Both the position numbers and the translations under genes were made by a program. A stretch of DNA of 64,000 bases, from assembly GCA_948466335.1 (NCBI GenBank), contig CAOKAE010000007.1:1-64000 (forward strand). Reading direction: 5' to 3'. This DNA is from an uncultured Coriobacteriia bacterium. GTDB lineage: Bacteria; Actinomycetota; Coriobacteriia; Coriobacteriales; QAMH01. This document shows positions 1-64,000 of this stretch, one piece after another (positions within the stretch are counted from its first letter, which is position 1; each line of letters opens with the position of its first letter). Under the pieces are notes generated by a model, which had not been told where the DNA came from, ran no database searches, and saw only the letters and a program-made list of their open reading frames with translations.

Positions 1-75
1 GCAGGGGGGGGGGGCCCCTTTTCCCCGTTCCCGTTTGCTTGGGGCCTGGGGGCCCGCCCCGGGGCAACTGGACCC
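1..75. other. G/C-homopolymer-rich left edge
   Basis: The first 75 bases contain long runs of G and C with no recognisable gene or signal. The stretch could be the downstream part of an intergenic region before lepA, or a low-quality contig edge. Nothing more can be said from the sequence. Confidence 0.4.
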
Positions 76-106
76 ATGTGCCACGGTGCCTGACCCCCTG
101 ACACAT
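76..106. repeat. REP-like palindromic 30-mer, copy 1
   Basis: Positions 77-106 are identical to the right arm of the hairpin at 42178-42244. The unit is itself an imperfect palindrome, beginning TGTGCCA and ending TGACACA, with GGTG and CCCC blocks between. Related copies are at 63551-63579 (inside a gene) and, degenerate, near 8188-8210. Its position just upstream of lepA and its recurrence suggest a dispersed extragenic palindrome. Confidence 0.7.
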
Positions 107-122
107 CGCCAACTGCGTTAGA

Positions 123-1934
<1,812 letters not shown>

Positions 1935-1941
1935 GCTTTTC

Positions 1942-2961
1942 GTGGCACAAATCGAAACATATCTTGCGACGCCTCTATGGCTTGCGCCCATGGCCGGTGT
2001 CACCGACCGCGCCTTTCGCGCCCTGTGTCTGCGACATGGAGCCGGCCTCACCTTCTCCGAGATGGTGAGTGCCAAGGGTCTCGAGTATAACGGCATCAAG
2101 ACCTTCGCGCTCACCGATCCGGCCGAGGAGGAGGCCGTGCTCGCCGTCCAGCTCTTCGGCTCGGAGCCCGCGTGCATGGCGCGCCAGGCCGCGCGTGTCG
2201 CCGAGCGTCTGGGGAAACGCCTTGCGCTCATCGACGTGAACATGGGATGTCCCGTGCGCAAGGTCGTGCGCCGCGGTGAGGGCTCGGCCCTCATGCAGAC
2301 CCCCGACCTGGCGGCCGATATCATACGCAGCATCGTCGATGCCGTTGACGCACCGGTCACGGCCAAGTTTCGCAGTGGCTGGACGAACGAGGAGAGAAAC
2401 GCCGTCGACTTCGCCAAGCGCCTCGAGCAGGCAGGAGCCGCGCTCGTGAGCGTGCACGGTCGCAGTGCGCGCCAGATGTATCGCGGCAAGGCGGACTGGG
2501 GCGTGATCGCGCAGGTGAAAGATGCCGTGAGCATTCCCGTCGCGGGAAGCGGCGACGTGTTCTCATACGACGATGCGTGCCGCATGCGCGAGGAGTGCGG
2601 TGTCGATGCGGTGCACGTTGCCCGCGGTGCCCGCGGCAACCCGTGGATATTCACGGGCCACGAGCCCACGCACGGCGAACGCGTCGCCGTCATGCGCGAG
2701 CACTTCGAGCTCTACCTCCACTACGCCAATCCGCTCAAGGCGCAAGATGAGCGTCCTTCGACGAGCGACGAGGCCATTTCCGCACCTCTCGACGCGTCCG
2801 CCCCATACTTGAGTCCGCTGCGTGCGCAGCTTGCCTGGTACGTGCACGGTCTGCCGTCTGCCGCGGCATTGCGGCGAGCTTTGAGCGAAGCGCGAAGCAT
2901 CGCGGACTTCGAGCGCATCTTCGACGAGGCAGATAGGCTCGCGGAAGGCGTGTCCCGATGA
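1942..2961 (+). CDS. dus: tRNA-dihydrouridine synthase
   Basis: A 339-residue flavin enzyme reducing uridines in the tRNA D-loop. Visible motifs are the N-terminal LAPMAGVTDRAFR, the catalytic-cysteine segment NMGCPVRKV near residue 93, and VHGRSARQMYRGKADW in the FMN barrel. The start is GTG, 7 bases after the lepA stop. Between residues about 260 and 290 there is a Ser/Pro/Asp-rich stretch before the C-terminal helical domain (AWYVHGLPSA) that looks longer than in typical Dus proteins. The stop overlaps the hemW start (ATGA at 2958-2961), showing translational coupling. Confidence 0.93.
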   Translation: MAQIETYLATPLWLAPMAGVTDRAFRALCLRHGAGLTFSEMVSAKGLEYNGIKTFALTDPAEEEAVLAVQLFGSEPACMARQAARVAERLGKRLALIDVNMGCPVRKVVRRGEGSALMQTPDLAADIIRSIVDAVDAPVTAKFRSGWTNEERNAVDFAKRLEQAGAALVSVHGRSARQMYRGKADWGVIAQVKDAVSIPVAGSGDVFSYDDACRMREECGVDAVHVARGARGNPWIFTGHEPTHGERVAVMREHFELYLHYANPLKAQDERPSTSDEAISAPLDASAPYLSPLRAQLAWYVHGLPSAAALRRALSEARSIADFERIFDEADRLAEGVSR

Positions 2962-4277
2962 TCGAGGCACTCTACCTGCACATTCCCTTCTGCGTCTCGC
3001 GGTGCGCGTACTGCGACTTCGCGACGAGCGCCTGCGATGACGATGCCCGCATGGATGCTTACGTGGATGCGCTATGCGTGCAGCTGCGCCGCGCGGCAAG
3101 GGCGGGGCTGCTCGGCCAGGTCAAGACGATCTACATCGGCGGCGGCACGCCCACGCACCTAGGCAGCCGACGCCTCAACACACTTGTCTACACTATCTCG
3201 CTTTCGGTCAACCTCGAAAACGTCGTCGAGTTCACCTGCGAGGCCAATCCCGAATCCATCGACGAGCGCATGGTGGCAGACCTCTTCTCGCTCGGCGTCA
3301 ATCGCTTCAGCCTCGGCGCCCAGAGCTTCGACGATGCGGTGCTCGCCGGATACGGACGCATCCACGATGCGGCGGCGATTGATGCCGCCCTCGCCGCCGT
3401 GCGCACACGCACCAATAACGTCTCGCTCGACCTCATCTGCGGAGGCCCCGGCCAGTCCATGGAATCGTGGCGGCAAAGCCTACAGCATGCCATCGACGCC
3501 GATGTCACGCACGTGAGCATCTACCCCCTCATCCTCGAGGACGACACCCCACTGGCCCGTCGCGTCGAGGCGGGGGAGTGTGCAATCGCCGATGACGATC
3601 TACAGGCCGACATGATGCTCGCCGCCTCCGAGCTCCTTGAGGCAGCTGGCTTCGAGCGCTACGAAGTCGCATCCTACGCAAAACCAGGCCTCCAATCCCA
3701 CCACAACACGGCGTATTGGACTGGTGCGGAGTATCTCGGCCTCGGGGCCGGAGCCTCGTCCATGCTCTCGCCTGAGAACGCTGAATGCGCGCTCGAAGCT
3801 GGGATATTCAAAGCGTGCGCTGAGGCTGGGTGGGGGATGCACAAAGCGAGTTTCCCTAAAGGGACTAGCTTCGCGTCGCCGCATACGAGCGAAAGCGCCA
3901 GTGGCGCTTCCGCGCGAGCTCAGGACTCTCTGAGCGACTGCGCCCCCACCCGGCCTTATGATGCTGACATCACCCGCATCCGCATCGGCGCATCGGCTGA
4001 TGATGTCGCATTCGCCGAATCGCTCGGATGCCCCCACGTCGAGGTCGAGCTACTCAGCGCCCGTCAATCCGCCGTCGAAGACCTCATGCTCGGCATGCGC
4101 CAAAGCATCGGCGTCTCGGTTGAGCAGGTGCGAGCCATCGAGGGGGCGCCCGCCGTCTTCGAGCGTCTCGAGAGCCTCGGGCTCGTGTGCCGGCGGAATG
4201 GTCGCCTCGTTCCCACCGAGCGTGGTTGGCTGCTCGGAAACGAGGTCTACGGCGCGATTTGGTCGCTCGCGTCCTAG
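2958..4277 (+). CDS. hemW: HemW-like radical SAM protein, with repeat-derived insert
   Basis: A 439-residue radical SAM protein of the HemW family (haem chaperone, formerly annotated as oxygen-independent coproporphyrinogen oxidase). The N-terminus YLHIPFCVSRCAYCDF carries the CX3CX2C 4Fe-4S motif, followed by the SAM-binding YIGGGTPTHL and GAQSFDD. The C-terminal HemW domain resumes at about residue 336 (ARQSAVEDLMLGMRQ). It is longer than the usual 370-400 residues because residues about 290-331 come from a structured repeat inserted in frame (3828-3951). The ATG overlaps the dus stop. The insert may reduce or alter function; the catalytic core is intact. Confidence 0.9.
   Translation: MIEALYLHIPFCVSRCAYCDFATSACDDDARMDAYVDALCVQLRRAARAGLLGQVKTIYIGGGTPTHLGSRRLNTLVYTISLSVNLENVVEFTCEANPESIDERMVADLFSLGVNRFSLGAQSFDDAVLAGYGRIHDAAAIDAALAAVRTRTNNVSLDLICGGPGQSMESWRQSLQHAIDADVTHVSIYPLILEDDTPLARRVEAGECAIADDDLQADMMLAASELLEAAGFERYEVASYAKPGLQSHHNTAYWTGAEYLGLGAGASSMLSPENAECALEAGIFKACAEAGWGMHKASFPKGTSFASPHTSESASGASARAQDSLSDCAPTRPYDADITRIRIGASADDVAFAESLGCPHVEVELLSARQSAVEDLMLGMRQSIGVSVEQVRAIEGAPAVFERLESLGLVCRRNGRLVPTERGWLLGNEVYGAIWSLAS
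3828..3951. repeat. Structured hairpin repeat inside hemW
   Basis: A 9-bp terminal stem (3828-3836 with 3943-3951) encloses conserved modules: GCGAGTTTCCC at 3846-3856, a 23-base block at 3861-3883 identical to 63706-63728, GCGAAAGC, a 7-bp hairpin at 3893-3909, and TCTGAGCG. The same modules occur in the element at 63601-63791 but in circularly permuted order. The reading frame of hemW stays open through it. Confidence 0.75.
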
Positions 4278-4388
4278 TACTTTACGTTCGCCTATGGCTT
4301 GGTGACGAAACGTTTACGATTCCCAGCGCCTGTCCGTCCGTACCCCACAATGTTCTGCGTCAAATTTGAGTGCGGGGAGCTATTGCGC

Positions 4389-5495
4389 ATGGCGTATGAG
4401 TATTACGAGATCCTTGGCGTGTCACGCGAGGTCAGCGTAACGGAGATAAAGAAGGCCTTCAGACGTAAGGCCCGCGAGCTACATCCGGACGTCAACAAGG
4501 CCCCCGATGCCGAGGAGCGCTTCAAGGAGCTCAACGAGGCATACGACGTGCTCTCCGACCCCCAGAAGAAATCCCTCTACGACCGCTATGGCACGCCCGA
4601 AGCCGCACAGGGCTTTGGTGGCTACCAGGCCGTCGACATGAGCGACATCTTTGGCGGCATGGGCGACATCTTCAGCTCGTTCTTCGGCGGCATGGGTGGC
4701 CGCGGTGCCCAGCAGGTCCGGCGTGATGGCCGCGACATGGGTATCGGCCTGCGCCTCACGCTCGAGGAAGTGGCCCGGGGCGCCAAGAAGGACATCGTCT
4801 ACGATCGCCTGGCCACCTGCGAGGAATGCGGTGGCAGCGGCGCGGCCGAGGACGGCAAGGAGGTCGAGTGCCCCACCTGCCACGGCTCCGGTCATGTCGT
4901 GAGCGTGCAGCATACCTTCCTCGGCGATATGCAGACGGCCGTCACCTGTCCGGACTGCGGGGGTACGGGTCGCACCATCGACAAGCCGTGCCCGGAGTGC
5001 CAGGGTCAGGGTCGTGTTCCCGATCGCGAGCATCTCACCATCGAAATCCCCCTCGGCATCCATGACGGGCAGCAGATTCGCGTCAAGGACCGCGGCGAGG
5101 CCGGCATGCAAGGCGCGCCGGCGGGTGACCTGATCGCCACGGTGCGCATCGACCCGCACGAGTACTTCGAGCGCGATGGTGACAACTTGCACACGCGCGC
5201 CAACATCACCGTCGTCCAGGCAATGGTCGGCGCCGATATCACCGTCTGCGGCATCCTCGAGGACGAGGAAGTGCCCGTACACATTCCCGAAGGCTGCCAG
5301 CCGGGCCAGACCCTGCGCGTCAAGGGCTATGGACTGCCCATGTTCCGCCGCAACAGCAAGCGCGGTGACCTGCTCGTGCACGTCACGGTCGTCGTACCCA
5401 GGAAGCTCACGCGCAAGGCCAAGAAGGTCGCCGAGGAGCTTGGCGAGGAAATCGGTGACGACATCTCCAAGGAACGCGCGCCCCTCATCCAGTAG
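4389..5495 (+). CDS. dnaJ: Chaperone protein DnaJ
   Basis: A 368-residue Hsp40 co-chaperone that stimulates DnaK ATPase and delivers clients. The J domain ([23 protein letters not shown]) contains the HPD motif near residue 35. A Gly/Phe-rich region follows, then four CxxCxGxG-type zinc repeats ([32 protein letters not shown]) and the substrate-binding C-terminal domain. An upstream in-frame ATG at 4299 exists, but 4389 gives the canonical N-terminus and follows a GGGGAG ribosome-binding site. No hrcA, grpE or dnaK lies next to it, so this is a free-standing dnaJ copy downstream of hemW. Confidence 0.96.
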
Positions 5496-5548
5496 GCCTT
5501 TCGCATCAAGAGATATTTGTATTGTGTGAGAAATAAAGAAAACGTTCG

Positions 5549-5576
5549 TTCCCTTATCCGGGAAAGTGCGTATACT
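5549..5576 (+). promoter_or_regulatory. Predicted sigma70-type promoter for rubrerythrin
   Basis: TTCCCT at 5549-5554 and the extended -10 GCGTATACT (TATACT at 5571-5576) are 16 bases apart, about 45 bases before the rubrerythrin ATG. The 125-base gap after dnaJ is AT-richer than its surroundings, as expected for a promoter. Confidence 0.5.
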
Positions 5577-5620
5577 ATGCAGCACATTGCACGGCCAATC
5601 CAGAAGGAAGAGTGATTACC

Positions 5621-6160
5621 ATGGATCTCAAGGGTAGCCAGACAGAAATCAACCTGCAGACCGCCTTTGCGGGCGAGTCCCAGGCTCACACCAAGTACGA
5701 GTACTACGCCAGCCAGGCCAAGAAGGACGGCTACGAGCAAATCGCGGCCCTGTTCCTCGAGACCTCCCACAACGAGAAGGAGCATGCCAAGATCTGGTTC
5801 AAGTACCTGCATGGTGGCGAGATGCCCGAGACGCTTCCCAATCTCGAGGATGCCGCCGCCGGCGAGAACTACGAGTGGACCGACATGTACGCAGGCTTCG
5901 CGCAGACCGCGCGCGAGGAGGGCTTCGAGGAGATCGCCCTGCGCTTCGAGATGGTCGGCGCCATCGAGAAGACGCACGAGGAGCGCTATCGCAAGCTCAT
6001 CGAGAACATCGAGGACGGCCTGGTCTTCAGCCGCGACGGCGACGCCATCTGGATCTGCCGCAACTGCGGCCATATCGTCATCGGCAAGAACGCCCCCGAG
6101 ATTTGCCCGGTGTGCTCGCATCCCAAGGCGTTCTTCGAGCTTCGCGCCGAGAACTACTAG
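5621..6160 (+). CDS. rbr: Rubrerythrin
   Basis: A 179-residue non-haem iron peroxidase that reduces hydrogen peroxide in anaerobes. The N-terminal ferritin-like four-helix domain has the diiron ligands in [26 protein letters not shown] and [10 protein letters not shown]-terminal rubredoxin domain carries [10 protein letters not shown] and [11 protein letters not shown], two CxxC pairs for one iron. The ATG at 5621 is preferred over the GTG at 5612 because AGAAGGAAG at 5602-5610 is correctly spaced for it. A small rubredoxin-like gene follows and probably supplies electrons. Confidence 0.96.
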
Positions 6161-6190
6161 GATTCGACAGTCTCGTTTCGAGGAGTGACC

Positions 6191-6307
6191 ATGAAGAAGT
6201 GGCGTTGTAAGCTTTGCGGATACGTCTACGAGGGCGAACAACCGCCCGAGGTCTGCCCGCTCTGCGGTGCGCCTGCCTCGGAATTCGAACTCGTCGAAGA
6301 CGAATAA
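6191..6307 (+). CDS. Minimal rubredoxin-like protein (38 aa)
   Basis: A 38-residue protein, MKKWRCKLCGYVYEGEQPPE then VCPLCGAPASEFELVEDE, with two CxxCG pairs (residues 6/9 and 23/26) forming a rubredoxin-type iron site. At about 38 residues it is shorter than standard rubredoxins (about 52) and matches the rubredoxin tail of rubrerythrins. It starts 30 bases after rubrerythrin behind a good GAGGAGTGACC site, so the two form an operon for peroxide reduction. Role as electron donor is inferred from context. Confidence 0.88.
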   Translation: MKKWRCKLCGYVYEGEQPPEVCPLCGAPASEFELVEDE

Positions 6308-6329
6308 CGGCTTATCAGCAAGCACGGGC

Positions 6330-6365
6330 GACGGGTCATCGGAGCTTTCCGGTGGCCCGTCTTCG
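6330..6365 (+). terminator. Hairpin terminator after the rubrerythrin operon
   Basis: A stem of about 14 pairs (outer GACGGG with CCCGTC, two G-T wobbles) around a GCTT loop spans 6330-6361. The following T tract is short (TTCGTT), so efficiency is uncertain. Confidence 0.5.
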
Positions 6366-6376
6366 TTGGTGGCGCT

Positions 6377-7195
6377 ATGAATCTTGTCGAAATCACATCA
6401 TTGGATAGCCCGGAGCTCGACGCCTACGCACGTCTGACCGAAGCGCAGCTGCGCAACAGACTCGAGCCCGACAAGGGCATCTTCATTGCCGAGTCGCCCA
6501 AGGTCATCGCCCGCGCGCTCGATGCGGGGATGCAACCGCTCTCCCTGCTCATGGCGCGCTCGCACCTCGAGGAATGCGCAGGGCTCATCGCAGCTTGCGG
6601 CGATGTCCCCGTCTACACCGGTGACGATGCCATACTCGAGGACCTGACGGGCTTCCAACTGACGCGCGGCGTGCTCTGCGCGATGCGACGTCCGCAGCTA
6701 CCCACGGTCGAGGAGCTGCTTGCCGATGCGCGACGCGTCGCCGTACTCGAGGGCATCGTCGACCACACGAACGTAGGTGCCATGTTTCGTTCGGCCGCCG
6801 CGCTCGACGTCGACGCCGTGCTCGTGACGCCGACCTGCTGCGACCCGCTCTATCGCCGGGCCGTGCGCGTCTCGATGGGCACGGTCTTCCAGATTCCCTG
6901 GACGCGCATAGGCGAGGAGGCGGCCGATTGGCCCGACGCCGGCATGAAGCTGCTGCATGACCTCGGCTTCAAGACGGCCGCACTTGCCCTCTGCGACGAT
7001 TCGGTGCCTCTCGACGACGTGGCGCTCAACGCCGAGGAGAGGCTTTCGATGATATTCGGTACCGAAGGCGATGGGTTGGCGGCTGCGACAATCGCGCAAT
7101 GCGATTACACCGTGCGCATACCGATGGCCCATGGCGTCGACTCGCTCAACGTCGCCGCCGCAAGCGCCGTCACGTTCTGGCAGCTGTGCAGATAG
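6377..7195 (+). CDS. SpoU/TrmH-family RNA 2'-O-methyltransferase
   Basis: A 272-residue SPOUT methyltransferase acting on rRNA or tRNA ribose. The N-terminal substrate-binding part is followed by the trefoil-knot domain with motif 1 DHTNVGAMFRSAAALDVDAV (near residue 130), motif 2 FGTEGDGL and motif 3 IPMAHGVDSLNVAAASAV. The exact target cannot be told from sequence. It stands alone between the rubredoxin terminator and the exonuclease III gene. Confidence 0.9.
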   Translation: MNLVEITSLDSPELDAYARLTEAQLRNRLEPDKGIFIAESPKVIARALDAGMQPLSLLMARSHLEECAGLIAACGDVPVYTGDDAILEDLTGFQLTRGVLCAMRRPQLPTVEELLADARRVAVLEGIVDHTNVGAMFRSAAALDVDAVLVTPTCCDPLYRRAVRVSMGTVFQIPWTRIGEEAADWPDAGMKLLHDLGFKTAALALCDDSVPLDDVALNAEERLSMIFGTEGDGLAAATIAQCDYTVRIPMAHGVDSLNVAAASAVTFWQLCR

Positions 7196-7246
7196 GATGC
7201 GCCACGGGGCCGGATCCCTTGGCGCATGCGGAAAGGGTTGTTGCAG

Positions 7247-8008
7247 ATGAAATTCGTATCATGGAACGTCAATGGCTTGCGTGCCGTCGCCAAGAAGGGC
7301 TTCGACGAAATCTTTCGCGCATTCGATGCGGACATATTCGCCGTTCAGGAGACCAAGCTCCAGGAGGGTCAGAGCCCCCTCGATTTCGAGGGCTATCACG
7401 AATACTGGAGCTACGCCGAGAAGAAGGGGTATTCGGGTACGGCCGTCTTCACGAAGCGCGAGCCGCTTGCGGTCTTTCATGGCATCGGCGATAGTCGCTT
7501 CGATTGCGAGGGTCGCACCGTGACGCTCGAATTCGAGGACTTCTACTTCGTCTGCGTCTACACGCCCAATGCCCAGCACGAGCTCGCGCGCATCGACTAC
7601 CGTTGCGCCTTCGAAGACGCCTTCAGGGCGTATCTGGGCGGCCTCGCGTCGAAAAAGGGCGTCGTTGTGTGCGGCGACATGAACGTCGCTCACGAACCCA
7701 TCGACTTGGCGCGCCCCAAGGAAAACATCGGCAACGCCGGTTTTTCCGATGAGGAACGCGGCAAGTTCGACGAACTGCTAGCCAGTGGCTTCGTCGACAC
7801 CTTCCGCCTGCTGCATCCCGACACGGCTGACGCGTACTCCTGGTGGAGCTACCGCATGAAGGCGCGGGAGCGAAACGTCGGATGGCGCATCGACTACTTC
7901 CTCGTGAGCGATTCGCTCAAGGACAAGGTCGTCGCGGCAGGCATCGAGTCCGATGTCTTCGGCAGCGACCACTGCCCCGTATCGCTCGTGCTCGATATTG
8001 ACGAGTAG
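7247..8008 (+). CDS. xth: Exodeoxyribonuclease III (AP endonuclease)
   Basis: A 253-residue Mg-dependent AP endonuclease/3'-exonuclease for base-excision repair. N-terminus MKFVSWNVNGLRAV, catalytic Glu in VQETKLQ, GDMNVAH, WRIDYFLVS and the catalytic GSDHCPV near the C-terminus are all present. The ATG at 7247 is preferred over an in-frame ATG at 7226 because it gives the canonical N-terminus. Length matches ExoA/Xth proteins. Confidence 0.96.
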   Translation: MKFVSWNVNGLRAVAKKGFDEIFRAFDADIFAVQETKLQEGQSPLDFEGYHEYWSYAEKKGYSGTAVFTKREPLAVFHGIGDSRFDCEGRTVTLEFEDFYFVCVYTPNAQHELARIDYRCAFEDAFRAYLGGLASKKGVVVCGDMNVAHEPIDLARPKENIGNAGFSDEERGKFDELLASGFVDTFRLLHPDTADAYSWWSYRMKARERNVGWRIDYFLVSDSLKDKVVAAGIESDVFGSDHCPVSLVLDIDE

Positions 8009-8010
8009 GA

Positions 8011-8066
8011 GCGTCGGGCAGGTCCCTCGCCTCGACGGTCGCTTCCCGACGGCCCACTTCGCGATG
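8011..8066. repeat. Partial tandem duplicate of the 8.07-kb hairpin element
   Basis: These 56 bases repeat the left part of the element at 8067-8170 with only a few differences, including one missing base. It carries the left terminal arm GCGTCGGGCAGGTC but has no right arm of its own. Confidence 0.75.
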
Positions 8067-8170
8067 GCGTCGGGCAGGTCGCCTCGCCTCGATGGTCGCT
8101 CCCCGACGGCCCACTTCGTGGTCCTTTCGGCTCGCTCCCTTAGACCTCAGCTCGACGACCTGCCCGACGC
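8067..8170. repeat. Structured hairpin repeat, type A, copy 1
   Basis: Terminal arms GCGTCGGGCAGGTC (8067-8080) and its exact complement at 8157-8170 enclose a core of about 58 bases that, read on the minus strand, matches the core of the element at 48187-48296 at roughly 50 of 58 positions. The terminal stems are unrelated in sequence between copies, and an internal hairpin shows a compensatory change. It fills the gap between exonuclease III and rarA. Confidence 0.8.
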
Positions 8171-8232
8171 TGGGTTATTTGACATGATAGGTGCCTGGCA
8201 CCCGTCACATTTACATGCGGTATCATGGGTCC

Positions 8233-9525
8233 ATGGATAGTTCGATGGACACGCTCTTTTCCGAAGTCGACGGCGAGACGCGCTTTGCGGCCGCACCCCT
8301 TGCCGTGCGCATGCGTCCGCGCACGCTCAACGAGATAGTCGGCCAGGAAGAGGCAGTCGGCAAGGACACCTGGCTCAGACGGGCCATCGCCAACGACACG
8401 CTGTCCTCGGTCATCCTCTTCGGGCCGGCAGGTACGGGCAAGACCTCCATCGCTCATGTCATCGCCAATTCCACGAACGCCGCTTTCGTCGAAGTGTCGG
8501 CCGTGTCGGGCACGGTTGCCGATTTGCGCCGCGAGATAAAGGCAGCCGAGGAGCGCCTGCTTGCGTTCAAGCGTCGCACCATCCTCTTCATCGATGAGAT
8601 TCACCGCTTCTCTCGATCCCAGCAAGACGCCCTGCTCCATGCCGTCGAGGATCGCATTGTCATCCTCGTCGGCGCGACGACGGAAAACCCCTTCTTCGAA
8701 GTCAACTCGGCGCTCATCTCGCGCTCACGCATCGTCGAGCTCAAACCCATCGGCAACCACGGCATCAAGATGCTCGTCAAGCGCGCTCTCGAAGACGAGC
8801 GCGGGCTCGCCAACGAATACACGATCTCGGACGAGGCCCTCAATGCCATCGTCATCACGGCCGGCGGCGATGCGCGCACGGCGCTCACGACGCTCGAGCT
8901 CGCGGCGGCACTCACCGAATCCGGGGGCGAGATCGGCACCGAGCAGGTACGCGAGGCATCACCACGCCGTCAGCTCCCGTACGACAAGGATGGCGACACG
9001 CATTACGATGTCATCTCGGCCTTCATCAAATCGATGCGAGGCAGCGACCCGGATGCGACCGTCTACTGGCTCGCGCGCATGATCGAAGGCGGGGAGGACC
9101 CGCGCTTCATCGCGCGTCGCATCTTCATCTTGGCAAGCGAGGACGTCGGGCTCGCCGACCCGCGCGCCATCACGATTGCGGCGGCGGCCTTCAAGTCGGC
9201 CGAGAGCATCGGATACCCCGAGTGCCGCATCAACCTCGCCGAAGCCGCCATCTACATGGCGCTTGCCCCCAAGTCCAACGCCGCCTATCTCGCCATCGAT
9301 GCCGCCCTCAAGGAAGTGCGCGAAGGGCCGCTGCGCAGCGTGCCCACGCATCTGCGCGATCGTCATCGTCCTGGCTCCGAAGCCTACGGCACCTACCTCT
9401 ATCCGCACGATTACCCAGGCGCCCAGGTCGAGCAGCAGTACCTGCCCGATGGCCTCGAGCGCGGCTGCTTCTACAAGCCGACGAGCATCGGTTGGGAAAA
9501 ACTCCGCTTCCCACCAGAGGAGTAA
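8233..9525 (+). CDS. rarA: Replication-associated recombination protein RarA (MgsA)
   Basis: A 430-residue AAA+ ATPase acting at stalled replication forks. Walker A FGPAGTGKTS, Walker [10 protein letters not shown] and the sensor segment GATTENPFFEVN are visible, followed by the RarA C-terminal clamp-loader-like domain ending ERGCFYKPTSIGWE. In-frame starts are GTG 8191, ATG 8233 and ATG 8245; 8233 was chosen because it begins just before the conserved region, though no strong ribosome-binding site decides. A degenerate REP-like sequence lies just upstream (8188-8210). Confidence 0.93.
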   Translation: MDSSMDTLFSEVDGETRFAAAPLAVRMRPRTLNEIVGQEEAVGKDTWLRRAIANDTLSSVILFGPAGTGKTSIAHVIANSTNAAFVEVSAVSGTVADLRREIKAAEERLLAFKRRTILFIDEIHRFSRSQQDALLHAVEDRIVILVGATTENPFFEVNSALISRSRIVELKPIGNHGIKMLVKRALEDERGLANEYTISDEALNAIVITAGGDARTALTTLELAAALTESGGEIGTEQVREASPRRQLPYDKDGDTHYDVISAFIKSMRGSDPDATVYWLARMIEGGEDPRFIARRIFILASEDVGLADPRAITIAAAAFKSAESIGYPECRINLAEAAIYMALAPKSNAAYLAIDAALKEVREGPLRSVPTHLRDRHRPGSEAYGTYLYPHDYPGAQVEQQYLPDGLERGCFYKPTSIGWEKLRFPPEE

Positions 9526-9638
9526 GTTTCTTCTTTATGCGCAAAAGAGGTGGATGGCGTTTCGCAAGCGGGATAAACTGCGCTATCATCTAAGTCTAGA
9601 TATACACACGTGAACCCGACACGATTTGGGGGACTCTC

Positions 9639-10277
9639 ATGAATGAATTTCTCACACAGGCATGGCCCTTCGCGGCAGCCGTTCTCGTTATCCTGGGCAT
9701 CGTCGCCCTCGTCTTTCTCGTCATCATCCTCTATCGCGCAAGCGTGACGATGAAGTCGGTCCAGAACATCGCGGCCGACGCCGAGAAGGAGGTCGCACCG
9801 GCGCTCACCAAGGTGAATCCCATGGTCGACAAGGCCGAGCTCATGCTCGACACGGTCAATCTCGAGATGCTGCGCGTTGATGCCATACTCGAGGACGTCG
9901 AGCAGATCACCGACGTCGCGGGCAAGGCGGCCACCACGGTCGATGCCGTGACCTCCGCACCTGCCGAGGCCGTGACCTCGATCGTCGACCGCATCCGCGG
10001 CTCCATCGGCTCCAAGCGCAGCAACAAGGTGAAGCAGGAGCGTCTGGTCTATCCCATCGGCGGCGCCCGCAAGATCGAAGAGCAACCCTCGCAGGACGCT
10101 CAGGCGCAGACGAGTCCCGCCGACGACGAGGCGATGAAGAAGGCCGCCCAGCAGGCCGCCGAGACGGCGACCGAAGTCGAGGAGGTCGACATCGTCATCG
10201 AGTCGACGGGCCAGGCCGTCCCCCACGCTCCCGCGCAGGAAGAAGAGGCTCCCACGGCTTCGAGCAAGACGGCATAG
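9639..10277 (+). CDS. Membrane-anchored DUF948-like protein
   Basis: A 212-residue protein with one N-terminal transmembrane segment (residues about 9-31, PFAAAVLVILGIVALVFLVI), then an amphipathic helical region with repeated T/V/E/D heptads and an acidic, Ala/Gln-rich low-complexity tail. The pattern is that of DUF948-type general stress proteins. It is placed between rarA and alaS, and its function is unknown. A GGGGGA ribosome-binding site precedes the ATG. Confidence 0.75.
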   Translation: MNEFLTQAWPFAAAVLVILGIVALVFLVIILYRASVTMKSVQNIAADAEKEVAPALTKVNPMVDKAELMLDTVNLEMLRVDAILEDVEQITDVAGKAATTVDAVTSAPAEAVTSIVDRIRGSIGSKRSNKVKQERLVYPIGGARKIEEQPSQDAQAQTSPADDEAMKKAAQQAAETATEVEEVDIVIESTGQAVPHAPAQEEEAPTASSKTA

Positions 10278-10327
10278 CGCCCATATATCACGTATCCACA
10301 TAGAAGCACGATCAGGCAAGGAGCATC

Positions 10328-12973
10328 ATGGCGTCCATACCCACCACGTCTGCCGAGATTCGCGAGGCATATCTCAAGTTCTTCGAGGAGAAGGGCTGCC
10401 AGCGCTGGCCGTCCTCCTCGCTCATTCCCGATGATCCGTCGCTGCTGCTCACTGTCGCGGGCATGGTCCAGTTCAAGCCCTACTTCCTGCAGCAGAAGCA
10501 TCTCGACCCCCGTTACGTGGGCACGACCACCGTGCAGAAGTGCGTGCGCACCAACGATATCGACATCATCGGCACGGACGGCCGCCATCTCTCGTTCTTC
10601 GAGATGCTCGGCAACTTCAGCTTCGGCGCCTACTTCAAGAAGGAGATGTGCGCCTGGGCCTACGAGTTCTCCGTCGACGTGCTGGGCCTCGACCCCGAGC
10701 GTATCTACGTGACGATCTACGAGGAGGACGAGGAGACTGCCGATATCTGGCAGGAGGTTGGCGTCCCGGCCGATCGCATCTCGCGCCTCGGTGCCGACGA
10801 TAACTTCTGGGTCGCCGGTCCCACCGGCCCCTGTGGCCCTTGCTCGGAGCTTTATTACGACCAGGGCGAGGATGTCGGCTGTGGCGATCCCGACTGCAAG
10901 CCCGGTTGCGATTGCGATCGCTTCCTCGAGTACTGGAACCTCGTCTTCACGCAGTTCGACCGTCAGGAAGACGGCACGATGGTGCCGCTCGAGAAGAAGA
11001 ACATCGACACGGGCCTGGGTCTGGAGCGCATGGCCGCCATCATGCAGGGCGTGAGCTCCAACTTCGACACCGACATCCTTCATGGCCTCATCGAGGTGGG
11101 CGAGAGGCTGAGCGGGCGCCACTATGGCCAAGACGAGCTCACCGACCTCTCCCTGCGCATCATGGCCGACCATTCCCGTGCCATCGTGTTCATGATCGGC
11201 GATGGCATCCTGCCCTCCAACGAGGGCCGTGGCTACGTCCTGCGTCGCCTGCTGCGTCGCGCCGTGCGCCATGGTCGTCTCATCGGCATCGAGGGTCCCT
11301 TCCTCAAGAGCTTCTTGGATGCCATCTGCGACGAGATGGGCGCGGTGTATCCGGAAATCATCGAGAACAAGGCGCTCATCGAGAAGGTCCTGCTTTCCGA
11401 GGAGGAGCGCTTCAACCGCACCATCGACACGGGCATGCACTACCTCGAGGAGACCATCGAGGGTTTGGGCGAAGGCGACGTGCTCGATGGTGTCGCTGCC
11501 TTCACCCTGCATGACACCTATGGTTTCCCCGTCGAGCTCACGGCCGAGATCTGTGCGGAGAACGGCATCACGGTCGACATGGATGGCTTCGAGGCCGAGA
11601 TGACGGCCCAACGCGAGCGTGCACGCGCGGCCCGCAACGACGAGGCCTGGGATGGCTTCGGCGATGTCTTCACGCACATCCTCGACACGCACGGCCCAAG
11701 CGAGTTCGTGGGCTACAAGGAAGACGAATGCGATGCGCGTATCGTCGACATCATCGTCGATGGCGCCATCGTCGACGAGGCCAACGAAGGCGATCAGGTC
11801 GCCATCGTGCTCGACAAGACGCCTTTCTATGGCGAGATGGGCGGCCAGGTGGGTGACACCGGCACCATCACGAGCGAGCTGGGCACGGTCGTCGTCGATG
11901 ACACGAAGCGCCCCGAGGAGGGCCTGCCCGTGCACTACGGTACGGTGACGAGTGGCACCATCCACAAGGACGACGTCGTGCACGCGGCCATCGACCGTCG
12001 TCGTCGCGCGCTCATCGCCCGCAATCACACCGCGACGCATATCTTGCAGCGCGCACTTACCGAGGTGCTCGGCGAGCATGTCAAGCAGGCGGGCTCTCTG
12101 GTCGCACCCGACAGGCTGCGCTTTGATTTCACGCACTTCGAGCCCATGACCCACGAGCAGATTCTCGAGGTCGAGCGCATTTGCAACAACGTCATCATGT
12201 CCGACCTGCCCGTATACGCCTACGAGACCTCCCTTACCGCAGCCCGCGAAGCCGGCGTGCTGGCGCTCTTCGGCGAGAAGTACGGCGAGTTCGTGCGGGT
12301 CATCGAGACGGGAACCTTCTCCAAGGAGCTCTGCGGCGGCACCCACGTGGGCAACACGAGCGAGATTGGCCTGTTCAAGATCGTGCAGGAGACCTCCATT
12401 GGTGCCAACACACGTCGCCTCGAGGCCGTCACGAGCATCGAGGCCTACCAGTACATGTCGCGCATGGAGGAGGAGCTGCGCGAGACCGCACGCTTCCTCA
12501 AGGTTCCGCCCCTCGACGTCTCCGAGCGCGTCGCCAAGATGCAGGCGCAACTTGACGAGCTCGAGGGCATGCGCAAGCGCCGCATCAAGGCAGCGGCCGA
12601 GGGCAGCGTCTCCGACTTCATGCAGACGGCCGCCGAGCTCGACGGCTACAAGCTCATCGTCGCCGACCTGGGCGAAGCCGTCGTCCAGGGCATGCGCGAG
12701 ATGTGGGACATCGTCAAGCAGCGCAGCGGTGGCGAACCCTTCGCGGTCGTGCTCTTCGCGCGCAATCCCGAAGGCGGAAGCCCGCTCATGCTCGCGGCCG
12801 GCACGCAGGATGCGGTCGACGCCGGTTTCAACGCCAAGGACGTCATCGCCAACGTCGCCCCGCTCATCGGTGGTGGTGGCGGCGGCAAGCCGGCGATGGC
12901 CCAGGCCGGTGGCAAGAATGCCGAGGGCATTCCCGCTGCCGTCGACAAGGCAAGGGAACTTTTCGGCATCTAG
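10328..12973 (+). CDS. alaS: Alanyl-tRNA synthetase
   Basis: A full-length 881-residue class II synthetase. The catalytic core has LTVAGMVQFKPYF and TNDIDIIGTDGRHLSFFEMLGNFSFG (class II motifs). The editing domain has the zinc/HxxxH motif HTATHIL and CGGTHVG, and the C-terminal DHHA1-like domain has the Gly-rich GGGGGGKP. AAGGAG precedes the ATG. It heads a run of closely spaced genes (ruvX, mltG, yqeG, aroE), as is common in actinobacteria and Firmicutes. Confidence 0.98.
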   Translation: MASIPTTSAEIREAYLKFFEEKGCQRWPSSSLIPDDPSLLLTVAGMVQFKPYFLQQKHLDPRYVGTTTVQKCVRTNDIDIIGTDGRHLSFFEMLGNFSFGAYFKKEMCAWAYEFSVDVLGLDPERIYVTIYEEDEETADIWQEVGVPADRISRLGADDNFWVAGPTGPCGPCSELYYDQGEDVGCGDPDCKPGCDCDRFLEYWNLVFTQFDRQEDGTMVPLEKKNIDTGLGLERMAAIMQGVSSNFDTDILHGLIEVGERLSGRHYGQDELTDLSLRIMADHSRAIVFMIGDGILPSNEGRGYVLRRLLRRAVRHGRLIGIEGPFLKSFLDAICDEMGAVYPEIIENKALIEKVLLSEEERFNRTIDTGMHYLEETIEGLGEGDVLDGVAAFTLHDTYGFPVELTAEICAENGITVDMDGFEAEMTAQRERARAARNDEAWDGFGDVFTHILDTHGPSEFVGYKEDECDARIVDIIVDGAIVDEANEGDQVAIVLDKTPFYGEMGGQVGDTGTITSELGTVVVDDTKRPEEGLPVHYGTVTSGTIHKDDVVHAAIDRRRRALIARNHTATHILQRALTEVLGEHVKQAGSLVAPDRLRFDFTHFEPMTHEQILEVERICNNVIMSDLPVYAYETSLTAAREAGVLALFGEKYGEFVRVIETGTFSKELCGGTHVGNTSEIGLFKIVQETSIGANTRRLEAVTSIEAYQYMSRMEEELRETARFLKVPPLDVSERVAKMQAQLDELEGMRKRRIKAAAEGSVSDFMQTAAELDGYKLIVADLGEAVVQGMREMWDIVKQRSGGEPFAVVLFARNPEGGSPLMLAAGTQDAVDAGFNAKDVIANVAPLIGGGGGGKPAMAQAGGKNAEGIPAAVDKARELFGI

Positions 12974-12988
12974 CCTGCCTCGGTGCAC

Positions 12989-13420
12989 ATGCGCGTCATG
13001 GGACTCGACATAGGGGAGAAGCGCATCGGCGTGGCCGTCGCGAACACGACGACGGGCATCGCAAGCCCCTTGCGCGTCATGGATGCCCGTGAGGTGCTCG
13101 ACAACGCGCGCACCTGGCGCATGCTCGTGGATGACAACGAGCCCGAGCTCCTTGTCTGCGGACTTCCCAAGACGATGCGGGGAAGCGTCGGGCAACAGGC
13201 GGCGCGCATTCGCGAACGCGCCGAGCGCATCGCGCAAACGTGCGGATTACCCGTCGAATTCGTGGACGAGCGCCTGAGTAGCGCCGAGGCCAAGCGCCTT
13301 CTGCGTGAACAGGGCCTGTCCGAGCGCGAGATGCGCGGTAAAATCGACAGCGTGGCAGCCTCGCTCTTTCTCGAGACGTGGCTCGCCGCGAACGATGGAC
13401 ACAAGATGGAGGAACAATGA
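12989..13420 (+). CDS. ruvX: Putative pre-16S rRNA nuclease / RuvX (YqgF)
   Basis: A 143-residue RNase H-fold protein, MRVMGLDIGEKRIGVAVAN, with acidic active-site positions DIG near residue 6, FVDERLSS near residue 93, and a C-terminal Asp in KIDSVAA. The family matures 16S rRNA 5' ends and was earlier proposed as a Holliday-junction resolvase. GTG 12983 is an alternative start two codons upstream. Its stop overlaps the mltG start. Confidence 0.92.
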   Translation: MRVMGLDIGEKRIGVAVANTTTGIASPLRVMDAREVLDNARTWRMLVDDNEPELLVCGLPKTMRGSVGQQAARIRERAERIAQTCGLPVEFVDERLSSAEAKRLLREQGLSEREMRGKIDSVAASLFLETWLAANDGHKMEEQ

Positions 13421-14496
13421 GTCAGGGTCAGCACTACGCGCCGTCCAACTACACGGAGAAGCGCAAGGGAAAATCGCGCAAGCGTGCTCTTGCCATCACC
13501 CTGATCGTACTCGTCATCATCGCCATCGCCGGCGTGTTGGCCTACCAGAACCTCTTTGGCGACAAGACGGGCGATGTCAGGCAGGGCGAGGAGATCACGG
13601 TCGTGATCCCCGCCGGCTCGTCGACGGACAAGATCGCCTCGATTCTGGTCGATGACGGTGTCATCGCGTCGGCCAAGGCGTTCACCAATCGCGTCAAGCA
13701 GCTCGACCAGGCCGCGAGTCTACAGTCCGGATCCTATGTGATGACCGGCGGGGACGACCTTGACGACATTATCAAGATGCTGGCAAACGGCCAGACGGGT
13801 AGGCAGGTCGTCATTCCCGAGGGCTTCAACTTGCGCCAGATCGCCGACAAGCTCGAATCGACCTGCGGCATCGATGCCGAGGAGTTCTACGCGCAGACCC
13901 AGAAGGCCTCCGAGTACGTTGCCGACTATCCGTTTTTGGCGGGAGTGTACAACGACTCGATGGAGGGTTTCCTGTACCCGGACACCTATCGCGTCGACCC
14001 TAACGCCACCGCCGATGACGTCATCCGCATGATGCTCGACCAGTTCGCGGCCCAGATCGCCACGGTGGACATGAGCTACGCGACTTCCAAGAACCTCACG
14101 CTCTATGACGTGGTGACCATGGCCTCCATGGTCGAGAAGGAGTACCAGGCCGAAAGCGACAAGGCCCCCATCGCCGCGGTGTTCTACAACCGCCTGCACG
14201 AGGGCATAACGTTGGGCAGTGACGTGACCACCTACTATGCTGTGGGCAAGGACATGACCGAGGAACTCACGGCCGCCGATCTGGCAAGCGACAGCCCCTA
14301 CAACACGCGCAATCCCAACCATTACGGTTTGCCGGCCGGCCCCATCTGCAATCCGTCCGTGACGACCATCCAGGCTGCGGCCAGTCCCGCCGATGTCGAC
14401 TACCTTTACTTCTTCTTCTCGAATCGCGAGGGCAAGACGATGTTCTTCGTGAACGACGCCGACTTCAACGCCGCCTGGGCACAGTATGGTGACTAA
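13417..14496 (+). CDS. mltG: Endolytic murein transglycosylase MltG
   Basis: A 359-residue membrane-bound YceG-like enzyme that cuts nascent peptidoglycan glycan strands. A basic cytoplasmic N-terminus is followed by one transmembrane helix (residues about 25-45) and the YceG domain. The catalytic Glu lies in ASMVEKEYQ, and the LPAGPICNPS signature follows. The ATG at 13417 overlaps the ruvX stop and follows GGAGGAAC, so it is preferred over 13378. Confidence 0.94.
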   Translation: MSQGQHYAPSNYTEKRKGKSRKRALAITLIVLVIIAIAGVLAYQNLFGDKTGDVRQGEEITVVIPAGSSTDKIASILVDDGVIASAKAFTNRVKQLDQAASLQSGSYVMTGGDDLDDIIKMLANGQTGRQVVIPEGFNLRQIADKLESTCGIDAEEFYAQTQKASEYVADYPFLAGVYNDSMEGFLYPDTYRVDPNATADDVIRMMLDQFAAQIATVDMSYATSKNLTLYDVVTMASMVEKEYQAESDKAPIAAVFYNRLHEGITLGSDVTTYYAVGKDMTEELTAADLASDSPYNTRNPNHYGLPAGPICNPSVTTIQAAASPADVDYLYFFFSNREGKTMFFVNDADFNAAWAQYGD

Positions 14497-14499
14497 CCC

Positions 14500-15003
14500 A
14501 TGAGGGGCATCAGGCCAGACGCCTATTACGTGTCGGTGCTCGACATCGATCCAGACGTGCTCGTAAAACGAGGATATCGCGCCGTGCTTCTCGATCTTGA
14601 CAACACCCTGCAACCACGGGGAGCATCCGAGCTTTCGCCCGAGGCCATCGCCTGGGTGCAATCGCTCAGGGACGCGGGCCTTGGTGTCGCACTTGTCTCG
14701 AACAGCATGCGCGAACGGGCCGTCAGGGCGGCGCAAGCGCTTGACGCGCCCCTCGTGCGCAACGCGAAGAAGCCCTTCGTACGCGGTTACGTGCGGGCGT
14801 GCGCGATGCTCGGCGTCTCCTGCAACCAGGCCGTGATGATCGGCGACCAATCGTACACGGACGTGCTCGGCGCCCATCGCGTGGGCATGGATGCGATCCT
14901 CGTCATGCCGCAATCCGGTTCCGACCCGTTGCATACGCATTTCCTGCGCATGCTCGACCGCAGGTCCGTGCGGGGCATGCGCGCCATCGGGAGCGACTCA
15001 TGA
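14500..15003 (+). CDS. yqeG: YqeG-family HAD phosphatase
   Basis: A 167-residue HAD-superfamily (subclass IIIA) phosphatase. Motif I is LLDLDNTLQPRG with the nucleophilic Asp, the Ser motif is VSNS, and motif III/IV is KPFVRGY and MIGDQSYTDVLGA. The substrate is unknown. In many Gram-positive genomes yqeG precedes aroE, as here. Its stop overlaps the aroE ATG (15000-15003). Confidence 0.88.
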   Translation: MRGIRPDAYYVSVLDIDPDVLVKRGYRAVLLDLDNTLQPRGASELSPEAIAWVQSLRDAGLGVALVSNSMRERAVRAAQALDAPLVRNAKKPFVRGYVRACAMLGVSCNQAVMIGDQSYTDVLGAHRVGMDAILVMPQSGSDPLHTHFLRMLDRRSVRGMRAIGSDS

Positions 15004-15884
15004 ACCCCGAGTTCGTGCTCATCGGCGACCCGGTTGCCCACTCGCTGTCTCCCGTCATGCACAACGCGCTCTATCAGGAGCTGGGTAAGGAAAAGTGGCC
15101 GTTCTCGCGCTGGCATTACCGTGCGGTGCGCTGCGCGGACGAGGAAGAGGCCGCCCATCAGATCAATCTCGTGCGCACCGGTCGCTATCGTGGCATGAAC
15201 GTCACGATGCCCTACAAGAAGCTTGCCGCTCGATGCGCCGATTTCTCCGATGCGTCCGTCATCGCCGCCGGTGGCGCCAACGTCCTCGTGCGCGACGAGG
15301 ACCTCAAGCTCTGCGCCTACAACACCGATGGCCTCGGGGCCGTACGCGCCATCGAACGCGTGAGCGACACGTCGTTGGCAGACGCGCACGTGCTCATCTG
15401 CGGCACGGGGCCCACTTCCCTTGCCATTGCCACGGCATCCGCTCAGGCAGGCGCATCCGAAGTCACCCTGCTTTCCCGTGACGAGGCCAAGGCACTGTCG
15501 TGCGTGAATCGCATACGCACGAACATCGACCCACGTGAGGCAAGCGTGCTCCACGGGAGGGATTACGCGCAGATGGACGTGCTCGTCCCAAGGGCAGATG
15601 TCATCGTCGATGCCACGCCGCGGGGGATGAACCCCGATGACGAGGCGATCCTCGACACGAATTTGCTACACGAAGGACAAGTCGTGCTCGATACCGTTTA
15701 CGGTCACGGCGAGACGGCGTTGCTCGCGGGTGCCTGGCAGCATGGTGCGACGTGCATGGACGGCCTCGAGATGCTCGTGGAACAGGCGGCGCTTTCGGTG
15801 GAGATCTGGGCCGATGCCCTGGCGCTTCCCGTCGAGGTCGATCGCGACATCATGCGTCATGCGGCGCTACACGCCGATTCGTGA
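15000..15884 (+). CDS. aroE: Shikimate 5-dehydrogenase
   Basis: A 294-residue NADPH-dependent enzyme reducing 3-dehydroshikimate in aromatic amino-acid synthesis. The substrate-binding N-terminus has IGDPVAHSLSPVMHNA and the catalytic Lys in NVTMPYKK. NTDGLGAV and a Rossmann glycine motif (CGTGPTS) follow, and the C-terminal QAALSVEIW fits. It overlaps yqeG by 4 bases. No other aro genes are nearby. Confidence 0.94.
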   Translation: MNPEFVLIGDPVAHSLSPVMHNALYQELGKEKWPFSRWHYRAVRCADEEEAAHQINLVRTGRYRGMNVTMPYKKLAARCADFSDASVIAAGGANVLVRDEDLKLCAYNTDGLGAVRAIERVSDTSLADAHVLICGTGPTSLAIATASAQAGASEVTLLSRDEAKALSCVNRIRTNIDPREASVLHGRDYAQMDVLVPRADVIVDATPRGMNPDDEAILDTNLLHEGQVVLDTVYGHGETALLAGAWQHGATCMDGLEMLVEQAALSVEIWADALALPVEVDRDIMRHAALHADS

Positions 15885-15962
15885 CGCATGGGTCTGCTAT
15901 GCTTTAGCGAACGTACATGACGACATGCGAGACTGGATGGCTCGCGGAAGGAAGGCGACGAC

Positions 15963-16409
15963 ATGGCTGCAGATGGACAGAAGGTATCGGTCTCCTACGT
16001 GGGACGCTACGATGACGGTGAGGTCTTCGATTCGACGCAGGCCCATGGGGGAGACCCTCTCACGTTTATCGTGGGTGCCGGCCAGGTCATCCCCGGTTTC
16101 GATGCCGCCGTGCGCGACCTTGCCCCCGGCGAGACCACGACCGTCGCCATCGAGCCCAAGGACGCCTACGGCGAGTACAACGAGACGCTTCTCCGGAGCT
16201 TCGGCCCCGGCGAGCTCGGCCCGCTGGAAGAGCAGCTCAAAGGCAGCGCGGGTGACTACGTCTACCTGCAAGACGGCAGGGGCAACGTCCAGGAGGTCAA
16301 GGTCGTCTCCGTCGGCGATGACGGCATCACCCTCGACTTCAACCACCGCATGGCCGGCAAGCGCCTCAACTTCGACATCACGCTCGAATCCGTGGAGGAC
16401 GGGGAGTAG
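15963..16409 (+). CDS. FKBP-type peptidyl-prolyl isomerase (SlyD-like)
   Basis: A 148-residue prolyl isomerase. The split FKBP domain VSYVGRYDDGEVFDST, VIPGFDAAVRDLAPGE and EPKDAYGEY is interrupted by an insert-in-flap chaperone domain, the SlyD arrangement. It lacks the His-rich metal-binding tail of E. coli SlyD. It is separated from ligA by 3 bases, so the two are likely cotranscribed. Confidence 0.9.
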   Translation: MAADGQKVSVSYVGRYDDGEVFDSTQAHGGDPLTFIVGAGQVIPGFDAAVRDLAPGETTTVAIEPKDAYGEYNETLLRSFGPGELGPLEEQLKGSAGDYVYLQDGRGNVQEVKVVSVGDDGITLDFNHRMAGKRLNFDITLESVEDGE

Positions 16410-18608
<2,199 letters not shown>

Positions 18609-18978
18609 GGCGCATAGCTTGTTGCGCGATTGATAACGACCTTCCTGACAGCTTGTTGCCCAAAACGCGCTTGTCCTGACTGTCTGCTACATCCGCGTGC
18701 CCTAAATCTCGCAGTTCTGACCGCACCCGACGGTCACACTTCGCCAATCCTAGGCGCAAGGTATCAAGGCAAGGTCAGAGACCGCCCTTTTCAGGCACGA
18801 GTGTGGATTGCGCCCTCATTTACCGTCAAACAACCTAGCTGCCTTATATCGAGTGCCGTTATGCGGTGATACTGTCCCGTCTCAGGAACCGAAGAGGATG
18901 ATTGCGCGGAACACAAACACTAACGTGATGTTTTCTTGTGCATGGCTCGATGGGCGAGCCATTCGATTGTTAGTTACA
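18609..18978. other. Intergenic stretch without recognised gene
   Basis: Between ligA and the next reading frame there is no open frame with recognisable coding character in either strand. Base composition drops in GC toward 18960. Short repeated words (CTTGTTGC twice near 18620-18660) were seen but no clear terminator or RNA. Confidence 0.5.
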
Positions 18979-18984
18979 TATAAT
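18979..18984 (+). promoter_or_regulatory. Perfect -10 hexamer upstream of the hypothetical gene
   Basis: TATAAT at 18979-18984 sits in the only AT-rich patch of this gap, 18 bases before the ATG at 19003. No convincing -35 element is visible, so the assignment is tentative. A start site about 7 bases downstream would favour the later ATG at 19027. Confidence 0.35.
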
Positions 18985-19002
18985 TGCGTCAACGTAGCTT
19001 AA

Positions 19003-19623
19003 ATGTCGAATGAAGAGAGTCTTAATATGACAAGGTGGGCAAACATCGGTCCTGCCGTGTATGGGATGCGTGACGGCGTCCCGGTACTTCACTTTCCCGC
19101 ACGTTCCCAGGGGCACGTCAATGCGTTTCGAAACCGACCCTGTTCACCGCGCGTTGCAGCGACCGCCCCGGCATCAGTCGCGCCCACACGGTCGACTACA
19201 GCCGCGCCTACCGGGTTCGTCTCTTCCTCTGCGTCCGCGTCGACGCTCGTTGCTGACCAAGGCCTGGCTACTGGCAGCGGAATGATTGCCCTGCTCGCCG
19301 CCCTCGTCGCCGCTGTCATTGCCCTTATCATCGCTGCCTGTATACCGGCCCTCAATCCCCAAATAGGCACTGCCGACGACTTCTCGTTCGGGGTGCATGA
19401 GCAGGTGGAAATCGTCCAGGATGACGATGGGGTCGATAACGCCCTGAGCATGGAGCCTGTACAAGATGCAGAGAATCCCGAAGGCATCCTGGGCACAGTT
19501 CGCACCGAAATGCTCCAGAAGGCGGGCGAGATTGAATCCACTAGCGGAGCCGAAGGCACTCGAGGTTCTGCAGGACCTCCCAGAACCGGGGACAAACCTG
19601 CGTTTTGGCCTATACGGCCCTAG
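19003..19623 (+). CDS. Hypothetical single-pass membrane protein
   Basis: A 206-residue protein not recognised by family. Residues about 35-85 are a Ser/Thr/Ala/Pro-rich stretch. One strong transmembrane helix follows at about residues 90-115 (MIALLAALVAAVIALIIAA), then an acidic segment (EIVQDDDGVDN) and a Gly/Thr-rich tail. The shape (low-complexity region, helix, acidic tail) could be a small envelope or regulatory protein. ATG 19027 is an alternative start with an AGAGAG site upstream. Coding status is uncertain because composition is biased. Confidence 0.45.
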   Translation: MSNEESLNMTRWANIGPAVYGMRDGVPVLHFPARSQGHVNAFRNRPCSPRVAATAPASVAPTRSTTAAPTGFVSSSASASTLVADQGLATGSGMIALLAALVAAVIALIIAACIPALNPQIGTADDFSFGVHEQVEIVQDDDGVDNALSMEPVQDAENPEGILGTVRTEMLQKAGEIESTSGAEGTRGSAGPPRTGDKPAFWPIRP

Positions 19624-19707
19624 CTGTTCTCCTGCTTGGCTAACCCAACCGGCCCGTTCGCTATAGTACCACGCATTGCCCTACAAAACGCCGCCCTCAT
19701 CATCCGC

Positions 19708-19713
19708 TATACT
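19708..19713 (+). promoter_or_regulatory. Candidate -10 element for thiC
   Basis: TATACT at 19708-19713 lies about 36 bases upstream of the TPP riboswitch core, at the right distance for its leader. The -35 region is unclear. Confidence 0.35.
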
Positions 19714-19748
19714 TCCTCCTAAGGCGCGCCCGGGCGCGCCACTCATAG

Positions 19749-19837
19749 ACGGGGAGCTTGCGATAAGCGGGCTGAGAGGGAACGTGCGTTCCGACCCATG
19801 GAACCTGATGTGGGTAATGCCAACGAAGGGAAGTAAG
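19749..19837 (+). ncRNA. TPP riboswitch (THI element)
   Basis: The conserved thi-box is readable: GGGGAGC at 19751-19757, the pyrimidine-sensing GGGCTGAGAGGG at 19769-19780, then CCGACCC, GAACCTGAT at 19801-19809, the GTGGGTAATGCC segment and the closing CGAAGGGAAGT. It lies directly before thiC. TPP binding would reduce thiC expression; so close to the start codon, control of translation initiation is plausible. Confidence 0.95.
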
Positions 19838-19842
19838 CTGCC

Positions 19843-21150
19843 ATGACAGTGACGCAAATCGATGCCGCGAGGCAGGGGATCATCACGCCGGCCATGGAGC
19901 GCGTGGCCGCCAAGGAGCATAAGAGCCCCGAGGAGATCCGGGCCGGTGTGGCCGCTGGTACCATCGCGATCCCGGCAAACGTCAATCATGCGAACCTCGA
20001 CCCGGAGGGGGTCGGAACGGGGCTTCGCACCAAGGTGAACGTGAACCTCGGCATCTCGGGGGACCTCATCGACCCCGATGTCGAGCTCGAGAAGGTGCGC
20101 GTGGCCCTCGAGCTGGGCGCCGAGGGCATCATGGACCTCTCCAATCACGGAAAGACACGCGAGTTTCGCGAGCAGCTCGTCTCCATGGCGCCCGTCATGA
20201 TCGGCACCGTGCCCATGTACGATGCCATAGGGTACCTGGAGAAGGCACTCGTTAGCATCACCGCCGCCGACTTCCTGGAGGTGGTGCGCCGCCATGCCGA
20301 AGACGGCGTCGACTTCGTGACCATCCACGCGGGCATGAACCGCTCGGTGATCGAGACGTTCAAGGAGACGGGGCGTCTGACGAACATCGTCTCTCGCGGC
20401 GGGTCACTCATCTTCGCCTGGATGGAGGCCACGGGCAACGAGAACCCCTTCTACGAGCACTACGACGAGGTCCTCGCCATACTGCACGAATACGATGTCA
20501 CGATTAGCCTCGGCGACGCGATGCGTCCGGGCTGCATCTACGATGCGACCGATGCGGGCCAGGTCGCCGAGCTCATCGAGATTGGCAAGCTCGTCAAGCG
20601 CGCCTGGGACGGGGGCGTGCAGGTCATGGTGGAGGGGCCGGGACACATGGCACTCGACGAGATCGCGGCCAACATGAAGCTGCAGAAGCGCCTGTGCCAT
20701 GACGCGCCCTTCTACGTGCTGGGGCCGCTCGTGACCGACATCGCCCCCGGCTACGACCACATCACCGCCGCCATCGGCGGGGCCGTCGCGGCGAGTGCTG
20801 GCGCGGACTTCCTCTGCTACGTCACGCCTGCCGAGCACTTGCGCCTGCCCGATGCCTCCGACGTGCGCGAGGGCCTGGTCGCCACGAAGATCGCGGCCCA
20901 TGCGGCCGATATCGCCAAGGGCATACCCGGCGCCCGCGAGAGGGACAACCGCATGAGCGATGCCCGGCGCCGGTTCGATTGGGAGGAGATGTTCTCGCTT
21001 GCCATCGACCCGGTCAAGCCGCGCGAGTACTTCGAGAGCGCACCGCCGTCCAACGAGGAGACCTGCACGATGTGCGGAAAGATGTGCGCGATGCGCACCG
21101 TCAACGCCATCATGGACGGCCTCGTGGTCGACCTGGGGGAGGGACGCTGA
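19843..21150 (+). CDS. thiC: Phosphomethylpyrimidine synthase ThiC
   Basis: A 435-residue radical SAM enzyme converting aminoimidazole ribotide to HMP-phosphate for thiamine. Recognisable stretches are [48 protein letters not shown] and [14 protein letters not shown]. The C-terminal cluster motif is CTMCGKMC. Its length matches the short form of ThiC without the long N-terminal domain. It starts 6 bases after the riboswitch and no other thi gene is adjacent. Confidence 0.96.
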
Positions 21151-21341
21151 TAGGAGCCGACGTCGCGGTGGCCGTGGTGCACGACCAGGCCCAAAGCCCG
21201 GGAGTCACGGCGCAGGGGCCGCCCATGACCTCCGAGTGACCGGCAAGGACCGGAGACGCGTGGAGGCTCCTGCCCTGAGCCTGCCGGGGGCGCGCGGGCT
21301 TTCGAGGATAAGATGCCCGCCTTGGGTGGAATTTCCAGCCA
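21151..21341. other. GC-rich intergenic stretch after thiC
   Basis: No gene recognised. The stretch holds several short GC hairpins, for instance CTCCG near 21230 with CGGAG near 21250, and no T-rich terminator. A riboswitch was considered but no known core could be matched. Confidence 0.4.
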
Positions 21342-21396
21342 ATTTGCCCGGTTTGTAACTCTGGGCACAATCATGGCCTGCTAAGCTCCCTACACT
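21342..21396 (+). promoter_or_regulatory. Shared regulatory box and -10, copy 1
   Basis: ATTTGCCCGGTTTGTAAC starting at 21342 nearly repeats the box before the nicotinate phosphoribosyltransferase gene (22609). In both, TTTGTAAC lies exactly 39 bases before a TAYACT -10 (here TACACT 21391-21396). The right half-site, seen clearly in copy 2, is degenerate here. Confidence 0.6.
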
Positions 21397-21493
21397 GCAA
21401 GCTACGCGTGCAGGGGGCAGTCTTCCCCATTCGAGCGGCGAAGGCTTTCCTCGAGCTGTCTCCTGCGCGTCTCAATTACGGTGGGGAGTGAAC

Positions 21494-22606
21494 ATGCAAG
21501 CCATAGAGAAGAAGACGGGCGCCCTTGCCCGGATTGCCGCATTCGCCCGAAGGAAGGACGTCGTGCCCTCCGCGCGGCGCTACCTCATCGACGCGTTGTC
21601 TGCCATGGCGCAGGGACTCTTTGCGTCCCTGCTCGTGGGAACCATCTTGTGCACCATCGGCGACTTGTCTGGCATCGCCGTCATCAACGAGGTCGGCACG
21701 CTCGCGAAGCGCGTCTGCGGACCGGCCATGGCCATTGCCATCGGCTATGCCCTGCGCGCTCCCATCCTCGTCCTGCTCTCCCTTGCCACGGTTGGCCTGG
21801 CGGCAAACGAGCTGGGTGGCGCGGGAGGTCCGCTCTCCGTCCTCGTCATCGCCATCGTCGCCGCCGAGCTCGGAAAGCTCGTCTCCGGCGAGACCAAGGT
21901 CGACATACTCGTCACGCCCCTCGTGGTCATTGCCGGCGGCTGCGCCCTGTCGTTCGCATGCGCGCCTGCCATCGGCGCCGTCGCCTCGTCGCTCGGCGCC
22001 ATCGTGATGTGGGCGACGGATCTGGCACCGTTTGCGATGGGTATCGTCGTCGCGGTTGTCGTCGGCATCGCCTTGACGCTTCCCATATCATCGGCTGCCA
22101 TTTGCGCGGCCCTCGGTCTCACGGGGCTTGCCGGCGGTGCGGCCCTTGCCGGTTGCTGTGCCCAGATGGTCGGCTTCGCCGTCATCAGCTTCAAGGTCAA
22201 CGGCGTCTCGGGCCTCATTTCGCAGGGCATCGGCACCTCCATGCTGCAGATGTCCAACATCATCAGAAACCCGCGCATATGGATTCCGCCCACCGTCGCG
22301 GCAGCGGTCTGCGGCCCCGTGGCCACGTGCATATTCGGCCTTGTCCAAGACGGTCCCGCCATCGCCTCGGGCATGGGCACCTGCGGTCTCGTCGGCCCCA
22401 TTGGCGTCTACACCGGTTGGATCCAGGCGGGCATCATGCCCGGACTGTTCGAGTGGGTCGGGCTGCTAAGCGTCTGCCTCGTGATTCCGGCCCTCGTGAG
22501 CATGCTCGTCTACGTCCCGATGTGCAAGGCCGGCCTCATCGCCCCCGAGGACCTTGCGCTCGAGCCCACGGGCGTCCAAGAGGACGTGCCCGGGGAAGAG
22601 CGCTAG
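21494..22606 (+). CDS. PTS EIIC-like membrane permease, candidate vitamin (niacin) transporter
   Basis: A 370-residue integral membrane protein with about nine hydrophobic helices. It resembles stand-alone PTS IIC-like proteins (PF13303 type; GLISQGIGTSMLQMSNIIRNPRIW and GMGTCGLVGPIGVYTGW). No EIIA or EIIB domain and no hpr/ptsI gene is nearby, so sugar phosphorylation is unlikely. It sits upstream of nicotinate phosphoribosyltransferase with a shared promoter box, which suggests niacin uptake; this is inference. GTG 21488 is an alternative start; GGGGAG precedes ATG 21494. Confidence 0.75.
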   Translation: MQAIEKKTGALARIAAFARRKDVVPSARRYLIDALSAMAQGLFASLLVGTILCTIGDLSGIAVINEVGTLAKRVCGPAMAIAIGYALRAPILVLLSLATVGLAANELGGAGGPLSVLVIAIVAAELGKLVSGETKVDILVTPLVVIAGGCALSFACAPAIGAVASSLGAIVMWATDLAPFAMGIVVAVVVGIALTLPISSAAICAALGLTGLAGGAALAGCCAQMVGFAVISFKVNGVSGLISQGIGTSMLQMSNIIRNPRIWIPPTVAAAVCGPVATCIFGLVQDGPAIASGMGTCGLVGPIGVYTGWIQAGIMPGLFEWVGLLSVCLVIPALVSMLVYVPMCKAGLIAPEDLALEPTGVQEDVPGEER

Positions 22607-22608
22607 GA

Positions 22609-22664
22609 CATTTGCCCGCTTTGTAACCACGGCTACAAAGCGGCCCGTCGCGCGTTTCTATACT
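22609..22664 (+). promoter_or_regulatory. Shared regulatory box, operator and -10, copy 2
   Basis: CATTTGCCCGCTTTGTAAC is followed by a perfect 10-bp inverted repeat, CCGCTTTGTA and TACAAAGCGG with an 8-base spacer (22616-22643). TATACT lies at 22659-22664, exactly 39 bases after the start of TTTGTAAC. The -35 position is covered by the right half-site and is poor, so an activator or a repressor could act here. Confidence 0.65.
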
Positions 22665-22726
22665 CTGCGCCAAACGTTTCGGGCACGTATGCCCGGGGCG
22701 AAGGCAACCGGTGAAAACGAGGCACG

Positions 22727-24217
22727 ATGGGCATGCAAATCGATTACACCCTTCTCACGGACCTGTACCAGCTCACGATGGCGCAGGGCTACTTTCGGAT
22801 GGGCAAGACGAAGAACGAGGCATGCTTTCACATGTTCTTTCGCGAGTGCCCCTTCGAGGGCGGATACGCGATTGCCTGCGGCACGGCGCAGCTTGCCCAG
22901 GTCATCGACTCGTTCAAGTTCACCGACGAGCATATCGCCTATCTCGCATCGCTCGATGCGCCGGGCGGCGGCAGGCTCTTCGACGGCGATTTCCTGGAAT
23001 ATCTCGCGAGCTACGAGCTCTCCTGTGACATCGATGCCGTGCCCGAGGGAACGGTCGTCTTTCCCTACGAACCGCTCGTACGCGTGAAGGGCCCCATCAT
23101 CGAGTGCCAGATACTCGAGACGGCGTTTCTCAACTGCGTGAACTTCCAGACGCTCATCGCCACGAAGGCCTCGCGCATATGTCAGGCGGCAGCCGGACGT
23201 CCCGTGGCCGAATTCGGCCTGCGAAGGGCACAGGGTGCGGCAGGCGGCGTATGGGCAAGCCGCGCGGCCTATGTGGGTGGCTGCGCCTCGACGAGCAACG
23301 TGCTCGCAGGCAGCCTCTTCGACATCCCCGTTTCGGGTACGCACGCCCATTCCTGGGTCATGTCCTTCGAAAGCGAGCTCGATGCGTTTCGCGCCTATGC
23401 GCAGGCGTTTCCCACGAACTGCGTGCTGCTCGTCGATACCTACGACGTGCGCCGGGGCATCGAGAACGCCATCATCGTCGGCCACGAGATGCAGGAACGC
23501 GGCCATCGCCTTGCCGGTGTGCGCATCGATTCGGGTGACCTTGCCTGGGCGGCGCGCTTGGCACGGGCGATGCTCGACGAGGCGGGCCTCTTCGATTGCG
23601 GTGTCGTCCTCTCCAACGACCTCGACGAATATAGCGTGCAGGCCATCCTGGACGAGGGTACGCCGGTCAGCTCCTGGGGCATCGGCACGAAGCTCGCGAC
23701 GGCCTATGACCAGCCGGCGCTTGGCGGTGTCTACAAGCTCTCCGCCATACGCTGCGACAAGGGCAAGCCATGGCACGACTGCCTCAAGGTATCCGAATCG
23801 ATGGCCAAGCTCACCATACCGGGAATACTCGACGTGCGGCGCTACCGTCGCATGGATGGGCGCTATGCGGGGGACATGATCTATGACGAGAAATCAGGCA
23901 TACGGGGCTGCGAAACCATCGTCGACCCCGTGGACGAGCTTCGTCGCAAGAATCTCGAGGGCCTTGCGTACACGACGCTTCTTGAGCCCTTGGCGCGAAA
24001 CGGGAAGCGCCTACTTGCAGACGAGAACGCAAGCGCACGTGCAGCGCGTGATCGGGCGATCGAGCAGCTTTTCTTCATGGACGATAGCAACAAGCGCATC
24101 TTCAACCCCTACGCGTATCCGGTCGGCCTCGAATTCGGGTTGTGGCAGCGACGCAAGGACGTGGCGGCCCGGCTTCGTGCGAACGAAGGTGTCTGCCGCG
24201 AATATGCCGTCGCATAG
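22727..24217 (+). CDS. pncB: Nicotinate phosphoribosyltransferase
   Basis: A 496-residue enzyme making nicotinate mononucleotide from nicotinate and PRPP (NAD salvage). The N-terminus YTLLTDLYQLTMAQGYF, the segment AEFGLRRAQG, SGTHAHSWVM and the phosphate-binding VRIDSGDLAWAARLAR with LSNDLDEYSV are characteristic of the Gram-positive PncB type. ATG 22733 is a second possible start. The upstream operator is shared with the EIIC-like permease gene. Confidence 0.95.
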   Translation: MGMQIDYTLLTDLYQLTMAQGYFRMGKTKNEACFHMFFRECPFEGGYAIACGTAQLAQVIDSFKFTDEHIAYLASLDAPGGGRLFDGDFLEYLASYELSCDIDAVPEGTVVFPYEPLVRVKGPIIECQILETAFLNCVNFQTLIATKASRICQAAAGRPVAEFGLRRAQGAAGGVWASRAAYVGGCASTSNVLAGSLFDIPVSGTHAHSWVMSFESELDAFRAYAQAFPTNCVLLVDTYDVRRGIENAIIVGHEMQERGHRLAGVRIDSGDLAWAARLARAMLDEAGLFDCGVVLSNDLDEYSVQAILDEGTPVSSWGIGTKLATAYDQPALGGVYKLSAIRCDKGKPWHDCLKVSESMAKLTIPGILDVRRYRRMDGRYAGDMIYDEKSGIRGCETIVDPVDELRRKNLEGLAYTTLLEPLARNGKRLLADENASARAARDRAIEQLFFMDDSNKRIFNPYAYPVGLEFGLWQRRKDVAARLRANEGVCREYAVA

Positions 24218-24379
24218 GACGATTCGCTTCATACAGAGAAAGCGCGAAGTGGGGCATCGCCTCGGTTTTCGATGAGCGCTAGCTGGGTTTTGGGGCAAAT
24301 GTCGCGTTTGCCACAAAACGCCGTTTCCCAATCTTGCCTATCGCTACAGGGTGCGTAGGCGCGTTTTCCCATACTGGTG

Positions 24380-24412
24380 CCAGGAGCGACGCAAACGTAT
24401 TGCCGCTCCTGG
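24380..24412 (+). other. Hairpin upstream of the truncated dehydrogenase
   Basis: CCAGGAGCG (24380-24388) and CGCTCCTGG (24404-24412) form a perfect 9-bp stem with a 15-base loop, 25 bases before the ATG of the truncated gene. It could be an operator or a leader hairpin. No T tract follows. Confidence 0.5.
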
Positions 24413-24436
24413 TCATACGTTAGATGGGAGCGTGGC

Positions 24437-24556
24437 ATGACACAGAAGACGGCAGTTATCACAGGTGGTGCGGGCGCAAGCGCCGGTGGTTCGGGCGCGT
24501 ATATTGCCCATAAGCTCGCAAGTCAGGGGTACTACGTCGTCATTTGGGATATCTAA
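24437..24556 (+). pseudogene. Short-chain dehydrogenase, 5' fragment cut by the insertion sequence
   Basis: MTQKTAVITGGAGASAGGSG begins a Rossmann fold with the Gly-rich NAD(P)-binding loop, then IAHKLASQGYYVVIWDI, the end of the second beta strand. The frame enters the insertion sequence at about 24552 and stops at once (TAA 24554-24556). Only 39 of the usual 250 or so residues remain, and the rest is not found on the other side of the element. Confidence 0.8.
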
Positions 24557-25707
24557 CGGTTTAGCAAACGGGTGATATTGTCACCGCCCTATGCTGCGGT
24601 AATGCGCATCGGTCATCATCAAATGGCGGACCACCCTTGCAGTTTTCGGCCATCTGTCCTCTGCTTGGTGCACGCGGAACAGGTAGACGAACCAGTTGAG
24701 GTAGGACTGCAGGTTGGACGGGTCCATGCCGGTGAGGCGCCACAGGTATCGCTTGAGCCACGAGCTCAGGTTGTTGACCATCTCCATGGCGTCGAGGTAG
24801 GCGGGGTCGGTGGCGTCGGCCTTGTAGGCCTCCGAGCTGCACTTCCTGTCGGCGATCACCCCGTTGTGGGCGCGCTCCTTGTCGTGCACGACGGTGCTGC
24901 CCTCCGCGAGGTGGCTCCCCAGGGCGGCCTTGAGCCTCTTGGTCGACGGCTTGCCGTGCCCGCACACCACCGCGACCGGGTTCTTCGAGGCGTCGATGGC
25001 GACCGCGATGCAAATCTTCTGCTTGGAAAGCCCGCGCTTGCGGGCCTGCCCGTAGCCCTTCGAGAGGTCGGTGTCGTTGACGTAGACCTCGTCGATCCAG
25101 ACGCGGCCCCTGAGCACGATGCGGTCCTGGTAGCCGCTCACCGTGGCGAACACGCGGTGGCGCCACTCGAAGGCCGTCTTGTGGGTGACGCCGCACAGCT
25201 CGGCTGCTGCCTCGATCGGCACGTTCCAGGTCATGAGCTTCAAGAACAGCGCCCATGTCGGCAGGTCCTTCTTGCTCGACTCCAAAACCGTCCCGGTCAG
25301 CGAGTTGAAGCGCCTCCCGCAGCGCCGGCATCTGTACCTCTGCAGGTCCGAGCCCGAGACGCCGTCCCTGAAGGCGCGCCCCTCGCCGCAGCCAGGGCAA
25401 GGCGGGTCCGCCCTGAACGCCGCGGCGGCCTCGGCGTATGTGCCCACGCCGATCTCCTCTCTGCACCTCCTCTCCGCCATGGCGGAGCAGAGCAGCTCGA
25501 AGTCGTCGGTCGGGAGCGCGGCGACGCGCCCCGCGAAGGGGTTCTCTCTCGTCATCTTGTGATTTCCCGTCTCTGCCCGAGCGCCCATCCGACGGGATTG
25601 TCGCCAAACAAAGAGACGGATGGGCACTCGGGCAGTTTCTTTGTTGGCAGGGAAATCGTAACAGCAAACGGGCGCGCCGATTATCACCCGTTTGCTAAAC
25701 CGTTAGA
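24552..25707 (-). mobile_element. IS1595-type insertion sequence
   Basis: The element is bounded by near-perfect terminal inverted repeats: TCTAACGGTTTAGCAAACGG from 24552 inward and its complement ending at 25707. The match runs through GGGTGATA and then breaks at one base. It contains a single transposase gene on the minus strand. No 8-bp target duplication is visible (TTGGGATA left, AAGCAAAA right), and both flanks are truncated unrelated genes, so the insertion was followed by deletion or recombination. Confidence 0.88.
24581..25555 (-). CDS. IS1595-family transposase (ISXO2-like DDE)
   Basis: A 324-residue transposase. A zinc ribbon is near the N-terminus (CPGCGEGRAFRDGV then YRCRRCGRRFNSLTGT), then a HTH-like stretch, and the ISXO2-like DDE domain with VWIDEVYVND and AIDASKNPVAVVCGHGKP. 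The C-terminal NLSSWLKRYLWRLTGM and LQSYLNWFVYLFRVH are typical for the family. ATG 25555 begins the conserved part; longer in-frame starts at 25588 and 25687 run into the terminal repeat. It appears intact. Confidence 0.9.
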   Translation of the reverse strand: MTRENPFAGRVAALPTDDFELLCSAMAERRCREEIGVGTYAEAAAAFRADPPCPGCGEGRAFRDGVSGSDLQRYRCRRCGRRFNSLTGTVLESSKKDLPTWALFLKLMTWNVPIEAAAELCGVTHKTAFEWRHRVFATVSGYQDRIVLRGRVWIDEVYVNDTDLSKGYGQARKRGLSKQKICIAVAIDASKNPVAVVCGHGKPSTKRLKAALGSHLAEGSTVVHDKERAHNGVIADRKCSSEAYKADATDPAYLDAMEMVNNLSSWLKRYLWRLTGMDPSNLQSYLNWFVYLFRVHQAEDRWPKTARVVRHLMMTDAHYRSIGR

Positions 25708-26217
25708 AAGCAAAATCACCACCGTCGAGAGCATCGCGCCCGCAAACGCGAAGAGCGCCGTCGTTACGGGGTCAGCGGTCGAGATGCCCCCGTAGGCGGC
25801 GGACGCGCCCGCACCACCTGCGAAAACGATGATTGCAAGCGAGGCACCGAACGCAGCGCCCTGCGAGATACCGAGCGTGCTCGCCGAGGCAAGCGGGTTG
25901 CGCAGGACGCTTTGGTAGGCGCACCTCGCAAGCGCGAGCGCCACCCCGGCGACGATAGCCGTCAAGACGCGGGGGAGACGAATGTTTTGAACTGCGGCGA
26001 CGGTACGCACATCGCCCTGCCCGAAGACCGCGCGCACCACATCGAGAGGGGCGATCTGAAGCGAGCCCATAGTCATCGAGAACACGGCGATGCCGACAAC
26101 CGCGACGAAGAGGACAACGAGTACGAGGCGCTTGCGCCTGATATAGCCCGCATACGCGTCACAGGGTGCTTTCCCCTCGCCGGGCAAGCTCGCAGTTGTA
26201 ATTTTGTCCTCTTCCAT
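25708..26217 (-). pseudogene. FecCD-type iron ABC permease, 3' end lost to the insertion sequence
   Basis: The N-terminal half of a BtuC/FecCD permease (about 170 of 330 residues): a first transmembrane helix LVLVVLFVAVVGIAVFSM, the VQNIRLPRVLTAIVAGVALA motif and NPLASASTLGISQGAAFGA. The frame runs into the terminal repeat of the insertion sequence and stops at 25684. With half the helices missing it cannot form a working transporter. It lies 11 bases downstream of the substrate-binding protein gene, the usual operon order; the ATPase gene is missing. Confidence 0.88.
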
Positions 26218-26228
26218 AAGCGGTTATT

Positions 26229-27359
26229 CTAGCTGAAAGAAAGCGTCGTGAAGCCCATGCCCGCATTCTTCATGGTTTGATAGAAGTCGACGCCGAGAAG
26301 CGTGGTGTAGATCTCGGAATACTTTGCATCCAGATCGACATCGACGAACTTTTCGGGGTAGATGGTCGCGCCGATGAAGTACGTGTCGCAGATGCCCGTG
26401 TCGATGTTGGTGCCGTTGAAGTTGAAGAACGGCTGCGTGTAGAGGTGGCCCTCCTTGAACGCCTTCAGGTCGTCGAAGAAGGCCTCGCTGTTGGCGTAGT
26501 CGGCCTTCATGAGATCCATGTTGCCCGCGTTCAAGAACATGAAGTCGGGGTCCCAGTTGCCGATCTGCTCGAGGTCGACGTCGATGGCGGCTTTCTGGCC
26601 CGTCTCGTCGGCGACGTTTTTCGCACCGAGCTCGACGAGCGGGGCGTAGTTCGCGTACGTGCCGGTGAAGCTCTTAGCTCCCTTGTAATTGACGGCGCCC
26701 ACGTAGACGCTCGGCTTGTCGGCATCGGGGATATCGGCCGTGCGCGCCTTCAAGTCGGCGTCCCACTCCTTGAGCTTCGAGACGACCTCCTGCGCGTGGT
26801 CCTGCGTGCCCAGCGCCTCGCCGACGCAGGTGATCGAGGTGTAGACGTTGTCGGTGAACAACTGGTTTTGGTAGGTGATGCCGATGACGGGGATGCCCGT
26901 GTCCGCCTGGAGCGAATCGCACTCTTCAGCGCTACGACTCGAGATGATCACGTCAGGTGCGAGCTCCATGAGCTGCTCCTCGTTGACGTTCGTCTCGAGC
27001 AGATGGTTTCCGTTGCTCGTCGCCGGCAAGTTGGCGAAGAGGTCCTTGTACGCAATCGTGTACGGACGGTTTAATGCCGGCTCGGTTTCCATCTCGGTTG
27101 CGGCAACGAGCTTGTCCTGCCCACCCGCATACACGACGAAGCGCGCGCCGCTGCCGACGGTCGCCGCGCTTTGAACATCGGCGGGAACCTCGACACTTCG
27201 ACCATAGGCGTCAACCACCGTCTTCGTCGCCGCGGCGTCCTGCGCCCCCTCCGACGAACCCGTGCCCGCAGGTGCGGAGCAGCCCGCAAACGCAAGCAGA
27301 CACGCACACAGACAGGCCGCTATGGCAACCACGCCGCATGTTCTCATTCTCTTCAACAT
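26229..27359 (-). CDS. Iron-siderophore/haem ABC transporter substrate-binding lipoprotein
   Basis: A 376-residue lipoprotein. The signal peptide has lipobox LLAFAGC (Cys about residue 27). The PBP III fold of FepB/BtuF-like proteins follows: VVDAYGRSVEVPADVQSAATVGSG, then LLETNVNEEQLMELAPDVII and VYVGAVNYKGAKSFTGTYAN. The ligand is probably a ferric complex or a corrinoid and cannot be told apart. Its partner permease is truncated, so the protein is an orphan here unless another permease accepts it. Confidence 0.88.
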   Translation of the reverse strand: MLKRMRTCGVVAIAACLCACLLAFAGCSAPAGTGSSEGAQDAAATKTVVDAYGRSVEVPADVQSAATVGSGARFVVYAGGQDKLVAATEMETEPALNRPYTIAYKDLFANLPATSNGNHLLETNVNEEQLMELAPDVIISSRSAEECDSLQADTGIPVIGITYQNQLFTDNVYTSITCVGEALGTQDHAQEVVSKLKEWDADLKARTADIPDADKPSVYVGAVNYKGAKSFTGTYANYAPLVELGAKNVADETGQKAAIDVDLEQIGNWDPDFMFLNAGNMDLMKADYANSEAFFDDLKAFKEGHLYTQPFFNFNGTNIDTGICDTYFIGATIYPEKFVDVDLDAKYSEIYTTLLGVDFYQTMKNAGMGFTTLSFS

Positions 27360-27468
27360 GAGCTTCTTCCCTTCGCTTTGAATCGTATCGAATTGCTGCG
27401 ACAGATAGTAACACGATTACATAATTCGTAACATCCCTATTCCGAGAACGGTGCTCCGAACACAGCAA

Positions 27469-27505
27469 GGCGCCGCGCCCCTTACCGGGACGCGGCGCCT
27501 TTTTT
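27469..27505 (+). terminator. Strong GC hairpin with T6 on the plus strand
   Basis: A 13-bp stem beginning GGCGCCGCG and ending CGCGGCGCC (27469-27499) with one mismatch and a short TTACC loop is followed by six T. The flanking genes are both on the minus strand, where the tract reads AAAAAA before and TTGC after the stem. It may still stop the transcript of the lipoprotein gene that ends at 27554. Confidence 0.6.
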
Positions 27506-27553
27506 CCAGCCCATCTGCGCCAGATGCAGGCGAGCTGCTATCGAGCTATTCCG

Positions 27554-28363
27554 CTACGGCATCGTAACCTGGAACGTCACGATCTTGTCGTAGGTCTTGG
27601 AGTTCATGACCTCGAAGGAGCCCTGCACGTTCACGAGATCGTCGATGCTCTTGATGCTGTCGTCCATGAAGGTCATGAACGTCTCGACGTAAGCGTTCGG
27701 CTGGATCGTCTCGTAGATGTAGGGGCTGATCATCTTGCCGTTCACCGTCCAGGTGCCGTAAGAGCCGCTGAAGTCGATCGCCGTGTCAGCGCTCTTGTTC
27801 GTGACAACCAGGGTATAGCCGCAGGAGTCGAGCCAATCCTGCTTCTTGTCGACAACCATCACGGAGATGTTGTCGTCGCTGTAGATCTCCTTGTCGATGG
27901 CCTGAATAGCCTGGTCGTCCGCCGCGCTCGAGCCGCTGGTGGTACCACTCGAAGAGCTCGAGCCTAGGTCCTTGACCTCGTCGCTCGTCTTCTTGAACTT
28001 CATGCCCTCGCCGTCAACCTCGATGGAGAGCACACCGTCCTTAATCGTCGCGTCGACGCTGTCGCCCTCGATCGTCAGGGACACCTTATCAGCCGACTTG
28101 GCGTCCCAGGTGCCATCCATCGTCTCGCCGAACATACCGAGCTTGAACGTGCCGTCCTCGGCGAAGGTCGCCTCGACGGTGAGGCCAAATGCCTTCATCA
28201 TGGCCATATCGTCTTCGGAAGCGTCCGTGAGCTCGGAGAGCTCCCACGTTCCGATGACCGCCTTCTTGGGGTCGGCCTTGTCAGCCCCGCCGCAGCCGAC
28301 GAGCGCGAAGCATAGCGCGATAGCGAATGCAACAACTCCGAATACCTTCAACTTCGATTTCAT
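27554..28363 (-). CDS. Putative lipoprotein with lipocalin-like and DUF-type domains
   Basis: A 269-residue secreted lipoprotein. Signal peptide MKSKLKVFGVVAFAIALCFA ends in lipobox LVGC. Residues about 35-130 form a beta-rich region starting IGTWELSELTDASEDD, with repeated 'GTW..' strands like small lipocalin-type domains. A Ser/Gly/Thr linker follows, then a C-terminal immunoglobulin-like part (VVTNKSADTAIDFSGSYGTWTVNG). No enzymatic motif is visible. It lies upstream of the SBP gene in the same orientation, separated by the hairpin at 27469. Confidence 0.75.
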   Translation of the reverse strand: MKSKLKVFGVVAFAIALCFALVGCGGADKADPKKAVIGTWELSELTDASEDDMAMMKAFGLTVEATFAEDGTFKLGMFGETMDGTWDAKSADKVSLTIEGDSVDATIKDGVLSIEVDGEGMKFKKTSDEVKDLGSSSSSGTTSGSSAADDQAIQAIDKEIYSDDNISVMVVDKKQDWLDSCGYTLVVTNKSADTAIDFSGSYGTWTVNGKMISPYIYETIQPNAYVETFMTFMDDSIKSIDDLVNVQGSFEVMNSKTYDKIVTFQVTMP

Positions 28364-28453
28364 GGTAGCACTTCCTTCCCGAATAGCTTTCCCATTCCAA
28401 CCACTCTATCTTGCACGCCGGAGCTTACCGCCCCGACGATGATGCCCGCGGTG

Positions 28454-29188
28454 TTAAAGCCCGATCGCACCGCCGCAGAACTCGCAGCGCCCATTTGCGT
28501 CCGGCATTGTGGTGGCCCCGCAGAACGGGCAGGTCGCCGCTGCCTTCGGAGCCTTCGCCGCCGCAACGTTTTCGCGCACCGTCTCGCGCAGGCTCGTGAG
28601 CGCCTCGCGGATCTCGTTGGCCTGGCGTTCCGCCTCGCGGAATTCCACCGAATAACGTTCCTCAATGCGGCTATCGTTTACCTTGAACGTGATCTCGTCG
28701 AAGTAAGGCGAGTTCACGTGGATGGTGAGGTACACGTCGTAGTCTATATCGTAGCGCGGCGGGTCGTAGCTTTCCCGGTGGCCTTCGGAGTTCTCGCGAT
28801 AGATTTCGGTGCGGGTCTCGCGAACCTCCGAATCGCACCCGGTGACTTGGGAGAAGTCCATCACGTCCGGGTTCGCATCGCGCCACCGCGAAGAGGAGGT
28901 GACGATGAAGCACTGCGCGTCCTCGTCGAGGAGCACCTTGGTATCGCCACCGAGCGTGCGCGTCGTGTTGAACCCAGCGACGCGGTCCTTGTTCGCCTCG
29001 CGGTAATCGAGTTGCTCGCGGATCTGTTCGACCGTCGAGCGCCTGCGCTCGCTGAAGAAGGGGGAGAGCTTCTTGGCACACTCTTTGCACAGGTTGCCGT
29101 CTTCAAGCTTCCTGTTGCCGAGCAAGCCGATTTCCCCTCCGCAGATATCGCAGCTCTTCTTCTCGAAGATCTTTCCAAACAATCCCAT
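28454..29188 (-). CDS. Double zinc-ribbon protein (DUF4428-like)
   Basis: A 244-residue cytoplasmic protein with zinc ribbons at both ends. The N-terminal one is CDICGGEIGLLGNRKLEDG with NLCKECAKKLSPFF. The C-terminal one is CPFCGATTMPDANGRCEFCG. The middle contains an alpha/beta region with VHVNSPYF-like strands and a long helix. ATG 29188 follows GGAAGGAGTG, so the longer frame from 29290 is not used. Function unknown; the domain pair is common in Gram-positive gut anaerobes. Confidence 0.78.
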   Translation of the reverse strand: MGLFGKIFEKKSCDICGGEIGLLGNRKLEDGNLCKECAKKLSPFFSERRRSTVEQIREQLDYREANKDRVAGFNTTRTLGGDTKVLLDEDAQCFIVTSSSRWRDANPDVMDFSQVTGCDSEVRETRTEIYRENSEGHRESYDPPRYDIDYDVYLTIHVNSPYFDEITFKVNDSRIEERYSVEFREAERQANEIREALTSLRETVRENVAAAKAPKAAATCPFCGATTMPDANGRCEFCGGAIGL

Positions 29189-29335
29189 ACCCGCACTCCT
29201 TCCCGCGCATCCAACGAAGTTTTCGTTAACTTCATGGTGAGAGAAAGTGACCTCCGCGGCAACGACCCTATGGCCCGCAGCGCGGCGCAAAGTGCGACCG
29301 CGTGGCCATTTCGTGCGGAAAGGGAAGGGTGCGAT

Positions 29336-29971
29336 TTAGCGTGGCTCCTGCTCATCGCGCATTTTCGGGACAATGAGCCCGCTTGAGACCGCATGGACCG
29401 CAAGGCGCAGGATGTTGTCGTAGCCGGTCTTCGCGAGAATCTCGGAGATGTGGCGCTTGACCGTGCCCTCGGACAGGAAGAGCTCTTGCGCGATTTCCTT
29501 GCGCGTCTTGGTCTCGCACACGAGGCGCAGGATATCGACCTCCACGTCGGTCAGCGCCGCCGCGTCCGAGAAGATGCTCTGCTGGGCGCGCGGGAAGGTG
29601 GAGTAGCCCTCCATCGTGGAGCGGATGATGCCCAAAAGGTCGTTCGTGCCGACGTTTTTGTACACGAAGCTGTCGACGTGCGCGGCGCGGGCCTGCTCGA
29701 TGAAGGTGATCTCGGGCATGCCCGTCATGATGACGACACGCACCTCGGGATGGGACTCCTTGATGCGGCGCGCAGCGACGATGCCGCTCGAGTCGTTTTC
29801 GGTACACACATCCAGAAGCGCGCAGGTGGCACCCGTTTTCCCCACTTCATCAAGCGCGAAGGCGGCGTCGGCGAGGGAAGCCACGACCTCCATGTCGGGT
29901 TGCGCGTCGATGGTCTGGGCGAGCGAGTCGCGCAGCATGGTCTGGTCTTCCACGATGACGATCTTGATCAT
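29336..29971 (-). CDS. NarL/LuxR-family response regulator
   Basis: A 211-residue DNA-binding response regulator. The receiver domain has the acidic pair VEDQ near residue 8, the phospho-acceptor Asp in ALLDVCTEND, and the conserved Lys in FVYKNVG. The C-terminal LuxR helix-turn-helix is ALTDVEVDILRLVCETKTRK with LFLSEGTVKRHISEILAKTG. Its start overlaps the stop of the histidine kinase gene (29968-29971). Its targets are unknown; the neighbouring zinc-ribbon and lipoprotein genes are possible. Confidence 0.93.
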   Translation of the reverse strand: MIKIVIVEDQTMLRDSLAQTIDAQPDMEVVASLADAAFALDEVGKTGATCALLDVCTENDSSGIVAARRIKESHPEVRVVIMTGMPEITFIEQARAAHVDSFVYKNVGTNDLLGIIRSTMEGYSTFPRAQQSIFSDAAALTDVEVDILRLVCETKTRKEIAQELFLSEGTVKRHISEILAKTGYDNILRLAVHAVSSGLIVPKMRDEQEPR

Positions 29972-31425
29972 TGGTTCTCTCCTTCATGCGACGGCGCGCA
30001 CGGCGCCTGGGCCTCGATGGTGAACGGGGAAGTCGATACGATGGAAAGCGTGCCGCCCACGCGCGCGAGCGTCTGGCGCATCGAGGGGAAGCCTGTGCCC
30101 TCGCGCACCTCTCCGCGCACGGCGGCCCCGTCGTTTTGAACGGAAAGCGTATAGCAACCTGATGATTCGCCCAGGCACACATCGACCCGGTGCGCCTGCC
30201 CGTGCTTGGCGGCGTTGGTCGCAGCCTCGCGGACGACGTCGACGAAGGCGATGGCGACCTCGGGGCGGCAGGGAAGCGGGCCTTCCACTGAAATAGCAAT
30301 TCCCACCAGGGAAAACGAGCTCTCAATTGCGCGAAGGGCGCTCTCGGCGTCGATGTCGTCGGGCTCGGCGAGGTCTTCCACGACCGTGCGGGCGAGATCG
30401 ACCACGCACGCAAGCTTCTCGGGGTCGTCGTCTTCCAGATAGCGGTGGAGGATGGACAGGCGCTGGCCGACGGTGTCGTGCACGCGCGAGCGCATGCGCA
30501 AGATCGCCTCGTTGCGCGAGACCTCGCGCGCGTTCTCGACGGCCGCGACAAGCTCGGTGTTCGCCACATCGAGAAAATGGTTCATGCGCTCGATGTCGGA
30601 GTTGATAGACTCCTCCTCGGTCACGTCGAAGGCCACCATCCGGCGGTACTCCTTGTGGCCGAGCCGCACCCGGTCGCGCATGAAAAGCCGCGTTTCATCG
30701 GGGGATATCTCAAGACGAATGCCTTCCGGCAAAACCGCGTCCGCGCTCCCTTCCGCCTTGTTCGCGGCCTTCTCAAGGTCATCCCACACCCCGCGCGTCT
30801 CGGCAAGGTCGCCCGCAAAACCGAGCGCCGTCAAACACGAGCGCATCGATTCGTTCATGAAGAGGATGCGCCCCTCGTCATCGGCGCAGATGACACCCTC
30901 GGGCAGTGCCCGAATGGAATCGATGATCGACAAACGCGAAACGGAGCGCCGCCCGGCGCGCACATCGAGGGTTAGCGCAGCTCCCACGCGGAAGACGAAG
31001 AACGCTGCGTCGCCGATGAGGAGATACGGCACCAGATGACCCAGCACGTCGATGAACGGCGGGGTGATAAGCGCTAAAAGGGCGATCTCGCTTGTCATGA
31101 TGGGGCGTCGGTACGCGATCGCCAGCGCAAGTCCCAAAAGCGCCGCCGCAGCGTCTATCCACAGAAGCGATTCAATGGGGAACGAGAACGCCTTCAGGCA
31201 GAAAAGCGCGACGCCGTAGCCACTGTGGACGCTGTTCGCCGTGCCCGCCGCAAGCAGCAGATGCACGAATAGCAGCACCTCGTAGAGCTTGATAAACGAG
31301 AAGGGGCGCGCGCCGCGGCGCGTCGAGAGGAAGAGCACATGGAGCAGCTGGCCTCCCGCGACGATGTAGAACGAGACCACGAGCGCAACGATTACGGGGG
31401 TATCAAGTTCGAAGAGAAATCCCAT
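29968..31425 (-). CDS. 7TM sensor histidine kinase (HisKA_3 type)
   Basis: A 485-residue kinase. About seven N-terminal transmembrane helices form a membrane sensor, then a PAS-like domain (EGVICADDEGRILFMNESM). The HisKA_3 phospho-acceptor is RSRVHDTVGQRLS near residue 311. The HATPase has N-box REAATNAAKHG, G-box NDG and GTGFPSMRQTLARVGG. All catalytic boxes are present, so it should phosphorylate the overlapping LuxR regulator. It follows a related 7TM protein with a 4-base gap. Confidence 0.9.
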   Translation of the reverse strand: MGFLFELDTPVIVALVVSFYIVAGGQLLHVLFLSTRRGARPFSFIKLYEVLLFVHLLLAAGTANSVHSGYGVALFCLKAFSFPIESLLWIDAAAALLGLALAIAYRRPIMTSEIALLALITPPFIDVLGHLVPYLLIGDAAFFVFRVGAALTLDVRAGRRSVSRLSIIDSIRALPEGVICADDEGRILFMNESMRSCLTALGFAGDLAETRGVWDDLEKAANKAEGSADAVLPEGIRLEISPDETRLFMRDRVRLGHKEYRRMVAFDVTEEESINSDIERMNHFLDVANTELVAAVENAREVSRNEAILRMRSRVHDTVGQRLSILHRYLEDDDPEKLACVVDLARTVVEDLAEPDDIDAESALRAIESSFSLVGIAISVEGPLPCRPEVAIAFVDVVREAATNAAKHGQAHRVDVCLGESSGCYTLSVQNDGAAVRGEVREGTGFPSMRQTLARVGGTLSIVSTSPFTIEAQAPCAPSHEGENQ

Positions 31426-31429
31426 GCGA

Positions 31430-33187
31430 TCACCTTCCCCCGAGCGAAACCGAGAGGCTCACGCTGTCGCTCGACGTTTCCAACGTGAAGGCCGCATGTT
31501 GCGCAATCAGCGATTTCCGCAGCTCATCGAGCGATTCCTGGAATCTTGGCCCTGCGGCGCCGTCCGATTCAAGCGCGGCGCGCATCGCCACCTCGCCCGA
31601 CTTCCCATCGCGCACGAACAGCATAAGAACAGGGTTTCTCGCCGAGAAGGCCGCCGCCGCGAAGTCGTAGAGGCAGTCGTAGAGCACGCTCACCGTGGCC
31701 GCAGGGAGCACTCCCGACGTTTCCACGAGAGCCGCGCACTCGATGTCGAGCGAGCGCAAATCGGCAGCCGTCTCGTTGAAGACGAGCTCAAGCCGCTCGC
31801 GGTTGAAGTCGGGGTCGCTTTTCTCCGCCAAGATAAGCCCGCCTTTGCGCTTGCAGTACGCGACGAGCAGCTTCACCTCCATGAGCCGCTCGCGGCGGAC
31901 GGCCGCTGAGGCGGGGTCGTTTCCCTGCGGCAGGTCGTCGAGCAACTCGCTTATGCGCTGCGTCTTGCTTTCGAGCGCGCGTTCGATCTCGGCGAACAGC
32001 GCGCGGGCGTCCTCCTGGCGATGGAGGGTCATGGCGAGTTCCCGATCGCGTTTGAGCATGGCGTTCGCGCGACGCAGCTTCGCCTGGCGCTCGGAAAGCA
32101 GGTGCCTGCGCTCATCGAGCGCCGTCATATCCTCGGACAAAAGCGCGTCGCCGCCTACCACCGAGTACACTTTGAACAGCGTCGAGGGGACGGCCGACGT
32201 GCGAAACGACACGATGCCGTAGCGCGGGGTCTCGATTTCTCCGAGCGTCGTTCGCACGGCATCGGGAATCTCGGTTGCGACATCGGTTTGGTAGACGACG
32301 TCTCGCTCGCGCGAGAGGATCTTCAAATCGAAGGGGAGTTTTGCGAAAAATTGGTCATGTCGAGCATACGAGGGAAGAATTCCCAAGTCAAGCGATAGTT
32401 CGAGCGCAACAATGACAATGATGCTATAGACGAGGGCGATGTTCGTCGAGAAAAGCCCCGCCTTGCGAGCGATGAACAGCGCAAAGTACGCCGCGCCCAC
32501 GCCAAGGATGATGGCCATCGGCAGAAAGGCGCTTTTCAGCTGGGTCCGAGCAGCGGGAAATGCCGCCGCGAAAAAGCCCACGTACTGCACAAGCGCCCAT
32601 GCGGTCACGCACCAGTAACCCGCCTGATAGGTATAATCCCTGCTCCAATGCGGATCAGATAAGTCGAACGCGAACACGAGGTGGTGGTAGTTGTTCGTCA
32701 GCACGAGCACGCAGAACACCGCGTCGATAACCCAAGCAATGCTGACAACCCTTCGCCATGCAACATGCCGATCAAGGGCGGCAGCGTGAAGGGCGCTTGC
32801 CAGGAAGAACGTGGGGATGAACATCATCGGCACATAATAGAGGTACCACATGATCGAGGCGGCAAGATCGCTTTTTACGGGGTATTTCAGCAGCACGTCC
32901 AAAAGCCAGGCGGCAAGAAGCGCGGCGATGATCTTCAAATTGCCCCGAATTTTTATGTCCGAACAGCGCAAATGCACGGAGAACCCCCAGGCGACACAGC
33001 CCGAGCCCGCCAAGATCATCAGTCCCGCCGTGCTCGACGGGCCGCTTCCCGGAAGACCGAAGAAGCGGATTTCCGCCTGAGAAGCCAGCTGCACGGCGGC
33101 GAGCACGGCCCCAAGGACGAGGGCGAAGACGGCCCATGCCGCCACTATCCGCCCCTTGAGCGGGTCTGTTCCGCTTGCGCGGCCCAT
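31430..33187 (-). CDS. 7TM histidine-kinase-like protein without catalytic residues
   Basis: A 585-residue membrane protein. The N-terminus has about eight hydrophobic helices like the 7TM part of the next gene. A long helical region (ALDERRHLLSERQAKLRRAN) follows, then a C-terminal part at the position of a HATPase (SVLYDCLYDFAAAAFSARNP). No phospho-acceptor His-Asp/Glu motif, no Asn in the N-box position and no Gly-rich G-boxes are seen. It probably works as a sensor partner or pseudokinase. ATG 33187 follows AGGAGGAAAGGGAG; the longer frame enters a repeat. Confidence 0.78.
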   Translation of the reverse strand: MGRASGTDPLKGRIVAAWAVFALVLGAVLAAVQLASQAEIRFFGLPGSGPSSTAGLMILAGSGCVAWGFSVHLRCSDIKIRGNLKIIAALLAAWLLDVLLKYPVKSDLAASIMWYLYYVPMMFIPTFFLASALHAAALDRHVAWRRVVSIAWVIDAVFCVLVLTNNYHHLVFAFDLSDPHWSRDYTYQAGYWCVTAWALVQYVGFFAAAFPAARTQLKSAFLPMAIILGVGAAYFALFIARKAGLFSTNIALVYSIIVIVALELSLDLGILPSYARHDQFFAKLPFDLKILSRERDVVYQTDVATEIPDAVRTTLGEIETPRYGIVSFRTSAVPSTLFKVYSVVGGDALLSEDMTALDERRHLLSERQAKLRRANAMLKRDRELAMTLHRQEDARALFAEIERALESKTQRISELLDDLPQGNDPASAAVRRERLMEVKLLVAYCKRKGGLILAEKSDPDFNRERLELVFNETAADLRSLDIECAALVETSGVLPAATVSVLYDCLYDFAAAAFSARNPVLMLFVRDGKSGEVAMRAALESDGAAGPRFQESLDELRKSLIAQHAAFTLETSSDSVSLSVSLGGR

Positions 33188-33250
33188 CCGAGCTCCCTTT
33201 CCTCCTCGCACGATCCCCTTTTGTCCAGTATACCCTGAGCACCCTATCAA

Positions 33251-33296
33251 GCGATGGCCGCGCGGCCAACCGAGCCACGTTTTTTGGCCGCATGGC
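33251..33296. repeat. 46-bp direct repeat, copy 1
   Basis: Begins GCGATGGCCGCGCGGCCAAC, continues through GAGCCACG and six T, and ends GGCCGCATGGC. The second copy at 34829-34875 differs only by one extra T. The two flank the DUF4143-type ATPase gene in direct orientation. Confidence 0.9.
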
Positions 33297-33321
33297 TTGG
33301 GAGTGCATCGCCCCGAGTCGG

Positions 33322-34683
33322 TTACAGGCAAAAACCCATGTACAACGGGAGATACACTCGATCCTGCTCGATTTTCATTTGCTTCGGATGCAAAACATAC
33401 TGGGTACCGATTTTCTTGTCGAATCTCCTCTTGAATCGATCGAGCGACGTCGTTCCGTATTGCCTGGGAGATTTCACCTCGACTGGGGAGATCCTTGGCT
33501 TGTTTGCAGCGTTTGAGTAGGGCTTTTGGATCAAGAAGTCGATTTCCATCCGCTCTTCTCCCTCGGCTTTCCCCGACTGAGAGTAGAAGAACAGATTATG
33601 CCCGCTCGCGACGAGCATCTGGGCGACGATGTTTTCCGTGAGCATCCCCTCGTTAATCCCGATTTCCCCGCGAAGCACCGTTCGGTAAACGTTTTCCTCG
33701 ATGCCCAGGTCGTCCGCAAAAGCAAGGCTGACGAGAAGCCCCGTGTCCGCCATGTAGCATTTGAGCGACGTCTGGTCCATGCTGAGCGAAAGGCCCACGC
33801 TCGGATCGCAGGACGCATAGCACAGGTTGGCAATGCGAGCATCCGCCAGCCAGAAAAAAGCCTCTTCGTACGACCGCATACGCGCGCTCTTGTTAATCGA
33901 GCTTAGGGTGAACTTTTTCTCGTGCTTCGACAATTGCCCGGGGATGCCGTCGAGAATCGACATGACCTTGAACTCATACCCTCGAGCAAACCTCGCCACA
34001 TCGTTTCGATAGAGCGATAAAATACGCCTCTTCTCCTTGTCGACAGCAGCAAAGTTCCTTTGAACAGCATAAACGTCCACAGGTTTTGGCATGCCTCCAA
34101 CAAGCATGTATTCTCGTAGTAGCCCCGACGCCTTGCGATGGAGCATATCGGGAAGGGGCTTTAGCTTATCGAACTGGCTTTTGATAAGGTCTGCCAGCTG
34201 TCGTTCCCCCATAGCCCAAAGAAATTCTTCGAAGTCGAGCGGACCGAGCTCGAGCGCCTCTTCCTCAGAGGGAATCACAATATCTGAGACATTCTGCTTG
34301 ATGGATAGCAGCGACCCCGTCTCGATGTAGTCGTAGCGGCCGTCAGCGACAAGATACTTGATAAGACCTCGGGCGGAAGGGCACATCTGGACCTCATCGA
34401 AAACGATAAGGGTATTCCGTTCGTGCAGCTCAACGCCATAGAAGGTTGAAAGATAGAGAAAGAGCGTATCGAGGTCGGCCCGGTACTCCGAAAAGTATCC
34501 CCGCACCTCATCAGGAGCCTGAAAGAAATCAACGATGAGGCAACTTTCGTACTCGTTTTCGCCGAACTCCTTGACAAGGGTACTCTTCCCCACGCGGCGA
34601 GCGCCCTCGATAAGGAGCGCAGTAGCCCCCGAGCTTTCATGCTTCCATTCGAGAAGTCTATCGTATGCTTTGCGTTTCAGCAT
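33322..34683 (-). CDS. AAA ATPase with DUF4143 domain
   Basis: A 453-residue ATPase of the AAA_14/DUF4143 type. The P-loop is EGARRVGKSTLVKEF near residue 25 and Walker B is LIVFDEVQMC. The C-terminal DUF4143 contains MADTGLLVSLAF and an endonuclease-like segment EIDFLIQKP with PVEVKSPR. Such proteins are widespread, often mobile, and of unknown function. ATG 34683 follows GGAGGAA. Its composition is less GC-rich than neighbours, and it lies between direct repeats, which suggests transfer. Confidence 0.88.
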   Translation of the reverse strand: MLKRKAYDRLLEWKHESSGATALLIEGARRVGKSTLVKEFGENEYESCLIVDFFQAPDEVRGYFSEYRADLDTLFLYLSTFYGVELHERNTLIVFDEVQMCPSARGLIKYLVADGRYDYIETGSLLSIKQNVSDIVIPSEEEALELGPLDFEEFLWAMGERQLADLIKSQFDKLKPLPDMLHRKASGLLREYMLVGGMPKPVDVYAVQRNFAAVDKEKRRILSLYRNDVARFARGYEFKVMSILDGIPGQLSKHEKKFTLSSINKSARMRSYEEAFFWLADARIANLCYASCDPSVGLSLSMDQTSLKCYMADTGLLVSLAFADDLGIEENVYRTVLRGEIGINEGMLTENIVAQMLVASGHNLFFYSQSGKAEGEERMEIDFLIQKPYSNAANKPRISPVEVKSPRQYGTTSLDRFKRRFDKKIGTQYVLHPKQMKIEQDRVYLPLYMGFCL

Positions 34684-34700
34684 TGTTCCTCCATTTTTTT

Positions 34701-34785
34701 GCACGACACGCAAAACTATTTGATGAAAGATTAGCACGATGCGCAGAACTTTCATATGCGAAAACTGCACGATGCGCAAAACTAT
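34701..34785 (-). promoter_or_regulatory. Three 19-bp repeats at 33-bp spacing upstream of the ATPase
   Basis: GCACGATGCGCAAAACTAT-like units start at 34701, 34734 and 34767, exactly 33 bases apart (three helical turns), with a half unit near 34756. They end 18 bases before the start codon of the ATPase gene. The spacing suggests a phased binding site, possibly for autoregulation. Confidence 0.65.
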
Positions 34786-34828
34786 GGGATATAAAGACGC
34801 CATTTGCCGCAAGAGCAACTATCTTCCC

Positions 34829-34875
34829 GCGATGGCCGCGCGGCCAACCGAGCCACGTTTTTTTGGCCGCATGGC
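34829..34875. repeat. 47-bp direct repeat, copy 2
   Basis: Matches 33251-33296 apart from one extra T. It lies 146 bases upstream of the ATPase start codon and marks the outer border of a cassette of about 1.6 kb. Confidence 0.9.
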
Positions 34876-35194
34876 ACAACGAAATCGACAACGAAACCGC
34901 GCGGATGGACGTGCATAAAGTACCATGGGGGCGAACGATGAAACTGCAGCCGCCTACGTCGGAGGTCAGCCAATGGCAACTGAATCGGTAAACTACCAGT
35001 CTTCCCGCCATCATGGAGCGAACCGACCTCGTGAGCGATGCCGCGACGGAGTTCTACATCCCCGACGCAATCTAGCTTTGGTAATTCCATCTAGCCCCGA
35101 AGTCACTCCTGATTCGCTCCGGACATGAAAACATTCGTGGTTTTGCGTGGACCGAGCCTGCTGGGTTCGGTCCTAGTTGTATCTGGGATTTGCT
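34876..35194. other. Intergenic stretch with relic iteron copy
   Basis: No gene recognised. Positions 35095-35123 repeat 29 bases of the iteron array at 35848-35876 exactly (CCCCGAAGTCACTCCTGATT then CGCTCCGGA). The two copies lie on either side of the toxin-antitoxin remnant in direct orientation. Confidence 0.6.
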
Positions 35195-35467
35195 TTACAC
35201 GAATTCAATTTTGAGATGCCTGCCCATTCCCTGTGCGAGTCGATGGAGCGTGCCAAGTGTCGGGTTCGTCTCGCCCGTTTCTATGCGGCTGATGGCGTTC
35301 TGTTTCATGCCTGTTTTCCGTGCCAGCTCGGCTTGTGTCATGCCGATGCTTTGCCGCGCTTCAATGAGCGCGAGGCGAAAGCGATACTCGTCCTCGCTGT
35401 CTTCCCATGCGCGGGCGAACTCGGGGTCCGCGAGCTGCTGTTCGATATACTCGTCGAGTGTCGTCAT
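35195..35467 (-). CDS. XRE-family antitoxin (HigA-like)
   Basis: A 90-residue protein with an N-terminal DEYIEQQLADPEFARAWEDS stretch typical of HigA-type antitoxins and a C-terminal HTH (MTQAELARKTGMKQNAISRI). It is intact. Its ATG overlaps the ancestral stop of the toxin gene (ATGA at 35464-35467), so toxin and antitoxin were coupled. The partner toxin is broken, so this is an orphan antitoxin that may still repress its promoter or protect against related toxins. Confidence 0.92.
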   Translation of the reverse strand: MTTLDEYIEQQLADPEFARAWEDSEDEYRFRLALIEARQSIGMTQAELARKTGMKQNAISRIETGETNPTLGTLHRLAQGMGRHLKIEFV

Positions 35468-35740
35468 AGCCCCTTCTCCTTTTGCCTATAGTGGCTTTCC
35501 CGACATCTCTTCGCCTTATCTATTTCCTGTCGAGGAGTTTTTCGCGTCTTTTTGATAAAACCATGCGTAACTACAATCTCTCTCCGGGTATCTGAGCTCG
35601 TTTCCTTTCTCTTGCAGAATAGAAAGGCTTCGAAGCACTTTGACGCGCATCTTTATGTCAAGACTGTCAAGATGGTCGGTCATTGGCTCGTTGCCGTTGG
35701 GTCTTTTGTAGAAAGTGACCTTAAACACTTTTTGTTCCAT
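35464..35740 (-). pseudogene. RelE/HigB-type toxin with internal deletion and frameshift
   Basis: The N-terminal half MEQKVFKVTFYKRPNG to ILQEKGNELRYP is in one frame. The C-terminal part IVVTHGFIKKTRKTP then RQEIDKAKRCRE is in another frame and runs to a stop that overlaps the antitoxin ATG. The usual 40-45 residues between (the strands with catalytic residues) are missing. As read, the first frame ends at 35516 after 74 residues with an unrelated tail. The toxin is therefore inactive. Confidence 0.85.
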
Positions 35741-35847
35741 TTCTACTATATCACACAAATGTTATATGTGCTGAACGAACGCTCGAAGAGGCTCGCCTCG
35801 TCTGATGATATTGCGTTGCAGAGGGGACCCCGTTGAGAAAGATCCTG

Positions 35848-35920
35848 CCCCGAAGTCACTCCTGATTCGCTCCGGATCTGCTCCGAAATCATTCAGGTTC
35901 TCGGGGTGGTTTGCTCGGTT
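35848..35920 (+). promoter_or_regulatory. 11-bp iteron array plus 29-bp block, copy upstream of the secreted protein
   Basis: Four 11-mers in phase (35854-35897: AGTCACTCCTG, ATTCGCTCCGG, ATCTGCTCCGA, AATCATTCAGG) run into a 29-base block (35892-35920, TTCAGGTTCTCGGGG onward). The same arrangement, with the block differing at one base, precedes the surface-protein gene at 41998 in the matching orientation. CATAAT at 35931 could be the -10. Confidence 0.65.
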
Positions 35921-35980
35921 CGTTCTTTCGCATAATCGCTGAACCCAGGGTTCACGTGCCCTGTAATCGCATGCGAAAGG

Positions 35981-37417
35981 ATGGCGTCAGTGACAAGAAT
36001 GAGCGAGTGCAAGAGCGGGACAGCTCTGCGTGCGTTGATGGTTGCCCTGCTCATCATCGCACTGCTTGCGTGCGGGTTACCTACAAGCGTAGCGAATGAA
36101 TGCGCGTGGGGCGATGAGGTAGAGGATGAACCCACCTCCGACATTCAGGAAGATGGTGAGACCGCTGGAGATCAGGATGAGCTCGCTGGTCCCGGTGACA
36201 TTCCTGATGATGAAGAGCCTACGGGCGAGTCCGGGGACACTTCGGGACTCGTCGAACTCAGTGACGAGGAGCGGCGCCTCATGGAGGGCCTTGTAACACT
36301 CGAGGCAAGACTCGATGAGGAGCTCGGCGAGCTTGAGACGGCCAAGGCGAACTTCGATGCCGCGCGTGCCGGCATTGCGCGGGGAGCATCTGCACGCGAT
36401 GCCGTTTTGGGCGCGGGCAAGGATGCTGCCGAACGTATGGAGGAGCTTGACCGGCGCCGCCTCGGCGTTCTGGCACGTATCAGGATGGTCCAAGAAGAGC
36501 TCATGCAAAGCGAGAAATTCGGCGCCGTAGCGCTCATGGCGGGCACATCGGGTGTTGCCGACGTGGAGTTCAGGCACGAGCTGCTCGAACGGCTCGTGAT
36601 TGCCGAGGGCAAGAAGATACGCCAGACGCTGAGCGACCAGAGACGCCTGCGCATCGAGCTGGTCCTTGACGAGGCGAGCGCATGCCATGCGCGTCGGGAT
36701 GCGTGCGAAGCCATGGAGCCGGCCAACAAAGCGGCCTATCAGGTCGAGCGAGGCTGCGCATGCGTGCGGCAATGCGTCAAGGACGTGTGGCTCGCCATCG
36801 AGGGGGTATCGGATGCCCATCTGACACTCGAGAAGGCCGGGGATGCCGCGCTTTTTCATGCAGATGCGGCGTTGGCGGCAGTTGCCGATGCCGAACGGCT
36901 CGTCGGTGCGTGGTATGACGAGGTCGATGCCCATGCGGGTGTGCGGGACGCCGTCTCGTTCGGCGAGGGCATGGACTTCTCGTTACCGGAGGATGAGTTC
37001 GTCGAAGCCTGGGGCTCCGCGATTGAAGCGTTCTATGCAAGCCGCGCCTCGACGAGCGGCGCGATGCCGCTACAAGGTTTTGGGCACGAAATGGCCCTGT
37101 CAGCGTACCGGCATCACGTCGACCCGCGCCTGTGTGCGGCGGTGAGCATTGTCGAGTCCGGTGGCGGCCAGACGTGCATCAGGCCCTTCAACGCCTGGGG
37201 TTGGGGCGCGGCCGATAGTGACCCCTATGGGCTGGCCGTCGAGTGGGGTTCCTTCGAGGAGGCCATCGAAGCCTGGCACAAGGGCATGGTGACGTCCACG
37301 AGCGGACTTGCGACGGCGCCGACCGTGAGCGCCCTGGGCGCCGTATACTGCTCGTCGCCCGCATGGGGCGCGACCGTCATCGAGCAGATGGAGCTCATCA
37401 GCGGCTTCGTGCGGTAG
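35981..37417 (+). CDS. Secreted coiled-coil protein with lysozyme-like C-terminal domain
   Basis: A 478-residue exported protein. A signal peptide lies at residues about 17-40 (ALMVALLIIALLACGLPTSVA). An acidic linker follows, then a long coiled coil (residues about 95-300) as in CwlO-like hydrolases. The C-terminal domain (residues about 370-478) is VDPRLCAAVSIVESGGGQTC with FNAWGWG and EEAIEAWHKGM, resembling transglycosylase/lysozyme-like folds with a Glu in VESGG. It may cut or bind peptidoglycan. ATG 35999 is an alternative start. It lies downstream of an iteron array shared with the surface-protein gene. Confidence 0.72.
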   Translation: MASVTRMSECKSGTALRALMVALLIIALLACGLPTSVANECAWGDEVEDEPTSDIQEDGETAGDQDELAGPGDIPDDEEPTGESGDTSGLVELSDEERRLMEGLVTLEARLDEELGELETAKANFDAARAGIARGASARDAVLGAGKDAAERMEELDRRRLGVLARIRMVQEELMQSEKFGAVALMAGTSGVADVEFRHELLERLVIAEGKKIRQTLSDQRRLRIELVLDEASACHARRDACEAMEPANKAAYQVERGCACVRQCVKDVWLAIEGVSDAHLTLEKAGDAALFHADAALAAVADAERLVGAWYDEVDAHAGVRDAVSFGEGMDFSLPEDEFVEAWGSAIEAFYASRASTSGAMPLQGFGHEMALSAYRHHVDPRLCAAVSIVESGGGQTCIRPFNAWGWGAADSDPYGLAVEWGSFEEAIEAWHKGMVTSTSGLATAPTVSALGAVYCSSPAWGATVIEQMELISGFVR

Positions 37418-37434
37418 TGCGGCGCGCGGTAAAA

Positions 37435-37602
37435 CGGCTTCGGTGCGCGGTTGCAGACTGGCTCTCGCACCCAATCCGGACTGGATGCAATGCCGCGAAA
37501 GAACTCGCGTGCAAAGGGCGCACGCTCAGACACCTTTCGCTAAACCCGCGTTGCATCCAGTCCGAATCTGCTCGAGATGTCTGCAACCGCGCACCGAAGC
37601 CG
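37435..37602. repeat. Structured hairpin repeat between the secreted protein gene and lgt
   Basis: A perfect 24-bp outer stem (37435-37458 with 37579-37602), an inner perfect 14-bp stem (37477-37490 with 37551-37564), a 7-bp stem (GCGAAAG 37495-37501 with CTTTCGC 37534-37540) and a hairpin GCGTGC/GCACGC (37507-37525). Read on the minus strand, its junctions match those of the element at 63601-63791, while the stems differ completely. Confidence 0.85.
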
Positions 37603-37632
37603 ACTGAGACACATCCGTGCTACCATGCCTGC

Positions 37633-38457
37633 ATGCTAAACGAGATTTACCACTCCATTGACCCCGTCCTTTTTGCCATCGGACCCCTTTCCGTGCGCTG
37701 GTACGGGCTTGCCTACGTGATGGGCTTCATAGGCGCGGGTTTTGTCGCGTATCTCTACGCACGGCACTGGAAGCTGCGTTTCACTCCCTACGACACGCTC
37801 GTGTTCGTCTGCTACTGCGCCTTCGGAATCATCATCGGGGCACGCCTTGGCTATTGCCTCTTCTATGGGGATGGCTATTACCTTGCGCATCCCCTCGAGA
37901 TCTTCGCGGTCGCGAACGGGGGCATGTCGTTTCACGGGGGCCTCATCGGCATCGTCATCGCGGGATTCATCTATGCTCGTGTCTACGGCGTCCCCTTCCT
38001 CACGTTGGCCGACCTCGTTTCCTGCGGCGTGCCCCTGGGGCTCTTCTTCGGCCGTTGCGCGAATTTCGTGAACGGCGAGCTTTACGGCGCGCCGACCAAT
38101 TTGCCCATCGGGGTCGATTTCCTCGGGACGGGTGTCATGTACCATCCCTCGCAGCTCTACGAGGCGCTTCTCGAGGGGCTCGTCATCTTCCTCGTCCTCT
38201 TCGCGCTCTCGCGCAAGAACGATCCCCCGCGCCCGCGCGGCTTCTTCCTGGGTACCTTCCTTCTGCTCTATGGCATCTTCCGCATACTGGTCGAGTTCGT
38301 CAGGCTGCCCGACGTTCAGATCGGCTACTTCTTCGGAACCTGGGGCACGATGGGGCAACTTCTCTCGTTGCCCATGGTCATCGCGGGAATCTGTCTGCTC
38401 GTGTGGAGCTGCACGCGCAAGGCACCGCAACGAGGCTTGCCTGCCGACAGGGCATAA
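37633..38457 (+). CDS. lgt: Prolipoprotein diacylglyceryl transferase
   Basis: A 274-residue integral membrane enzyme that adds diacylglycerol to the lipobox Cys of prolipoproteins. Seven helices and the family motifs WYGLAYVMGF, FHGGLIG (catalytic His), GRCANFVNGELYG and YHPSQLYEA are present. ATG 37633 begins the conserved N-terminus, although the frame is open upstream through the hairpin repeat. Lipoproteins encoded here at 26229 and 27554 would be substrates. Confidence 0.95.
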   Translation: MLNEIYHSIDPVLFAIGPLSVRWYGLAYVMGFIGAGFVAYLYARHWKLRFTPYDTLVFVCYCAFGIIIGARLGYCLFYGDGYYLAHPLEIFAVANGGMSFHGGLIGIVIAGFIYARVYGVPFLTLADLVSCGVPLGLFFGRCANFVNGELYGAPTNLPIGVDFLGTGVMYHPSQLYEALLEGLVIFLVLFALSRKNDPPRPRGFFLGTFLLLYGIFRILVEFVRLPDVQIGYFFGTWGTMGQLLSLPMVIAGICLLVWSCTRKAPQRGLPADRA

Positions 38458-38531
38458 GCGAATCGCTACACGAATACCGGCGAGAGTGCTAGAATACTGC
38501 GGTCAATCCAATAGCACGGGAGGATTCATTC

Positions 38532-39335
38532 ATGTCCGGACATTCCAAGTGGGCAACCACCAAGCATCGCAAGGCGGCGCAGGACTCCAAGCGCTCCGCG
38601 ATGTTCTCCAAGCTCAGCCGTATCATCACCGTCGCAGCCAAGACCGGCGGCGATCCCAACCCCGAAAACAACGCCTCCCTGGCGGCCGCCATCGCCAAGG
38701 CCAAGGGCTATTCCATGCCCAAGGACAAGATCAAGGTCGCAATCGACAAGGCGTTTGGTTCGGGAGCCGATGCGGCTAACTTCGAGGAGGTCACCTACGA
38801 GGGATATGGTCCCGCCGGCATTGGCGTGTACGTCGAGTGCCTGACGGACAATCGTAACCGCACCGCTGCCGACGTGCGCAGCGCCTTCTCGCATTCCGGT
38901 GGCAACCTGGGTGCGAATGGATCTGTCGCGTACATGTTCGATCGCAAGGGACAGATTACCGTCCTGAAGGAAATCGAGACGGGCGACAAGAAGAACCCCA
39001 CTGCTCCCAATGGCGCCGCTGCCGATTCCGACGAGTTCGAGATGGCCGTCATCGAGGCAGGCGCGGACGATTACGAAGAGGCCGACGACGAGTGGGTCGT
39101 CTACACCGAGCCCAGCGACCTCATGGCCGTGCGCAGCGCCCTCGAGGAGCAGGGCATCGAGGTCAAGGGCGCCGAGCTCATCTTCGAGCCCAACAACCCC
39201 ACGGCCGTCTCCGTTGCCGACGCCAAGAAGGTGCAGCGCCTCATCGATAAGCTCGAGGACTTCGACGACGTCCAGAACGTCTACAGCACCATGGACATCA
39301 CCGACGAGATCGCCGCGGCCCTCGACGAGGACTAG
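38532..39335 (+). CDS. yebC: YebC/PmpR-family (TACO1-like) protein
   Basis: A 267-residue member of the YebC family, linked to transcription control or to translation of stall-prone peptides. N-terminus MSGHSKWATTKHRKAAQDSK, then PENNASLAAAIAKAKGYSMP, AFSHSGGNLGANGSVAYMF and the acidic C-terminal domain (VYTEPSDLMAVRSALEEQG). It is somewhat longer than the usual 240-250. GGGAGG precedes the ATG. A strong terminator follows. Confidence 0.95.
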   Translation: MSGHSKWATTKHRKAAQDSKRSAMFSKLSRIITVAAKTGGDPNPENNASLAAAIAKAKGYSMPKDKIKVAIDKAFGSGADAANFEEVTYEGYGPAGIGVYVECLTDNRNRTAADVRSAFSHSGGNLGANGSVAYMFDRKGQITVLKEIETGDKKNPTAPNGAAADSDEFEMAVIEAGADDYEEADDEWVVYTEPSDLMAVRSALEEQGIEVKGAELIFEPNNPTAVSVADAKKVQRLIDKLEDFDDVQNVYSTMDITDEIAAALDED

Positions 39336-39359
39336 CCCCCACCTTTCATGGACACGAGG

Positions 39360-39384
39360 AGGCCCCGTGCGATGCACGGGGCCT
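39360..39384 (+). terminator. Bidirectional terminator between yebC and the surface protein
   Basis: AGGCCCCGTGC (39360-39370) pairs perfectly with GCACGGGGCCT (39374-39384) around a three-base loop. The genes on either side converge, so the hairpin can serve both. The T tracts are short. Confidence 0.65.
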
Positions 39385-39391
39385 CTTGTCG

Positions 39392-41998
39392 TCATGCGAA
39401 CGGGTTATCGCTATGGGCAATGGCCTCGAGCGTCTTTCTGCGCCTATGCAATGCATACGCGACGCAGGTGCAGACCCCCGCAATGGTGACAAGCGCCATG
39501 AGGAGCACGCGCGTCCAGAAATCGCCGGTGGACGCGGTATTCCCAGCTCCGGTTGCGGTGACGACGGATGACTGGCCATCCGCGCCCGGGAGAGCCGCAT
39601 CGGGGTCGACCTCGCTGCTCGTCACCGTCTGGGCGACGTCCTCGAGATCGGTGTGCTCGGCGACGACCTTGCCCTCATGCTCGAGCGTCTCAAAGGCGAC
39701 GAGCACCTGACTTGACTGCGCGCTGGCATCGAAGTCGTATGTGACGTCAGTCGAGCCCGAAACCTCCTGCGGAATAAACGGGACCTCGGCACTCACGGGC
39801 ATGCCATCTGCCGTCAGCGCGCAACCCGTCTCCCTGTCCATGAGCACCCCCTTGAGTTTGTACTGCTCGCCGGGGACGAGGTTCGCGTAATTGACCGTGT
39901 CGATGATCGTCACGCTGTCCGCATGGGCGTCGAAGATCTTGTCGCCATCGCCCTTGTCCGTTGCGCTTGACGTGAGCTTCACGGTCTTGACGGTCTGTCG
40001 CTCGTCTTCGAGGTCCTGGTGACTTGCGACGACGTGTCCCTCGTCATCGATCAACTTGTCGAAGACGACGATGTCATGGCCGGCTATGCCGCTCGTGTCC
40101 ACGGCAAGCTCCATGTCGACATGTCCCTCGGACGTGTCGGGCGTGAACTCGGCGCAGGCGGTGATGGCCTTGCCCTGGGCGTCACGTAAGGCGTTGCCGG
40201 TCGCCTTGTCGTTGAGGGTGCAGCTCGCCGTATATGCGTGGCCGGCCTTCAGGCCGTCATAGCTGACGCATTCCATGATTGCGGCATCTGCACCCATGAC
40301 GTAATTGTCGAGGTCGGCGGCATCTAGAGCCGTCGCGATGATGATGGGCTCGACGTCAAGCGTCTGCTCGACGGTATCCGCGTCCTCAGACGTGATGCTC
40401 GTCTTTTCGTCGCCAAGCGCCACGTGCATCACGATGCTCTCGCCTGCGAGCTTCGAGGTGTCGAGGGCAATCTGCATGTCGATCTTCCCGTTGGCCTGTT
40501 GCGGAGTGAACGTCGTGGATGCGAAGGCGGGAGAGCCGTTGGGCCCCGGCACGGCTTCACCCGTGCTCTGGACGATCGCGGAGCAGGTGGCGTGGTATTC
40601 CCGGCCGACTACCAGGTTGCGGTAGTTGATGGTTTCGTTTGCGAGGACATTTTCGGCCGGGCGAATGAGTTTGTCGGCATCGCTCGCATCGGATGCGGCG
40701 CCGCAGACCATGGGTCGCGTATCGACGATGTTATCGAGCTTGACGGTGAAATCGTCACGGTTGACCGAGAACTGCGTCGTGACGAGGTTCAGGCCCTCGT
40801 TGGCCCTGCAGGGAAGCTCTTGCAGCACGTAGGAACCGTAGGGGAGTGCGCCATGCGCGTCGTCGGCGTTCGAGCGCATGCCGCTTTCGTCCATCGAGAA
40901 CCAGGTTCCGATGTCATGGGCGAGCTTGCTCTCGTCGATCTCGTAGACACCGTCGATTTCGGCGAGTATCGCCGCATCGCTTCCGTTCGTGTTCGTGCCA
41001 TGGGCCACGTGACCGGCGCTCGAGGAATAGTCGCCGTATTCGTTGGTGACGATGACGTGGCTCTCCACTTGCCCATCGCCCTCGCCGTTGGCGTACGAGA
41101 GGAGGAAGGGGATGCCGGCGAGCGCGATGCCGTTCTCGTCCGCCTTCCTGAACATGACGTCGCCGCGTATGACCTGCAGCGCCTCCTCGAAGGGTTCGAA
41201 TGCGCAGAGCGGCTCGACCTCAGTCCTCGACGCTCGGGTCACGTCGCAGTCGAGTACGGCGTTGACGGGCATGAAGCCGGCGGGTGCCTGATCGACTGTT
41301 ACCGTGTAATGGCCGAGGGGCATGACGAGCAGGCCATGGGGGCCTTCGTAGAGCGGAGATCCGTCGACGAGGTAGTCATTGGAAAGGTGCACCTCTCCGT
41401 TCTCATCGGATTTGAACGTCCAGCTGCGGGCGGGACCGGCGATGATGTTGTCGTCATCGAAGCTGTCGAAGTGCGAGATGGTGTAGGTCGCGTTGCCGAG
41501 CCGCGCTCCGGCAACGCCGGCGGCATTGCCCGTCTCGACGTTGACTTCTCGCAGGATGAGGTCGGGGGAGGCGAAGCTCGGCACTGCGCTCGCCTCCATC
41601 TGGGCGCATGCACCGATAGCCACGTCGACTTGCTGCAGGCGCGTCGAGAGGCAGAAACCGGGGGAGGCGGCTTCCTCCTTGACGAAGTACCTGCCTGCAG
41701 GCAGCTCGGCCGTGCTCGCATGGCCCGACGCATCGGTCACGAGCTCCGCGACCCTTTGGGTGCATCCATAGTCTTCGTAAACGCCGAAACGCGCATCTGC
41801 GAGGGAATAGAGGTCGCTGTCGGCGCTGAGTCCCGGGAAGTCGCTCGCATAGTCGAGCTCGATGCCTCCTGTGTCACTTGCCAGGGAGCGCGCCATGGGA
41901 AATGCGGGCAGGGAGAAGATGACGACACATGCCATGGTCGCGAACAGGGCAATGGCAGCCCGCCAGGATGGCTCGTGCATGCAGCTGCGTGTTTTCAT
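39392..41998 (-). CDS. Large surface protein with VaFE-type repeats
   Basis: An 868-residue exported protein. The signal peptide is at residues about 12-38 (IALFATMACVVIFSLPAFPM). SpaA/Cna-B-like domains are present (GRYFVKEEAASPGFCLS; VLQELPCR). Three VaFE-type repeats follow, each with strand VNYANLVPGEQYKLKG-like and closing HTDLEDVAQTV, typical of isopeptide-stabilised adhesins. The C-terminus has a helix (VLLMALVTIAGVCTCVAY) and a basic HRRRK tail, but no clear LPxTG, only a PGADG/TASTGD stretch. ATG 41998 follows AAAGGACATTCGC. Host or matrix adhesion is inferred. Confidence 0.82.
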   Translation of the reverse strand: MKTRSCMHEPSWRAAIALFATMACVVIFSLPAFPMARSLASDTGGIELDYASDFPGLSADSDLYSLADARFGVYEDYGCTQRVAELVTDASGHASTAELPAGRYFVKEEAASPGFCLSTRLQQVDVAIGACAQMEASAVPSFASPDLILREVNVETGNAAGVAGARLGNATYTISHFDSFDDDNIIAGPARSWTFKSDENGEVHLSNDYLVDGSPLYEGPHGLLVMPLGHYTVTVDQAPAGFMPVNAVLDCDVTRASRTEVEPLCAFEPFEEALQVIRGDVMFRKADENGIALAGIPFLLSYANGEGDGQVESHVIVTNEYGDYSSSAGHVAHGTNTNGSDAAILAEIDGVYEIDESKLAHDIGTWFSMDESGMRSNADDAHGALPYGSYVLQELPCRANEGLNLVTTQFSVNRDDFTVKLDNIVDTRPMVCGAASDASDADKLIRPAENVLANETINYRNLVVGREYHATCSAIVQSTGEAVPGPNGSPAFASTTFTPQQANGKIDMQIALDTSKLAGESIVMHVALGDEKTSITSEDADTVEQTLDVEPIIIATALDAADLDNYVMGADAAIMECVSYDGLKAGHAYTASCTLNDKATGNALRDAQGKAITACAEFTPDTSEGHVDMELAVDTSGIAGHDIVVFDKLIDDEGHVVASHQDLEDERQTVKTVKLTSSATDKGDGDKIFDAHADSVTIIDTVNYANLVPGEQYKLKGVLMDRETGCALTADGMPVSAEVPFIPQEVSGSTDVTYDFDASAQSSQVLVAFETLEHEGKVVAEHTDLEDVAQTVTSSEVDPDAALPGADGQSSVVTATGAGNTASTGDFWTRVLLMALVTIAGVCTCVAYALHRRRKTLEAIAHSDNPFA

Positions 41999-42085
41999 GC
42001 GAATGTCCTTTCGAATGCTTCGTGGAGTACCTTTCATGCGTCGCTCGTAACGGCGAGCGGGCAGAGGAGAAGCTATCGCATGGGT

Positions 42086-42171
42086 AACCGAGCGAACCAC
42101 CCCGAGAACCTGAACAGATTCGGAGCGAATGCAAAACGAATTCGGAGTGAAAGCGGAGCGAAATCGGAACG
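42086..42171 (-). promoter_or_regulatory. 11-bp iteron array plus 29-bp block, copy upstream of the surface protein
   Basis: The 29-base block (42086-42114) is the complement of 35892-35920 with one change. Five 11-mers follow at 42113-42167: AACAGATTCGG, AGCGAATGCAA, AACGAATTCGG, AGTGAAAGCGG, AGCGAAATCGG. Relative to transcription of the surface-protein gene the order is iterons, block, start codon, the same as at 35848. Confidence 0.65.
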
Positions 42172-42177
42172 GTGCAG

Positions 42178-42244
42178 ATGTGTCAGGGGGTCAGGCACCG
42201 TGGCACATGCGGGGTGTGCCACGGTGCCTGACCCCCTGACACAT
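42178..42244. repeat. Perfect 30-bp inverted repeat (paired REP-like units)
   Basis: Arms of 30 bases at 42178-42207 and 42215-42244 are exactly complementary around a seven-base loop (TGCGGGG). Each arm is a copy of the unit at 77-106. It lies 7 bases past the ruvB stop codon and could end that transcript, although no T tract follows. Confidence 0.85.
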
Positions 42245-42251
42245 CACATTT

Positions 42252-43280
42252 CTATGCCTCCGGGAACGGCCTTCCCAGGTGCTCGAAGGCCTTGCGGGTT
42301 GCCTGGCGGCCCTTGGGCGTGCGGTTGACGAGGCCTTGCTTGAGCAGGAAGGGCTCGTAGACGTCCTCGATGGAGTCCGGTTCCTCGCCCAGGGCGCTTG
42401 CGAGCGCGGACAGGCCGATGGGGCGGCCCTCGAAGGTGTTGACGAGCATGTCGAGGATGCGATTGTCCATGGGGTCGAGGCCGAGCTCGTCGACCTCGAA
42501 GAAGGCAAGCGCCTCGCGGGCGACATCCGAGTCGATGAAGCCACCGCAGCGCACCTGCGAGAAGTCACGCACGCGCTTGAGCAGACGATTGGCCAGACGC
42601 GGCGTTGCCCGGGAGCGCGATGCGATCTCGAAGGCGCCCGAATCGTCGATGTCGATGTCGAGAATGGTCGCCGAGCGAACGACGATGTCCTTGAGCTCGT
42701 CATGGGAGTAGTAGTCCATGTGGAACGCCGCACCGAAGCGGTCGCGCAGCGGACCGGTGAGCATGCCCGTGCGCGTGGTGGCGGCGATGAGCGTGAAACG
42801 CGGAATGTCGAGGCGTATGGATCGTGCGGCCGGGCCCTGGCCGATGACGATGTCGATGGCGTAGTCTTCCATGGCGGGATAGAGCACCTCTTCGACGGCG
42901 CGATTGAGACGATGGATTTCGTCTATGAAGAGGATGTCTCCCTCCTCGAGGTTGGTGAGGATTGCGGCGAGGTCCCCGGCCCTGTCGATGGCGGGGCCAG
43001 ACGTGGTGCGTATCTGCACGCCCATCTCGTTTGCCACCACGCTCGCGAGCGTGGTCTTGCCCAACCCCGGTGGCCCCGAGAAGAGCAGGTGGTCAAGGGC
43101 CTCCCCGCGCAGGCGGGCGGCCTCGATGAGTACGGAGAGGTTGTCCTTGATGCGGCCCTGACCCAGGTAGTCGTCAAGGGATTTGGGGCGCAGGCTCTGC
43201 TCGGCGCGCGCGTCTTCGGGTTGCTCGCGCGCATCCACGATGCGCTGGTTCTCTTCGAAGTCGGGGGCCTCCCAGATCAT
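42252..43280 (-). CDS. ruvB: Holliday junction branch-migration helicase RuvB
   Basis: A 342-residue AAA+ motor. [12 protein letters not shown], Walker [14 protein letters not shown], Walker [11 protein letters not shown], sensor 1 IAATTRTG and the C-terminal winged-helix domain ([17 protein letters not shown]) are present. Its start overlaps the ruvA stop by 4 bases. The order ruvC-ruvA-ruvB forms one operon under a LexA-like box. Confidence 0.98.
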
Positions 43281-43864
43281 TGGGCACCTCCCACGTGCTT
43301 GAGTGCGTAGCGGATGATGGCGCCAGTTTCTGTTTCGGTGCAGCCCTTGAGGGCGACTGCGACCTCTTCGGCGCTGAAGCCCATGCTCTCGAGTGCGCTC
43401 GCGGCGTCTTGCAGCGCACGGTTGCCCTCGACGCCCGTCAGCATGTCGAAGCCATCACTCGTCTTGAGCACGCCCTGCAACTCGAGAATCATGCGCTGGG
43501 CCGTCTTCTTGCCCACGCCCGATATGGTGGATATGGCCGTGACGTCGCCCGCGGTGATATGGGCGATGAGGTCGGCGGGCTTGAAGGTGGACAGAGCCGA
43601 GATGGCCATCTTGGGGCCGATGCCGCTTACGGCAATGAGCTTTTCGAACAGGTCACGCTCGGCGGGCTCGGAAAAGCCGAAGAGCGAGATATCGTCCTCC
43701 TTTACGGCGAGATGCGTCCAGACCTGGGCGGGCTCACCACAGGCGGGAAGCGATGCGAGCGCGTGGACGGACATGGCGAGCTCGTAGCCGATGCCGCCGG
43801 TTTCTATGACGGCGCCCTCCGCGTCCTTGTAGGCGACTATGCCCTTGATGAAAGCGATCAACAT
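43277..43864 (-). CDS. ruvA: Holliday junction protein RuvA
   Basis: A 195-residue protein that binds the four-way junction and loads RuvB. OB-fold N-terminus [14 protein letters not shown], helix-hairpin-helix motifs [16 protein letters not shown] and [16 protein letters not shown], and the C-terminal RuvB-binding helices ([17 protein letters not shown]). It lies 11 bases after ruvC. Confidence 0.97.
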
Positions 43865-43875
43865 GGCTCCTTTTG

Positions 43876-44391
43876 CTACGAGCGGTGCTCGGCTTGACGT
43901 TCGATGGCCCGTGCCGTGCGCATGCGCGCGTGCGTGATGGCGGCTGCCAGGGCATCTGCGGCGTGGTCGGGGCGCGGCTCGTGGTCGAGCTTGAGCACGG
44001 CGCGCACCATGTATTGGACCTGCCGTTTGTCCGCCGAACCCGTGCCCACGAGGGCCTGCTTGATTTGCATGGGGGTGTACTCGCCGTATTCGAGCCCCTT
44101 GTAGGCGCAGGCGACGAGCGCGGCACCGCGTGCCTGTGCCGTGGGAATGGCGGACTTCGCGTTATTGCCGAAGTAGATGCCCTCGACCGAAAGTTCCGAC
44201 GGGAGGTAGCGGTCGATGATCTCGAGGAGGTTGTCGTGGATGATGGCGAGGCGCATGGGCAGGCTATGGCTCTTGGTAGTGGTGATGCAGCCGTAGGCGA
44301 CGGGGCTGACCTGCATGCCGCTGCAGCGTATGATGCCCCATCCCGTGTTGGCCAGGCCCGGGTCGATGCCCATGATGATCTGCGATTCCAT
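43876..44391 (-). CDS. ruvC: Holliday junction resolvase RuvC
   Basis: A 171-residue RNase H-fold endonuclease. MGIDPGLANTGWGII carries the first catalytic Asp, ELSVEGIYFGNNAKSA the Glu, and DHAADALAAAITHAR the C-terminal acidic pair. The start is taken at ATG 44391, giving MESQIIMGIDPG. It is the first gene of ruvCAB, with a LexA-like box 17 bases upstream. Confidence 0.97.
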   Translation of the reverse strand: MESQIIMGIDPGLANTGWGIIRCSGMQVSPVAYGCITTTKSHSLPMRLAIIHDNLLEIIDRYLPSELSVEGIYFGNNAKSAIPTAQARGAALVACAYKGLEYGEYTPMQIKQALVGTGSADKRQVQYMVRAVLKLDHEPRPDHAADALAAAITHARMRTARAIERQAEHRS

Positions 44392-44407
44392 CTACGTTCC
44401 TTCGATA

Positions 44408-44421
44408 CAAACAAATGTTCG
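44408..44421 (-). promoter_or_regulatory. LexA-like (SOS) box upstream of ruvCAB
   Basis: On the minus strand the sequence is CGAACATTTGTTTG, two mismatches from the Gram-positive Din box CGAACRNRYGTTYC. Its position just before ruvC fits SOS induction of ruvCAB, which is known in many bacteria. Confidence 0.7.
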
Positions 44422-44579
44422 AGAACAGAATACCCGTTCGATTCCCGACATGCAAGCCAATGCTTGTCGGGCGGAGTGTTTCAACTCGGTGGCATTATCC
44501 GTTCCGGAGTAAGCTTGTGATACCCTATCGCGTATATGTTTGAGACCGCGCGCGGTCGTTTCGCTAGGAGCTGCTGGTA

Positions 44580-45824
<1,245 letters not shown>

Positions 45825-45832
45825 CGCACCCC

Positions 45833-48127
45833 ATGCTCGTCGCATCGGTCATAGTCGATGTAGCGGCGCGGGCGGTCGACAGGCCCTTCTTCTATCTCGT
45901 GCCATCGCAGCTCGCGGTGGATGTGCAGGTGGGTTGTGCGGTAAGCGTCGACTTCGGCAATCGTCCGGTCGTGGGCTACGTCATCGGCCTTTCCCAGATG
46001 GACGAAGACGAGGTCGAGGCGTCCGTCGGCGAGCTCTCCAAGCTCAAGCCCCTGCTCGGCATCTTGTCACAACCGTACTTCGATGATGTGGCGGCGCGTC
46101 TCGCCACGTGGATTTCGCACGAATACCTCTGCACCGTATCCGATGCCCTGCACCTGTTCACGCCGCCGGGGGGTTCTCCCAAGGTCAAACGCGTCGATGA
46201 CGCGTGGGAGCTCGTGTTCGCCGGCGTCGGTCCGGTCGATGACCGCTGGGCCATCCCCACGGAGGCTGCCTCGTCGTTCGCTCCCGCGAAAAACGCCGTC
46301 AAGCAGCAGCGCGTTCTCGATGCGCTTTTCTGCGGAGGCATGCGCGTGGCCGAACTCGCCGCGATGCTCGGCAACGTGAATCCTACGCTCAAGGCTCTCG
46401 AGAAACGTGGCGTCATTCGCATCGAACATCGCAGACGCATACGCGACGCCATGCCCGCGGTCGCGGGCGCATGTGCGAACGTCGACGCCCTCACGCACGG
46501 CCAGCAAGAGGCCCTCGACGTCATTTGCGCGACCATCGCCGGGGATGCTCCCTCCAATGTCGTCGTGGTCGACGGCATTACCGGCTCGGGCAAGACCGAA
46601 GTGTACCTACGTGCCATCGAGGACGTGCTGCGTGCCGGCAAGTCCGCCATCGTGCTCGTTCCCGAAATCGCCCTCACGCCCCAGACGGTCGGAAGGTTCA
46701 GGGCACGTTTTCCCGACGACGTCGCCGTCCTGCATTCGCGGCTTTCGACGGGCGAGCGCTTCGACCAATGGGACCTCGTGCGCCAAGGCGAGGTACATGT
46801 CGTCGTCGGGACGCGCAGTGCGCTCTTTGCTCCCGTGCGCGACCTTGGCCTCGTCATCATCGACGAGGAGCATGACTCCTCCTACAAGCAGGACAACGCG
46901 CCGCGCTACGATGCGCGCGTCGTCGCCTACGAGCTCACGCGCATGCGCGATGCGGCGCTCGTGTTGGGCTCTGCCACGCCGAGCATCGACACGCTTGCCT
47001 CATGCGAAGGCGGTGTGCTTGGTGAGCGGGCTTGGCAACACGTGCTGCTTCCCGAACGCCCGAGCGGCCAGCCCTTGCCCGACGTGCAGATCGTCGACAT
47101 GGCCGCGGAGTTCAAGGGCGGCTCGCGTTCCATGTTCTCCCGCGCGCTCGTCGATGCGCTGCTCGGTGTGCACGAACGCGGCGAGAAGGCCGTGCTCCTG
47201 CTCAACAGGCGCGGCTTTGCCTCGTTCGTGCTCTGTCGCGAATGCGGATTCGTACCCGAGTGCCCCCATTGCTCGACCTCGCTCACCTTCCACGAGCGCA
47301 ACGGCACGCTCGTCTGCCATCATTGCGATTACGTCGAGCCCATGCCCGCCACCTGTCCGCAGTGCAATAGTCCCTACCTGCGCAAGTTTGGTGCGGGGAC
47401 CGAGCGCGTCGAGGCCGAGTTGCGCCAGATCGTGCCCGGGGACATGCCCATCATCCGCATGGATGCCGACACGACGAAGGCCAAGGGCGCTCACGAGCGT
47501 CTGCTCGAGGAGTTTTCCGCGGCCCGCGGTGGCATCTTGCTCGGCACTCAGATGATTGCGAAGGGACTCGACTTTCCCGATGTCACGCTCGTCGGCGTCA
47601 TCAATGCCGACACGACGCTCAAGCTTCCGGATTTCCGCGCGCCCGAGCGCACCTTCCAGTTGCTCGAGCAAGTGAGTGGACGCGCGGGACGTGCAGAGAA
47701 GCCCGGCCACGTCATCGTGCAGACCTACTGGCCCGAGCATCCCGCCATACGCGCCGCTGCCGCCCATGACCGCGACCTCTTCCTCGAAACCGAGCTTCCC
47801 TCCCGTGACGAGCTCGGCTATCCGCCCTACGTGCGCCTCGTGAACGTGCTCGCCTGGGGTCAAGACGAGCGGGCGGTGCGCCAGGTCATCACCGAGGTCA
47901 CGCTCGCCATCAACTCGTCGATGATTTCGGCAGGGCATGAGTGGGAGGTGCTCGGCCCGGCACCGTGTTTGCTCTCGCGCCTGCGTGGGCTGTACCGCTG
48001 GCATACGCTTATCAAGGCACCTATCGGGGCAGACGTCTCGGCGGTCATCGAACCCGTCCTCAAGGCACGTAAGGCAAGCGATCAAGTTCGCATTGCTATC
48101 GATGTCGATCCAGATAATCTCTTTTAA
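45833..48127 (+). CDS. priA: Primosomal replication-restart helicase PriA
   Basis: A 764-residue superfamily 2 helicase. The N-terminal 3'-end-binding domain (VDVAARAVDRPFFYLVP) is followed by Walker A GITGSGKTEVYLRA, the Walker B box DEEHDSSYKQ, and a zinc-binding insert with four Cys pairs (CRECGFVPECPHCS, CHHCDY, CPQCNSPYL). The helicase C-domain has LGTQMIAKGLDFPDV and the C-terminal domain ends the protein. ATG 45833 lies 8 bases after metK. Confidence 0.96.
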   Translation: MLVASVIVDVAARAVDRPFFYLVPSQLAVDVQVGCAVSVDFGNRPVVGYVIGLSQMDEDEVEASVGELSKLKPLLGILSQPYFDDVAARLATWISHEYLCTVSDALHLFTPPGGSPKVKRVDDAWELVFAGVGPVDDRWAIPTEAASSFAPAKNAVKQQRVLDALFCGGMRVAELAAMLGNVNPTLKALEKRGVIRIEHRRRIRDAMPAVAGACANVDALTHGQQEALDVICATIAGDAPSNVVVVDGITGSGKTEVYLRAIEDVLRAGKSAIVLVPEIALTPQTVGRFRARFPDDVAVLHSRLSTGERFDQWDLVRQGEVHVVVGTRSALFAPVRDLGLVIIDEEHDSSYKQDNAPRYDARVVAYELTRMRDAALVLGSATPSIDTLASCEGGVLGERAWQHVLLPERPSGQPLPDVQIVDMAAEFKGGSRSMFSRALVDALLGVHERGEKAVLLLNRRGFASFVLCRECGFVPECPHCSTSLTFHERNGTLVCHHCDYVEPMPATCPQCNSPYLRKFGAGTERVEAELRQIVPGDMPIIRMDADTTKAKGAHERLLEEFSAARGGILLGTQMIAKGLDFPDVTLVGVINADTTLKLPDFRAPERTFQLLEQVSGRAGRAEKPGHVIVQTYWPEHPAIRAAAAHDRDLFLETELPSRDELGYPPYVRLVNVLAWGQDERAVRQVITEVTLAINSSMISAGHEWEVLGPAPCLLSRLRGLYRWHTLIKAPIGADVSAVIEPVLKARKASDQVRIAIDVDPDNLF

Positions 48128-48152
48128 CCATCAACCTGTTCAACGCGAAGCG

Positions 48153-48186
48153 CGGGGCAAGCATTCTTGGACGTTTGCCCCGTTTG
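48153..48186 (+). terminator. Hairpin terminator after priA
   Basis: CGGGGCAAGC (48153-48162) pairs with GTTTGCCCCG (48173-48182) with one G-T wobble, followed by TTTG. It directly abuts the structured repeat that begins at 48187. Confidence 0.65.
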
Positions 48187-48296
48187 ATGTGTGCAGGCAA
48201 GCTGCGAAGCGGAGGTCCAAGGGAGCGCGCCGTAAGGACCGCGAAGCGGCCCGTCGGGAAGCGACCGTCGGAGCAAAGCAGCTTGCCTGCACACAT
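48187..48296. repeat. Structured hairpin repeat, type A, copy 2
   Basis: A perfect 19-bp terminal stem (48187-48205 with 48278-48296) encloses the core GAGGTCCAAGGGAGCG, GCCGTAAGGACC, GCGAAGCGG, CCGTCGGGAAGCGACC. The complement of 8067-8170 has the same core. The internal hairpin CCGCGAAGCGG corresponds to CCACGAAGTGG in the other copy, a G-C to A-T pair replacement. Confidence 0.85.
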
Positions 48297-48320
48297 ATTG
48301 TGAGGCATGGGAAAAAATCA

Positions 48321-48349
48321 TTGCCCCGTGCTTCGCGTTGCTGTATCCT
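48321..48349 (+). promoter_or_regulatory. Predicted promoter for rplS
   Basis: TTGCCC at 48321-48326 and TATCCT at 48344-48349 are separated by 17 bases, about 77 bases before the rplS ATG. The leader between could hold regulation but no known L19 leader motif was recognised. Confidence 0.5.
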
Positions 48350-48425
48350 TTCTCCTCGCGTCGTTTCCTCCGTGAGGACAAGCCTGCACGTGAAACGAAT
48401 GGCACGATAAGAAAAGGAACAGGCA

Positions 48426-48767
48426 ATGGACTACATCCGCGCAATCGAGCAGCAGCAGATCAAGGAGATTCCCGAGTTCTTCCCCGGATCTCACGTCAAG
48501 GTTCACTATCGCATCAAAGAGGGTAATCGCGAGCGCATCCAGGTGTTCGAGGGCGACGTGATTCGTCGTCACGGCTCCTCCAACCGCGAGACCTTCACCG
48601 TCCGCAAGGTCTCCTTCGGCGTGGGCGTCGAGCGTACCTTCCCCGTGCATTCCCCCAAGATCGAGAAGATCGAGGTCGTGCGTCACGGTGCCGTGCGCCG
48701 CGCCAAGCTCTACTACCTGCGCGACAAGGTCGGCAAGGCCGCCCGTCTGCGCGAAAAGGGCTTCTAA
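48426..48767 (+). CDS. rplS: 50S ribosomal protein L19
   Basis: A 113-residue ribosomal protein at the subunit interface. [55 protein letters not shown] and [10 protein letters not shown] are characteristic. AAAAGGAACAGGC precedes the ATG. It is followed in the same frame by sequence resembling the N-terminus of RNase HII. Confidence 0.98.
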
Positions 48768-48793
48768 ATCGGCCTCACCAAGAAAGAACGCGA

Positions 48794-48825
48794 AGAGCTC
48801 CGCAGGGTACATACCGCGGAGCTCT
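48794..48825 (+). terminator. Strong hairpin between rplS and rnhB
   Basis: AGAGCTCCGC (48794-48803) pairs perfectly with GCGGAGCTCT (48816-48825), with an inner GGTA/TACC stem. ATTCGTTT follows. It can end the rplS transcript, or attenuate read-through into rnhB. Confidence 0.65.
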
Positions 48826-48833
48826 ATTCGTTT

Positions 48834-49451
48834 ATGCGCGAGATCGTGCCCGAGGGCATCGTCGTCGGCATCGACGAGGTGGGCAGGGGAGCACTTGCCG
48901 GTCCGCTCATGACCGCCTGCGTCGCCTTGCCAGACGAGCCGCAGGTCATCGGGCTCGACGACTCGAAGAAACTCTCGCCCAAGCGCCGTGCCGAGCTGGC
49001 CGCGCAGATCGAAGAGACGGCTCTCGGCATCGGCATCGGGCATGTCGGGCCGGCAGAAATCGACGCCTGCGGCATGGCGGCATCCCTGCGCGTCGCGATG
49101 TCGCGAGCGCTCGAGGCCTGCAGGATCGACCTCGCCGCGCGGGGAAACGACGGTGCCATCGCCGGCGTGCTCATCGATGGCAATCCCGTGCACGTGCACG
49201 AGCATGAGGTGTGCGTCGTCAAGGGGGATGGCAAGCTCGCGTGCATTGCCGCGGCGAGCATCGTCGCCAAGGTCGCCCGCGACAACCTGATGGTCGAGCT
49301 CGCGCGGGAGTATCCGTCCTATGGATTCGAGAGCAACAAGGGCTATGGATCGGCAGCGCATATCGCCGCTCTCAAGGAGCGAGGTGCAAGCGACGTGCAC
49401 CGTCGGAGCTTCCTCGGCAACATACTCGCCGAACAACAAACTCTGTTGTAG
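48834..49451 (+). CDS. rnhB: Ribonuclease HII
   Basis: A 205-residue enzyme removing ribonucleotides from DNA. GIDEVGRGALAGP holds the first Asp-Glu pair, GLDDSKKLSPKRR follows, and the later Asp and KGYGSAAHIAALKERG fit the family. The ATG at 48834 gives a short N-terminus. The 22 codons before it, in frame back to the rplS stop (GLTKKEREELRRVHTAELYS), look like the usual RNase HII N-terminal helix but contain no ATG, GTG or TTG. The true start is therefore uncertain. Confidence 0.9.
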   Translation: MREIVPEGIVVGIDEVGRGALAGPLMTACVALPDEPQVIGLDDSKKLSPKRRAELAAQIEETALGIGIGHVGPAEIDACGMAASLRVAMSRALEACRIDLAARGNDGAIAGVLIDGNPVHVHEHEVCVVKGDGKLACIAAASIVAKVARDNLMVELAREYPSYGFESNKGYGSAAHIAALKERGASDVHRRSFLGNILAEQQTLL

Positions 49452-49549
49452 AATGACAGGTCATGCGCGTGCGAAACGTGCGCTTTGCGCACGCCCACGT
49501 GCCTATACGTGAACAGAGAAAACTTGCAAGCAACGTACAGGAGTTCTTA

Positions 49550-51379
49550 ATGGCGCAACGCAAGTCGTCTGGAAGCGGCTCGGGCAAGAAGGCCGAGTCG
49601 GACAGCGAGAAGAAGAAACGCGCGAAGGAGCGCGAGAAGGCCGCCAAGCAGCGAGCCAAGGACCGGGCAAGGCAGGAGAAGGACGCCGAGCGTTACCGCA
49701 AGGCAGCCGAGGCCGCACGCAAGCGTGCCGCTGACGAGCGCGCCAAACGCGCGGCCCAGGAAAACGATCCTGTCTACCAGGAGAAGAAGCGCAAGGAGGC
49801 TGAGAGGCTCAAGGAGCGCGGCAAGCGCGAGATGGAACGCCAGCGCAAACGCTCGGACCGCCGCGCCGCCGCCGCGGCGCGTTCCAAGGCCCGGGTCGAC
49901 GAGCGCGACGCCCAGAAGTCCGGCGGCATATCGAGCGTCGAGCGCAAACGTCGCCAACGCGAGTACGCCGACCTCGAGCGTCGCCAGGCGCTTGCGAAGC
50001 AGAAGAAGGGCAACGCGCCCAAGTCCAGGCGCAACAGCAAGAGCCTCGCATGCCTCGTGCTCATCATCATTCTCACCATAGCCTCGGCCATCGCACTGTA
50101 TCCGCCACAGGACAAGATCACCATGGGCCTCGACATCCAGGGCGGCGTCTCGGTCAACCTCAAGGCGACGACGGCGGATGGGTCGCCCATCACCGCCGAG
50201 CAGATGGAGCAGACGCAGAAGGTCATCTCCAATCGCGTCAACGCATCCGGTGCCGCTGCCGCGACCATCCAGCAGCAGGGAAGCGACGCGTTCCTCGTCC
50301 AGGTTCCCGGTGCAGCCGAAAACTCCCAGGCCATCCTCGATACCCTGAGCAGCCAGGGCGTCCTTGAGTTCGTGAACGTCGAGACCATCACCGACGAGAC
50401 GGTCCGCAACTACATCAAGCAGGGCCTCACGGGCATGAACCTCAAGAAGGAAGGCGTCGCGTACACGCCGTTCATGACGGGCGAGAACGTCGAGAACGTC
50501 ACGGTCGACCGCCCGCAGGCATCGGCCGAATACGCCGTCAACCTGCAGCTTGACGCTACGGGCACCACCGAGTTCGCCACGGTCACGCGCGAGCTCGTGA
50601 GCACGAAGGGCCAGATTGCCATCCTACTCGACGGTGTCGTCGAGTCGGCCCCGGCAGTGCAGTCCGCCATCACCAACGGTCAGGTGCAGATCACGGGCAA
50701 CTACACCGTCGAGGAGGCAAACGCCCTCAAGACCATCATCGACTCCGGCTCGCTGCCGGTGTCCCTCTCCATCGAGCAGGCCTCCACGGTCGGCCCGACG
50801 CTCGGCCAGCAGGCCCTGTGGTCGGGCATACTCGCCGCCCTCATCGGCATCGCGCTCGTCATCGTGTGGCTGCTCGTCTTCTACAAGGGGCTTGGCTTGT
50901 TGCCCGCCGCCTCGATTTTCCTCATGTCCGTTGTCTACCTCGGCTTGCTTGCCTTGCTCTCGCAGGTGGGCTGGTTCTCGCTCACCTTGCCGGGCATCGC
51001 GGGCATCATCGTCAACATCGGCATGTCGGCCGACTCCTCCATCCTCATCATGGAATGCTTCCACGAGCAGATACGCGAGGGCAAGTCGGTCAAGACGGCT
51101 GCTACAGCCGGCGTCAAGGAAGGCATCTTCACCTCGCTCGACGCCGACGTGGTTACGCTCGTCTCGGCGCTCATCCTCTACTTCTTCGCCATGGGCGACG
51201 TACGTGGCTTCGGCCTCACCCTTGCCCTCGGCATCATCTGCGACCTCGTCGTCATGGCGCTGTTCAGCGGTCCCATCATGCGTGTCCTTGGCCCGCGCGT
51301 CATCGATCGCCATCCCGCGTTCTGGGGTATCGTCGATGACGTCAACGAGGGCGAATACATCGCGAAGGAGGCGGTGTAA
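49550..51379 (+). CDS. secD: Protein translocase subunit SecD with charged N-terminal extension
   Basis: A 609-residue membrane protein driving late steps of Sec export with the proton gradient. The first 165 residues are a very highly charged Lys/Arg/Glu/Ala coiled coil in the cytoplasm. The first transmembrane helix follows (SLACLVLIIILTIASAIALY), then GLDIQGGVSVNL, the periplasmic domain, and the five C-terminal helices with ADSSILIMECFHEQIREGKS. ATG 49550 follows CAGGAG. Known SecD proteins usually lack such a long basic extension. secF starts directly after the stop. Confidence 0.94.
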   Translation: MAQRKSSGSGSGKKAESDSEKKKRAKEREKAAKQRAKDRARQEKDAERYRKAAEAARKRAADERAKRAAQENDPVYQEKKRKEAERLKERGKREMERQRKRSDRRAAAAARSKARVDERDAQKSGGISSVERKRRQREYADLERRQALAKQKKGNAPKSRRNSKSLACLVLIIILTIASAIALYPPQDKITMGLDIQGGVSVNLKATTADGSPITAEQMEQTQKVISNRVNASGAAAATIQQQGSDAFLVQVPGAAENSQAILDTLSSQGVLEFVNVETITDETVRNYIKQGLTGMNLKKEGVAYTPFMTGENVENVTVDRPQASAEYAVNLQLDATGTTEFATVTRELVSTKGQIAILLDGVVESAPAVQSAITNGQVQITGNYTVEEANALKTIIDSGSLPVSLSIEQASTVGPTLGQQALWSGILAALIGIALVIVWLLVFYKGLGLLPAASIFLMSVVYLGLLALLSQVGWFSLTLPGIAGIIVNIGMSADSSILIMECFHEQIREGKSVKTAATAGVKEGIFTSLDADVVTLVSALILYFFAMGDVRGFGLTLALGIICDLVVMALFSGPIMRVLGPRVIDRHPAFWGIVDDVNEGEYIAKEAV

Positions 51380-53020
51380 ATGTACTCGTTGAGACCCCAT
51401 ACCAAATTCGATTTCGTCAGGCTCTGGAAGTACGGCTTTAGGCTCTCGGGCGTGCTCATCGCCCTGGCCATCGTCGGCTTCATCGTGAGCACGGTGCTTA
51501 CGGGCGCCCCGCTCACGCTTGGCACCGAGTTCTCGGGTGGTACCTCCATCCAGATCAACAATGCCGGTGACGTCACCGAAGACCAGATAAAAGATGCGTT
51601 TGCCACGGCGGCAAGCGAACTTGGCTACGAGACGCAGATCTCGTCGATCCAGGCCGCCGCCGACATGACGGGTGGCAACGGATACATCGTCAAGACCACC
51701 GACACCGTGTCCACCAACGCGAGCGAGATCATGGGCCACGTCGAGCAGGCCCTCGGTCTGGACGAGAACACCGTCGAGATCGAGACCATCGGCGCGAGCT
51801 GGGGCGCCTCGGTCATCTGGAGCTCGATACTGGCGTTCTTCCTCTCGTGTCTCGGCATCCTCGCCGTCATCGCCATCCGCTACCGCGAGCCGCGCATGGG
51901 CGTCGTCGCCCTCATCTGCCTGTTCCACGACATGATCGTCGTGCTCGGCATCTACGCCTGGGCGGGCCTCTTCTTCCACATGGAGATTACCTCCGACGTT
52001 ATCGCAGCCCTGCTCGCCATCATCGGCTATTCGCTCTACGATACCGTCGTCGTATTCCACCGCATCTCCAAGAACGCGTCGCCGCAGATGAAGTGCAGTC
52101 TGCTCACCTGCGCGAACAGGTCGCTCAACGAGGTCATCGTCCGTACCATCAACACCTCGATCACCTCTGTCATCCCCGTCGTGTTCATGCTCATCATCGG
52201 TACCGACACCCTCGTCGACTTCGCCTTCGCGATGTTCTGCGGCATGGTGGTCGGCGTCTACTCGACGCTTGCCATCTCGGCGCCCATCTACAGCAAATGG
52301 AAGGCCAAGGAACCGGCCTATGCGCGCCTCGAGTCCAAGTACCCCTACGAGGTCGTCCAGTCTCCCTTCACCAAGCAGATGATGATCGAGGCCCGCAAGG
52401 AGACCTCCGTCAAGCTCAAGGAGGAGAAGGAGGAGCGCCGTCAGGCCAAGGAAGCCGAGCGTGCCGAACAGGCTAAGATCAAGGCCGAGGAGAAGGAGGC
52501 CCTGCGCGAGGCCGCCAAGGGCGAGCACGATGCTGCGAAGAAGGCCAAGCAGAAGGCCGAGGAGGCCCGCGAAGAGGCCAAGCAGGCCGAGCGGGATGCC
52601 GAAGCCGCCATTGACGAGGAGTTCGAGCCGGACAAGGCCGCCGTCGAGCTCGAGCTCGTCGAGGAAGCCCCGCAGACCGAGGAGGCCGCTGCCGTCGAAG
52701 AGGGTGCACAGGCCGAGCGGGTCCAGGAGGCCGAGCAGGTCGAGCAAGTTGATGAGCCCGGGCAAGCCGGAGAGTCCGAAGAGGCGGCTGCCGTCTCTGA
52801 CGAGCAACAGGTCGCTCAGGACCTCGAGGAAAAGCCCGTTTCCGTAGATGAACCCGCAGCAGTAAACGACGTCGACGCGGCCGTGGAGACAAGCCACGGG
52901 AGCGGGAAGTATTCCGCCGAGAAACGCGATGGCCATGACGATGTCGTCACCACGACGACCAGTTTCTCGTACGGGTACGTCTCGAACGCGGACGATTCCA
53001 CGGACAAGGATGACGAATAG
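51380..53020 (+). CDS. secF: Protein translocase subunit SecF with charged C-terminal extension
   Basis: A 546-residue protein. The N-terminal 300 residues form SecF: first helix GVLIALAIVGFIVSTVL, LGTEFSGGTSIQI, and the membrane core with YSLYDTVVVFHRISKN and NTSITSVIPVVFM. The rest is a Lys/Glu/Ala coiled coil followed by an acidic Val/Glu/Gln tail of more than 200 residues, cytoplasmic. Together with the basic SecD extension it may form an intermolecular coiled coil. The ATG directly follows the secD stop. Confidence 0.94.
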   Translation: MYSLRPHTKFDFVRLWKYGFRLSGVLIALAIVGFIVSTVLTGAPLTLGTEFSGGTSIQINNAGDVTEDQIKDAFATAASELGYETQISSIQAAADMTGGNGYIVKTTDTVSTNASEIMGHVEQALGLDENTVEIETIGASWGASVIWSSILAFFLSCLGILAVIAIRYREPRMGVVALICLFHDMIVVLGIYAWAGLFFHMEITSDVIAALLAIIGYSLYDTVVVFHRISKNASPQMKCSLLTCANRSLNEVIVRTINTSITSVIPVVFMLIIGTDTLVDFAFAMFCGMVVGVYSTLAISAPIYSKWKAKEPAYARLESKYPYEVVQSPFTKQMMIEARKETSVKLKEEKEERRQAKEAERAEQAKIKAEEKEALREAAKGEHDAAKKAKQKAEEAREEAKQAERDAEAAIDEEFEPDKAAVELELVEEAPQTEEAAAVEEGAQAERVQEAEQVEQVDEPGQAGESEEAAAVSDEQQVAQDLEEKPVSVDEPAAVNDVDAAVETSHGSGKYSAEKRDGHDDVVTTTTSFSYGYVSNADDSTDKDDE

Positions 53021-53027
53021 CCGCATG

Positions 53028-53053
53028 ACGGGCCGCCTCGAGCGGCCCGTTTC
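53028..53053 (+). terminator. Terminator after secF
   Basis: ACGGGCCGC (53028-53036) and GCGGCCCGT (53042-53050) form a perfect 9-bp stem with a five-base loop, followed by TTTCC. Confidence 0.75.
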
Positions 53054-53135
53054 CTCTGGCGCGTGACACATTCGACTGGGCAACTTGTCATGCGTCAGAG
53101 GAAACCATGTCTCAGCTTTGTGCAACAATCTTGCC

Positions 53136-56100
53136 ATGAACGCCACTGACAAACATACCACCCTGCTTGTCGAGCCCGTTGACGAGGCGCGGGTAAACGA
53201 TGTCTCCGCAGCCTGCAGGCTCGGCTCGCTCGTCTCCCGCGTACTCGTGGCTCGGGGCATCGATACGCCGGCAGCCGTCCGCGAGTTCCTGTCACCCTCC
53301 CTCGAGCGTGATTGGGTCGACCCGGCGCTCGTTCCCGGTTTGGCGCAGGTCGCCGACAGCCTGCAAGCGGCCATCGAGGGCGGCAAACGCATACTCGTCT
53401 TCGGGGATTTCGACGTGGACGGCATTACGGCGACGGCCATTTCCGTGCGGGCGCTTCATGCGCTTGGCGCACGTGCGTGGGGCCTCATTCCGCATCGTTA
53501 CGAAGAGGGATATGCGCTTTCGGAAGCCGCGATCGAACGCGCCATGGTCTACGAGCCAGACCTCATCATGACCGTCGATTGCGGTATCTCCTGCGCAAAG
53601 GAGGTCGAGGGCCTTCTCGAACGCGGCATTGAGGTGTGCATTACCGATCACCACGAACCGGGCGATGCGGTTCCCGTCGGAGTGCCCGTGGCCGATCCCA
53701 AGCTCGATCCGGACTGTCCCTCGCGTGACCTTGCCGGTGCCGGTGTCGCGCTCAAGCTCTTCTGCCTGCTGGGGGCGCGCATGGGCAAGCCCGATCTTTG
53801 GCTCGAGCTCACCGACCTCGCCGCCCTCGGCACCATCGCCGATCTCATGCCGCTCGTGGGCGAAAACCGCTCCCTGGTCGCCCATGGGCTCGCACGCATG
53901 CGCAACGTCACCCGCGTCGGCTTGCTGGCGCTTGCCACCGTCTGCGGTGTCGAGCCCGACGCCATCACCGCGACGCGCCTGTCCTTCTCGCTCATCCCCC
54001 GCCTCCATGCCGCGGGTCGCATGCAGGAGGCGACCATCGCCTATGACCTTCTCATGTGTGACGATCTTGACCAGGCGCAGAAGATCGCGACACAGCTCGA
54101 GGAGATAAACGACCTGCGTCGCCAGACGGAAGTCGAGCTTAACGCCCAGGTCGAGGAGCAACTTGCGGGCGTCGATACCGACGCCCCCATCATCGTGGCC
54201 GCCGGGGAGGGTTGGCACGAGGGCGTGAAGGGCATCGTCGCATCCCGTATCGCGCGGGCGAAGAAGAAGCCGGTCATCATCTTCTCGGTCGAAGACGGAC
54301 AGGCACGGGGGTCGGGGCGCACCTACGGCGACATCAACCTGTTCGAGCTTGCCGGTTCGTGCTCGGATCTTTTCGAGAAGTTCGGCGGGCATGCCGCCGC
54401 CATCGGCATCACGCTTCCCGTCGACAAGCTCGACGAGCTCAGGGAACGCCTTTGCACCCAGGTGCTCGAGTTGCGCCGCGAGGCATCTGTCACCGGCGTG
54501 CACGTCGACGCCATCGCACGCGTCGAGGAATGCACGGTCGAGCAGTTCGGCGAGCTCGAAATGCTACAGCCCTGCGGTAACGGCAACCCCACGCCGCTTC
54601 TGGCCCTTCACGGCGTCTTTCTCGAAGACCGGGGCGTCGTCGGCAAGCAGGCCAACCATTTCAGGTTCAACGCGAGCGATGGCGTCGCGCAGGTGCCGGG
54701 CATCTACTTCGGGCCGGAGAACCTACCCGACCTCGTCGACTGCACGACGATATGCGATGTGGTCTTCGAGCCCATCGTCGACGAGTATCGTGGTCGCAAG
54801 ACTCCCAAGCTCATGACCAAGAACATACTCCTCGACCATGAGCCTGCCCCGCAGACGAAGATGGCCACGCGCATCGACGAGCTCTTCTCGTTACAAGACG
54901 AGATTTGCGAGACGGGAGATTACGCCGGCATCACGCAAGTGCCTCGTTTCAACACCAAGGTCGTGGGCGTCACCTACGAGAACCGCCAGGACGTGCTCAG
55001 CGGGCTTGAGGCGGGTGTCGAGCTTGCCCTCAAACGCGACGCGGCCAACGAATACGACGCCAACGCCATTGCCGTCACCTTGCTCGACGGCACCCAGATC
55101 GGCTATCTCAACAAGCACCTCGCCAAGCAGCTTGCTCCCGTCATGGACTCTGGCGTTGCCTACGATGCAGCAGTCAGTGCCGTAACGGGTGGTCCTACAG
55201 GCGGACAGGCCGATACACGCATGCCCGGTCCCCTGGGCGTGCGCGACCCAGGGGTGGTCGACCGCAGCTACGGCGTTAACATCGTCGTGCGCCGCGTCGA
55301 CCTCGACATGCAAAACCCGGAGACGGATGAACGGGAGACGCGACGTGCGCTTGATGAGGCGAAGTCCCGTTGGCAGCAGGTGCCCGCAGCCGAGCTCGAT
55401 GATGCCCTGCGCACGGCGTTCATTGGCGAGCATGCCCTGCATGAGGCGCAGGTGCGGGCCCTGGACGCGCTTGGGCGCGGACGCAACACGTTGGCCATCA
55501 TGGCAACGGGCCGGGGCAAGTCGCTCATCTTCCACTTGCATGCGGCACGCATGGCGTTGCGCGAGGGCAAGGCGTGCGTCTTCATCTACCCGTTGCGTGC
55601 CCTCGTCGCCGACCAGGCCTTTCATCTGCAGGAGACCTTCGCGCAATTTGGCCTTGTTGTCTCCGTCTTGACGGGCGAGAGTTCGGAGGAGACACGCAAA
55701 GAAGTCTACGATGGTCTGGCAGACGGCAGCGTCAACTGCGTGCTCACCACGCCGGAGTTCCTTTCCATCCACGCGGAGCGCTTTGCGCGGTCCGGTCGCG
55801 TCGGGTTCGTCGTCGTGGACGAGGCGCATCATGTCGCCCTGGCCCGTGTGGGTAACCGCAGCGCCTACGCGAGCCTTGACGTCACACTCGCCACGCTCGG
55901 CAACCCCCTCGTCCTCGCGGTCACGGCAACCGCCGGTACGCAGGAAACGCAGGTTATACGCTCGACCCTCTCCATCGAAGAGCTCGTGCTCGACCCGACG
56001 GTGCGCGAGAACCTCTCCATCGACGACCATCGCGACATCCGCAATCGCGAGCAGTACCTTGCGGGAATAGTCGCGAGTGGCGAGAAGTGCGTCGTGTACG

Positions 56101-56855
56101 TCAATTCCCGCGACCAGTCGCTTTCGCTCACGCGCATGCTGCGCCATCGCCTTCCCCGCCTCGCGCCCCATGTGGGCTTCTACAACGCCGGCCTCTCGAA
56201 GGCGGACCGCAAGGCGATAGAGGACGCCTTCAGAAGCGGCGAGCTGCGCTGCATCATCTCGACGAGCGCCTTCGGGGAGGGCATCGACATTCCCGATATC
56301 GAGCACGTCGTCCTCTACCACCTGCCGTTCAACGACATCGAGTTCAACCAGATGTCCGGGCGTGCCGGTCGCGACAGGCGTGACGCGACGATCCACCTGC
56401 TCTTCGGCTACGCCGACGCCCGCATAAACGAGAACATCCTGGAATCGGGGGCTCCGTCGAGAGACGCCCTCGTCGTTCTCTACCGCGTCTTGCGCGAACT
56501 TGCCCAGCAGGCCGCAGAGCAAGGCAACCAGGGGTTCTCCTGCACCAACCGCGAACTCGCGGAACGTGCCATGAGGCTCGACAGACGTGTTAAGCTAGAC
56601 GAATCGAGCGTGTCATGCGGCATATCCGTCTTTCGCGAGCTCGGGTTTATCGAGACGAGCGGGGCGAGCGTCGCGCGCTACATCACGCTCGTGCCTAATC
56701 CCGGGCATATGGAGCTCGAGCAGTCCGTGCGGTATCGCGAGGGCCTCGAGGAGCTCGAGATTTTCAAGTCATTCAAGGGCTGGGTGCTCAAGGCCGATGC
56801 ACAGCAGCTCCTCGAAAGGTTCAACCGGCCCATCCTGCCCGATGACGTGGCATGA
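53136..56855 (+). CDS. RecJ nuclease - HIRAN - DEAH helicase fusion
   Basis: A 1239-residue fusion for DNA repair. Residues about 1-590 are RecJ: first motif FGDFDVDGITAT near residue 90, DHH motif ITDHHEPG near residue 170, and the DHHA1 part with GRMQEATIAYDLL and GGHAAAIGI. Residues about 605-690 form a HIRAN domain (KVVGVTYENRQDVL, ANEYDANAIAV). Residues about 750-1240 are a RecQ-like helicase with ATGRGKSLIFHL, VVDEAHHVAL and FNQMSGRAGRDRR. ATG 53136 gives MNATDKHTT; a longer frame starts at 53085. Confidence 0.93.
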   Translation: MNATDKHTTLLVEPVDEARVNDVSAACRLGSLVSRVLVARGIDTPAAVREFLSPSLERDWVDPALVPGLAQVADSLQAAIEGGKRILVFGDFDVDGITATAISVRALHALGARAWGLIPHRYEEGYALSEAAIERAMVYEPDLIMTVDCGISCAKEVEGLLERGIEVCITDHHEPGDAVPVGVPVADPKLDPDCPSRDLAGAGVALKLFCLLGARMGKPDLWLELTDLAALGTIADLMPLVGENRSLVAHGLARMRNVTRVGLLALATVCGVEPDAITATRLSFSLIPRLHAAGRMQEATIAYDLLMCDDLDQAQKIATQLEEINDLRRQTEVELNAQVEEQLAGVDTDAPIIVAAGEGWHEGVKGIVASRIARAKKKPVIIFSVEDGQARGSGRTYGDINLFELAGSCSDLFEKFGGHAAAIGITLPVDKLDELRERLCTQVLELRREASVTGVHVDAIARVEECTVEQFGELEMLQPCGNGNPTPLLALHGVFLEDRGVVGKQANHFRFNASDGVAQVPGIYFGPENLPDLVDCTTICDVVFEPIVDEYRGRKTPKLMTKNILLDHEPAPQTKMATRIDELFSLQDEICETGDYAGITQVPRFNTKVVGVTYENRQDVLSGLEAGVELALKRDAANEYDANAIAVTLLDGTQIGYLNKHLAKQLAPVMDSGVAYDAAVSAVTGGPTGGQADTRMPGPLGVRDPGVVDRSYGVNIVVRRVDLDMQNPETDERETRRALDEAKSRWQQVPAAELDDALRTAFIGEHALHEAQVRALDALGRGRNTLAIMATGRGKSLIFHLHAARMALREGKACVFIYPLRALVADQAFHLQETFAQFGLVVSVLTGESSEETRKEVYDGLADGSVNCVLTTPEFLSIHAERFARSGRVGFVVVDEAHHVALARVGNRSAYASLDVTLATLGNPLVLAVTATAGTQETQVIRSTLSIEELVLDPTVRENLSIDDHRDIRNREQYLAGIVASGEKCVVYVNSRDQSLSLTRMLRHRLPRLAPHVGFYNAGLSKADRKAIEDAFRSGELRCIISTSAFGEGIDIPDIEHVVLYHLPFNDIEFNQMSGRAGRDRRDATIHLLFGYADARINENILESGAPSRDALVVLYRVLRELAQQAAEQGNQGFSCTNRELAERAMRLDRRVKLDESSVSCGISVFRELGFIETSGASVARYITLVPNPGHMELEQSVRYREGLEELEIFKSFKGWVLKADAQQLLERFNRPILPDDVA

Positions 56856-56904
56856 AGACGGCAAGGAGATACGGGAAGTGATTCGCGTGCGCGAGCAAAG
56901 GGAC

Positions 56905-59178
56905 ATGACGACACATGCGGAGGGCGAAGAGGCGACCGACCGCTTCGACGTCCTCTTCGAGAACGCGTCCGGGTATCTCTCCGACGAGGACTGCAAGGCC
57001 ATCAGGGAAGCCTACCTCTTTGCCAAGGGGGCCCATGAGGGGCAGTTCCGCAAGTCCGGCGAGCCGTTCATCATGCATCCGGTCGAGGTTGCCATCATTC
57101 TCTCTGACCTGCGCATGGATAGCGACACCCTGCGCGCCGCCGTGCTGCACGACACGGTCGAGGATACCGAGTACACGCTCGATGACGTGCGCCAGAAGTT
57201 CGGCGACACGGTTGCCGAGCTCGTCGACGGCGTCACCAAGATCAACAGCCTCGAAATCGAATCTCTCAGTCACGCGCAGGTCAACAACCTACGCAAGATG
57301 CTCATGGCGATGAGCAACGACATCCGCGTCATCGTCATCAAGCTCGCCGACCGCCTTCATAACATGCGCACGCTCATGGCGCTGCGCGAGGACCGTCGCA
57401 TCTTCAAGGCGCGCGAGACCATGGAAATCTACGCCCCGCTCGCTAACCGCCTCGGTATGGGGTCGATCAAGTGGGAACTGGAGGACCTTTCCTTCTTCTA
57501 CCTCGAGCCGGCAAAGTACCAGCAGGTGCAGAAGATGGTCAACGAGACGCGCGAGGCACGCGAGAAGTATCTTGCGCAGGCCATGGACGCGCTTCGCGAG
57601 GAGCTCGATCGCGTTGGCCTGGCCAATGCCAAGATCTACGGACGCCCCAAGCATCTGTACTCCATCTATCAGAAGATGAAGAAGAAGGACAAGGGCTTCT
57701 CGGAAATCTACGATCTCATCGGCCTACGCATCATCGTCGACTCCATTCCCGAGTGCTATTCGAGTCTGGGCGCTGTCCATAACCTGTGGCATCCCATCAC
57801 CGGGCGCTTCAAGGACTACATCGCCATGCCCAAGTTCAACATGTACCAATCGCTGCACACGACGGTCATCGGCCCTGCGGCCCGTCCCCTCGAAATCCAG
57901 ATTCGCACCGAGGAGATGCACCGCATGAACGAATACGGCGTCGCGGCCCATTGGCGCTACAAGGAAGGCGCCGCGAAGGACCGGGCCGCTCGCAGCTTCG
58001 ACGAGAAGCTGACCTGGTTGCGCGAGATGCTCGACTGGCAGCAGGAGACGAGCGACCCCCAGGAGTTCATGGAATCCCTCAAGGCCGACCTCTTCGAGAG
58101 CGAGGTCTTCTGCTTTACCCCCAAGGGCGAGGTCATCAGCTTGCGCGCCCGCTCCACGCCGCTCGATTTCGCCTATGCCATCCATACCGAGGTCGGCAAT
58201 CATTGCGTCGGCGCCAAGGTCAACGGCTCCATCGTCCCGCTCACCTACACGCTACAGATGGGTGATCGCGTCGAGATCCTCACGCAGAAGAACGCCTCGC
58301 CTTCGCGTGACTGGCTCTCCATCGTCAACACACCACGGGCACGCTCCAAGATTCGCGCGCACTTCGCGAAGATCACGCGCAACGACGACCTCGAGCGCGG
58401 ACGTGACTACATCGTACGCGAGGCCCGCAAGAACGGCGTCACGCTTTCGAGTGGCAAGATGGCCCCGGCCTTTGCCGAGGTCGCCTCCTCCCTCAACTAC
58501 AAGAACGTCGACGAGATGTATGTGGCGGTTGGCGCCGGCAACCTCTCGCCCAAGCAGGTCATGCACCGCGCGGTTCGCATTCTCAACAAGACGAGCGTCG
58601 AAGAAGCCGTGCCGGTCGAGGCGACGGTCGAGCATGTCTCGTTTCCCGACGTCACGCCCCGTGGCGAGGGCAAGCGAAGGCGCAAGAAATCCGCCCATAA
58701 CAAGACGGGCGTCGTCGTCAAGGGACTCGACGACGTCTTTGTTCGTCTGTCCCATTGCTGCAACCCGTTGCCCGGCGATGACATCATCGGCTTCATCACG
58801 CGGGGCCGCGGCGTCTCGGTGCACAGGGCCGATTGCCCCAACGCCGAGGACCTGCGCCGCAATCCCGAGCGCATCATAGAGGTGGCCTGGGAGGGCGAAA
58901 TCGAGGCCGTCTACCAGGTCGAGATTTACATCGAGGCCATCGACAGGTTGCGCCTGCTGCAAGACATCGTCATGTTCCTCGCCGATTCCGGCGTCAACAT
59001 CGTGTCGTGCACGACGACGACCCACAAGGACGACATCGTCGAGATGCGCTTTGTGTTCGAGGTCTCGGACCTCGCCATCGTCAATCGCATCTTGTCCGAC
59101 ACCAAGAAGATCGACGGCGTCTTCGGCGCATCGCGCGTGCTGCCGAGCAAGCAACAAGGTGCCGCCAAGAAGAAGTAG
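56905..59178 (+). CDS. rsh: RelA/SpoT-type (p)ppGpp synthetase/hydrolase
   Basis: A 757-residue long RSH enzyme controlling the stringent response. HD hydrolase domain: FRKSGEPFIMHPVEV, AAVLHDTVEDT and KLADRLHNMRT. Synthetase domain: GRPKHLYSIYQKMKKK and MPKFNMYQSLHTTV. A TGS domain (VFCFTPKGEVISLRA), a zinc-finger-like region (SHCCNPLPGDDIIGFITRG) and a C-terminal ACT domain (DRLRLLQDIVMFLADSG) follow. Several in-frame starts exist (56797, 56842, 56905); the last lies just before the conserved region. It follows the recJ fusion closely. Confidence 0.95.
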   Translation: MTTHAEGEEATDRFDVLFENASGYLSDEDCKAIREAYLFAKGAHEGQFRKSGEPFIMHPVEVAIILSDLRMDSDTLRAAVLHDTVEDTEYTLDDVRQKFGDTVAELVDGVTKINSLEIESLSHAQVNNLRKMLMAMSNDIRVIVIKLADRLHNMRTLMALREDRRIFKARETMEIYAPLANRLGMGSIKWELEDLSFFYLEPAKYQQVQKMVNETREAREKYLAQAMDALREELDRVGLANAKIYGRPKHLYSIYQKMKKKDKGFSEIYDLIGLRIIVDSIPECYSSLGAVHNLWHPITGRFKDYIAMPKFNMYQSLHTTVIGPAARPLEIQIRTEEMHRMNEYGVAAHWRYKEGAAKDRAARSFDEKLTWLREMLDWQQETSDPQEFMESLKADLFESEVFCFTPKGEVISLRARSTPLDFAYAIHTEVGNHCVGAKVNGSIVPLTYTLQMGDRVEILTQKNASPSRDWLSIVNTPRARSKIRAHFAKITRNDDLERGRDYIVREARKNGVTLSSGKMAPAFAEVASSLNYKNVDEMYVAVGAGNLSPKQVMHRAVRILNKTSVEEAVPVEATVEHVSFPDVTPRGEGKRRRKKSAHNKTGVVVKGLDDVFVRLSHCCNPLPGDDIIGFITRGRGVSVHRADCPNAEDLRRNPERIIEVAWEGEIEAVYQVEIYIEAIDRLRLLQDIVMFLADSGVNIVSCTTTTHKDDIVEMRFVFEVSDLAIVNRILSDTKKIDGVFGASRVLPSKQQGAAKKK

Positions 59179-59187
59179 GGGAGTGCC

Positions 59188-59805
59188 ATGAACATCGAGA
59201 CTTGCAAGGTCGGGCCCATTCTCACCAATTGCTACATCGTCGAAGACGAGGGCGAGGTTCTTGTCATCGACCCGGGCGACAACCTCACGCTCATCGTCGC
59301 CGACACTCACGCACGCCCCGTCGCAGAAATCGTCGTCACCCATGGGCACTGGGACCACGTCGGGGCGCTCTCGGGCCTTGCAAACGTCACCGGCGCTCCC
59401 GTTGCCATGGCGGCGGCCGATGCCGCGCTTGTCGATGGCGTGGCAAACCAGGAAGGTCATGACCTCGACCGTGGCTACGGGGCACCGCACGTCAGCAGGA
59501 TTCTGCACGACGGCGACGAGGTGACGGTCGGCTCCAAGACCTTCACGGTCATCGAGACGCCGGGCCACTCGGAGGGCTCCATCTGCCTGTACTGCCCCGA
59601 AGAGGCCGTGCTCTTCTCGGGCGATACGCTCTTTTCGGGAGGACGCTTCGGTCGCACCGATTTCGAGCATGGCAGCATGGAGCAGATGATCGAGACGCTC
59701 TCGACCAAGTTCGCGCGCATTCCCGACGACGTCATCGTGTATCCCGGCCACGAGGGCGCGACAACCATGGGCCGAGAACGTGCGCTCAATCCCTACCTAC
59801 GGTAG
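59188..59805 (+). CDS. Metallo-beta-lactamase-fold hydrolase (glyoxalase II-like)
   Basis: A 205-residue MBL-fold hydrolase. The metal-binding motif is VTHGHWDHVG, further ligands are TPGHSEG and FSGDTLFSGGRFG, and the last His is in YPGHEGATTMG. N-terminus CKVGPILTNCYIVED is that of small glyoxalase II-like proteins. The thioester substrate is unknown. It lies 9 bases after rsh, so is probably cotranscribed. Confidence 0.92.
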   Translation: MNIETCKVGPILTNCYIVEDEGEVLVIDPGDNLTLIVADTHARPVAEIVVTHGHWDHVGALSGLANVTGAPVAMAAADAALVDGVANQEGHDLDRGYGAPHVSRILHDGDEVTVGSKTFTVIETPGHSEGSICLYCPEEAVLFSGDTLFSGGRFGRTDFEHGSMEQMIETLSTKFARIPDDVIVYPGHEGATTMGRERALNPYLR

Positions 59806-59840
59806 GGAAGGGCCCTTTCGCACATTCGCCAACTTTCTTC

Positions 59841-59868
59841 TTGCGCGATGGCGCGATTCGTCTATAAT
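59841..59868 (+). promoter_or_regulatory. Promoter for the tRNA pair
   Basis: TTGCGC at 59841-59846 and a perfect TATAAT at 59863-59868 with a 16-base spacer, 17 bases before tRNA-Asn. Confidence 0.7.
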
Positions 59869-59884
59869 TCCGTCTTGCGCGTAT

Positions 59885-59959
59885 TCCTCGGTAGCTCAAC
59901 GGCAGAGCCCTCGGCTGTTAACCGAGTTGTTGTAGGTTCGAATCCTACCCGGGGAGCCA
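59885..59959 (+). tRNA. tRNA-Asn (anticodon GTT)
   Basis: A complete cloverleaf: acceptor TCCTCGG with CCGGGGA (one T-G pair), D arm GCTC/GAGC, anticodon arm CTCGG-CTGTTAA-CCGAG, T arm GTAGG-TTCGAAT-CCTAC, discriminator G and encoded CCA at 59957-59959. Confidence 0.97.
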
Positions 59960-59999
59960 GCATTTTCCAGGGCCGCAACTTGAGCGGCCCTGCTTCTAT

Positions 60000-60074
60000 G
60001 GGCGTATAGCGCAGCGGGAGCGCACTTCCTTCACACGGAAGGGGCCACAGGTTCGAACCCTGTTACGCCCACCA
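60000..60074 (+). tRNA. tRNA-Val (anticodon CAC)
   Basis: Acceptor GGGCGTA pairs with TACGCCC. The D arm is GCGC...GCGC, the anticodon arm CTTCC-TTCACAC-GGAAG carries CAC, and the T arm is ACAGG-TTCGAAC-CCTGT. Discriminator A and encoded CCA follow. A GC hairpin (59969-59992) lies between the two tRNAs. Confidence 0.97.
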
Positions 60075-60082
60075 TGAAACGC

Positions 60083-60115
60083 AAAGGCCAGGGGCGTGTC
60101 GTTCCTGGCCTTTTT
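60083..60115 (+). terminator. Terminator after tRNA-Val
   Basis: AAAGGCCAGG (60083-60092) pairs with CCTGGCCTTT (60104-60113), with two more T. It separates the tRNA unit from the ABC-F gene. Confidence 0.8.
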
Positions 60116-60131
60116 ACTAGGGCAGACCATC

Positions 60132-62183
60132 ATGATTCTGAACGTCGACAAGGTCACCAAGTCATTCGGCACACGCGTGCTGTTCTCGAACGTCTCGTTT
60201 CGCATCAACGAGCGTGACCGCTATGCCCTCGTAGGCCCCAATGGTGCGGGCAAGACCACGCTCATGAACATCATCGCCGGCCTCGAGTCTGCCGATTCGG
60301 GCCAGGTCGTTTTCGCTCGTGATGCCCGCCCGGGATATCTCGAGCAGGAGTCCATCGAGATGGAGGGGCTTGGCGTTCTCGAGGAGGTCATGACGAGCGT
60401 GGCCGACGTCGCAGAGCTCGGCAAACGTCTCGAAGCTCTCGAGCGCGAGATGGAGGCCGCCGACGAGGCACGGGCAGAGGAGCTGCTTGCCGAGTACGGT
60501 CGCCTGCGTACCCGTTTCGAGGCCAGGGATGGCTACAACATCGAATCGCAGGCACGGCGCGTGCTCTTTGGCCTTGGCTTTCACGAGGAGGACATGGAGC
60601 GTTCGACCGACGAGTTCTCCGGTGGCTGGCAGATGCGCATCGCGCTCTCCAAGCTGTTGCTTCGGGCGCCGGAGATTCTCCTGCTCGACGAGCCCACCAA
60701 TCACCTCGACCTCGAGAGCGTGCGCTGGCTCGAGAACTTCCTCAAGAGCTACCGCGGTGCCGTGCTCGTCGTGAGCCATGACCGCGCCTTCATGAACGGC
60801 ATGGTCGATCACGTTGCCGAGATTTCCAATGGCAAGGTCGACATCTACACGGGCAACTACGATGCCTATCTCGTCCAGCGCGACGAGGCTCGTGCTCGCC
60901 TGCTCGCGATGAAGGAAGCCCAGGACAAGGAAATCGCGCACATGGAGGCCTTCGTCGAGAAGTTTCGCTACAAGGCGACCAAGGCCAAGCAGGTGCAAGA
61001 CCGTGTCAAGAAGCTCGAACGCATCGAACGCATCGAGATTCCCGAGGAAAAGAAGAAGGTACACTTCGCCTTCCCACAGCCGGCACGCACCGGTGATAAC
61101 GTCGTGCACGTCGAAGGCGTCTCGAAGTCCTTTGGCGAGAAGCAGGTGTACGAGAACCTTAACCTCGACATCTGGCGCGGTGACAAGATCGCGCTTGTTG
61201 GCCCCAATGGCTCGGGCAAGTCGACGCTGCTCAAGATGATCGCCGGCGAGCTTGGCTACGATGCGGGGTCCATCGAATACGGAGCGCACGTGGAGCTCTC
61301 ATACTTCGCCCAGCACCAGCTCGAGGAGCTCAACCTGCGCAACACCGTCTTCGCCGAGCTCGACCACGCCGCCCCCGGCTGGAACCAGACGCAGGTGCGC
61401 TCCCTGCTCGGCGCCTTTCTCTTCAAGGGCGATGACGTCGACAAGAAGGTGAGCGTGCTGTCCGGTGGCGAGAAGGCGCGCCTGGCGCTTGCCAAGATGC
61501 TCGTGTCTCCCGCGCCGCTGCTCTGCCTCGACGAGCCCACCAATCATCTGGACATCTCGAGCGTCGACATCCTCGAGCAGGCCTTGCAGAGCTTCGATGG
61601 CACCATCGTGCTCATCAGCCACGACAGGCACCTCATCCGCTCGTTCGCCAACCGCATCGTCTACATCGACGGTGGCGTGGTGACCGACTATCCCGGCGAC
61701 TACGACTACTTCCTCTACAAGTCCGGACAGGTTGACATCAACGGTGACGCCGTCGAGTCGGCTGAGGATGCGAGCAGCAGGAAGCTCTCGGCGCGCGACA
61801 AGACGATGGACGCCAAGCCCGAAGCCGACGAGCATCGCAAACCGCGCCGCACGGTGGCGGTGAGTTCCAAGGGCTCCGCTCCCAAGACCAAGGAGCAGAA
61901 ACGCGCCGAGGCCGAGGCGCGCAATCGCGTGTATCGCAAGCTCAAGGACGAGCGCAAGCGCGTGGCCGAGCTCGAGAAGCAGATGGAGGTCGACGACAAG
62001 CGCTACAAGGAGCTCGTCGAGCTCATGGCTGACGAGAACCTGTACGCCGACGCCGAGCGCTTCGAGGCCGCGATGACCGAATACAACGAGCTCAAGGCCC
62101 GCATGACGGCAAACGAGGCCGAATGGCTCGAGCTGTCCGCCACCATCGAACTCGAACTCAAGCAGATGGGGGAGGAGTCATGA
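60132..62183 (+). CDS. ABC-F family ATP-binding protein
   Basis: A 683-residue cytosolic protein with two ABC ATPase domains and no membrane part. First domain: Walker [10 protein letters not shown], signature [12 protein letters not shown], Walker [15 protein letters not shown]. Second domain: [22 protein letters not shown] and [13 protein letters not shown]. The linker has the ABC-F ABC_tran_Xtn helices ([19 protein letters not shown]). A C-terminal coiled coil like Uup ([20 protein letters not shown]) ends it. It acts on ribosomes or on DNA/RNA structure. ATG 60132 gives [13 protein letters not shown]. Confidence 0.94.
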
Positions 62184-62878
62184 GAGGGGCGATGACCATG
62201 CAGATCATCCAGGTCGTCATCATGGTCCTGGCGTTTATCCCGGCCATCGTCTTGCACGAGGTTGCCCATGGCTATGCCGCCTACAAGCTCGGAGACCCGA
62301 CGGCCAAGAACGCCGGCCGCCTCTCGCTCAACCCGCTCAAGCACATCGATCCCTTCGGCACCGTCATCTTGCCGGGCTGTCTCATCGCGATGTCGGTGCT
62401 TGGCGGCGGCGGGGGAATGCTCTTCGGTTACGCCAAGCCCGTTCCCTACAATCCCCGCTATTTCAAGAACATTCGCAAGGGCGAGCTCATCGTCGGGCTC
62501 GTGGGCCCAGTCACCAACCTACTCCTGAGCCTCGTGGGCGCAGCCATAGCCTGGGGTGGAATCAGCCTCTATCAGATGCCCGCGCTTCCCGCCGAGCTGG
62601 GTTTCTACATCTGGTACTTCGGCACCTATTTCTGCACGATCAACCTCTGCCTCGCGTTCTTCAACCTCATTCCCATTCCGCCGCTTGACGGCAGCTCGAT
62701 CATCGCGGCGTTCCTGAGCGACAAGGCGCTGCGCACGTACTACAAGGTGCAGCAGTACTCGATGTTCTTCTTCCTGCTCATCATCCTCGTGCTACCGTAC
62801 TTCCTTCACATCAACATATTCGGCATCTACCTCGATGCCACGGCGGGAAACATCGCGCATTTCCTGCTGCCTATCTAG
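62180..62878 (+). CDS. Site-2 protease family membrane metalloprotease (M50)
   Basis: A 232-residue integral membrane protease of the RseP/SREBF-type M50 family, short form. The zinc-binding motif is [14 protein letters not shown] near residue 24, and the third ligand motif is [11 protein letters not shown] near residue 165. Five to six helices. Its ATG overlaps the ABC-F stop and follows GGGGGAGGAG. It has no PDZ domain. Its substrate is unknown. Confidence 0.92.
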
Positions 62879-62881
62879 CCC

Positions 62882-64000
62882 ATGTGCGCGCAGACCGAAA
62901 ACCTACACGACGTGACACGCGCGCATCGTGACACCCTCATCCTCACGCTTGTCGCGGTTGGCCTTTTCTTCGTGTCGATCATCGTGCGCTTCTGCCTTGC
63001 AGATTTCCCCAAGTGCATCGGGGTGCTCCCCGACGAGATTCGCTACCTCAATCTCGCCTCGAGCCTCTTCAACGAGGGGCAGCTCATCGAGCGTGGCGGG
63101 TTCTCGAGTTTCCAGAAGATTCTCTATCCGTTTACGCTCTTCCCGGCCTATCTTACCGATGATCCGCTGCTGCGCGTGCGTCTCATCGCGCTGCTCAACA
63201 GCGTCTACGTCTCGTCAGCCGTCTTTCCGGCCCTGCTCATCGCACGCAAGCTCTTCACCGGCAAGGTACCGGTCATCATCTGCCTGTTCTTCACCGTCAT
63301 CATGCCCGACATGTGCTATTCGATGACGTTCTTGAGCGAGTGCATCTACCTGCCTCTCGTGCTCTGGCTCGTCCTGTGCTGCTGGCAGGCACTTGAGAAG
63401 CGCGGTAAGGCGGCGTATCTCTGGTGCTTCGGCGCAGGATTGCTCTCTTTTATCACCTACCTCGCCAAAGAGGTGGCTTTGGGCTTTGTCCTGGCCTTCA
63501 TTGTTTTGATGATTGTGCGCATTGTTCGCGAATGGGGATATGAGACAAAATGTGCCACGGGATCAGACCCCATGGCACATAAAGCAACCGATACAGTGAC
63601 GGGGGACGCAGAGAATAATCCGGGCATCTTGAGCGGATCCGCATCGAGCGCGATGCGATCTTGCGAGGACTGTCTGAGCGCGCCACAGACGCGCGAGTTT
63701 CCCGCGGGACTAGCTTCGCGTCGCCGCAGCAGCATCACGCTCGATGCGGATCGGGCGCGAAAGCAAGCCCGGATTATTCTCTGCGTCCCCCTCTTTTGTT
63801 TCCTGATGGGCTTCATCATCCCCTTTCTTATCTTCAAGTTCACGCTCTTCGCGGGCCTCCTCAACTCCTATAACCAGACCGACCCATCCGTCCTGCTCAA
63901 CCCCTACACCGTGCTCTTCGCCCTGTACGCACTCGTGAGCGATACGACCCACTTCGTCATCGCATTCGCGTTCTTCCCGCTCGTGCTGCCCGCGCTCACT
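62882..64000 (+). CDS. Multi-pass membrane protein, GT-C glycosyltransferase-like, 3' end outside the window
   Basis: The frame is open from ATG 62882 to the window end (373 residues and on). The N-terminal helix at residues about 20-40 is followed by VLPDEIRYLNLASSLF, an acidic first-loop motif as in GT-C/PMT-type glycosyltransferases, then several helices. Residues about 223-303 are hydrophilic, Cys/Ser/Arg-rich and derived from two repeats (63551-63579 and 63601-63791) in frame, placed between two helices. The protein then resumes with helices (LCVPLFCFLMGFIIPFLIF). Polymer or lipid glycosylation is a guess. Confidence 0.75.
   Translation, partial: MCAQTENLHDVTRAHRDTLILTLVAVGLFFVSIIVRFCLADFPKCIGVLPDEIRYLNLASSLFNEGQLIERGGFSSFQKILYPFTLFPAYLTDDPLLRVRLIALLNSVYVSSAVFPALLIARKLFTGKVPVIICLFFTVIMPDMCYSMTFLSECIYLPLVLWLVLCCWQALEKRGKAAYLWCFGAGLLSFITYLAKEVALGFVLAFIVLMIVRIVREWGYETKCATGSDPMAHKATDTVTGDAENNPGILSGSASSAMRSCEDCLSAPQTREFPAGLASRRRSSITLDADRARKQARIILCVPLFCFLMGFIIPFLIFKFTLFAGLLNSYNQTDPSVLLNPYTVLFALYALVSDTTHFVIAFAFFPLVLPALT
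63551..63579. repeat. REP-like palindrome inside the last gene
   Basis: TGTGCCACGGG, then ATCAGA, then CCCCATGGCACA: an imperfect palindrome related to the units at 77-106 and 42178-42244. It is read through in frame. Confidence 0.75.
63601..63791. repeat. Structured hairpin repeat inside the last gene
   Basis: A perfect 25-bp outer stem (63601-63625 with 63767-63791) and an inner stem of 15 pairs, one mismatch and 5 pairs (63636-63656 with 63732-63752). Inside are the conserved GCGAGGACTGTCTGAGCG, a CGCGC/GCGCG hairpin (63679-63695), GCGAGTTTCCC and the 23-base block shared with hemW. Junctions match the complement of 37435-37602. Confidence 0.88.

Follow-up and report, generated by a model that had tools for sequence, protein, structure and literature searches.

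A palindromic element of ∼110 nt, found at two sites in the window (the whole stretch of 64,000 nucleotides that was analyzed), recurs at many loci of the uncultured Coriobacteriia genome from which the window derives (G000; 1.89 Mb, 35 contigs) and is probably a non-autonomous mobile hairpin of a REP/MITE-like kind that would be propagated through a folded single strand. This is the best reading of the sequence data because the element is multi-copy and restricted to one genus, is present or absent at orthologous sites, lies at gene 3′ ends, nests in other copies at a fixed site, has arms that are decoupled from its core, and displays no compensation of arm changes in place.

Copies of the element in the window and in the genome

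A first-pass annotation of this DNA had proposed two hairpins with a shared core, at 48.2 and 8.1 kb. Both hairpins proved to be real, with cores that match at 82% over 72 nt. The perfect terminal stems were likewise recovered, at 19 bp for the 48.2-kb copy, as claimed, and at 15–17 bp for the 8.1-kb copy, slightly above the 14 bp claimed. The features at the two sites are as follows.

48187..48296, + strand: element copy A, full length (covariance match of 115.4 bits)
48187-48205 / 48278-48296, + strand: arms of copy A, 19 bp with zero mismatches
48206-48277, + strand: core of copy A
48239-48249, + strand: apical C(GAA)G hairpin of copy A, sequence CCGCGAAGCGG
8067..8172, − strand: element copy B, full length, with arms of 15–17 bp and apical CCACGAAGTGG
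8064-8175, − strand: covariance match of copy B (120.4 bits)
8010..8063, − strand: right half of a second, interrupted element in which copy B is apparently nested (DNA match 8033-8063; parallel at L080)
8173..8185, − strand: 5′ leader TCAAATAACCCA, which precedes many copies of the GCGTCGG-arm subfamily
48141..48168, + strand: left half of an outer inverted repeat around copy A, 86% complementary to 48313-48340
48313..48340, + strand: right half of this outer inverted repeat, also found in the sister species
48154..48181, + strand: separate small hairpin GGGGCAAGC...TTTGCCCC between priA and copy A, identified by sequence inspection

In copy B, 8067-8081 pairs perfectly with 8156-8170, and the predicted fold extends the stem to 17 bp. 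RNA folding of the two window copies gave z values of −5.9 and −7.8 against 200 shuffles, none of which folded as well (0/200). Both copies are intergenic, as had been noted, and lie 3′ of xthA (exonuclease III) and of priA, with mgsA/rarA and rplS as the next genes. The 3′ arm of the interrupted element at 8010..8063 starts ∼2 nt past the xthA stop codon, and in the sister species this half is accompanied by another inner copy (L080).

The exchange of apical CCGCGAAGCGG for CCACGAAGTGG was found as described in the first-pass annotation. Its wobble pairing of GGTCC with GGACC was not upheld; the supported partner of GGACC is GGCC/GGCCC around the apical stem, at which eight copies have AG/CT in place of GG/CC. 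The terminal arms are dissimilar between the two window copies, as stated, but each resembles the arms of other copies: the 48.2-kb arm is similar to those of L070, L080, and L096, and the 8.1-kb arm GCGTCGGGCAGG recurs in many copies. A separate 31-bp perfect hairpin in the window (GATGTGTCAGGGGGTCAGGCACCGTGGCACA, 42177-42245) has related sequences that adjoin other copies of the element.

A DNA search returned 26 genomic matches to the element at E ≤ 1e-3. A covariance model, built from an alignment of 22 copies (A1), was then used for the genome search that had been suggested as a check, which gave 30 matches, comprising ∼24 full-length and ∼6 partial copies, two of them cut by contig ends; many copies with signs of mobility are present in this and the related genome. 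In A1, 94.1% of cells form standard pairs, compared with 80.3% after shuffling and at most 43% when partners were slid. Double-sided changes were present in 22 of 36 pairs, and the covariation exceeded that of all 500 shuffles and all slid controls. Together with the numbers of DNA and model matches, this argues that the element is not a product of chance.

The element contains no gene and is often preceded by a 5′ leader of 13–16 nt (consensus ATCAAGTAACCTA); immediately 5′ of the hairpin, (A)ACCTA is found in one subfamily and the sequence is unconserved in others. The predicted fold is a rod composed of the 17–19-bp arms, a 3-bp GCC/GGC helix and other short helices, separated by purine internal loops (5′-GA/5′-GA and similar), and a C(GAA)G cap. 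The oligonucleotide d(GCGAAGC) is an extraordinarily stable DNA mini-hairpin, and such a cap would be compatible with a single-stranded DNA form, although it is not proof of one.

Taxonomic range and insertion sites

Among 61 genomes (this one and 60 relatives), the element was found only in G000 and in the sister species of the same genus, G001, which has ∼25 copies. No copies were detected in the third species of the genus (G002) or in 58 further relatives. A few other genera of the same order contain weak relatives (28–42 bits), and a search of 300 genomes of the class added three with weak matches (G312, G304, and G289; E of 1e-6 to 3e-5 per genome). The family in G304 is ∼130 nt long and has the motifs GAGCCGAGGTCAAG and TCGAGGCGA in common with the element, and G306 contains a related single copy (37.7 bits). 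The pattern GAGCCGAGGTN{40,70}TCGAGGCGA was present in 5 of 400 genomes, namely G000, G304, G306, and two with unrelated-looking single matches, whereas a backwards control of the pattern was absent from all 400. The weak matches and the motifs shared with G304 and G306 make a wider superfamily across genera likely, but not proven. Cross-phylum matches from a separate pattern search (the Clostridia Lapin-033 L027, UBA10799 L030, Deltaproteobacteria, Christensenella, Acidobacteria, and Rhodobacter) were rejected on unconvincing model scores, and their number is close to the chance expectation for that search pattern; a single match in a viral contig (L176) also failed the covariance model. Phage and plasmid records contained no match to the element. 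A direct search of open-access literature for repetitive extragenic palindromes in Coriobacteriia yielded nothing relevant. The mobile family is apparently undescribed and, perhaps together with a wider superfamily, is an addition to those of a major group of gut bacteria.

The ∼130-nt family of G304, which belongs to another genus, is a separate multi-copy hairpin family (L133 and L135-L141) in which the arms are conserved and the apical stems are exchanged between copies. Rfam micro-RNA matches in L133 fell below gathering scores and were dismissed as ordinary long-stem artefacts.

The flanks of G000 and G001 are ∼94–96% identical at most loci, and at many orthologous sites the element is present in one species and absent from the other (for example L090>L124 and L054>L115). 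The empty sites at L093 and L084 contain 6–7 nt where the insert would be. In several cases filled sites differ from empty ones by extra flank, and no clean target-site duplication was evident, although overlaps of 4 nt were seen at L090/L124, L054/L115, and L076/L127 and at none of the other sites. The site of L062 is occupied in the sister species by a member of another long-hairpin family (L108).

Nesting occurs at one apical position, after GGGAGCGC and before CGAAGCGGG, and can be followed in three pairs of nested and uninterrupted copies (L056 versus L086, L059 versus L087, and L094 versus L058). Halves of interrupted copies were found at L071, at L093, and in the window at 8010-8063. 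Recombination between copies is also evident (L099, L080, and L096/L122), as is an inversion at L046/L088.

Almost every copy borders on the 3′ end of at least one gene, several are situated between convergent genes, and in nine copies the 3′ end of the element is −10 to +9 nt from the stop codon, as judged from approximate gene calls made near the copies with a simple codon-usage score. Inspection by eye of ORFs next to a number of copies revealed an AbiEi/AbiEii-like toxin-antitoxin pair beside one copy (L065:1690-2954) and a kinase-regulator-like protein; no transposase was recognized among them.

Arms and core in orthologous and paralogous copies

Copies from both species were fitted to the model (alignment A2, n = 51 after removal of one reverse-strand duplicate), and the eight loci at which both species have the element served as the ortholog comparison; the whole comparison rests on two draft genomes, and the structural statements are predictions. 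In orthologous copies, arm pairs had changed on one side in 13 cases, on both sides in 1, and with compensation in 0. In contrast, paralogs with a core divergence of ≤3% differed at ∼43% of arm positions, with a mean of 2.1 one-sided and 5.7 compensated pairs. Fisher's test of orthologs against paralogs gave a value of 5e-7, which treats cells as independent, though cells within the family are not. Arm divergence was flat (40–52%) whatever the core distance; between L062 and L086, the cores are identical and the arms 71% different. Arms form families that are common to several loci.

The one-sided changes in orthologs as opposed to the compensated changes in paralogs indicate that arm complementarity is renewed in the moving or copied lineage, apparently at copying, and decays after insertion rather than being maintained in place. 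The structured element with compensatory changes that the first-pass annotation described is upheld, but these changes are not to be taken as a sign of in-place functional selection, since compensation is absent between orthologous copies. Frequent recombination between copies could contribute to the decoupling of arms and core, and any constraint on the core in the mobile lineage would keep core divergence from serving as a neutral clock.

A functional structure is often regarded as proven once compensatory base-pair changes are seen. In this family, compensation is abundant between dispersed copies and absent between orthologs and would thus reflect the way in which the element is copied. 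Should this be true, a control with orthologs is required before covariation in multi-copy palindromes can be put down to function, and the family offers a natural system with which to test the renewal of hairpin arms.

Propagation of the element

For a mobile hairpin, the following scheme is proposed. A putative single-strand-processing enzyme probably moves the element in trans, the moving form would be the folded sense strand, and copying of this strand would renew complementarity as one arm is re-synthesized on the other. Alternatively, renewal might come about if only copies with intact pairing between the arms are passed on, while recombination reshuffles cores and arms. A stronger proposal, that the arms are rebuilt by fold-back synthesis at each copying and the core alone is inherited unchanged, with the covariation reflecting copying and not functional selection, is doubtful on present evidence; if it were true, the weakly related families in G304, G306, and G312 would belong to the same class. 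Several points weigh against the mobile-hairpin reading: no transposase carries the element, target-site duplications are not clean, the ortholog comparison is limited to eight pairs and cells within the family are non-independent, and copies clearly recombine with one another often (L099, L080, and L046/L088).

The ends of IS200/IS605 elements are imperfect hairpins that are processed as single strands. The element resembles them in being an imperfect hairpin, but no IS200/IS605 element with its ends was found. Bacterial MITEs include ERIC/RU, Correia/NEMIS, and RUP and usually make a target-site duplication. They keep conserved terminal inverted repeats that match the parent transposase, whereas the ends of the present element are its variable part and no clear duplication was seen with it. 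Bacterial MITEs are ∼100–170 bp in size, intergenic, hairpin-forming, and non-autonomous (PMC2229807), and the element is like them in each of these respects.

REPs are characterized as dispersed extragenic palindromes with complementary stem changes between copies (PMC2817692; PMC3116915). The element is itself a dispersed extragenic palindrome in many copies, and it shares with REP/RAYT and REPIN/BIME systems a non-coding nature, a position at gene ends, an occurrence in few genomes, and complementary stem changes. It differs in size (∼110 nt, compared with 20–40 nt for REPs), in having a conserved core and variable arms instead of a conserved stem, in the absence of an unpaired GTAG (or GTGG) head, in flanking no RAYT, and in nesting in its own apex. 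CGTC-tagged REPs have been reported without a dedicated transposase (PMC3733652) and are similarly palindromic and multi-copy, but they have 8–9-bp stems, 4–5-nt loops, and an unpaired CGTC, none of which describes the element; where it contains GCGTC, this lies in the paired arm and varies between copies.

Two Y1 transposase genes are present in the genome, and both match the NCBI REP-associated tyrosine transposase (RAYT) model, below its cut-off.

L091:890-2299: RAYT-like transposase gene (RAYT-1) with its own REP family
L092:287-1618: RAYT-like transposase gene (RAYT-2) with its own REP family

The presence of RAYT genes, which had been raised as a point to check, was confirmed for the genome, but both genes carry other REPs and neither is near this element. 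RAYT-1 is bracketed by AATGAGACA..TGTCTCATT pairs and RAYT-2 is adjoined by GGGTCTGTCCCC repeats; G001 has a counterpart of each, again accompanied by these repeats. The RAYT loci of G000 (L091 and L092) and G001 (L129 and L131) contain TGAGACA or GGGTCTGTC repeats; no copy of the element is present at these loci, and no RAYT there is flanked by two inverted copies of it. At the 48.2-kb site, the sister species has in place of copy A a short hairpin (AAAATGAGACAAATA..TATTTGTCTCATTTTT) that resembles the REP bracketing RAYT-1.

That the element is an ordinary REP-type sequence mobilized in trans by a resident RAYT is possible, if unlikely. RAYTs are single-strand-processing HUH/Y1 enzymes (PMC2817692; PMC6006769), and both element-bearing genomes have two of them, whereas the element-free G002 of the same genus has none. 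However, the two RAYTs are bracketed by REP families that differ from each other and in no case by this element, the element is 3–5 times longer than REPs and has no unpaired GTAG head, and G005 has a RAYT but not the element; only three genomes of the genus enter this comparison.

Template switching makes and maintains perfect stems, homogenizes arms, and inverts loops (PMC8794818; PMC8604942), and signs of it were found near the element. Copy A is enclosed (window 48141-48340) by a 20–28-nt inverted copy of the sequence upstream of rplS, the left half (48141..48168) being the reverse complement of the ancestral sequence 5′ of rplS; the sister species lacks this inverted copy and has the right half only (L106). 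A palindromic element of ∼134 nt lies in frame within hemW (2958-4277) at 3823-3956, and at this place in the sister species the spacer is also present, but inverted and between different, likewise complementary arms. At 63601-63791, an element of ∼190 nt, of the same family as that in hemW, lies in frame within a membrane-protein ORF that begins at 62882; the sister species differs at this locus by the replacement of a ten-base block in both arms, and G002 has no element there. The enclosing repeat of copy A, the spacer inversion, and the block replacement indicate that template switching acts in this lineage. The kinship with the hemW element suggested by the first-pass annotation was not borne out, as the family model, applied to the whole window, has no matches at E ≤ 1 other than the two known copies.

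It is nevertheless improbable that the element is not itself mobile and that template switching makes or reshapes the hairpins while homologous recombination mixes the copies. Template switching alone cannot put a 70-nt core at 25–30 dispersed loci, and despite its traces nearby the arms of this family show zero compensated changes in place.

A functional RNA or 3′-end element (a terminator, mRNA stabilizer, or regulator) whose fold is under selection would account for the strong covariation, the very stable predicted fold, and the position after stop codons. In orthologous copies, however, uncompensated arm changes pile up, and several sites in the sister species have another hairpin or nothing. 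Neither window site has a U-tract terminator (GC-rich stem plus T-run), and no curated Rfam covariance model matches the element. Strand relative to the adjacent gene is 11:9, an absence of preference more in keeping with DNA than with mRNA. A role as terminator or regulatory RNA is accordingly not favored and has a low probability. Least probable of all, and to be largely discounted, is a core that enters the loop of pre-existing hairpins or inversely duplicates the target flank: this would account for the unrelated perfect arms around identical cores, and the right arm of the 62882-ORF element, from the other family, could be native to the coding sequence, but empty sites lack the arm sequences and the arms belong to families found at several loci.

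Long hairpins of a third family were also observed. One lies in the window at 37435-37602, before lgt, and its relative in the sister species, L108, has a conserved inner part and perfect outer arms that are different.
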